A DNA stretch of 34,604 bases from positions 1-34,604 of the forward strand of contig JACPRI010000151.1 in NCBI GenBank assembly GCA_016190065.1, written 5' to 3'. The translations under genes and the position numbers were made by a program. Source of the DNA: Verrucomicrobiota bacterium (GTDB lineage Bacteria; Verrucomicrobiota; Verrucomicrobiia; Limisphaerales; SIBE01). Below the pieces are notes generated by a model, which worked only from the letters and a program-made list of their open reading frames with translations, was not told the origin of the DNA and did not search any database. Positions 1 to 34,604 of the stretch are shown piece by piece; within the stretch, counting starts at the first letter, position 1; the number at the start of each line of letters is the position of its first letter.

Positions 1-741
1 GAATAGCGCCTCTCCGGCACGGGCGATTCCGCCGCCGATCACTGCGATCTCCGGATCCAAAATGTTCGTGAATGAACCGATAGCGCAGGCGAGCGCTTTG
101 ACCGATCTCAACCAAACCTGCGTCGCTTCTTGGACGCCGCGGAGATGAGCGGTGATCAGATCGTGCGTGGTTGCAAAACGTCCGCCCGAGCGTTCGCGGA
201 TTGTGCAGTTACCGAGCATCACTTCAAGACTTCCCGGCATTTTGCAAATGTCCGGCGGCCCGTCCATGTCCAGGGTCGAGTGCCCAAGGTGTCCCGCCTT
301 GCCCGTGTAACCTCGCAGGAGCCGACCATCCACCATCGCCGCGCCTCCGACACCGGTTCCAAGTGTAATCATGATCACGTTGCCGCAGCCTTGGGCTGCG
401 CCTAACCACACTTCGCCAAGCAACGCGGCGTGAGCATCATTTAGAACAGGAACAGGTGTTCCAAGGTACTCAGACCACACCAGCCCGACCAGGCCGCGCA
501 GACGGCCCGGCATGAAACCAATCCAACGACCGCTTTTGTCTGCCAAGCCCGGCGCAGAAAGTCCAATTCCATCTGGCGGCCGGCCCAGTTCCTCTTCTAT
601 GCGGTGCGCGAGATCACGGATGGTTTGGGCGAAATGCATCCGCCGGTCCGGGTCGAACGCTTGGTTGTGGCGCGCCAGCACCTTGCCTTCCGGCGTGACG
701 GCGACCGCCTTGACGCTGGAACCGCCCAGATCGATGCCCAA
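1..741 (-). CDS. ROK-family sugar kinase/glucokinase, 3' end missing
   Basis: This reading frame runs off the left edge, so only the N-terminal part is present. It reads GIDLGGSSVKAVAV (the phosphate-binding start of ROK/ASKHA kinases), then LNDAHAALLGE with the sugar-site Asn-Asp, then ITLGTGVGGA (second phosphate loop), then GHLGHSTLDMDGPPDIC followed by PGSLE. ROK kinases phosphorylate glucose or related sugars, and some members are repressors; no N-terminal DNA-binding domain is seen here, so a kinase is favoured. The classical CxCGxxGC zinc motif is degenerate, with one Cys in DICKMPGSLE. The start is uncertain: no in-frame ATG exists. TTG at 741 is used because it directly precedes GIDLGG; another in-frame TTG lies at 786, on the far side of a 7-bp repeat array. 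An ATG at 745 is out of frame. The SDR gene lies just upstream on the same strand. Confidence 0.85.
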   Translation of the reverse strand, partial: MGIDLGGSSVKAVAVTPEGKVLARHNQAFDPDRRMHFAQTIRDLAHRIEEELGRPPDGIGLSAPGLADKSGRWIGFMPGRLRGLVGLVWSEYLGTPVPVLNDAHAALLGEVWLGAAQGCGNVIMITLGTGVGGAAMVDGRLLRGYTGKAGHLGHSTLDMDGPPDICKMPGSLEVMLGNCTIRERSGGRFATTHDLITAHLRGVQEATQVWLRSVKALACAIGSFTNILDPEIAVIGGGIARAGEALF

Positions 742-747
742 GTCATA

Positions 748-777
748 GGCGATGGGCGATAGGCGATGGGCGATGGG
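748..777. repeat. Heptamer tandem array (GGCGATR)x4 at the ROK gene start
   Basis: Four consecutive 7-bp units GGCGATG, GGCGATA, GGCGATG and GGCGATG lie between the two candidate TTG starts of the ROK kinase. A 7-bp unit is not a multiple of three, so gain or loss of a unit would change the frame joining any upstream start to the gene. This may explain why no in-frame ATG is found. Confidence 0.8.
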
Positions 778-838
778 TTTTCGCAAAGAGTTTTTGCGCG
801 GTTGCCTCGTGCGCCTCTCGCCCCTTGGCTCTTGCCTC

Positions 839-1633
839 TTACTCATACTGCCCTTCGCTCACGCACCAACCGCCGTCCACGGTTAGAACCTGGCCGGTCA
901 CAAATCGCGATTCGTCCGACATGAAAAAAACCGCCGCGGCGTCCAGATCCTCCGGCTTTCCAATGCGCCCGCCGTCGAGCGGCTGTTTGGTTCGGATGAA
1001 CTTCAGAATCTTCCGGTCGTTCTGCGCGCGTTCAGACATGGGGGTGGCGACCAGCGCAGGCGCAATCGCATTGAACCGAATCCGCTGGCTCGCGTAATGG
1101 GCTGCCGCCGATGTCGTCAGACCGATGACCGCCGCCTTGGCCGCGGCGTAAGCATGCGTGGCGAAGTATCGCGGCGACGGGGAAAATCCAAGGACGGAAC
1201 TCATGTTCAAGACGCTGCCTCCGCTTTTCAGTTTGAGAAACTGCTGCGCCGCGGCGCGATTCGAGCAGAACAACGAAGTCAGGTTCAAATCCAACGTGTG
1301 CGCCCAACCTTCATCCGTGAGTTCGTGCAAGGGCCCGTCACCTTTCCGCCGCCCGCTGCCGCCGGCGACGTGATAGAGTCCGTGAAAACCGCCGAAACGT
1401 TTCAAGGCGACTTCAATCGCTCGCGCCGCGGTCTGCGGATTCGACGCGTCGGCCGCAAATCCGGCGCCGGACTTCCCCAATTCCGACACGGCGGCCTTCA
1501 CTTTCGCCGCGTCGCGCCCAACGACGATGACTCTGGCTCCTTCGCGCACAAAGGCCCGGCTGGCGGCCCATCCCAGACCGCTCGTGCCTCCGATCACGAC
1601 GAGCACTTTGTTCCTGAGTCTGGCCACGCCCAC
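839..1633 (-). CDS. SDR family NAD(P)-dependent oxidoreductase
   Basis: A 264-residue protein of typical classical short-chain dehydrogenase length. The Rossmann glycine motif is GGTSGLG (residues 15-21), with GRD at 39-41 after the second strand where cofactor choice is set. The catalytic set is Ser145/146 in NMSSV and the Tyr162-xxx-Lys166 motif (YAAAK). The C-terminus ends with VTGQVLTVDGGW, the usual SDR signature. The usual NAG after strand 4 reads VAG, a common variant. Substrate cannot be told from sequence. It is encoded upstream of the ROK kinase on the same strand, with about 100 bp between its stop and GIDLGG, so the two may be co-transcribed. ATG at 1633 fits the start of the fold, with only eight residues before the first strand. 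Confidence 0.93.
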   Translation of the reverse strand: MGVARLRNKVLVVIGGTSGLGWAASRAFVREGARVIVVGRDAAKVKAAVSELGKSGAGFAADASNPQTAARAIEVALKRFGGFHGLYHVAGGSGRRKGDGPLHELTDEGWAHTLDLNLTSLFCSNRAAAQQFLKLKSGGSVLNMSSVLGFSPSPRYFATHAYAAAKAAVIGLTTSAAAHYASQRIRFNAIAPALVATPMSERAQNDRKILKFIRTKQPLDGGRIGKPEDLDAAAVFFMSDESRFVTGQVLTVDGGWCVSEGQYE

Positions 1634-1813
1634 TTGATAGCCGAACCGTGCGAAAGAATCCAGCGCGCGTCAGGGGATCGCGTGATTTCAGACGTTCCGA
1701 TTCCGCGAACATTGCCCCAATAAGCCCGGATAACCTCCGGGGAAGACCCTCTTATACTTTGCGCTGCCGGGTTGACGTTCCACGCACTTGCCGATTACAT
1801 ACCCTTGCATTCA

Positions 1814-2503
1814 ATGCGGCAGTTTTTCCAATCTTCTCTGGGTAAAAAGTACGTCATGGCCGTGAGCGGGTTCCTCTTGTTCGGCTTCGTGATCGTGCAC
1901 ATGGTGGGAAATCTGCAAATATTTCTCGGACCCAAGCCGCTCAATCGCTACGCGCATTTTCTGCAATCGACTCCCGAACTGCTGTGGCCCGCGCGCATCG
2001 GGTTATTGACGCTCGTGGGATTGCACATCTGGTCCGCTGTGAGACTCTCGGCGGAGAACAAAGCCGCCCGCCCCCTCGCGTATGCCGGGAATCCGGCGCC
2101 CGTGGCGGCCAGCTACGCTTCGCGCACGATGCTCATGAGTGGCGTGATCGTTGCTGCTTTCATCCTTTACCATCTCTTGCATTTCACCGTGCAAACTCCG
2201 TCCGTAAACCTGACCGGACACGATTTCAAAACGTTGCTCGATTCGCAGACCAACCACCGCGACGTATTTCGCATGATGGTCATCGGCTATTCCAACGCGT
2301 GGGTCTCGGGCTTCTACGTCCTCGCCATGGCGCTGCTTTGCCTCCATCTGAGCCACGGTGTCAGCGCCATGTTTCAATCGGTTGGACTCCGGAACGAACG
2401 AAGCGAAAAGTGGATTGACCGGGCGGCGCGGGCCGCGGCGGCGATTATTTTCATCGGCAACTCTTCCATCCCGATTGCGGTTTTGCTCGGCTACGGACGA
2501 TGA
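1814..2503 (+). CDS. sdhC: Succinate dehydrogenase cytochrome b558 subunit
   Basis: A 229-residue membrane protein with about five hydrophobic segments, matching the fused-type cytochrome b558 subunit of type B succinate:quinone oxidoreductases. It anchors SdhAB in the inner membrane and carries haem for electron transfer to quinone. Candidate haem-ligand His residues lie in the segments reading [21 protein letters not shown] and LHLSHG. The ATG at 1814 ([12 protein letters not shown]) is chosen because the charged N-terminus followed at once by the first helix is typical; an in-frame TTG at 1772 would add 14 unlikely residues. Upstream, TATACT at 1753-1758 or TTGACG at 1772-1777 could belong to the operon promoter, but neither has a convincing partner box. 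The stop overlaps the sdhA start as ATGA (2500-2503), indicating translational coupling. Confidence 0.93.
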
Positions 2504-4413
2504 ACCTCGACGCCAAAATACCTTCCGGGCCGCTGGACAAGAAATGGGACCGGCATCGCCTGGAAATGAAGCTGATCAATCCGGCGAACAAACGGAAGTT
2601 CGACGTCATCGTCGTGGGTTCGGGCCTGGCCGGCGCTTCCGCCGCGGCGTCGATGGCCGAGCTGGGCTACAACGTGCAGTGTTTCTGTTTCCAAGACAGC
2701 CCCCGGCGTGCGCACAGCATCGCGGCCCAAGGTGGCATCAACGCGGCCAAGAATTACCCGAACGACGGCGACAGCATTTATCGGCTGTTTTACGACACGA
2801 TCAAAGGCGGGGACTTCCGCGCGCGCGAAGCGAACGTGTACCGGCTTGCGCAACTCAGCGTGAACATCATCGACCAGTGCGTGGCTCAGGGCGTTCCGTT
2901 TGCCCGCGAGTATGGCGGGCTCCTCGCGAACCGTTCCTTCGGCGGCGCGCAGGTGTCGCGCACTTTCTACGCGCGCGGCCAAACCGGTCAACAACTGCTC
3001 CTGGGCGCGTATCAGGCCCTCTGCCGGCAGATCGGTTTAGGAAAAGTCAGAATGTTTCCTCGAACCGAGATGCTCGACGTCGTGCTCGTCGATGGCCACG
3101 CCAAGGGGATCGTGGTTCGCAATCTGGTCACTGGCGAGATCTCTTCGCACGCGGCGGACGCCGTCGTGCTCGCCACTGGCGGATACGGCAACGCGTTTTA
3201 TCTTTCGACCAACGCGCGCGGCTGCAACGTGACCGCCATTTACCGCGCTTACAAGAAGGGGGCGGCGTTCGCCAATCCGTGCTACACGCAGATTCATCCC
3301 ACGTGCATCCCGGTCAGCGGCGATCACCAGTCCAAGTTGACGTTAATGTCGGAGTCGCTGCGCAACGACGGACGGGTCTGGGTGCCCAGGAACAAGGGAG
3401 ACAAACGGCCGCCGCAGCAGATTCCCGAAACGGAGCGCGACTATTATCTCGAACGCAAATATCCGAGCTACGGCAATCTCGCTCCGCGCGACATCTCCTC
3501 GCGCGCGGCGAAGGAAGTCTGCGACGGAGGCCGCGGTGTCGGGCCCGGCGGCCTGGGGGTCTATCTGGACTTTTCCGATGCGATCCAACGGCTCGGGAAG
3601 AAGACGATCGAGGAGCGCTACGGCAACCTTTTCTCCATGTACGAAACGATTACGGGAGAGAATGCCTACGAGGCGCCGATGCGGATCTACCCAGCCGTCC
3701 ATTACACGATGGGCGGTTTGTGGGTGGACTACAATTTGATGAGCAACGTTCCTGGATTGTTTGTCCTGGGCGAAGCGAATTTTTCCGATCACGGCGCGAA
3801 CCGCCTCGGCGCCAGCGCTCTCATGCAAGGATTGGCCGACGGCTATTTCATCATTCCTTACACGATCGGACATTACTTTGCCGCCGCCAAGCCGTTGAAG
3901 CCCTCGGCCAATCACCCGGAATTCAACAAGGCGGAGGAAGAAGTCCGGGCGCGGACGCAGAAACTCGTGTCGATTCGCGGACGGCGGACGGTCACTTCCT
4001 TCCACCGCGAACTCGGAAAACTGCTTTGGGAGAAGTGCGGCATGGCTCGCCATGAGGGCGGGCTGAAGGAAGCCCTGAAGCGAACCCCTGAACTGCGCGC
4101 GGAGTTCTGGGAGAATGTAAAGGTCACCGGAGAGAACCAGGAATTGAATCAAGCGCTGGAGCACGCCGGGCGCGTCGCGGATTTCATGGAGTTCGCGGAA
4201 TTGCTTTGCCGGGATGCGCTGACGCGCCGCGAATCCTGCGGCGGACACTTTCGAACCGAGTTCCAAACGGAGGACGGCGAAGCGTTGCGGGACGACGCCA
4301 ACTTCGCTTTCGTTTCTGCGTGGGAATATCAAGGCCCCGGCAAGCCGCCGGTCTTGCACAAAGAGCCGCTCGTTTACGAAGAAATCAAGATGAGTCAGAG
4401 GAGCTACAAGTGA
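2500..4413 (+). CDS. sdhA: Succinate dehydrogenase flavoprotein subunit
   Basis: A 637-residue flavoprotein that oxidises succinate to fumarate in the TCA cycle and passes electrons to SdhB. The FAD dinucleotide fold is GSGLAG (residues 40-45). His72 in [14 protein letters not shown] is the expected covalent FAD attachment residue. Further signatures are QIHPTCIP, the long segment ending GGLWVDYN, and [26 protein letters not shown], which forms part of the FAD and substrate site. HPTCIP and overall length agree with the type B (Bacillus/Wolinella-like) enzymes, consistent with a single b558 anchor. It starts inside the sdhC stop codon. Its usual downstream partner sdhB is displaced by about 750 bp because an ORF6N gene sits between them. 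Confidence 0.97.
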
Positions 4414-4417
4414 GCCA

Positions 4418-4438
4418 ATTTGCGATTGACGATTTGCA
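4418..4438. repeat. Degenerate heptamer triplet between sdhA and the ORF6N gene
   Basis: Three imperfect 7-bp units ATTTGCG, ATTGACG and ATTTGCA lie just after the sdhA stop. They are short and degenerate on their own, but other arrays of 7- and 8-bp units occur in the window, and this one marks the left side of the accessory ORF6N gene. Confidence 0.4.
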
Positions 4439-4508
4439 CCCGGTGCGGTTTTCTTGCTGCCGTCTTCCCAAGGAGGAAAGGCAATTGAAAGCTCAAACTC
4501 AAATCGCC

Positions 4509-5171
4509 ATGAAAACCTCTCTTATCGTCCGCCGCTCCAACCTCTCCTCGCGTCCCGCGCGCGAGAACTCACACAGACCCGAGAACCGTATTTCGCTGAT
4601 CGAACGCCAGATCTACTTCATCCGCGGTCAGAAAGTGATGCTCGACGTCGATTTGGCGTTCCTCTACGGCGTCGAAACCCGGGTGCTGAACCAGGCTGTT
4701 CGCCGCAACCTGGAACGCTTTCCCGCGGATTTCATGTTCCGTCTGGAAGCGGAGGAAGCGCGTCGGATGCGATCACAAATTGTGATCGCATCCCCCGTTG
4801 AGGAACCACCCGCGGCAATTTCGCGGAAGCGGAATCTTCGCCATCTTCCTTTCGCCTTCACCGAGCAAGGAATCGCCATGCTCTCCAGTGTGCTGCGCAG
4901 TCCGTGCGCCATTCTCGTCAACGTCGAGATCATGCGCAGCTTTGTTCGGCTGCGGCAGTTGATGGCATCGAACGCCGGGTTGTCGCAAAAACTGGCCGCT
5001 CTGGAAAAGAGGTACGATCGCAAGTTCAAAATCGTTTTCGATGCCATTCGCGAATTGATGGCGGAACCGCGGCCCGAACGCGCCGTCGCTCGACGCGAGA
5101 TTGGCTTTCATACCCTTGCCGCGAAGCCTCAAAACGGAGAACGGCCGCGGTCGAAATTCTCTGCTTCATGA
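4509..5171 (+). CDS. ORF6N domain protein inside the sdh operon
   Basis: A 220-residue protein whose centre (about residues 30-130) is an ORF6N domain: [23 protein letters not shown], then [20 protein letters not shown], then [19 protein letters not shown]6N is a small putative DNA-binding domain known from phage and mobile-element proteins. After it comes a charged, probably helical tail ([13 protein letters not shown]..., [12 protein letters not shown]). The ATG at 4509 is chosen because the open frame upstream to 4206 lies inside sdhA. The stop overlaps the sdhB ATG as ATGA (5168-5171). It therefore sits in the same transcription unit as sdhCAB although ORF6N proteins have no known role in respiration. 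Function is unknown; insertion of a mobile-element cargo gene is the simplest explanation. Confidence 0.9.
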
Positions 5172-5914
5172 ACTTCACTTTGCAGGTCTGGCGGCAAAAG
5201 AACGCGAGCGCTGTTGGCGGCTTCGCGACCTACCAGGCCAACGCCATCATTCCCGACATGTCGTTTCTGGAGATGCTGGACGTGGTCAACGAAGGGTTGA
5301 TTGAAGAGGGCGAAGATCCGATTGCGTTCGACTCCGACTGCCGCGAGGGCATCTGCGGCATGTGCTCGCTCGTGATCAACGGCGTTCCCCACGGAGGCCG
5401 AAAAGGCACGGCGACCTGCCAGTTGCACATGCGACACTTCAAAGATGGGGACACGATTACGATTGAGCCCTGGCGCGCCCGGGCGTTCCCGGTCCTCAAA
5501 GACCTGGTCGTGGATCGCGGCGCATTGGACCGCATCATTCAGGCCGGCGGCTTTGTCTCCGTCTCCACCGGCGGCGCGCCGGATGGCAACGCGATTCCCA
5601 TTCCCAAGGAACGCCAGGAGCGGGCCATGGACGCAGCCGCGTGCATCGGCTGCGGAGCGTGTGTGGCCGCCTGCAAAAACGCGTCCGCGATGCTCTTTGT
5701 GGCCGCGAAGGTTTCCCACCTCGGTCTTTTACCCCAAGGCGCCGTGGAGAAGGAACGCCGCGTGTTGGACATGGTCGAGGCAATGGATGCCGCGGGCTTC
5801 GGCGCATGTACCGTGACGGGATCGTGCGAAGCCGTGTGCCCGAAAGAAATCAGCCTCAGCTTCATAAGCCGAATGAACCGGGATTACCTGCTCGCCTCGT
5901 TCAAACGGCAATGA
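5168..5914 (+). CDS. sdhB: Succinate dehydrogenase iron-sulfur subunit
   Basis: A 248-residue iron-sulfur protein that carries electrons from SdhA flavin to the membrane b subunit. The N-terminal ferredoxin domain has the [2Fe-2S] motif CREGICGMC (Cys58, Cys63, Cys66) with Cys84 in TATCQLHM. The C-terminal domain has [13 protein letters not shown] and [11 protein letters not shown], which ligate the [4Fe-4S] and [3Fe-4S] clusters. No strong ribosome-binding site precedes the ATG at 5168, and the start overlaps the stop of the ORF6N gene, so translation may depend on coupling to that gene. The convergent WD40 gene ends two bases downstream, leaving no room for a classical terminator between them. 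Confidence 0.97.
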
Positions 5915-5916
5915 GC

Positions 5917-8400
5917 TTATGGCTCCAATTCGATATCAAATTCTCCGATCGAAATCCGGGCGGCCTCGCCTACTTCGATGTCGTAACGGCGACGCGCCCG
6001 CATCAAGGCGAACAGAAACTCGATCCACCCGCGCTCCGCGTCCGAAAGCTTTGAATTGGACAGGACATTTTCCACCCATTCGAAATCTTCCACCGTGGTC
6101 CGGCCGACGGGAAGCCGCCGCAAACGCGCGAGTTCCGATTTCCAAATCCGAATAGTCCGATCGGCGCTGCCTGTGATCAAGGTTCGGCCGTCCGGGCTGA
6201 ACCGAACACACTTCACGCGGTCCTGATGCCCCTCAAGCGTCTTGAGCGGCGCCCCCCCGGGGACGCTCCAAAGCCGCACGGTGTGATCAAATCCTCCGCT
6301 CACCAGCACTTTGCCGTCCGGGCTGAACGCGAGGCAGCTTACCCAGCTTTCGTGGCCGTCGTTCGTCTCCGCCGCTCCTAATGTGTCCAGAAGTTCGCCG
6401 CCCGGAAGCCCCCACAATCGGGCGGTCGTGTCCCAACTACCGCTCGCGAGCAAGCTGCCATCCGGGCTGATCGCGAGGCACGTCACGTCGTCCCGGTGGC
6501 CTTTCAAGCGTCTTAGCTTCGTTCGGTCCGACAGGCTCCAAATCATGATCGAGCGATCTTTACTTCCGCTGATCACGTGTTCCCCGTCCTGGGTCAAGGC
6601 CAGGCAATTCACCATGGCTTTGTGGCCTTTCAGAGTCGCAATGGGTCGCGCCTCCGACAGGCTCCAAAGGCGCACGTCGTTGTCGTAACTTCCGCTGGCG
6701 AGCACGTCTCCCTGCGGACTGAAAGCCAGGCACGTCACGACGTCCGAGTGGCCGGTCAGCCGCGAGATGGATTGGCCGTCTGGAGCGCTCCACAGCCTGA
6801 TGCTCGTGTCGCTGCCGCCGCTGGCCAACACGCCTCCGTCGTGGCTGAACGCCAAACATCGAACATCATCGGTGTGGCCTTGTAATCGGTGCAACAGCTC
6901 CCCTTCCGGCCAACGCCAGAGAATCACCGTGTTGTCCCGGCTCCCGCTGGCCAGCGCGCGTTCGTCCGGGCTCAAAGCGAGACAATCCACCCAGTCCGTG
7001 TGGCCTCGCAAGGCTTTCGAGAAGGCCTGATCTCCGGGACGCCACAACCGGACGGTTTGGTCTTGGCTGGCACTCGCCAATGTCACGCCGTCGCGAGAAA
7101 GAACAAGACAGGTCACCGCGTCACCGTGGCCTTCCAGCAATTCCGCATTTCGCAACAATCGGCCAAGGAACGGCGGTTCTTCTCGGCATCCTTCGACCGC
7201 TCGGCTTAATGCAGCCAATGCCTCGCGATCTTGTTCCAGGCGCGGTTTCCAACCGGCGTGTTTGAGGTTCGTCAAAAGCCGAACACTCCAATCCGCGGGC
7301 GCCACTTGCGCCAACTGCCAACAGTCCTCCCAACGCTTGTTTTCACGGAGCACCGCGACCGCCGCTTCCCATTCCTCGTCCGTCATTTCGCCGAGACGAC
7401 GCTCGTGGCGCGCGCCCACGATCGCCGTCAACCATTCTGTCCGGCCGCACTGCCGTCCCTTCTCAGCGATGCGGCAGCGAAGTTTTCTGTTCCCGGCCTC
7501 ATAAGCGCGTCCTAACAAGCGCTGATCAAAATCCAGGTTTTCGTACGCGTCCCATTGCGCCGTGAGGAAATAAAACAGCGCTCGTTGCAAAGGATCGCGC
7601 GGCGCGTAGTGAGCTGAGATGGCCGCATGGCGCGCGGCAGCCTCCTCACCGTCGATCACCAATCCACACAGCGCTTCCTGCGCTTGCGGGTCGGTCAATT
7701 CCTGCAACGCCTCGGCTGCCGGTTGTGCAATCTCTGGATCCGAGTCTTTGGCTGCAGCAACCAAAGGCTCCACGACTTCGAGCCCGCCATCGGTCAGGAG
7801 CGTGCGATGGCCGGCCTTCAACGCTGTCCAAACTCGCGCGCTCAACGGCTGATTGGCGACGTATCCTGCCTGCTCCACGGCCGCGGCAACCGCCGTTTCC
7901 CTTTTCCGGACCCAACGGGCGCAAAGGGCGTCAATCGCAGCAGGACTCCTCAGTTGGCCCAGACACTCGCGAGCGCCGCTCGCGATTTCCGAATCGGCGT
8001 CGCTGCAGCTTTCCACCAACGGATCGATGACTTCAGACTCGCCTGCCAGAATCGCTTCCACCCGTCCCGACTTCAGGGCTGTGAGCACTCGAATCTGAGC
8101 CGGTGATGAGGCGATCCAGTTCTTGCCTCGGATCAGGTCGGTGAGAATTGGATGCCGTGTCGCCGCCCAGACCGCGCAGATGCGGTCAATGCACGCCGGG
8201 CTGCTGAAACTCTCGAGAGCGGCCAGGGTGAGCGAAAGCAAACGATTGTCCCGGCACAACGTCGCGAATTCCGCGAGGATGCCGGCTGCCTCGGGTGAAG
8301 CCTGGTGAGCGAGGGCTCGGATGGCCCGGCGCCGCCGCCAAGGACCGAAGAACGGGACCTCGCTCCAAAGCCGCTTGCGGTATGAATTTGATTCAACCAC
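5917..8400 (-). CDS. HEAT-repeat / eight-bladed WD40 protein
   Basis: An 827-residue protein with two regions. Residues about 15-290 form helical HEAT/armadillo-like repeats with phrases such as IDALCARWVRKRE and DPLVESCSDADSEIASGARECLGQL. Residues about 420-750 hold eight WD40 repeats, each of form GHxxxVxCLAFSPDG...LASGSxDxTxRLW; a Cys is conserved after the VxC position in all eight. The propeller is followed by a roughly 75-residue Trp/Arg-rich tail ending in GEFDIELEP. No catalytic domain, signal peptide or membrane helix is seen, so a cytoplasmic scaffold role is inferred. The ATG at 8400 (MVESNSYRKRLW) lies next to a perfect 13-bp inverted repeat at 8406-8441. Its partners are unknown. 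Confidence 0.9.
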   Translation of the reverse strand: MVESNSYRKRLWSEVPFFGPWRRRRAIRALAHQASPEAAGILAEFATLCRDNRLLSLTLAALESFSSPACIDRICAVWAATRHPILTDLIRGKNWIASSPAQIRVLTALKSGRVEAILAGESEVIDPLVESCSDADSEIASGARECLGQLRSPAAIDALCARWVRKRETAVAAAVEQAGYVANQPLSARVWTALKAGHRTLLTDGGLEVVEPLVAAAKDSDPEIAQPAAEALQELTDPQAQEALCGLVIDGEEAAARHAAISAHYAPRDPLQRALFYFLTAQWDAYENLDFDQRLLGRAYEAGNRKLRCRIAEKGRQCGRTEWLTAIVGARHERRLGEMTDEEWEAAVAVLRENKRWEDCWQLAQVAPADWSVRLLTNLKHAGWKPRLEQDREALAALSRAVEGCREEPPFLGRLLRNAELLEGHGDAVTCLVLSRDGVTLASASQDQTVRLWRPGDQAFSKALRGHTDWVDCLALSPDERALASGSRDNTVILWRWPEGELLHRLQGHTDDVRCLAFSHDGGVLASGGSDTSIRLWSAPDGQSISRLTGHSDVVTCLAFSPQGDVLASGSYDNDVRLWSLSEARPIATLKGHKAMVNCLALTQDGEHVISGSKDRSIMIWSLSDRTKLRRLKGHRDDVTCLAISPDGSLLASGSWDTTARLWGLPGGELLDTLGAAETNDGHESWVSCLAFSPDGKVLVSGGFDHTVRLWSVPGGAPLKTLEGHQDRVKCVRFSPDGRTLITGSADRTIRIWKSELARLRRLPVGRTTVEDFEWVENVLSNSKLSDAERGWIEFLFALMRARRRYDIEVGEAARISIGEFDIELEP

Positions 8401-8405
8401 GAATG

Positions 8406-8441
8406 GACACTAATAAACTTTGGCCAGTGTTTATTAGTGTC
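8406..8441. repeat. Perfect 13-bp inverted repeat upstream of the WD40 gene
   Basis: GACACTAATAAAC at 8406-8418 and its exact reverse complement at 8429-8441 flank a 10-base loop. It lies between the stop of the phosphatase-like gene and the start of the WD40 gene, both on the minus strand. It could act as a terminator (though no U-tract is obvious), a protein-binding site, or a dispersed palindrome. The neighbouring CGAATGGACACTAAT resembles the decamer repeat at 10392-10412. Confidence 0.75.
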
Positions 8442-8464
8442 AATTAGCGGTTCAACTCCTGTGG

Positions 8465-9322
8465 CTAGCGGAACCTTAGCCAGGCGACCACCGGAAAGTG
8501 ATCGCTCGGATACTGGCCGTCTTTCTGGAAAATGACGATTTCAGTCGCGTCGGCTGCGACCGGCCCGCGCGCCAGAATCCAGTCGATCCGGTCCCCACCC
8601 TCCCGGGGTTTATTGAATCCGTGGAAAGTGCTCATCCTTTCGTTGCGGCGCACGGCCGCCATCGTCCAGGTGTCGGTCAATCCGTTTTCGTTGACCAGGA
8701 TGTCGTAGGCTTTGTTTCGTCCGGCGACCGCATTGAAATCCCCGACGAGCACCACGGGCAAGGCGGTCTTCAAGGCTTCAATGCGTTCCCGGATGAGCGC
8801 CGCGCTTTTTTCGCGAGCCGCCTGGATTTGATGATCGAGATGGGTGTTGAAGAAATAAAATTCCCGCTGGGTTTGCCGGTCCAGGAATTTCACCCAGGTC
8901 ACCATGCGCCGGTTTGAATTCCCCCACGTGCTGGAAGCGATCACGTTGGGCGTGTCCGAAAGCCAGAAGTGATCGTATTCCAAAGGATCGAAGCGGTCTC
9001 GGCGATAAAACACCGCCATGAACTCTCCGCGGCTCCCGCCGTCGCGTCCAAGACCAAGCCACTCATGCTGCGGCAGGTCCTGCGCGATGTCCTTGATCTG
9101 CTGATAAAGTCCTTCCTGAGTTCCAATCAAGTCCGGGTTGAATTTCTGGATACATTCGCGCATGACCGAACGCCGCTGAGGCCAGGCGTTGGGCGGTTTG
9201 GCGCTGGCGAAACGCAGGTTGAAGGTCATCACGCAAAGCGCGCCGGTCTTTTGCTCGGCCGACGAACCGAGGTTGGCCGGCTCCGCTGAGGCGAAAGCCA
9301 GCGCGAGGAGGATCGTAAGCAT
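8465..9322 (-). CDS. Secreted endonuclease/exonuclease/phosphatase family protein
   Basis: A 285-residue member of the EEP (DNase I-like/inositol-phosphatase-like) superfamily. The order of motifs is LCVMTFNLRF at the mature N-terminus, GTQEGLYQQ with the metal-binding Glu, FFNTHLDHQ, VVLVGDFNA (catalytic Asp and Asn), DRIDWILA and a C-terminal SDHFPVVAWL with the catalytic His. The start at 9322 gives a short hydrophobic leader (MLTILLALAFASAEPA), so export is likely. The open frame continues upstream to 9484, but that extension is encoded by a dispersed palindromic repeat and is not considered protein. The substrate may be a phospho-sugar, phosphoinositide or nucleic acid; sequence alone does not decide. 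Confidence 0.92.
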   Translation of the reverse strand: MLTILLALAFASAEPANLGSSAEQKTGALCVMTFNLRFASAKPPNAWPQRRSVMRECIQKFNPDLIGTQEGLYQQIKDIAQDLPQHEWLGLGRDGGSRGEFMAVFYRRDRFDPLEYDHFWLSDTPNVIASSTWGNSNRRMVTWVKFLDRQTQREFYFFNTHLDHQIQAAREKSAALIRERIEALKTALPVVLVGDFNAVAGRNKAYDILVNENGLTDTWTMAAVRRNERMSTFHGFNKPREGGDRIDWILARGPVAADATEIVIFQKDGQYPSDHFPVVAWLRFR

Positions 9323-9387
9323 AAATGGCTCGCAGTTATTGGTTCGACGCGAGGATAACTCATGTCGCGGGTCGCGTGAAAACAATT

Positions 9388-9479
9388 CGTCAGAGCCGGC
9401 AGGTTCCAAGGTCTCCCGACCTCGTGATCCACGAGGCAAGAATGCCTCGAAACTGGCCGACAGGAATGTCGGCGTTACG
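9388..9479 (-). repeat. Hairpin-rich dispersed element, copy 1
   Basis: A 92-bp element which, read on the minus strand, starts CGTAACGCCGACATTCC and ends GCCGGCTCTGACG. The termini are imperfect inverted repeats (CGTAACGCCG against CGTCAGAGCCGG). Inside are consecutive stem-loops: CCGACATTCCTGTCGG, GAGGCATTCTTGCCTC, CCTCGTGGATCACGAGG and GGTCGGGAGACC. A clearly related copy in the opposite orientation is at 29975-30078. This copy occupies the divergent promoter region between the phosphatase-like gene and the glycosyltransferase gene. Confidence 0.9.
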
Positions 9480-9553
9480 CACACCGCCGGTCAAAAACGA
9501 TCTTGTTGCAGCCAGTCCGAGCCTGTATCTCTCCGGGGACGACCAGCCCGGCA

Positions 9554-10330
9554 ATGAAGACGCTTGTTTGCATCTCGAACTATGGGGAAGGCCAATTGCT
9601 CTATCTCCATCAGATCCTCATTGCTTACGACAACATGAGTCAATTCGAAGTCGATGTGGTCCTTCACACAACGGCGCCCCTCGACCTCAGCCGGTATTCC
9701 TTTCGCGCCACCCAGATGCCTTGTGATCCGGCCCTGGGACGCGATCTGGCGCTTTGCCACCGGAAAGTGATGGACGAGGCGCAAGACCAGTACGACCTCT
9801 TCATTTACACCGAGAACGATGTCTTGATCACGGAAGACAGTTTGCGGGCGTTTTGTGAGACGACCGGGATTCTGCCCGAACCTTACGTGGCCGGCTTCAT
9901 CCGGTATGAGCTGAATCGCAAGAAATCGGACGACCGGGAAATGTATTTGCCGGACGCGCATCCTTCCGGTGGCCGAGCGTACAAAGGCCCACTGGTTCTC
10001 AACGGCCTGCGTTGCGCGCGGTTGAGAAATCTGCACCAGGGCTGCTCGGTCCTCACTCGCGCGCAATTGAAGCGAGCGATGAAAAGCCCGTTCTTCCATT
10101 ACTATAATCGCGGCGACCCTTTGAACCGCGAGGTCGGCGCCACGTTTGTTTACATCGGATGCGGCCTGCAAAAGGTCATTCCGATCGACCGCATCGACGA
10201 GCTTATGATCCACCATTTGCCGGACAAGTACGTGCACCTCGACGAACCGCCTTGGAACAAAACCCCGCCTTACACGCTCACGGAGTTGAAACGGTTCATC
10301 GCGGATTCCGATAAACGCCATGCCGCCTGA
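9554..10330 (+). CDS. Putative glycosyltransferase-like protein
   Basis: A 258-residue soluble protein. It opens with MKTLVCISNYGEGQLLYL, typical of a GT-A nucleotide-sugar fold, and has FIYTENDVLIT with Glu87-Asn88-Asp89 where a metal-binding DxD-like motif would lie. Later come LNGLRCARLRNLHQGCSVLTRAQL and a His-containing C-terminal part (DELMIHHLPDKYVH). These features suggest a sugar transferase acting on a cell-surface acceptor, but the family was not recognised with certainty. The ATG at 9554 is preferred over 9503 because residues between them have no fold-like character. The hairpin element at 9388-9479 lies 74 bp upstream. Confidence 0.65.
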   Translation: MKTLVCISNYGEGQLLYLHQILIAYDNMSQFEVDVVLHTTAPLDLSRYSFRATQMPCDPALGRDLALCHRKVMDEAQDQYDLFIYTENDVLITEDSLRAFCETTGILPEPYVAGFIRYELNRKKSDDREMYLPDAHPSGGRAYKGPLVLNGLRCARLRNLHQGCSVLTRAQLKRAMKSPFFHYYNRGDPLNREVGATFVYIGCGLQKVIPIDRIDELMIHHLPDKYVHLDEPPWNKTPPYTLTELKRFIADSDKRHAA

Positions 10331-10391
10331 GCGCCCGATCCAGGTGCGTTGGGGTGTTGCGGCAATTAGAACCAAAAGCGGAGGTAAGCCG

Positions 10392-10412
10392 CGAATGCAC
10401 ACGAATGAGCAC
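10392..10412. repeat. Decamer direct repeat CGAATGNRCA
   Basis: Two 10-bp units, CGAATGCACA and CGAATGAGCA, in tandem followed by CAAATCC. They resemble the sequence beside the inverted repeat at 8401-8416 (CGAATGGACACTAATAAAC on one strand), so both may be parts of one dispersed family. The units lie 60 bp after the glycosyltransferase-like gene. Confidence 0.5.
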
Positions 10413-10422
10413 AAATCCTGCA

Positions 10423-10457
10423 GCGTTAAAGCGTTAAAGCGTTAAATGAGTTAAATG
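10423..10457. repeat. Octamer array GCGTTAAA, left arm
   Basis: Three 8-bp units GCGTTAAA and a diverged fourth ending GAGTTAAAT. A matching array in reverse complement (GTTTAAC-type units) occurs at 10547-10578, so the two arms could pair across about 90 bases. Both lie in the intergenic region before the MFS/spermidine-synthase gene. Confidence 0.75.
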
Positions 10458-10515
10458 GGGTCTTGCTCCTTGAAACTTTGCCCAAAACAAAAGCTCTGTG
10501 ACCTTGGGGTGCAAA

Positions 10516-10521
10516 TATAAT
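10516..10521 (+). promoter_or_regulatory. Candidate -10 box for the MFS/spermidine-synthase gene
   Basis: A perfect TATAAT lies 65 bp upstream of the ATG at 10587 in an otherwise AT-enriched stretch between two inverted octamer arrays. No good TTGACA box is seen at the usual distance; TGTGAC at 10497-10502 is the nearest weak candidate, with too short a spacer. The call rests on the -10 match alone. Confidence 0.35.
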
Positions 10522-10546
10522 GTGGGTGCGATCAAATTTTTTCACC

Positions 10547-10578
10547 GATTTAACGATTTAACCTTTTAACGTTTTAAC
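10547..10578. repeat. Octamer array GATTTAAC/CTTTTAAC, right arm
   Basis: Four 8-bp units GATTTAAC, GATTTAAC, CTTTTAAC and GTTTTAAC end only nine bases before the ATG of the MFS/spermidine-synthase gene. They are in inverted orientation to the array at 10423-10457. The array occupies the place where a ribosome-binding site would be expected, and no Shine-Dalgarno sequence is visible. Confidence 0.75.
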
Positions 10579-10586
10579 GACTTCAA

Positions 10587-13500
10587 ATGATTCTTCTCCT
10601 TTTCTTCTGCTCTGGCGCGACGGCTTTGATCTACGAAGTCGTCTGGGCGAAATACCTCGCCTTGATGTTTGGCAGCACCATCCAGGCACAGACCGTTGTG
10701 CTCGCCGTGTTCATGGGTGGACTCGCTCTGGGCAATCGGCTGATCGGCGCGCGGGCGGATTTCCTCCAGCATCCCCTCAAAGCTTACGGCTATCTTGAAA
10801 TTGGGATCGGGCTTTACGCGTTTTTCTTTCATCTCCTGTACGGGAGCGCGGATCGGGTTTTCGTGGGGCTCGGCTCAAAGCTCCTGGAACAAGGGTTGGT
10901 TCTGCTCGGCCTAAAAGGAATTCTCAGTGTTTGCTTGTTGCTCCTGCCCACCGTGCTGATGGGCGGAACGTTGCCGTTGGTGGCAGCCTGGCTGCAAAAG
11001 GAGTCGAGCGACGCCGGGCGCCGGTCCGCGCGCTTTTACTCGGTGAACAGCCTGGGCGCCGTGGCGGGCGCAGGGCTGGCTGGATTCGTTTTGGTGAGGC
11101 ATCTCGGGATGGTCTCCACGCTCCAGATGACGGCGCTGGCCAATGTCCTGGTAGGCACGGTGGCCATCTTGCTTGCACGACGCGTCCGCGTGGCGACCGA
11201 AAGGTCACCGGCTCCTTCCCCTAAACCCACCCCTTCACCCCTCCCAGGAGGGGAACTTGCAGCCATCGCGTCGAACGCAACTCCCCTCCTGGGAGGGGCC
11301 GCGGGTGAGGGGGAATCCAGCGGTCCGGTGCAGTCGCTCCCGGACGCGACGGTCGCACCGTTGGAGGACGCTTCAGCCAACCTAGCCTGGGCCTGTGGGA
11401 TTGTCGCGGTGACCGGAGGCGTCTCGATGGGATTGGAAGTTCTGGCTTCACGTTCCCTGGCGTTGATCTTCGGAGCGTCGCTGCAATCGTTCGCCGTCAT
11501 GCTGATGGCGTTCATCTTTGGCATCGGCGCCGGAGGGGCGGTCGTCGCTTCGCCCCGGTTCAGCCGATTGCAAAGGCCGGCCACAACCGTGCCGTTGCTG
11601 CTGGGCGCGGCGTTCAGCGTGGCCGTCTTCATCGTCAGCATCGAGGAATGGGCGATCATTTATGCCAAAGCGCGAACCGGATTGGCCCAGACTGAGACCG
11701 GCTACTTGTTCAATGAAATCCTCACGTCCGTGATTGCCATTCTTGTGATCGGGTTGCCGGCTGGATTGCTGGGCGCGGTTCTGCCGCTCTGGATTCGCAT
11801 TCTGTCGGGATCAACCGCGACGCTCGGAGATCGAGTTGGACGTTTGCTCACGTGGAATACGCTTGGCGCCGTGATCGGCGTGCTGCTGACCGGCTTCGTT
11901 TTGATGCCCAAGCTCGGCGTGCGCGGCGCTCTGGGGACGTTTGCGGTGCTCATTGCCTTGTTTGCCGCGGTCACTGCCGGGTTCAACCGGCAGCCTCGGC
12001 CCGCGGCCTTTTCCGTCGCGCTGGCCGGAGTGGTGCTCTGGATTTGGCTGGGGCACGGCGATGAATGGAGACACACTTTGGCGTCGGGGATATTCCGCCT
12101 TCGCACCGCGGATGTGCCGTGGGACTTGATCGAGCAACGGCGGCGCCTGGTCGATCTGGTCTTTTACGAAGACGGGCCGGACGCGACTGTTTCCGTGGAA
12201 ACCCGATCCAAACAGAGCGCCGACCGCGATTACGTTCTCCGAGTCAACGGCAAGCCGGACGCTTCCACTCAGGGAGACTTATCGACCCAATACTTGCTCG
12301 CTCACCTGCCGATGCTGTCGCGGCCGCAGAGCAAGGACGTGTTCGTGCTCGGATTCGGCAGCGGGATCACGGCCGGCGCGCTGCTGGGCCATCCGGTTGA
12401 AAGGCTGACCATCGCCGAGAATTGCCGTCCGGTCCTTCAGGCCGCGAAGATTTTCGAGCCGTGGAATCGGGGCGTATTGACGAACTCCCGGGCTCGAATC
12501 CGGCTGGAAGATGGCCGCACGGTTCTGAAACTCAGTCCGGAAAAATATGACATTATTATCAGTGAACCGTCCAACCCGTGGGTTGCAGGCGTGGCCAGCG
12601 TGTTTACGAAGGAGTTCTACGAACTCGCGTCGAGCCGGCTGAAGGAAGGCGGGGTCATGGCGCAGTGGTTTCACATGTACGAAATGCACGACGGCATCGC
12701 GTTCCTGGTCCTTCGAACGTTCTCCACCGTTTTTCAGAACATCGAAATCTGGGATTCGCAGGAAGGCGATATCATCCTGCTCGGATCGCACCGGCCCTGG
12801 AAATCGTCGCCGGAAGTGTTTCACGAGGTCTTTTCCCGCGACGAGCCCAGAGCCGATCTGGAACGCATTGGGCTCAAATCTCCGGAGTCGGTGTTCGTGC
12901 GGCAGGTCGCGTCGCAGCGCACCGCGTTTGCCGTGGCGGGGGACGGGCCGATCCAATCGGATGCGTTTCCGGTGCTCGAGTATGCGGCGCCCAAGGCCTT
13001 TTACATCGCGGCGTTCGCGCAGCAGATTTTTCTATTTGATGAGCGCACCTGGCAAATGGACCTGGCGCCGGAAGACAAACGAAAGGTGCTCAGTTCGCTG
13101 CCGGATGAATTGCTCTACGCCACTTTTGGCAACTATACGTTCTGCAACCGCGAATTGCGCAGTTACCTGCAATGGCGCTCCTCCAGCCTCCAGAGCAACG
13201 GCGGACAGGACGTGTATCACGCCAATCCTTTTTTCCCGGTCGTGTTCCGGCCCGCCAATACTTATCCGCTTGTTCCGGAAATCCCGCCGAACTCAACTTC
13301 GGAAGCGACGGATTTGTTGCTCGCCCAGGCGCTGATTTTTACCCGGCCACCGCTCTGGGAAGAAGGAGTTCGGTCCATCGAGAAAATTCTCAAGGCCCGC
13401 ACAGACGGGACAGAGAAGAGTCCGATTCAGGATTGGCTTCCAGGTCACTTCGCGTCGGTGGCGGCGCGCGCGCGCCTGGCTCATGGCGATCCGGAAGGCG

Positions 13501-13598
13501 CCCGGCGCGTCGTCGAACTCGCTTTGAAGATTGTGCCGGGAGACATTCAGTTGCTTTACCTCCAGCGGATCATCGAGCGGCATTACTCCAAGCCGTAA
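10587..13598 (+). CDS. Fused MFS-like membrane / spermidine-synthase-like protein
   Basis: A 1003-residue fusion. Residues 1 to about 495 hold many membrane segments starting with LLLFFCSGATALIYEVVWAKYL, the hallmark of the fused MFS/spermidine-synthase family. Residues about 525-800 are a spermidine-synthase-like Rossmann methyltransferase fold: VFVLGFGSGITAGALL near residue 590, then YDIIISEPSNPWVAGVASVFTKEFYELA near 655-680. The acidic catalytic residues of true polyamine synthases are not obvious (SEPSNPW in the usual D-x-x-D region), so aminopropyl transfer is doubtful; the family's function is unknown. The C-terminal 150 residues look helical and TPR-like (ARARLAHGDPEGARRVVELAL). Residues about 211-243, in the loop between two membrane bundles, are encoded by a dispersed palindromic repeat kept in frame. 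Confidence 0.88.
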   Translation: MILLLFFCSGATALIYEVVWAKYLALMFGSTIQAQTVVLAVFMGGLALGNRLIGARADFLQHPLKAYGYLEIGIGLYAFFFHLLYGSADRVFVGLGSKLLEQGLVLLGLKGILSVCLLLLPTVLMGGTLPLVAAWLQKESSDAGRRSARFYSVNSLGAVAGAGLAGFVLVRHLGMVSTLQMTALANVLVGTVAILLARRVRVATERSPAPSPKPTPSPLPGGELAAIASNATPLLGGAAGEGESSGPVQSLPDATVAPLEDASANLAWACGIVAVTGGVSMGLEVLASRSLALIFGASLQSFAVMLMAFIFGIGAGGAVVASPRFSRLQRPATTVPLLLGAAFSVAVFIVSIEEWAIIYAKARTGLAQTETGYLFNEILTSVIAILVIGLPAGLLGAVLPLWIRILSGSTATLGDRVGRLLTWNTLGAVIGVLLTGFVLMPKLGVRGALGTFAVLIALFAAVTAGFNRQPRPAAFSVALAGVVLWIWLGHGDEWRHTLASGIFRLRTADVPWDLIEQRRRLVDLVFYEDGPDATVSVETRSKQSADRDYVLRVNGKPDASTQGDLSTQYLLAHLPMLSRPQSKDVFVLGFGSGITAGALLGHPVERLTIAENCRPVLQAAKIFEPWNRGVLTNSRARIRLEDGRTVLKLSPEKYDIIISEPSNPWVAGVASVFTKEFYELASSRLKEGGVMAQWFHMYEMHDGIAFLVLRTFSTVFQNIEIWDSQEGDIILLGSHRPWKSSPEVFHEVFSRDEPRADLERIGLKSPESVFVRQVASQRTAFAVAGDGPIQSDAFPVLEYAAPKAFYIAAFAQQIFLFDERTWQMDLAPEDKRKVLSSLPDELLYATFGNYTFCNRELRSYLQWRSSSLQSNGGQDVYHANPFFPVVFRPANTYPLVPEIPPNSTSEATDLLLAQALIFTRPPLWEEGVRSIEKILKARTDGTEKSPIQDWLPGHFASVAARARLAHGDPEGARRVVELALKIVPGDIQLLYLQRIIERHYSKP
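11219..11314 (+). repeat. In-frame palindromic repeat (CCCCTCCCAGGAGGGG family), copy 1
   Basis: This segment starts AACCCACCCCTTCACC and contains the palindrome CCCCTCCCAGGAGGGG (11238-11253), then, after about 29 bases, CCCCTCCTGGGAGGGG (11283-11298). The two halves with flanking AACTTGC/GCAACT form a long inverted repeat. A related copy on the minus strand lies at 16442-16520. Here it is translated as a Pro/Gly/Ala-rich stretch (PSPLPGGELAAIASNATPL) within the membrane protein, unlike its surroundings. Confidence 0.88.
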
Positions 13599-13696
13599 GG
13601 ATGCCGTTGGAAATAAGAGCGCTTGAGGTTCATTCGACCGGCCGCCAGCTTCGTGAGAGCTGACGAGCAATGGGTCACGTTCTCGGAACGACTATT

Positions 13697-14059
13697 ATGA
13701 ATAGGATAAACCTCTCCGAAAAATTTGCGCGGCTGAACGAACATTGGCGGCCCAAGATCGTGGGCGAGCTGAATGGCCAGGAGGTGAAGATCGCCAGGTT
13801 CAAAGGCACGTTTGTGTGGCATCGCCACGAGCACGAGGACGAACTGTTTCTGGTGTGGCGGGGCCGGATGCGGGTCGAGTTCCGAGAGCAGGTGGTCGAG
13901 CTTAGCGAAGGCGAGATGCTTGTGGTGCCGCGTGGCGTGGAGCACCGGACGGCGGCGGACGAGGAAGTCGAGGTAATTCTATTCGAGCCGGCGGCAATGC
14001 GGAACACCGGGAACGTCACAAGCGAGTCCTTAACCGCGCCGACCGGAGATTGGATTTAG
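13697..14059 (+). CDS. Small cupin-domain protein
   Basis: A 120-residue single-domain cupin. The first conserved motif is FVWHRHEHEDELFLVWRG (His42, His44, His46, Glu49, with Gly56), and the second is EGEMLVVPRGVEHRT with His83; together they form the usual metal site of a beta-barrel. The function could be sugar isomerisation, dioxygenation or simple ligand sensing; cupins this small cannot be assigned without relatives. The ATG at 13697 (MNRINLSEKF) is preferred over 13670 because homologous cupins of this type begin with a short polar helix. The gene lies 98 bp after the MFS/spermidine-synthase gene and may share its transcript. Confidence 0.9.
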   Translation: MNRINLSEKFARLNEHWRPKIVGELNGQEVKIARFKGTFVWHRHEHEDELFLVWRGRMRVEFREQVVELSEGEMLVVPRGVEHRTAADEEVEVILFEPAAMRNTGNVTSESLTAPTGDWI

Positions 14060-14270
14060 GCGGAGGGTATTCGACTCAGCGAAGTGATGCAACGCGCCGA
14101 TGCCAGAATGAAGCATCGCCTCGGAGTGCAGCTCCAGAACCAGCCAGTCTTGTGACCGAGGCATTCCGCCTGCCCTCTAAACTCAATGGGGACAGATGAG
14201 AAACAAACCGGTTTTTCTCTCCAGCAGATAGCTTCGCGGTTAGTTATAGTCAGATCGTATCGCGCGACCA

Positions 14271-16424
14271 TCACTTCAGGTGAATCGGCTGCGTGAAGGC
14301 GCCGTTGACCGCGGAATCCCACGCGGCGAAGCGCACCCATTTCTTGTTGCCGGCGCTGAGCCGAACGCGGAATTGCTTCGATCCAAACGGGGGCAGATCG
14401 GTCGCCGAAATGATTTGTCGGTCCGTCTTTTCGCCGTCGCCCCAGACCACTTCCACAAATTCAAGCGGGAAGGTCCATTCGATGTCTGCGGTCACGTCAA
14501 GATGCGCACCGGTGCGCTTGACCTTCCAATCGCGAATCAGCACTTCGCCTGTGGCGACAAAGAAATCGCCGTCGCGGAGAGCACGGTTGATCGCGCTCCA
14601 ATCGTCGAAACCCGGCGTGCGGTCGAGCTTCAGGTAATTGACGTTGAAATCGCCGTAGAGATCGTATTCGGGGAATTTTTTGTAAGTATCGACTTCGCCC
14701 ATCATGTGCTTGGGCCGCCCCCAATTGTTCATGTCGTCGAGCGTGCCCAGGCAGCGGATTTCGCCCAGCCGCTTTTGCGAGAGATCGACGGGCAGCGCTT
14801 TGAAGGCGGCTCCCAGCCATTGATCGCTTTTGAAATAGTCGGTTTCGCGAATCTTGTCGGGATAAAAGGTCGAGCCTTTGGTGCGGGGATGGGTCTGCCA
14901 GACCAGCGCGTTCTCCGCTTTCATCAGTTCAAAAATGTCGGCGGCGCTGCCGGTGTGATAGACTTTGCCGTACCTGGCGTGATCCTCGACGAACGGCGCG
15001 GCGGGCGGGCGCAACTGCGTCCAAAAAACCGGCTTCGGAAAAAGAATATTGTAGTGTCCTCCGAGATACGCATTCGCTTCTTCCCCGGGCAGGATGAGAA
15101 AATCCCGATCTGAATGGCGGCGGCAGGCGGCGAAATAATCTTCCAGTTCTTTTAACCGGAGCGGTCCGGGATCTCTCGGATGACCATCGCCGTGGAAGTC
15201 AAAAATGTGCGCGATGTTGATCCCCAGGGCGCGCATGGCTGGAATCCAGGGCGCCAACGTGTCGAGGCTGCCGGAGTTTAGCAACTCTTGCGCAAACGCG
15301 GTGTGAAAGTGCGTCACCAGGGTTTTGTATCCGGGCAGCGGCTTGTAGCGATCTCCGTGCGTGAAGGCCATCGCCGAATCACGGCACGCGCCGGCATTTT
15401 CCGGACTGAGAAAAAAATAGATGGGCATGCGCTGCCAGGTGCCGGGGGGCGCGTTGTAGAGCGCGAAGACCTGCTGAATCCAGGTCGGGTTGTAGCCTTC
15501 GTGGCTGTCGCCATGGCGAATGCCGATGGAGAAAGCGGATTCGCTGTCTTTGCGATACCAGACGTAGCCGAGGTTGACCTCCAACTGCCGCGCGAAGAAG
15601 AATTGGTGCGGCGGAGGAAAGAACGCGATCGACCCGTTTTTTCCGGTGACGATGGCGAGGCGGTTCCGGGCGCGCAGGGCCACTGGATCTTCGTTTGGCG
15701 AACCGCCAAAGCCATACTCTTGCGGATTCCCGCCCACGTCGCGCCAGGCCACCTTCGCGAAGTCCAGCAGCGCGAAACCCGCCAAGCCGCCATAATATTT
15801 GAACGCGACCGAAGGCTCATCCGTCTTGGCGATCAGTTCCTGGCGCAGCAAGCTCGTTCCGCGATACACCGTGAACTGGAGCGACCCCGAGAAAATTCCC
15901 ATCGAGACTCCGGGGAACGAGATTTCGAGGCGCGCGCCGTCTGTTTTCACCTTGCAGCCGGTCGCTTGATACGAGGCTTTGAACTTGCGGACCTCTTCTG
16001 GTTTGCGCGGAAGATTCGGGTTGCCGGTCGGCGCGCCGGGAATGCTCAACGGCGCGTCCCAATAAACGTCCCAACGGTTCTCTTCAAGCAGGCCGTGGCC
16101 GGAGCGGCGAACACCGGTCGTGACCCCAAACTCGGGAACAAGATTTCGCGCCAGTGGAATCCAATCAGAAGCTTTGCGCAACTCGATGGCTCGAATCATC
16201 GGCACGCCCTGGTTGATTGTCAGACGAAGGCGAAGTGGATTTCCGGCGGTTCCGGTCCATCTCACGACCAGTTCCTCGCCGCTGATTGCGGCTTCGAGGC
16301 CGGCTTGAGGACGGTATTGAGAAAGGTCGCATTCGAGTGCGCGAGCGGTGAAGGACCCCATCGCGAGGATGAAGAGTAACAGAAGCAATGTGCGGGCAGC
16401 CAGGACTGGCGTCGTACGAACCAT
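14271..16424 (-). CDS. Secreted PHP-like (CehA/McbA-type) metallohydrolase
   Basis: A 717-residue protein with an N-terminal signal peptide (MVRTTPVLAARTLLLLLFILAMGSFTARA). The first half, to about residue 370, is beta-rich. The second half resembles the PHP/CehA-McbA metallohydrolase fold: LVTHFHTAFAQ, IAHIFDFHGDGH, LPGEEANAYLGGHYNILFP and ALVWQTHPR supply His, Asp and Glu residues in the expected order for a metal site, although the first motif lacks the usual DxHxH. The C-terminal 100 residues form a probable beta-sandwich (VEVVWGDGEKTDRQII). An extracytoplasmic hydrolase is inferred, substrate unknown. The ATG at 16424 is chosen since the 55 extra upstream residues are encoded by a dispersed palindromic repeat at 16442-16520. 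Confidence 0.75.
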   Translation of the reverse strand: MVRTTPVLAARTLLLLLFILAMGSFTARALECDLSQYRPQAGLEAAISGEELVVRWTGTAGNPLRLRLTINQGVPMIRAIELRKASDWIPLARNLVPEFGVTTGVRRSGHGLLEENRWDVYWDAPLSIPGAPTGNPNLPRKPEEVRKFKASYQATGCKVKTDGARLEISFPGVSMGIFSGSLQFTVYRGTSLLRQELIAKTDEPSVAFKYYGGLAGFALLDFAKVAWRDVGGNPQEYGFGGSPNEDPVALRARNRLAIVTGKNGSIAFFPPPHQFFFARQLEVNLGYVWYRKDSESAFSIGIRHGDSHEGYNPTWIQQVFALYNAPPGTWQRMPIYFFLSPENAGACRDSAMAFTHGDRYKPLPGYKTLVTHFHTAFAQELLNSGSLDTLAPWIPAMRALGINIAHIFDFHGDGHPRDPGPLRLKELEDYFAACRRHSDRDFLILPGEEANAYLGGHYNILFPKPVFWTQLRPPAAPFVEDHARYGKVYHTGSAADIFELMKAENALVWQTHPRTKGSTFYPDKIRETDYFKSDQWLGAAFKALPVDLSQKRLGEIRCLGTLDDMNNWGRPKHMMGEVDTYKKFPEYDLYGDFNVNYLKLDRTPGFDDWSAINRALRDGDFFVATGEVLIRDWKVKRTGAHLDVTADIEWTFPLEFVEVVWGDGEKTDRQIISATDLPPFGSKQFRVRLSAGNKKWVRFAAWDSAVNGAFTQPIHLK

Positions 16425-16441
16425 GAACCCGGCATTGGCAG

Positions 16442-16520
16442 GGCGGCGCTGCGGAGGGGAGCTACGTTTGGTGCGTCGATTGCGAGTTCCCCTCCTGGGA
16501 AGGGCGCAGGGGTGGGTTGG
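16442..16520 (-). repeat. Palindromic repeat (CCCCTCCCAGGAGGGG family), copy 2
   Basis: Read on the minus strand this begins AACCCACCCCTGCGCCC, followed by TTCCCAGGAGGGGAACTCGCA, and closes with AGCTCCCCTCCGC. It aligns along its length with the in-frame copy at 11219-11314. It lies 18 bp upstream of the preferred start of the PHP-like gene, so it is in that gene's leader or promoter. Confidence 0.85.
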
Positions 16521-16609
16521 TTCATGGAAAGCTTCGTCAGTGGAATGTTCCATGGGTGATGAGCGAGGCGGGATAAATTGGGCTTTCATGAGACGGATGA
16601 ATTCAAGCT

Positions 16610-17377
16610 TTATCTGATCGGTTTGGCCAGTCTTCTCACCACTCCGTCCTGGCCCAGCTCAGCCAAGAAATCGATCGTGTCTTGCTGGAAGCAAAACGGC
16701 ACGTCCTCGCGCAACTCAGAGACCGCGAGCAAGCGCCGTCCGTTCCGCCCATTCTGAGCGGCGCGCAAAAGATCCGCTTTAGATGCCTGATAGATTTGCT
16801 GCGCGATGCGGGCGGAGTCGGAGACGTTCCCGGAGGAATAATCGGGCCAGATCAGATCGCACAATGCGCCAGCGGCGAGCGTGTCCTCATAAGCCGCCTG
16901 ATCCACGGTTCCGCTGCAGACCAGGAGCAAGTGGCTCGGTTTCGCTCGAGCGATCCACGCGGCGATGGCGCGCATCCCGAGGAACGAGCCGATCAACGTG
17001 GATCGGGCCGCCGCACACGCGCGCAGCGCACGCGTGCCATTTGTCGTGGTCATGACAATGTTTTTCCCGCGGACTTTCTCTGGCGTGAATTCACGAGGCG
17101 AATTGCCGAGGTCGAAATCCACGCTGCCGGTTTGGGCGGCCAGAATTCGCAAACCATTTCGCTCACCGGCCAGCAAAATCTCCGGGCGCGACCGCCGAAT
17201 GGCCAGTGCCTCGGCGATTTCACCTACCGGCAGAATCTCTCCCGCGCCGTTCGCGAGGGCGGTCATCATCGTGGAGGTGGCTCGGAGAATGTCGAACACC
17301 ACGCAAACTGTCTCTCGAAGATTCCGTCGGCTCAGCCCGGCAAATTCGGCAGGAGTGAACAAAACTTCAAGTGACAT
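16610..17377 (-). CDS. comB: 2-phosphosulfolactate phosphatase
   Basis: A 255-residue protein of the ComB family, which hydrolyses 2-phosphosulfolactate to sulfolactate, the second step of the coenzyme M route in archaea; bacterial members are widespread and their physiological role is often unclear. Family motifs are VVFDILRATSTM near the N-terminus, LLAGERNG, DLGNSPREF, VMTTTNGTRAL, and LLVCSGTVDQAAYEDTLAAGAL. The start MSLEVLFTP at 17377 fits homologues best; two upstream in-frame ATGs at 17386 and 17395 would add three or six residues. No other coenzyme M or sulfolactate gene is nearby. It may follow the apt-glycosylase genes on the same strand, separated by a palindromic repeat. Confidence 0.92.
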   Translation of the reverse strand: MSLEVLFTPAEFAGLSRRNLRETVCVVFDILRATSTMMTALANGAGEILPVGEIAEALAIRRSRPEILLAGERNGLRILAAQTGSVDFDLGNSPREFTPEKVRGKNIVMTTTNGTRALRACAAARSTLIGSFLGMRAIAAWIARAKPSHLLLVCSGTVDQAAYEDTLAAGALCDLIWPDYSSGNVSDSARIAQQIYQASKADLLRAAQNGRNGRRLLAVSELREDVPFCFQQDTIDFLAELGQDGVVRRLAKPIR

Positions 17378-17438
17378 GGAGTTCATGGAAGCCACCTATT
17401 CCAAAAAGAACTTGCCAAGCACCGGCAACCAAAAACGA

Positions 17439-17517
17439 TTCGGAGCGCAGCCTTCAGGCTGCTTCCGGCTCCGCTCTGGAGTCGAACGTTGAAGCGGCCT
17501 GAAGGCCGCGCTCCGAA
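17439..17517. repeat. Palindromic intergenic element with 24-bp terminal inverted repeats
   Basis: A 79-bp element beginning TTCGGAGCGCAGCCTTCAGG and ending CCTGAAGGCCGCGCTCCGAA. The outer 24 bp at each side are reverse complements with two mismatches. Each arm also contains its own hairpin: GCAGCCTTCAGGCTGC on the left and GCGGCCTGAAGGCCGC on the right. It lies between the DNA glycosylase stop and the comB start, transcribed from the minus strand. It could form a strong RNA hairpin acting as a processing or attenuation site. Confidence 0.9.
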
Positions 17518-17525
17518 GAAGAGGT

Positions 17526-18458
17526 TCATGGCTCGCTCCGGCGCATGTAGTGAAAAAGGTACTGCTGCGCATATCCGGCGAAGGGCCCGAAATGTTCGTC
17601 GCTGAAGCGCTGGAGCCGCCGGAGCGGAACTCTCCGTCCGCGAAAGTAGAGTCTGCGCAAGGCTTTCATGACCCACACGTCGATGGGGAAAGCTTTCGGA
17701 AAACCGTAAGCGAAAAGCAACACACAATCGGCGATCTTTCTTCCCACGCCCGGCAACTGGAGCAACGATTCCCTGGCTTCTCCGATCTCCAGCGCGGACA
17801 GTTTCGACAAGTCGATGACCGACGAGGCGATCATCTCCGCCGAGCCTTTCAAATAGGCGGCGCGGAATCCCATTTTACACGACCGCAGCTCGGATTCTGC
17901 GCAAGCGCAAAGTCGGTCCGCGGTCGGAAACGAATAAGCCGGAGAATGTCCCGGAGGCACGGGCACCGGCTCCCCGAAGCGCTCGCAAAGCAGCGCGACG
18001 ATTTGCTCGATCTGGACGATCTGCTTGGTGGAGGAAAGAATGAAGGACGCGAGGCATTCCCATGGATCCTGGCGCAGAAGCCGCAGCCCGAAGCACGCGC
18101 TCACGGCGGCGCGCATCGGCCCGTCGTCCGGGAACGTCGCCAGGATGCTCTCCAGATCGACGCGGTTTTGGAGATAGTTCTCGAGCCACGCTCCATTTCC
18201 AATCGGCTCGGCTGTTTCGGCCAGGATCGAGTCCTCGGCTGCGGCCAGCCGCACCCAGCGCCGGTCAATCGCTCCTTCCCAGCTTTCTCCGCACAACTTC
18301 CACCGGAATGCCTGTCCCGAAGTCAAGGTTGTGGCCAAGTCGTAATGCTGAACCGGGAGGCGAATTTGATGGAGGCCTGCAAGGGTCGCGGATACAGGCT
18401 CCGGCGTGCAACGTTCGGGACGCGCGGCGGCCGAGGACATCCGCGTTTCCCAATTCAT
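17526..18458 (-). CDS. ogg: 8-oxoguanine DNA glycosylase (OGG1 type, HhH-GPD)
   Basis: A 310-residue base-excision-repair enzyme of the OGG1 type, which removes 8-oxoguanine and cuts the strand by a lyase step. The N-terminal OGG domain has LTSGQAFRWK (residues 45-54). The helix-hairpin-helix is LPGVGRKIADCVLLFA, giving the catalytic Lys241, and the conserved Asp260 is in FPKAFPIDVWV. SSTKQIVQI corresponds to the OGG1 loop with helix after the damaged-strand contacts. The size fits bacterial OGG1-like enzymes. Start at 18458; MSSAAARPERC, six residues on, is an alternative. It begins nine bases after the apt stop, so it is almost certainly in the same operon. Confidence 0.92.
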   Translation of the reverse strand: MNWETRMSSAAARPERCTPEPVSATLAGLHQIRLPVQHYDLATTLTSGQAFRWKLCGESWEGAIDRRWVRLAAAEDSILAETAEPIGNGAWLENYLQNRVDLESILATFPDDGPMRAAVSACFGLRLLRQDPWECLASFILSSTKQIVQIEQIVALLCERFGEPVPVPPGHSPAYSFPTADRLCACAESELRSCKMGFRAAYLKGSAEMIASSVIDLSKLSALEIGEARESLLQLPGVGRKIADCVLLFAYGFPKAFPIDVWVMKALRRLYFRGRRVPLRRLQRFSDEHFGPFAGYAQQYLFHYMRRSEP

Positions 18459-18467
18459 GGCCGAAGT

Positions 18468-19004
18468 TCAAAAAACCACCAACGAACGAACGGGGAACCC
18501 CTTCAATTTCTCGCGCCCGTTCAGGAATGCCAGCTCGATGAAAAACGTCACAGCGACAATTTCCGCCCCCACTTTCTTCAAGAGTGCCGCCGCGGCGCGG
18601 GCGGTTCCGCCGGTGGCCAGGAGGTCATCGATCAGCACGACTCGGCTGCCCGGCTTGATGGCGTCCACGTGGATGGCGATGGTGTTGGCCCCGTATTCGA
18701 GGTCGTAGGATTGTTCGTGAGTCTGATAGGGGAGCTTGCCTTTCTTCCGCACGGGAACGAACCCTGCGTTCAGTTTGAGCGCAGCCGCTGCGGCAAAGAT
18801 AAATCCCCGGGCATCGACGCCCACGATGGCGTCGATGGAACCCGGCGGCAGGTTTTCCGTCAGCCGATCGATGCAGCCGGAAAACAAGCGCGGGTCCGCC
18901 AGAACAGGGGTGATGTCCTTGAATTGAATCCCAGGCTTTGGAAAATCGGGGACGTTTCGGATCGCCCGGGCCAGTTCGTCGATGGTTGCGGGGGGGGTCC
19001 TCAC
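18468..19004 (-). CDS. apt: Adenine phosphoribosyltransferase
   Basis: A 178-residue purine-salvage enzyme that makes AMP from adenine and PRPP. The N-terminal family signature is IRNVPDFPKPGIQFKDITPVL. VGVDARGFIFAAAAAL follows, and the PRPP-binding loop is VVLIDDLLATGGT at residues 122-134. Length is typical of bacterial Apt. It starts five bases after the stop of the sigma factor gene and ends nine bases before the glycosylase gene, so all three are likely co-transcribed. Confidence 0.97.
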   Translation of the reverse strand: MRTPPATIDELARAIRNVPDFPKPGIQFKDITPVLADPRLFSGCIDRLTENLPPGSIDAIVGVDARGFIFAAAAALKLNAGFVPVRKKGKLPYQTHEQSYDLEYGANTIAIHVDAIKPGSRVVLIDDLLATGGTARAAAALLKKVGAEIVAVTFFIELAFLNGREKLKGFPVRSLVVF

Positions 19005-19009
19005 TGGAT

Positions 19010-20077
19010 CTATTTGCGAACGGCCTCCATTTTCTCAATCATCTTCCGAAGTTTCTTCAGCGCGATATTTTGAATCTGCCGGATGCGCTCGCGGGTGACG
19101 CCGAATTTTTCGCCGACTTCCTCAAGGGTCTTCTCCGACCCTCCGTCGAGCCCGAAGCGGTAGCGCAAGATCATGGCTTCGCGCGGGTCGAGCGTTTTGA
19201 TCATCTCATCGAGCATCGTGGTCACCGTCTTTTCTTCGAGTTGCTCGTAGGGAGTTTCGGCGTTTTCATCCTGGACAATCTCGGCAAAATTATTCGAGTC
19301 GTCGTCACCGATCGGGGCATCGAGCGAAGCAGGGCGGATCGCGGCCGTGCGCAACTGGGCCACTCGTGACGCAGTGATGCCCAGTTCCTCGCCCAATTCC
19401 TCATCCGTCGGCTCGCGCCCGAATTCCTCCTGGAGCCGCATGGCCGTCCGGCGCATTTTGGATATCTTGTCCACCAAATGCACCGGCAAGCGGATCGTCT
19501 TGGATTGGTTGGCCAAGGCTCGCTTGATCGATTGCTTGATCCACCAGGCGCCGTAAGTCGAGAGCTTCCCACCTTTGGAAGGGTCGAACCGTTCGACGGC
19601 CTTCATCAGACCGATGTTGCCCTCATTGATCAAATCGAGCAGAGGCAATCCCAACCCCTCGTAATCGTGGGCGATCTTCACGACCAGGCGCAAATTGGCC
19701 TTGATCATCTGTTCGCGGGCTTTCTTATCCCCTTTCTTGATGCGCGCGGCGAGCTCGATTTCTTCCTGAGGCGTCAGCAGTTTGACCTGGCCGATTTCGC
19801 GCAAATAAAGCTTGATCGCGGTGTCTCCATCGTAAGACGACCGCTCCCTGGGTTCCGGCGGAGTGCTCGGCTCCGGATCGCGCCGGATCGCTTTGGACTC
19901 CAACGGTTCTTGCGCAACGCTTTTATCATCCACCACAGGATCCCCCGTTTTCCGGACGGCACGGGCGATTATGGATGCCTCTCCGCCGACCGACCGTCTT
20001 CGGCCTGTGCTTGACCGTCGGGGCTGGTTTGGGGCCAGTCGCGACGCCAGCGCATTGGGTTTGGTTTTTGTGGCCAT
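19010..20077 (-). CDS. RNA polymerase sigma-70 family factor (RpoD/group 2 type)
   Basis: A 355-residue sigma factor. Region 1.2 is YLREIGQVKLLTPQEEIELA; regions 2.1-2.4 include LRLVVKIAHDYEGLGLPLLDLINEGNIGLMKAVERFDP and STYGAWWIKQSIKRAL followed by IRLPVHLVDK; region 3 has LGEELGITASRVAQL; region 4.2 is TLEEVGEKFGVTRERIRQIQNIALKKLR. The about 70-residue Lys/Arg/Pro-rich N-terminus replaces the long region 1.1 of a classical primary sigma factor, so it may be either a short primary factor or a group 2 alternative. STYGAWW in place of STYATWW in region 2.3 is a small variation. Start at 20077 (MATKTKPNAL) is preferred over 20101 because it gives the usual basic start. Confidence 0.93.
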   Translation of the reverse strand: MATKTKPNALASRLAPNQPRRSSTGRRRSVGGEASIIARAVRKTGDPVVDDKSVAQEPLESKAIRRDPEPSTPPEPRERSSYDGDTAIKLYLREIGQVKLLTPQEEIELAARIKKGDKKAREQMIKANLRLVVKIAHDYEGLGLPLLDLINEGNIGLMKAVERFDPSKGGKLSTYGAWWIKQSIKRALANQSKTIRLPVHLVDKISKMRRTAMRLQEEFGREPTDEELGEELGITASRVAQLRTAAIRPASLDAPIGDDDSNNFAEIVQDENAETPYEQLEEKTVTTMLDEMIKTLDPREAMILRYRFGLDGGSEKTLEEVGEKFGVTRERIRQIQNIALKKLRKMIEKMEAVRK

Positions 20078-20330
20078 ATCACTTTTCAATCCGGAGCTCA
20101 TTTCGTTGGAGTCGAGGGGCTGACAAAACTAACACCGGCTAACGCTCAATGTTTTGGCGCCTGGTCAAGGGCATCTTTGTCGAACTCTTGGCCATCGCAA
20201 CGACCGCTAACTCGATAGACGAAATGCGCAGGCGATTCTTCATCGGTTTTTCCGAGTCCCGTTTGTCCGCGGGCCGGTCGAGCGTTTCGCGGCTTCGAAA
20301 GCGGACACGGGCCCAAAAGATGCGCTGGGG

Positions 20331-21035
20331 TTAGTCACGGTCGTGTCCGCGCGCGATGAGAATGAAGTGCAGCAAAGTCATAACCGCCTCGATTAACGCG
20401 GCGACGTAAGTGAGCGCCGCCGCATTCAAGACTTTGCCCACGGCACCGCTTTCATGGTTCTGGACGATGCCTAAACGCAATAGTTGCGCCTTGGCTCGCC
20501 GACTCGCATCAAATTCAACCGGCAAAGTGACCGCCTGGAATAGAGAAATGACCGCGAAGGCGATGATCGCCAACCCGACGAATTTCATCGCGTTCATGAA
20601 CATCCCCAGCATGAAAACCCAGAACACAGCCTGGCTGGCGAAGCTCGTGATCGGAACCAGCGCCATCCGAAGCTTCAGCGGAGCGTACGATTCCTGATGT
20701 TGGAGAGCATGGCCCGCTTCGTGGGCCGCCACGCCGACGGCGGCGAGCGAGGTTCCATGGTAATTCTCCGACGAAAGGCACAAGGCCTTTTTCATCGGAT
20801 CATAATGATCAGTCAAATGCCCCGGAACTTCATGGACCGGCACACCGTCCAGGCCGGCACGGTCAAGAATTTCCCGCGCCGCCTCGGCTCCCGAAAGCCC
20901 GGATTCGACCGGAACACGGACGAATCGGTTGTAAGTCGAACTCAACTTGATCTGGGCAATGAATCCCAGAATCAAACCGGGAATGGCCAGCCACCAGTAC
21001 TGATCCAGAATCAAGACTCCGAGCATCATAGGCAT
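20331..21035 (-). CDS. YugP-type zinc metallopeptidase, membrane-bound
   Basis: A 234-residue protein of the YugP/neutral zinc metallopeptidase 2 family. The zinc site is AAHEAGHALQH (His105, Glu106, His109), and the third ligand is likely in LPVEFDASRRAKAQL, a strong family signature. Membrane helices at about 5-30, 123-160 and 165-185, with a further C-terminal helix, place it in the inner membrane. The segment GLSGAEAAREILDRAGLDGVPV is also characteristic. The physiological substrate is not known. The start at 21035 (MPMMLGVLILDQYWW) is followed at once by the first helix; M3 or M4 could also serve. Confidence 0.93.
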   Translation of the reverse strand: MPMMLGVLILDQYWWLAIPGLILGFIAQIKLSSTYNRFVRVPVESGLSGAEAAREILDRAGLDGVPVHEVPGHLTDHYDPMKKALCLSSENYHGTSLAAVGVAAHEAGHALQHQESYAPLKLRMALVPITSFASQAVFWVFMLGMFMNAMKFVGLAIIAFAVISLFQAVTLPVEFDASRRAKAQLLRLGIVQNHESGAVGKVLNAAALTYVAALIEAVMTLLHFILIARGHDRD

Positions 21036-21270
21036 TCAGCTTAATCGATTGTCCCAACGATTTCTGAGCGGACCTCGAGCTACGGCCGCTTCCGGATGCC
21101 ATCCGGAACACGCATGAGCGCGCTCGAACTCGCGTCGGGATTGGCGTGGAGCGAGTTCAATGCCAGACGGGCAAAAACTTAAAACCCATTCAATTCCAAG
21201 CCCATGCTGCAGTCTGTGCGACACGGCGGCTCGGAAGAAATCAAATGAGGTGAGACAGGTCGAGCCACTG

Positions 21271-22401
21271 TCACACTTCAAGGGTTTTCTCGAATTTGGT
21301 CAGGTTTTTGGGGGCATTGGTCGTCACCAGCGCCACGTCTTCGAGACGGATGCCGCCGACGCCTGGATAATAAAGTCCAGGTTCGACGGTTACGACTTGT
21401 CCGGCCCGGAGAAAATCTTTGGACGTGGGATTGATCCTGGGCGGTTCGTGGATTTCGAGTCCCAGCCCGTGGCCCGTTCCATGAAAGAACCCCTCCATTC
21501 GTCCATTCCGACGCCCCGTCCTGAAACCCTCCTTCTTGAAAAACTGTTCAACAGTTCGGTGAACTTGCAGGGTGGGGGATCCGTCTCGGAGTTGTGCGAG
21601 CGCCAAATCCTGAGCGCGCGCGACGGCGGCGTAAAGTCTTCGAGCCGCCTCGCTCGCGCGCCCCTTCACCACGGTCCGGCTCATATCGGCGAAATACCCC
21701 GTCTTCTGCGAGCGCGGGAATACGTCCAGGATGATCGGCTGGTTGGCGCGAAGCGGGCCGGAGCCGTGCTCATGCGGATCGCACGACTGATGGCCGGTCG
21801 CAACAATCGTATGATTGGCCCGCCCGCCCGCCTGGATGATCGCGATTTCAATGATCGAACGAAGCTTCTCCGAGGTGAGCGGAACGTGGTGATAGAACAG
21901 GCGCCCATCCCTGCCGATCTTGGCATTTTTCAACGCTTGAATTCCTTCTGACACTCCGACTTCCGCCATGATCAAAGCGGCACTGATCTTCTTCACGTCC
22001 TCGGACGTCTTGATCTCGCGCTCGGCGAAAAAGCTGCCGTCTTTCGCCTTCACTTTGATTTTCAAGGCGCGTAATTCGCGGGCCAAAGCCAACGGGAAGT
22101 TGCCCGGGACAACGATTTTCTTGAGCCGCCGTTCGCGCAGAATCGTGCTGATCACGCGAGCGAAGTCGGTGGTTTGAAATCCTTCGCGCTTCAGCTTGCG
22201 AAGGTAAGTGCTCAGCCGGATCAAGCGGCAATGGCGTGAGGATCTTCGAGCCCGGTCGATTTCCAGATCATTCAGCACCAGGTGCGGTTTGCCTCGAATC
22301 CGCAGGTAGATGAAGGGGTCGGGCACCAGAAAACCCGCGGCGTAGAGCATGTTCGCGTCGCGTTCGCTGTCAGCGACAATCAGGAGATTCTCGCGGGTCA
22401 T
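21271..22401 (-). CDS. M24-family peptidase (Xaa-Pro aminopeptidase-like)
   Basis: A 376-residue metallopeptidase of the creatinase/Xaa-Pro aminopeptidase group. Residues 1-125 form the N-terminal creatinase domain and 135-376 the pita-bread catalytic domain. The metal ligands can be read: Asp226 in IILDVFPRS, Asp239 in YFADMSRT, His311 in FHGTGHGLG, Glu340 in VTVEPGLYYP and Glu354 in IRLEDVALV. The phrase ATGHQSCDPHEHGSGPL precedes the first ligand. It should remove N-terminal residues before proline in the cytoplasm, or act on related dipeptides. It is 870 bp upstream of sigma-operon-neighbour YugP on the same strand, with a gap of 235 bp to that gene. Confidence 0.93.
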   Translation of the reverse strand: MTRENLLIVADSERDANMLYAAGFLVPDPFIYLRIRGKPHLVLNDLEIDRARRSSRHCRLIRLSTYLRKLKREGFQTTDFARVISTILRERRLKKIVVPGNFPLALARELRALKIKVKAKDGSFFAEREIKTSEDVKKISAALIMAEVGVSEGIQALKNAKIGRDGRLFYHHVPLTSEKLRSIIEIAIIQAGGRANHTIVATGHQSCDPHEHGSGPLRANQPIILDVFPRSQKTGYFADMSRTVVKGRASEAARRLYAAVARAQDLALAQLRDGSPTLQVHRTVEQFFKKEGFRTGRRNGRMEGFFHGTGHGLGLEIHEPPRINPTSKDFLRAGQVVTVEPGLYYPGVGGIRLEDVALVTTNAPKNLTKFEKTLEV

Positions 22402-22462
22402 GGTCCAAACCTAGGAAGCAGTCGCAGCGCTGGCAAGACTTTCGCGGATTTTGTGATCCCGC

Positions 22463-22483
22463 TCCCCGGAGTCCGTTCGGGGA
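22463..22483. other. Short GC stem-loop between sppA and the M24 gene
   Basis: TCCCCG at 22463-22468 pairs with CGGGGA at 22478-22483 across a 9-base loop. It lies in the 162-bp region after the sppA stop and before the M24 peptidase start, both minus strand. It might be a weak terminator, but no U-tract follows on the minus strand. Confidence 0.35.
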
Positions 22484-22563
22484 ACGATTCGCGCTCGGGT
22501 CATTGACTGTCGGCGTTGCCCGTCAATGGATTTGAGTTATGCTTACACGCCGGCGAGCGGACC

Positions 22564-23670
22564 TCAGTGCAGAACCGTGGACGAAAGAAAATAGAGCCGG
22601 CCGATTTGGAGCTTGGGCAGATCTATCCCAAGATCCACTTTGAGCGTGGCACTCTCACTCTTCCCGAGAAAACCAAAAATTCGCGAAAGACTGAAGGGCT
22701 CCTCGTAGCGCACCAGATTCGCATCGGGAATCCGGGCAATCTTTTTGGCGCGCGCCACGGCGTTTTCAAAATGGCCCTTCTCATCGACGAACCCGTAATC
22801 AAACGCCTGGCGGCCCGTCAGCACGCGTCCGTCGGCGTACTGTTCCCACCCCTCGGCGAGCGGCTTTCCGTCGCCTTTGTTTTTTGACTGGGCGCGCTGC
22901 CTGCCTTTCTCGACCACTTTTTTGAACCGGTCATACGTTTCTTCAATCATGGCCTGGATCATCTCCGCCTCTTTCGGGTCGATATCCTCCAACTTCCTCG
23001 AGCCGCTCAGCATATCCTTGAACCGACCGCTTTTGAAAACCTGCGGGTAAACTCCCACTTTGTCCATCAATCCCCGGTAGTTAAGACTGTGCATGATCAC
23101 GCCGATGCTCCCGGTGATGGTGAGTTCACTGGCCACGATCCATTGGCAGGGCACGGCGACATAGTATCCTCCGGACGCCGCCAAACCGCTCAAGAACGCG
23201 ATGACAGGTTTGCCGTGTTTTTCCTGAAACTCGGAAATCGCTCTCGAAATATCGTCCGAGGCCATCACTTCGCCTCCCGGAGAATCAACTTTCAGAATGA
23301 CGGCCTTAACCGATTTGTCGCGTCCGGCGACCTTCAACTGGTGCGCGATTGAATCGACCATGTTTCTGCCTCCCCGGTCCCAAATCTGGCTCGAGATGAT
23401 TCCTTCTACTGGCACCACCGCAATTTTGTTGTCGGAATGATTGTTTTCAAGAGTCAGTTCCTCCAGAAAGCGACCGCCGGGGGGCATGGGATTGACTCCT
23501 GCGATGCCGGATACCGTCTGCGCGAACTGGCCGGCCAACAACACCAAGAGCACGGCGGCGAGGGTGAGTGCCAGAATCATCCAGCCACGGCTCTTGCGCG
23601 GTTGAGGAGATGGTGGCGGCGTGATCACCGGCGGAGTTATCGTGTAAACGGGTGGCACGTTGTTGTCCAT
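22564..23670 (-). CDS. sppA: Signal peptide peptidase SppA (short, 36K type)
   Basis: A 368-residue membrane serine protease that degrades cleaved signal peptides. A Pro-rich cytoplasmic N-terminus (residues 1-28) precedes one transmembrane helix (about 30-53). The catalytic domain reads IAVVPVEGIISSQI, LKVDSPGGEVMASDDI, and FLSGLAASGGYYVA with the nucleophile Ser166; the general-base Lys218 is in FKSGRFKDMLSGSR. Spacing between Ser and Lys (52 residues) equals that of Bacillus SppA. The protein continues with a helical C-terminus (LTGRQAFDYGFVDE) as in the family. It is the short, single-domain type rather than the duplicated E. coli type. Confidence 0.95.
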   Translation of the reverse strand: MDNNVPPVYTITPPVITPPPSPQPRKSRGWMILALTLAAVLLVLLAGQFAQTVSGIAGVNPMPPGGRFLEELTLENNHSDNKIAVVPVEGIISSQIWDRGGRNMVDSIAHQLKVAGRDKSVKAVILKVDSPGGEVMASDDISRAISEFQEKHGKPVIAFLSGLAASGGYYVAVPCQWIVASELTITGSIGVIMHSLNYRGLMDKVGVYPQVFKSGRFKDMLSGSRKLEDIDPKEAEMIQAMIEETYDRFKKVVEKGRQRAQSKNKGDGKPLAEGWEQYADGRVLTGRQAFDYGFVDEKGHFENAVARAKKIARIPDANLVRYEEPFSLSRIFGFLGKSESATLKVDLGIDLPKLQIGRLYFLSSTVLH

Positions 23671-23828
23671 AGTGGCGAGAAACTATCCCAGGTGGATGGG
23701 GCGAGCAAGTGGATTGAATCAGTCTGGAGTTCAACGCGGAATATTGGAATGGCGGAATAATGGGCGGGGACCCCGTGCGCCAAAAGTAACTGTTACCCCA
23801 GAGGGGGACAATCGAGAGGAATAATCGC

Positions 23829-23857
23829 TTGCGAGACCAGCCAGCGACTTGTAGATT
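23829..23857 (+). promoter_or_regulatory. Candidate sigma-70 promoter of the tRNA-Arg gene
   Basis: TTGCGA at 23829-23834 and TAGATT at 23852-23857 are separated by 17 bases and end 14 bases before the tRNA. Spacing and distance are right for a tRNA promoter, with four of six bases matching consensus in each box. Confidence 0.45.
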
Positions 23858-23871
23858 CCTCCGCCTTGGTC

Positions 23872-23948
23872 GCACCCGTAGCTCAATTGGATAGAGCATC
23901 TGACTACGGATCAGAAGGTTTCAGGTTCAACTCCTGACGGGTGCGCCA
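23872..23948 (+). tRNA. tRNA-Arg (anticodon ACG), CCA encoded
   Basis: The acceptor arms GCACCCG (23872-23878) and CGGGTGC (23938-23944) pair fully. The D arm is GCTCAATTGGATAGAGC, the anticodon arm TCTGACTACGGATCAGA with loop CTACGGA and anticodon ACG, and the T arm TCAGGTTCAACTCCTGA. The discriminator G23945 is followed by encoded CCA (23946-23948). ACG is read as ICG after deamination and decodes CGU/CGC/CGA arginine codons. tRNA genes are frequent integration sites, and a RadC-like remnant follows within 40 bp. Confidence 0.96.
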
Positions 23949-23984
23949 TGACTCCAAGGAGTTGCGGGATTTCCCTCTTGCGTC

Positions 23985-24074
23985 AAGGCGGGTCGAATCG
24001 TGGGCACTGAGATTTTGGATCACCTCATTGTCGGCGTGCCGACAAAGAAGAATCCGGGAGGTTCTGTAGTTTAA
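23985..24074 (+). pseudogene. RadC-like (JAB/UPF0758) C-terminal remnant
   Basis: The plus-strand frame reads KAGRIVGTEILDHLIVG, then VPTKKNPGGSVV and a TAA stop at 24072. KAGxxxGxEILDHLIVG is the signature just before the C-terminus of RadC/JAB-domain proteins. Upstream in the same frame there is no extended homology, so only the last 30 residues remain. RadC-type genes are common on integrated elements. Its place 37 bp after a tRNA suggests a decayed insertion. The resemblance was judged by eye. Confidence 0.45.
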
Positions 24075-24161
24075 GGGAATGCATCTCCTTCCGCCGTTCT
24101 TTGCACACCAGTCCACGCCGCTCCCGAAGTCCTGACTTCAAAACAAAGTGCGTGGGATCGA

Positions 24162-24728
24162 TCAGGGGAAAATATCGGCGGGGCGAATGCGCACGCTCGA
24201 CACGCTGCCGCATTGGAGCGTTTCATTGAGATCAACAGTTTCTTTCTCTCGAAAAAGGCCGTTTTCCGGGCGGCGGTACACTTCGATGTGCCGCTCGGAG
24301 CCGAGCACGATCCAGTATTCTTTCACGCTGGCTTCGGCATAAAGCGAGGCGTTCTCACGGTCAAGCGCCGCGCTGGAAACGGAAACTTCAATGACCAACT
24401 CGGCGGTCCGGGGATGGGCTTCATAGAAATCCGCAAGCGTTCCGCGTATCACGGAAATGTCCGGTTCGGGTTCTGAGTCCGCGAGCGTGATCGGGGCTTC
24501 CTGTCGAACCAGATAGCCGTCGGGAAGTTTCGCGGCAATTAAATCGTAGAGCCGCTTGGACAGGACGGCGTGCAAGGGTGACTTGGACATTTTCTCGATG
24601 ACCACCCCGCGGATCAACTCCGTTCGCCGACCGTGTTCGTTAAACTCGCCAAGCCGGTGATACTTCTCAACCGTCAGCGGAGAAACCCGTCGGCGGACTT
24701 CCGGAATCTCAAGAATTGCAGTCATCAT
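24162..24728 (-). CDS. Uma2-family (DUF820) PD-(D/E)XK nuclease-like protein
   Basis: A 188-residue protein of the Uma2 family, which has a restriction-endonuclease-like fold. Conserved features are YHRLGEFNEHGRRTELIRGVVIEKMSKSPLHA near the N-terminus, then SEPEPDISVI (the PD of the active site), AELVIEVSVSS (the ExK-type Glu), and the helix KEYWIVLGSERHIEVYRRP. The family is widespread in cyanobacteria and planctomycetes, and its function is not settled. ATG at 24728 or 24725 is preferred to a TTG at 24734. It lies in an accessory patch near the tRNA with gene remnants on both sides. Confidence 0.9.
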   Translation of the reverse strand: MMTAILEIPEVRRRVSPLTVEKYHRLGEFNEHGRRTELIRGVVIEKMSKSPLHAVLSKRLYDLIAAKLPDGYLVRQEAPITLADSEPEPDISVIRGTLADFYEAHPRTAELVIEVSVSSAALDRENASLYAEASVKEYWIVLGSERHIEVYRRPENGLFREKETVDLNETLQCGSVSSVRIRPADIFP

Positions 24729-24764
24729 CACCAAAACTACGTGCGTCTGGGGGAGGCGTCGAGT

Positions 24765-24944
24765 GTGAAAAGCGCCGGGAGCGATTCGATCTGGCTAAAT
24801 GTCGAGCGACGGTTCAACACTGGAGCGGAGGCCGTGGACCGCCGGGTCGATCTCATCCGCGAACACGGCAAGTGGGTGGAGCCGGAAGTGAAAGAAATCA
24901 CGGGAGATAGTCCAGGTCTGCCAGGTCTTTGTTTCGGCCCGTAG
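24765..24944 (+). pseudogene. Unidentified short coding remnant
   Basis: From GTG at 24765 the plus strand reads VKSAGSDSIWLNVERRFN, then TGAEAVDRRVDLIREHGKW, then VEPEVKEITGDSP to a stop at 24942. The composition is protein-like (helical charged pattern) and unlike a shadow frame. No family was recognised. It overlaps the 3' end of the convergent nucleotidyltransferase gene and is probably the cut-off end or start of a lost gene. Confidence 0.25.
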
Positions 24945-25437
24945 CCCGCTTGTTGGTCTTCAAATCCCGCAGACTGATCAGGTTTACTGGGATACCTCCC
25001 ATCTCCCCGATGACGCGCCGAGCGTAGCAGGCATCAAAACCACATGCGGATATTTCAGTCAGTAGTTCGATTCGATTCGGCTCGATGCCCATGCGAATCA
25101 TTCGACCCTTGTTCAAGAAGAGTTCCTCCTTCAACTCCGGAACATCGAAGCCAAATTCTTTGATGAGCCGCACCAGCTTGGCGGCGTTTTGGGCGTTAAC
25201 CGCAACCCAAATGTCGATGTCATTTGTGTTCCGATAATAGCCGTGATAACAGACCGCGTAGCCTCCAACGAGCAAGTACTCAACGCGGTGTGAATTCAAC
25301 AACCTCAAAAAATCGGCGAAGTCGTTTGGAAGCAGAGTCGTAGCCGTAGGCGATTTGCCGGCTTTGTTCGAGCGCGGCCAGCCGTTCCGCCGGTGTACGC
25401 GACCACCAATATTCTTTGTCCTCTTTTTCGGTTTCAT
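24898..25437 (-). CDS. Nucleotidyltransferase-like protein (DUF6036/AbiEii type)
   Basis: Up to 179 residues. The nucleotidyltransferase core is YLLVGGYAVCYHGYYRNTNDIDIWVA, with the GG at 58-59 and the metal-binding Asp73/Asp75 (DID), followed by LIKEFGFDVPELKEELF, IELLTEI and a C-terminal LISLRDLKTNKRATGRNKDLADLDYL that is typical of this family. Such proteins occur as toxin-like partners in MNT/HEPN and AbiE systems, but the residues alone cannot prove that. Only the ATG at 25437 is a usual start; it makes a 158-bp overlap with the small upstream gene. Homologues begin near LLPNDFADF, where the codon is CTG at 25335, so the true N-terminus is uncertain. Confidence 0.8.
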   Translation of the reverse strand: MKPKKRTKNIGGRVHRRNGWPRSNKAGKSPTATTLLPNDFADFLRLLNSHRVEYLLVGGYAVCYHGYYRNTNDIDIWVAVNAQNAAKLVRLIKEFGFDVPELKEELFLNKGRMIRMGIEPNRIELLTEISACGFDACYARRVIGEMGGIPVNLISLRDLKTNKRATGRNKDLADLDYLP

Positions 25438-25501
25438 GAAAGGTGCAAACTGAAAATGCCCTGCGATCCACCCGGGCCTTTGAGGCTGACGATGATTTCA
25501 T
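25280..25501 (-). CDS. Small conserved partner of the nucleotidyltransferase
   Basis: A 73-residue protein from ATG 25501. Its core, KEDKEYWWSRTPAERLAALEQSRQIAYGYD followed by RLRRFFEVVEF, is a conserved helical pattern found in many small proteins encoded directly upstream of DUF6036-type nucleotidyltransferases, with DREYWxxRTPxERL as the recognisable phrase. Here its 3' end overlaps the start of the nucleotidyltransferase gene in another frame, so the two are translationally linked. A role as an antitoxin-like or binding partner is inferred from position only. Confidence 0.7.
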   Translation of the reverse strand: MKSSSASKARVDRRAFSVCTFHETEKEDKEYWWSRTPAERLAALEQSRQIAYGYDSASKRLRRFFEVVEFTPR

Positions 25502-25569
25502 GCAACAAGCATAGCAAACCAGAGTTCGTTTATCGTGTAAATTCCTTCCACAAACCACAAACCAACGCA

Positions 25570-25806
25570 TCACTTTGGCGCGACAACTTGCCAGCCGGCT
25601 CCGGGATGCCTCGGTTCAAGAAGCGTCGCGGTTTCAAGATTGGCGCCGTTCATGAACCAGACTGCAAGGGTGCCGTCCGTGTGTTGGAACACCAAATCAT
25701 CCTTCCCATCGCCATTGGAATCGGCGACAGCGGCGGGACGCCGGGCAAGAGCAACTTGGCGCCTGTCCAGCGTGAATGATCTGAGTAAGACGCGTGGGGT
25801 GCCCAC
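25570..25806 (-). pseudogene. FG-GAP/VCBS repeat protein remnant (C-terminal end)
   Basis: The reading frame contains VADSNGDGKDDLVFQHTDGTLAVWFMNG, a clear FG-GAP/VCBS-type repeat with the calcium-binding DxNxDGxxD pattern, then TATLLEPRHPGAGWQVVAPK and a stop. Large secreted FG-GAP proteins have many such repeats, but only one remains. The 20 residues before it (MGTPRVLLRSFTLDRRQVALARR) do not look like a signal peptide. It is most likely the broken end of a lost surface protein. Confidence 0.6.
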
Positions 25807-25948
25807 GCCTGGACTCGGTCAAAACTCGGCCGGAAAATCCATCGGCGAGCTTAAGTCGAATGACTTCTCCCGCCAGAGCTTCTTTGCAGACGCTTGCGAA
25901 TTGCGCTTGAGCTCATCGCCGAAAACTATCGCAGCCAAAGCCGTGCAA

Positions 25949-25970
25949 TGCAGGGCGACTCTCGCCTGCA
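25949..25970. repeat. Imperfect palindrome in the intergenic region before the cyclase-kinase gene's 3' end
   Basis: TGCAGGGCGACTCTCGCCTGCA forms a nearly perfect hairpin with one bulge. It lies about 30 bp beyond the stop of the 1296-residue gene on its minus strand, where it could end or stabilise that transcript, though no U-tract is present. The rest of 25807-26000 shows no convincing gene. Confidence 0.45.
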
Positions 25971-26000
25971 AACCCAACTGGATTAAGCTTCAGAGCGCGG

Positions 26001-29000
26001 TTATCGGCCAGCTTTCTCCCGCTTCACAATTTCTTCGAGCGAGGGGGCTTGGAAGGCATAAAGCGCCCCGCTTGTATCCGAGACCAAGAGATTATTTCCA
26101 TCAGCCGAAAAAATGGCTCGGCGGTCCAGCCCTCCGCAGTCTTTGAGCATTCCAATTTCCTGATGAGACAGCGTATCGACAAGCCACACGGCCCTGCCCC
26201 CGCTGGCGACGGCGACCGTACGGCCATCCGGAGAGAACGCGGGTTTGTTCAGCGCCAGTAGATTTGGATCGGCTTTGAACACTTCAACCACACCTTCCTC
26301 TGTAAGGGTGAATAGCTGAAACACACCGTGAGATCCAGCCAGAGCCAAAAGTTTTTCGTCACCTGAAAAATCGGCAAGAGCGGATGTAACCTTTCCGAGT
26401 TCAATTCGTTTGCGGCGATTCGATGTCCGATCCCAAAACACACAAGTTCGCGATCCAGCTATGGGTTTGACGAGGACATAGCGTCCGGAGGGTGAGAAGG
26501 CCTCCGGCAAAAGGACGAAGTCCTCTTTCAGCGTCGCCAGGATACGGCAGTCTGGAAGTTGATAGATGGTGAGGCTTTGGGGCGTATCGCGGACGAGCAA
26601 GGTGTTGCCATCGGCCGAGAAGAAAGCGAGGTCACCCTTCACAGTTGCGTGTTTCCTTCCAGTCTTCAAATTCAGGAGAGTGACAGTATGGTCCTCAACC
26701 AGAGATCCGAGCTCCGCTTTTTGGTTAAAGGAAGTGAGTCCTTGCGGCCAACCATCGGCGTTGAGCCGGCGCAATGAGTTAGCTTCCCAGTAGTGCATCG
26801 CGCCGGCGCCGTCACGGGCCATGAAAAGAGTATGGTCCGATGATCGCCCCAAAGACCTGACATTTTCCTGCAAACGGAGGGGGCCTTTGGCTTTCACAGG
26901 TGCAGTGAGGTCCCAGAGCTTGACGAGGTTGTCCTTGCCTCCGGTGGCAATCGTCCTTCCGTCCGAGGAACTGGCCAGGCACCAGATTTCGTTTAGGTGA
27001 CCATTGAATTGTGCTTTAGAGCTCCAGGTCTTGACGTCCCAAATCTTGACCGATTGATCTGCGCTGGCAGTGAAGAGGCGCTCGCCATCATGGGAAAAAG
27101 CAGCCCCGCCGACCCATCGGGTGTGGCCCACCAGATCTTTTGCCATTTGACCCGATGAGACATTCCAGACCCGGAGAAAGGAGCTCTCGCTCAGAGAAAC
27201 TCCCGCGCCGACGAGCCAGTCGCCGGACGGCGAGAAGGCCAGTTCAAAAATGGCCCCGGCACCGCGGGCATCGAGTCGAGCTGAGTTCGAGAGATTCGTC
27301 GTTCCAGAGACTTCCCAAAGCAGAAGCTCATCATGGCTGCCGCTGCTCGCCAGGCGCCGTCCGTTTGGGGAAAACGCGAAGGCCGAAATCCCTTTGGCAT
27401 GAAGTTTTCGCGAGGCCAGATTCGTATGCGTCTGGAAATCGCGGAAGTGAAGCTCGCCGCGTGCGTCGCCAATCAGGAGCAGTTCTCCCTTCGGTGTAAA
27501 CCGGACACATCCAGCACCAGCGGTTCTCCATCGTTGAAAGACTCCGGCTGTGACTCTATCCACCGTCCGCTCGTTATGGATATCCCACACCTCGGCGCTT
27601 CCACCACCGCCAATCGCCACGAATCTGTTATTGGGCGATATATCCACAGAGTTAATTTGGTCGCCTGCGCTCTGTATCAAAAGGACGCCACGCGGTGCCC
27701 CTGGTTCCCCGTCGTGGCGCATCTGTCTGAATATCTCGAAAGTCGGCGCCTTTCGAATGATCAACTTGCCTTCGTGGTCTCCCGAAATCAGGAGCTGACC
27801 ATCCTGTGAAAAGCGAATGGTCTCGACGATATCGCTGTGTCCCTCCAAGGTGCGCGCCTCATCACCGCGAGTTTGGCCCCAGAGAAAACGCCAGGCCCAG
27901 TCCCGGAGATCCGGATCACTGGACCGATGCCGATCAAGGAGCTCGCGTGCGTGGCCGACTTGGTTTTCTTCAAGCGCTTTGAAGGTCAGATTCATATCCG
28001 ATGCGTAGAGACGCCGCTGGGCCAAAGCTTTTTCCCGGGCCTCGGCTTGGGCGCTGGCCGACGCGCGGTTCGCCTGCTTAAACGCAAACAGAGCCAGCCC
28101 GGATACGCTGAGGATAATCAGGATCGCGGCAAGCGCGGTGCGGATCATTCCGCGTCGGTAAGCAGCACGTTCCAGCGCTGCTTGTTCTTCCTGCTGCCTC
28201 TCCAGGACTTCCCGGCGATCAAATAAGGCCCGCAGTTGCTGGGCCAATTGTCCAGCTCCTGCAAAACGGTCCTGCGGATTACCGGCAAAACAGTGCTTGA
28301 GGTCGTCGCGCAGCAATGGATCGGCAACCTCATCAGCCCAATCCGTCGTTAGCGGCCGCGTCAAATCGCCGACCAGCAATTGCCAGAGCACCACGCCGAG
28401 CGAATAAATGTCCGAACGGATTGACGCGGGCTTCCCGGCCAAAAGCTCTGGCGCCATGTACAATTGAGTGCCCGTGTGCGACGAGGAAGAATCCGACATC
28501 ATCGTTTGCGTAAACCCTGCCCGCGTGATGCCAGCCAGGGCCTCCTGCGAGACCACTTGCCCGATGCCGAAGTCGGTGAGCTTGGCTTGTATGTCGTAGC
28601 CGCCGACGTCAGGAAGCTCACTTGTTTGTCCGAGCGTGGAGCGTGAAGCGTGGAGCGTCGGTGACTCCGTTGAATGTTGAACGTTGAGCGTTGAGCGTTG
28701 GACGTTAGCGTCCGATCTCGCGTGAGCCTTGTGACCTCGGCTGCTGCTTTCGACGAGGATGTTGGTTGGCTTGATGTCGCGATGAATGACTCCAGCATCA
28801 TGCGCCGCTTGCAATCCCTCCGCCGCTTGCGCCACAATTTCCAGCCGCGTCTCCAGCGGCACGCTCGCCACGCCTCCACGCTCCTCGCTCCACGTCCGCA
28901 GATCGCTCCCTTCCACGTAATCCATCTCCACGTAGAACGGCGGTTCGTTGAAATAGACCTCCAGCAAGCGAACGATGTTCGGATGGTCGCCCACGCGCTC

Positions 29001-29891
29001 CTTGAGCAAGCGGAAGAGCGTCATCTCCCGTTTCAAGAACCGGACGCGGTCGGCGCGGAAACAAAACTTGAACACGCGCCGTTCCTTCATGGTTTGGTGC
29101 CGGCCGAGCCACACTTCGCCAAATCCGCCTTCGCCCAGCTTCCGTTCCAGGACCCACTCGGTGTTTGGCACTCGCTGGCCCAAGGCCGGCCTCCAACCGA
29201 GCACTTGCTCGTCTCCGGAGGCCACCTGCCGCTGCGCTTTCTCGGTGCCGGCCGGCGCGCCACCCGTGTCTTGTCCCACTTCGCGCACTTCGCAAATCTC
29301 CACCGGTTCGTCCAGCCCCTTGAGCAAGTACAGCCCATGGTTCAGCCATTCCAGCGCTCCGATCCCTTCGATGTCCTCGCCTTTCAAAACCTGCCGGGCG
29401 CTGTCGAACACCGATCGCGTCATGAGGACCTGGCCCGCCCGAGCCAGCGACATCACCCGGGCGCAAATGTCGATCTGGATGCCGTACAGGTCGGTCGGGC
29501 GTGCGCTGGTCTGGCCCTCTTTGATGACGACTTCGCCCACATGAATGCCAATCCGATCCTGGACGGTGACGCCGCTCTCACGGCTCAAATCTCTCAGGCG
29601 GGCCTGAACCAGAAGCGCGAATTGGGCCGCGTCCGAAGGCTTTGCAAACACGATGAGAAACGAATCGCCAGCGGTCTCGATCTCCCGGGCGTCCGTGAAG
29701 CGCGCTCGCGTGGCCCGGACAAGTTGATGATGTTTCTCGAAAAACGCCGCGCCGGCGCGGTCACCCAAGCGCTGTTTCAGCGCCGTCGATTCGACGATGT
29801 CGGTAAAGAGGAGCGTGACCAGGCCAGTCCGATGCTGGCGCTGAAACTCTTCAAGCTGGACGCGCTGACCCGTGTCGCTCGGCGGGTTCAT
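26001..29891 (-). CDS. Class III cyclase – Ser/Thr kinase – WD40 fusion protein
   Basis: A 1296-residue fusion. Residues about 22-205 are a class III adenylate/guanylate cyclase domain (VTLLFTDIVESTALKQRLG, IETAGDSFLIVF, IGIHVGEVV, DLYGIQIDICARVMSLARAGQVL). Residues about 243-560 are a Ser/Thr kinase: glycine loop GEGGFGEVW, Lys in VFKFCF, HRDIKPTNIL at 370-379, DFG at 440-442 and an APE-like APELLAGK. A membrane helix follows (about 579-603), then a WD40 propeller from about 677 to the C-terminus. The cyclase and kinase are thus cytoplasmic and the propeller probably periplasmic, unless the helix is not membrane-spanning. Between HRD and DFG lie about 50 extra residues encoded by heptamer repeats. 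The kinase looks intact otherwise. Output and ligand are unknown. Confidence 0.92.
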   Translation of the reverse strand: MNPPSDTGQRVQLEEFQRQHRTGLVTLLFTDIVESTALKQRLGDRAGAAFFEKHHQLVRATRARFTDAREIETAGDSFLIVFAKPSDAAQFALLVQARLRDLSRESGVTVQDRIGIHVGEVVIKEGQTSARPTDLYGIQIDICARVMSLARAGQVLMTRSVFDSARQVLKGEDIEGIGALEWLNHGLYLLKGLDEPVEICEVREVGQDTGGAPAGTEKAQRQVASGDEQVLGWRPALGQRVPNTEWVLERKLGEGGFGEVWLGRHQTMKERRVFKFCFRADRVRFLKREMTLFRLLKERVGDHPNIVRLLEVYFNEPPFYVEMDYVEGSDLRTWSEERGGVASVPLETRLEIVAQAAEGLQAAHDAGVIHRDIKPTNILVESSSRGHKAHARSDANVQRSTLNVQHSTESPTLHASRSTLGQTSELPDVGGYDIQAKLTDFGIGQVVSQEALAGITRAGFTQTMMSDSSSSHTGTQLYMAPELLAGKPASIRSDIYSLGVVLWQLLVGDLTRPLTTDWADEVADPLLRDDLKHCFAGNPQDRFAGAGQLAQQLRALFDRREVLERQQEEQAALERAAYRRGMIRTALAAILIILSVSGLALFAFKQANRASASAQAEAREKALAQRRLYASDMNLTFKALEENQVGHARELLDRHRSSDPDLRDWAWRFLWGQTRGDEARTLEGHSDIVETIRFSQDGQLLISGDHEGKLIIRKAPTFEIFRQMRHDGEPGAPRGVLLIQSAGDQINSVDISPNNRFVAIGGGGSAEVWDIHNERTVDRVTAGVFQRWRTAGAGCVRFTPKGELLLIGDARGELHFRDFQTHTNLASRKLHAKGISAFAFSPNGRRLASSGSHDELLLWEVSGTTNLSNSARLDARGAGAIFELAFSPSGDWLVGAGVSLSESSFLRVWNVSSGQMAKDLVGHTRWVGGAAFSHDGERLFTASADQSVKIWDVKTWSSKAQFNGHLNEIWCLASSSDGRTIATGGKDNLVKLWDLTAPVKAKGPLRLQENVRSLGRSSDHTLFMARDGAGAMHYWEANSLRRLNADGWPQGLTSFNQKAELGSLVEDHTVTLLNLKTGRKHATVKGDLAFFSADGNTLLVRDTPQSLTIYQLPDCRILATLKEDFVLLPEAFSPSGRYVLVKPIAGSRTCVFWDRTSNRRKRIELGKVTSALADFSGDEKLLALAGSHGVFQLFTLTEEGVVEVFKADPNLLALNKPAFSPDGRTVAVASGGRAVWLVDTLSHQEIGMLKDCGGLDRRAIFSADGNNLLVSDTSGALYAFQAPSLEEIVKREKAGR
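28632..28709. repeat. In-frame heptamer arrays within the kinase domain
   Basis: Two tandem arrays of 7-bp units. The first, 28632-28659, is GAGCGTG, GAGCGTG, AAGCGTG and GAGCGTC. The second, 28669-28709, is GTTGAAT, GTTGAAC, GTTGAGC, GTTGAGC, GTTGGAC and GTTAGCG. They are translated on the minus strand as NVQRSTLNVQHSTE and SPTLHASRSTLGQTS, inside the kinase between the catalytic loop and DFG. One unit more or less would frameshift the gene. Confidence 0.9.
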
Positions 29892-29974
29892 GCTGCGGGG
29901 CAGATTACCACCTCCGAAGGCACCGGAAAGGACAAATCAGACGAATGGGCGCATCCAGAAGTGATTCGTGACGG

Positions 29975-30078
29975 CGTAATGCCGACATTCCGGTCGGTAA
30001 GTTCCGAGCCATTCCTGCCTCGTGGACCGCGAGGTCAGGAGACCTCGCAACCTGCCGGATGGAAAGGCCGGCGTTACG
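29975..30078 (+). repeat. Hairpin-rich dispersed element, copy 2
   Basis: A 104-bp element starting CGTAATGCCGACATTCC and ending CCGGCGTTACG. The outer ten bases are inverted repeats with one mismatch. It carries CCGACATTCCGGTCGG, GAGCCATTCCTGCCTC, CCTCGTGGACCGCGAGG, GAGGTCAGGAGACCTC and a final CCGG...CCGG hairpin, in the same order as copy 1 at 9388-9479. It occupies the divergent promoter region between the cyclase-kinase gene and the RNA methyltransferase gene. Confidence 0.9.
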
Positions 30079-30156
30079 AACAATCGGGGATCCACGGATC
30101 AAATGGGCGAGGAAAGGATTGTTGCCCATGGCTGAAGAAGCTAACTATCAGGACAG

Positions 30157-31338
30157 ATGCTCATGGACCAAACAATCGATCACGAAGACAAGTTTAGCGT
30201 CGGCGCGCAATTCGAGTTGCAGATTGCCGATCTTGCCTTCGGCGGCGAGGGCGTGGCGCGAATTGGAGAGTTCGTGGTCTTCGTCCCTTTCGTCATTCCT
30301 GGCGAACGCGTCGAAGTCGAAATTGTGGAAGTGAAGAAGCGCTTCGCCCGGGCGCGTCTCTTGAAGATTCTTCAAGCTTCTCCTGATCGAGTTGCGCCCC
30401 AGTGCCGCTATTTTGGCGACTGCGGCGGCTGCCAATACCAGCACATCGCCTACGACGCTCAACTCCGCCTGAAGCACAAACAAATCCTCGACGTCTTTCA
30501 GCGCCTGGGCGGATTTCACGAAGCGGTCATCGATCCGGTCGTTCCGTGTCCGCAGCCCTACGGCTACCGGAACCGGATCATGGTCCGCAGCCAATGGGAC
30601 AAATTCAAACAGGGGCTGAACATCGGATTCATCCGCGCGGACAACCGGCTCGTGGTCGATATTGAGGAATGCCAGATCGCTGAGCCGGCGTTGAATCAAG
30701 AATTGCTCAACGTGCGCGCCAATCCGCCACCGAAAGGAGGATTGAAAGTCGTTTTACGCGTGGCGCCGGACGATTGGGACGTGCCGAAGGATTCATTCTT
30801 TCAAAACAATTTTCATTTGCTGCCGAAGCTGGTCGAAGTCGTGCAGGACCGCGTCCGCTCCAGCGGTGTCCGCCATCTCGCGGACGTTTATTGCGGCGTC
30901 GGTTTTTTCAGCATCGAGCTGGCGAACCTGGTCGAGTCCTTTGTCGGGATTGAACTGGATCGAATGGCGATTCAGGCCGCGCGGAACAATGCGGCCTCCC
31001 GCGGACGGACCAACGGCGAGTACCTCGCCGGCGCCGCGCAAGAAGTGCTGCCGTCGATCTTGCGCAGATTTCCACCGGACCAGACCGCGGTTGTGCTGGA
31101 CCCTCCGCGAAAAGGGTGTCAGCCGGAAACGCTCGATCTGCTCGAACGCGTCCGGCCCGCCCAGATCGTTTATGTCTCGTGCCATCCGGCGACGCTCGCG
31201 CGGGACGTGAAGCGCCTTTGCGCGAATGGCGTTTATCAACTGTCCCGCGTGACGCCGCTGGACATGTTTCCGCAGACGCAACACGTCGAGTGCGTCGTCG
31301 ATCTGCGGTCCGGGAAACTTCTCTTGCCAAGAGCTTGA
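30157..31338 (+). CDS. RlmD/TrmA-type RNA uracil-C5 methyltransferase
   Basis: A 393-residue class I SAM-dependent methyltransferase of the RlmCD/TrmA family, which methylates C5 of uracil in rRNA or tRNA. A TRAM-type N-terminal domain (ADLAFGGEGVARIGEFVVFV) is followed by an iron-sulfur motif with Cys83, Cys89, Cys92 and the distant Cys172. SAM motif I is VYCGVGFFS (244-252), then DPPRKG (315-320), and the catalytic nucleophile Cys342 in YVSCHPATLARD. Target RNA and position cannot be read from sequence. The start at 30157 (MLMDQ) or ATG 30163 are equally plausible. The hairpin element lies 79 bp upstream. Confidence 0.95.
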   Translation: MLMDQTIDHEDKFSVGAQFELQIADLAFGGEGVARIGEFVVFVPFVIPGERVEVEIVEVKKRFARARLLKILQASPDRVAPQCRYFGDCGGCQYQHIAYDAQLRLKHKQILDVFQRLGGFHEAVIDPVVPCPQPYGYRNRIMVRSQWDKFKQGLNIGFIRADNRLVVDIEECQIAEPALNQELLNVRANPPPKGGLKVVLRVAPDDWDVPKDSFFQNNFHLLPKLVEVVQDRVRSSGVRHLADVYCGVGFFSIELANLVESFVGIELDRMAIQAARNNAASRGRTNGEYLAGAAQEVLPSILRRFPPDQTAVVLDPPRKGCQPETLDLLERVRPAQIVYVSCHPATLARDVKRLCANGVYQLSRVTPLDMFPQTQHVECVVDLRSGKLLLPRA

Positions 31339-31368
31339 ACATGGTTTCAACTGGTTTAACCTCGATCT

Positions 31369-34300
31369 ATGCAAGACAAGCAGCATCCTCTGGATGGCTT
31401 TGTGCACACTCGCTTGCCGTGGATGGCCACGGGAGGCGCGTTCCTCGTTTATGTCCTCACGCTCAACCATTGGGTCACGCTGGACAGCTTGCCCTACGTG
31501 GCGAAAGTGACCGGATGGGACTGGGTGTTGCCGCTTCACGCCCCGTTGTTTTTTCTGCTGACGTTTCCCGTCCGCTGGTTTCCCGCGGATTGGCAGCCCA
31601 TCGCGCTGAATCTGTTTGCCGCGGCCTGCTCGGCGCTGAGCCTGGGCTTGCTCGCTCGTTCCGTATCGCTCCTGCCGCATGACCGCACGCATGCGCAACG
31701 GCAGCGCGAACGCAGCGAGTTCTCCTTCCTCACCATTCCCTCGGCGTGGGTCCCTCCGGTCCTGGCGGCGCTGGCCTGCGGCCTGCAACTGACCTACTGG
31801 GAACACTCCGTTGCGGCCACGAACGAAGCGCTCAGCCTCCTGGTTTTTGCCTACGCGATCCGCTGTCTCCTGGAGTATCGCATCGATCAGCGCGAATCCT
31901 GGCTGACCCGTCTGGCGCTCGTTTACGGATTGGGCGTCACGAACAACTGGGCCATGATCGGTTTCTTTCCATTGTTCCTGATCGCGCTCGTGTGGATCAA
32001 GGGAGCGAGCTTTTTCCAGGTTCGTTTCCTCGGCCGGATGGTCGCGCTCGGAGGAATCGGGCTGCTGCTGTATCTGTTGCTGCCCGTGGCCTGGGCGTTG
32101 ACGGACTCGTCCTCGGTCGGATTTTGGCAATCGCTCAAAGCCCAGTTAGCCAGTCAGAAGGCTTTCTTGCTGCGGCCCGAACTGCGCAGCCGCGCCCTCT
32201 TATTGTCGCTGACGTCGATCCTGCCGGTGTTCATCATGGGCATCCGATGGCCGTCCAGTTTTGGCGACACCAGCGCCGCGGGCGCGGTGATCTCGAATCT
32301 GATGTTCCGGCTCATCCACGTGGTCTTGCTCGTGGCCTGCTCTTGGACAGTGTTTGACCAAAAGTTCAGTCCGCGCGCGCTGGTGACCAGCCGATTCCCG
32401 TATGACGCGCTGCTGACGTTCCATTTTCTCACCGCGCTCAGCATAGGCTATCTGAGCGGCTATGTGTTGCTCGTGTTCGGGCCGGGGAAAGACCGCTCGT
32501 GGAAACGCCGGGGACCATGGGCATTGCTGGCGGATCGCGGTTTGACCGCGGCCATTTGGCTGGCGTTGATTGGAGTACCCGCCGGTCTGGTTTACAAAAA
32601 CTTCAACCACTTCTGGAACAATAGCGGTCCGCTGCTCAAGCAGTTCGCTGAACTGTGCGCCGCTCCTTTGCCGGCTAAAAACGCCATCGTCCTCAGCGAC
32701 GACCTGAACAGCCTCTTGCTTTTGGAAGCTCAATCGAGGGGTTCCGCGTCCAACGAACGTGTGCTGATCCACAGCCGTTCGCTGCCCATTCCCGAGTATC
32801 ACCGCCAACTGGTGAAGCACTATCCAACCCGCTGGCCCGACATCTTGGCGGGACAACCGCAGGGGGATACGGTGGACGACGTGAGCCTGCTGGCGACGCT
32901 GATCGACTTGAGCCAAACCAACGAGATCTATTATCTGCACCCGAGCTTCGGCTTTTACTTCGAAAAATTCTACGCGCGCCCGCACGGTCTCACGTCCCGC
33001 CTGCTGCTCTATCCGACCAATCTGATCACTCCGCCGGCTATGACCCGTGGAGAGTTCGACACCAACCAGGTTTTCTGGCGGAACCTGGAGGACACCTTGA
33101 ATCGCGTGAAGGAGCAGACCCGGCGGGAATCCCGGGACGCTCTTTTTCTCTCGGTGTTCTTTTCTCGCGCCGCCAATGATTGGGGCGTTTCCGCGCAACG
33201 ATTTGGCCAGCTTCCCGAAGCGGGCCGCTTGTTTGAACTCGCCAGCGGCCTGAACACCAACAACAAACCCGCCCGTGTCAATCTCGCCTTCAACCGATTG
33301 CTCCGTGCCGAAACTGAAAGCGCCGGAGGCTCCGCCCGAAGCACCGAAGACCGGCTCGGCGAATTTCGAGATTGGGAAAGCATGCTGGCCTTCAACGGCC
33401 TGTTTGATGAACCTGAATACTGCCTTCAACTTGGCGATCTGTTTTTCCAGCAAACGCTCTTCCGCCAGGCCACCCTGCAGTTCAGCCGCGTCCAGGAACT
33501 CCAGCCGACCAATGTCCTGGCCCAGTTGCGTCTGGCCAACGTCTTCCTCCAATGGCGCAAACCCGATCTGGCGTTGGAACGCGTCGCACAGGTCCGCGCC
33601 TCGAATGCGCTGCCGCCGTTGACCTCGGACGACGAACTGGCTTTGACCCGCATCGAAGCGTCCGCCCACTTCAGCAAAACCAACTATCCGGCCGCGGAAC
33701 AAATCCTCGTCAAAGCCTTGGAAAAATTTCCCGCACGCGGGACGGCCCTGGAGGCGCTGGCCCGCTTCTACGCGCACGCGAAACAGACCAACAAAGCGCT
33801 GGCCACCATCGAGACGCTGCTCCAGAAAGACCCGGGCAATGTGTCCGCCTTGATGGATCAGGCCACCATTCATTTCAACAGCCGCGCTTACGAGAAATCG
33901 CTGGCCTCACTCGACCGCATTCTCCAGAAAGATCCAAAAAACTTGTCGGCGCTGCTCTACAAGGTGCTCGTGCACATCGAAGCCAAGGATTACAAGAATG
34001 CGCTCGCGGAAGTAGAACGCGTCCTGGACATCGAGCCCGACAACTACGACGGCCTTCTCCAAAAGGGGATCATCCTGATCGAAACCCAAAAGTTCGAGGA
34101 TGCGGTCACGCCGCTGACGCGATTGCTCAAGCTGCATCCGAACGACGTCAACGGGCTGAAAAACCGCGCCATTGCCCATCTCCAGGGCGGGCGCCTGGAT
34201 GAAGCCCAAACCGATTACGCAAAACTCCAGCGCCAGCTTCCCCGCTACCACGTGCCCTACTACGGCTTGGCAGAGATCGCTTATCGGCGTAAGGACGCCG

Positions 34301-34440
34301 AGGCCGCCATCCGCAATTATGAGCACTACTTGAAGTTTGTCCCCGAAGCGGTGAGCCCCGACGTGGAGAGCCCCGAACTGACGGCGGAAAAGAAGATGGT
34401 CAATGGCCGGCTCCAGGAATTGCGGGCTTCGGGTCGCTGA
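31369..34440 (+). CDS. DUF2723 membrane protein with C-terminal TPR repeats
   Basis: A 1023-residue protein. Residues about 15-420 contain roughly ten membrane segments and match the DUF2723 pattern: FLVYVLTLNHWVTLDSLPYV, APLFFLLTFPVRWF, GLQLTYWEHSVAATNEALS and GLGVTNNWAMIGFFPLFL. DUF2723 proteins are related to GT-C membrane glycosyltransferases that use lipid-linked sugars. Residues about 420-600 form a mixed soluble region with LSDDLNSLLLLEAQ. The rest is a superhelix of TPR units (for example YEKSLASLDRILQKDPKNLSALLYKVLVHIEAKDYKNALAEVERVLDIEPDN split over two repeats). Acceptor and sugar are unknown. The next gene begins seven bases after its stop, suggesting joint transcription with a GT4 glycosyltransferase. 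Confidence 0.93.
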   Translation: MQDKQHPLDGFVHTRLPWMATGGAFLVYVLTLNHWVTLDSLPYVAKVTGWDWVLPLHAPLFFLLTFPVRWFPADWQPIALNLFAAACSALSLGLLARSVSLLPHDRTHAQRQRERSEFSFLTIPSAWVPPVLAALACGLQLTYWEHSVAATNEALSLLVFAYAIRCLLEYRIDQRESWLTRLALVYGLGVTNNWAMIGFFPLFLIALVWIKGASFFQVRFLGRMVALGGIGLLLYLLLPVAWALTDSSSVGFWQSLKAQLASQKAFLLRPELRSRALLLSLTSILPVFIMGIRWPSSFGDTSAAGAVISNLMFRLIHVVLLVACSWTVFDQKFSPRALVTSRFPYDALLTFHFLTALSIGYLSGYVLLVFGPGKDRSWKRRGPWALLADRGLTAAIWLALIGVPAGLVYKNFNHFWNNSGPLLKQFAELCAAPLPAKNAIVLSDDLNSLLLLEAQSRGSASNERVLIHSRSLPIPEYHRQLVKHYPTRWPDILAGQPQGDTVDDVSLLATLIDLSQTNEIYYLHPSFGFYFEKFYARPHGLTSRLLLYPTNLITPPAMTRGEFDTNQVFWRNLEDTLNRVKEQTRRESRDALFLSVFFSRAANDWGVSAQRFGQLPEAGRLFELASGLNTNNKPARVNLAFNRLLRAETESAGGSARSTEDRLGEFRDWESMLAFNGLFDEPEYCLQLGDLFFQQTLFRQATLQFSRVQELQPTNVLAQLRLANVFLQWRKPDLALERVAQVRASNALPPLTSDDELALTRIEASAHFSKTNYPAAEQILVKALEKFPARGTALEALARFYAHAKQTNKALATIETLLQKDPGNVSALMDQATIHFNSRAYEKSLASLDRILQKDPKNLSALLYKVLVHIEAKDYKNALAEVERVLDIEPDNYDGLLQKGIILIETQKFEDAVTPLTRLLKLHPNDVNGLKNRAIAHLQGGRLDEAQTDYAKLQRQLPRYHVPYYGLAEIAYRRKDAEAAIRNYEHYLKFVPEAVSPDVESPELTAEKKMVNGRLQELRASGR

Positions 34441-34447
34441 GACCCGG

Positions 34448-34604
34448 ATGCGCGTCACGCACGTCATCACCCGTTTGATCGTTGGAGGAGCACAAGAGAA
34501 CACGCTCGCGTCCGTGCTTGGCCTGCGAGCCAAACCCGGCGTGGAAATCAATCTCATCGCCGGCCCGACCACCGGTCCGGAAGGGTCCCTGGAACCTCAA
34601 GCGA
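34448..34604 (+). CDS. GT4-type glycosyltransferase, 5' end only
   Basis: The first 52 codons are present, ending at the window edge: MRVTHVITRLIVGGAQENTL, then SVLGLRAKPGVEINLIAGP and TTGPEGSLEP. VITxLxxGGAQ is the N-terminal signature of GT4 (GT-B fold) glycosyltransferases that use nucleotide sugars. The ATG at 34448 starts seven bases after the DUF2723-TPR stop, so they probably share a transcript for a surface glycan or glycoprotein. Confidence 0.85.
   Translation, partial: MRVTHVITRLIVGGAQENTLASVLGLRAKPGVEINLIAGPTTGPEGSLEPQA

Follow-up and report, generated by a model that had tools for sequence, protein, structure and literature searches.

The gene considered here lies in a 34,604-nucleotide stretch of DNA from a Verrucomicrobiota bacterium (assembly GCA_016190065.1, contig JACPRI010000151.1; hereafter the window, meaning the whole of this stretch) and joins a cyclase, a kinase and a WD40 propeller in one polypeptide. 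Between the HRD and DFG motifs of its kinase domain it carries arrays of 7-bp units, which the initial annotation took to be a possible phase-variable switch. Does this locus turn a signaling protein on and off, or did the repeat DNA enter the kinase for some other reason?

A Genuine Excess Between HRD and DFG

The host gene and its domains are laid out as follows:

26001 to 29891, minus strand: host gene, class III cyclase, Ser/Thr kinase, probable membrane helix and WD40 propeller, 1296 aa with no internal stop
residues 20 to 165: Guanylate_cyc domain, Pfam match
28362 to 29150, minus strand (residues 248 to 510): kinase domain with the insert inside it, Pfam Pkinase PF00069
from residue ~674: WD40 propeller, Pfam match
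28776 to 28784, minus strand (residues 370 to 372): HRD codons, from the translation
28566 to 28574, minus strand (residues 440 to 442): DFG codons, from the translation

Translation confirmed that HRD and DFG stand 70 residues apart, as first noted, and the homologous loops confirmed that this exceeds the usual spacing. HRD start to DFG start measures 210 nt in the window gene, compared with 69 to 87 nt in insert-free homologues and 60 nt in the second kinase domain present in several of the homologous proteins; the excess of ~44 codons is therefore real. The PknB and StkP structures match the kinase domain on either side of it in a PDB comparison. A pseudogene is ruled out, since the full 1296-aa frame is open and retains the HRD, DFG and APE motifs.

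Architecture and Dispersal of the Inserted Element

The insert is a composite palindrome with the following parts:

28596 to 28747, no strand assigned: composite palindromic element, a GTAG-tagged REP-like arm, two heptamer arrays and an inverted arm, forming a 152-bp inverted repeat
28596 to 28619, plus strand: REP-like arm GTAGCCGCCGACGTCAGGAAGCTC, member of the arm family
28724 to 28747, minus strand: inverted REP-like arm (GAGCCTTGTGACCTCGGCTGCTGC on the plus strand), complementary to the first arm at 18 of 24 positions
28632 to 28658, plus strand: heptamer array 1, unit GAGCGTG, 3.9 copies (TRF), copies dispersed in the genome
28668 to 28706, plus strand: heptamer array 2, unit CGTTGAA (GTTGARY family), 5.6 copies (TRF)

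The arm family follows the pattern GTAGCMGCCGA...GGCTGCTAC, and the heptamer arrays fill the loop of the 152-bp inverted repeat. The outer tag is GTAG at 28596, and the opposite end reads GCAG on the gene strand, a single change that stays within the degenerate form GYRG. The whole excess had been ascribed to the two arrays; they do lie between HRD and DFG but encode only about half of it, and the remainder consists of the two arms plus short spacers. The units are imperfect copies, as the initial annotation remarked, the longest exact run being two (GTTGAGC twice). The insert has a hairpin z of -3.8, versus -0.5 in the gene flanks, with the two arms pairing as inverted repeats. GTAG REP arms are 20 to 40 bp stem-loops by themselves, and such a hairpin within the arm is visible in E2-type inserts (L199).

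A 234-kb sample of this genome contains at least 7 arrays of period 7, compared with 0 in 234 kb of Markov-shuffled DNA of the same composition and 2 in a set of loci totaling 647 kb, most of which come from other phyla. The shuffles, the other-phyla loci and the reversed-pattern controls rule out a chance repeat. With the exception of AATCATA, the heptamer families tested are stop-free in all three frames in at least one orientation, and the gene strand is the stop-free orientation of array 2. Because 7 is coprime to 3, an array in its stop-free orientation is open in all three frames and can sit in a gene; a change in unit number is then silent across the array but shifts the frame downstream.

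Genome searches with the insert segment revealed both heptamers and the flanking parts dispersed over many contigs. The arm family has 30 copies in this genome (G000), versus 0 matches for a reversed control pattern. Of 20 related genomes, 15 contain it, and a single congener has 238 copies (controls 0). The heptamer family GTKGARY gives 61 matches in this genome (G000), compared with 1 for the control, and is carried by 100 of the 313 genomes of the order. This repeat census combines genome searches with a 234-kb sample, the genome being a 68% complete MAG in 472 contigs. Eleven two-armed copies, including that of the window, could be read fully; most contain a heptamer array in the loop, although the heptamers of the others differ (TTTCGGA, GCGGAGT, TTTCTGA). 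The arrays are thus what this dispersed element, laid out as a GTAG-tagged REP dimer, ordinarily carries.

Copies also lie in frame inside other genes of the same genome. Loci L013, L006, L019, L003, L259 and L281 hold peptide inserts encoded by these same repeat elements in priA, metG, metH, queG, dnaE2 and an RND efflux gene. The element falls inside the matched Pfam domain in metG, metH, queG, the RND pump and another kinase; dnaE2 carries it at its beginning, and priA contains it as well. This in-gene count leaves out an FMN-dehydrogenase match (L034) and the ORFs of L260, L261, L272, L278 and L279 as chance matches or unconfirmed ORFs.

Other repeats were seen along the way. A second heptamer-armed palindrome (AGGCGAT ... 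inverted) lies at 745 to 840 of the window, near the 5' end of the minus-strand ORF at 1 to 846, and is 74% identical to the kinase-loop insert of L201. Octamer arrays of AGCGTTAA and CGATTTAA occupy 10422 to 10455 and 10546 to 10580, with ~90 bp between them, and another CGATTTAA array is found at L160:9468. A 23-bp direct repeat, GCAGAATGMAAATCTGCGATACG, occurs in two copies each at L150:19728-19781 and L157:18522-18567 and is possibly another dispersed family.

One Turn of the Kinase Takes Up Many Inserts

The insert site is the β7-β8 turn of the kinase. An AlphaFold2 model of the domain, built from six sequences and of low overall confidence (mean pLDDT 53), was used for placing the loop only; it predicts coil at model residues 144 to 192, with pLDDT 25 to 43 over most of the insert, between modeled strands 138 to 143 and 193 to 198 that correspond in this prediction to β7 and β8.

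We read ~55 homologous loops, taken from Verrucomicrobia genomes that for the most part belong to the same order. Among 40 alignable kinases, the length of the HRD-DFG turn has a standard deviation of 14.0 with 23 distinct values, whereas the next site has 3.9 and 4. The loop inserts are mostly hairpins (mean z -2.8, versus -0.09 in the flanks of the same genes) and fall into several unrelated families: the E1 family comprises the window, L204, L210, L213 and L217; a GTCCCGCC..GGCGG family comprises L197, L199 and L246; and the remaining inserts include GACAGGC (L220), GCGGAGT heptamers (L200), GGCGATA heptamers (L201) and others. A single supported clade of 11 members, the window gene among them, contains ~7 insert types when the absence of an insert (L043, L207) is counted, and in this genome the loop is readable in four family members, each of which carries a repeat-derived insert, with more than one type among them. 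Related older inserts have lost the hairpin and kept the frame (z +0.5 in L202, -0.2 in L228, -0.4 in L219 and -0.8 in L225), which fits insertion followed by decay rather than a selected hairpin.

The second most length-variable site of the kinase domain coincides with a heptamer-like stretch at 28868 to 28894 (GTGGAGC family, 2 mismatches in 21 bp) that is conserved kinase coding sequence; compared with its homologues, the window gene has no insertion there.

Most Loops Keep the Frame and Three Lose It by Whole Heptamers

The reading frame is preserved in 35 of 38 insert-bearing loops (p = 5e-14 against an expectation of 1/3), indicating selection on the downstream half in the majority of these genes. 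All frame losses fall in heptamer-bearing loops, 3 of 16 versus 0 of 39 among the others (Fisher p = 0.02). The expectation that gain or loss of a unit shifts the frame is borne out between homologues, with differences of 7, 7 and 14 bp separating L216, L218 and L223 from their nearest in-frame relatives. L223 is 14 bp shorter than its sister paralogue L221, exactly two CAACCCT units, in a pair that shares 90% identity and has no gap in the 1120 nt upstream; between L206 and either L216 or L218 the net difference is 7 bp. In L216 and L223 no defect other than the loop frameshift was found. L218 likewise has no second frameshift, and its single called stop lies within this one; however, L218 is changed in the conserved NIL motif too, as in a decaying gene. 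Frameshifts and stops elsewhere in other members of the family indicate that gene decay is common. For single MAGs, an assembly error may lie behind such losses; on the other hand, the arrays are under 45 bp, shorter than typical reads, and the 14 bp that separate L221 from L223 are a clean difference within sequence that has no other gap.

Weighing the Explanations

If the locus were a contingency locus, heptamer slippage would reversibly toggle the full-length protein, the off state being the cyclase with the kinase N-lobe. A slipped window copy is computed to end near residue 423 or 463, frame has been lost by whole heptamers in three relatives, two of which (L216, L223) show no other defect, and out-of-frame loops are confined to those that bear heptamers. 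Yet the majority of loops are in frame, many hold non-heptamer elements or no insert, and the window array is itself in frame and degenerate, its exact runs reaching two copies at most instead of forming a long perfect tract. Housekeeping genes (priA, metG) carry these repeats too, and for them an off state would be intolerable. The relatives support slippage as a mutation and not as a switch, because other family members decay in other ways too. A phase switch at this locus is thus possible but unlikely. The claim of a dedicated switch also fares poorly on the annotation's own terms, which set a non-repeat insert in homologues against it: homologous loops often hold quite different, non-heptamer elements, and in the window gene the arrays form the loop of a REP-like element that is dispersed in the genome. 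A broader version, in which REP-heptamer elements land in one kinase loop throughout the cyclase-kinase-WD40 paralogues of Verrucomicrobia and unit changes there serve the family as an evolvable on/off switch, parting the cyclase from the half that holds kinase and sensor, seems improbable to us.

Selection could instead act on the hairpin, in mRNA or DNA (translational pausing, RNA processing, recombination), so that unrelated sequences converge on it. Strong hairpins of unrelated sequence at a single site would be expected from this, but the older related inserts that remain in frame without a hairpin (L202, L228, L219, L225) and the several insert-free members make it distinctly improbable. 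A conserved structured RNA is rejected, given that same loss of the hairpin and the lack of any Rfam match to the insert. Another possibility is that the peptide is a selected regulatory loop of the kinase for which repeat DNA was merely raw material. Related inserts have been retained in frame for long in several lineages (L197/L199/L202 and L211/L215/L219/L225); however, sequence, length and composition differ wholly between close relatives of one clade, and we regard a functional loop as very improbable.

The explanation we favor, and consider probable, is a dispersed GTAG-tagged REP-dimer element with a heptamer-filled loop that is tolerated in a permissive loop of the kinase. The insert would be one copy of this two-armed element, which would have entered the β7-β8 turn, a permissive surface loop that has received repeat elements on many occasions in this gene family. 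In the stop-free orientation in which the gene reads them, the heptamers are open in all three frames and can hence be carried there. Selection would retain only those insert lengths with which the parts that follow (C-lobe, membrane helix, WD40 propeller) stay in frame, the encoded peptide being most likely a disordered, dispensable spacer. Now and then a gain or loss of units would shift the downstream frame and leave a cyclase with half a kinase, as seen in three relatives. The element, its dispersal, the hotspot, the retention of frame and its loss by whole heptamers are read from the sequences themselves; from these we infer the tolerance of the loop and the absence of a dedicated function.

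Several points weigh against tolerated insertion of this element, the incompleteness of the MAG among them. The element appears mobile, perhaps moved by RAYT-like tyrosine transposases, but no mobilizing enzyme is tied to it: the two Y1 tyrosine transposases of the assembly are sub-cut-off matches (the better reaches 72.7 bits, where the NCBIfam RAYT model has its cut-off at 80), and no arms lie beside either locus. Moreover, plain tolerance poorly explains why one loop is taken so often; the elements may also prefer this target or exchange with one another.

Comparison with Known Systems

In this free-living lineage the composite REP-heptamer element is found in many genes and has entered a single kinase loop repeatedly. 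Its insertions, decayed insertions and frame losses form a natural series for studying the origin of protein segments from repeat DNA, and the same series bears on loop preference and on 7-bp arrays as possible switches in environmental bacteria.

Rickettsia palindromic elements are palindromic repeats, unrelated in sequence, that stay in frame inside functional genes, and the present elements are likewise palindromic, dispersed and in frame in functional genes. The likeness is one of working and not a claim of kinship by sequence; here the phylum is another one, the element has inner heptamer arrays, and a single loop is a hotspot for many element types. To our knowledge, it is chiefly Rickettsia, with a handful of REP-rich genomes, that has provided examples of repeat elements in frame within working proteins.

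GTAG-tagged REPs have been reported inside ORFs, including DnaE2 genes, and many occur in Opitutus terrae (Verrucomicrobia) (PMC3733652), so this kind of element is known. Shared with those REPs and their dimers are the outer GTAG, the inverted dimer layout, high copy number, presence in some ORFs including DnaE2, and occurrence in Verrucomicrobia; the differences are that the arms here enclose heptamer arrays and that one loop of a paralogous kinase family is repeatedly occupied. The text of that report does not mention heptamers and gives a common insertion site only for recB of Xanthomonas (PMC3733652). Dispersed heptamer SSRs, also as inverted pairs, have been described as GGGAATC in Xanthomonas, GGGGAYT in Nostoc and heptanucleotides in Calothrix, and the published G-rich units form G-quadruplexes (PMC4692102). 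The arrays described here are similarly dispersed 7-bp tandem units, often in inverted pairs; however, their units lack such G-runs and are placed between REP arms. With phase-variable SSRs they share a coding unit not divisible by 3, whose change in number shifts the frame in relatives, but the tract is short, degenerate and mostly kept in frame, and the frame change is known between homologues only. REP- and RPE-type elements within genes are thus familiar; the enclosure of heptamers by REP arms and the one-loop hotspot are new here.
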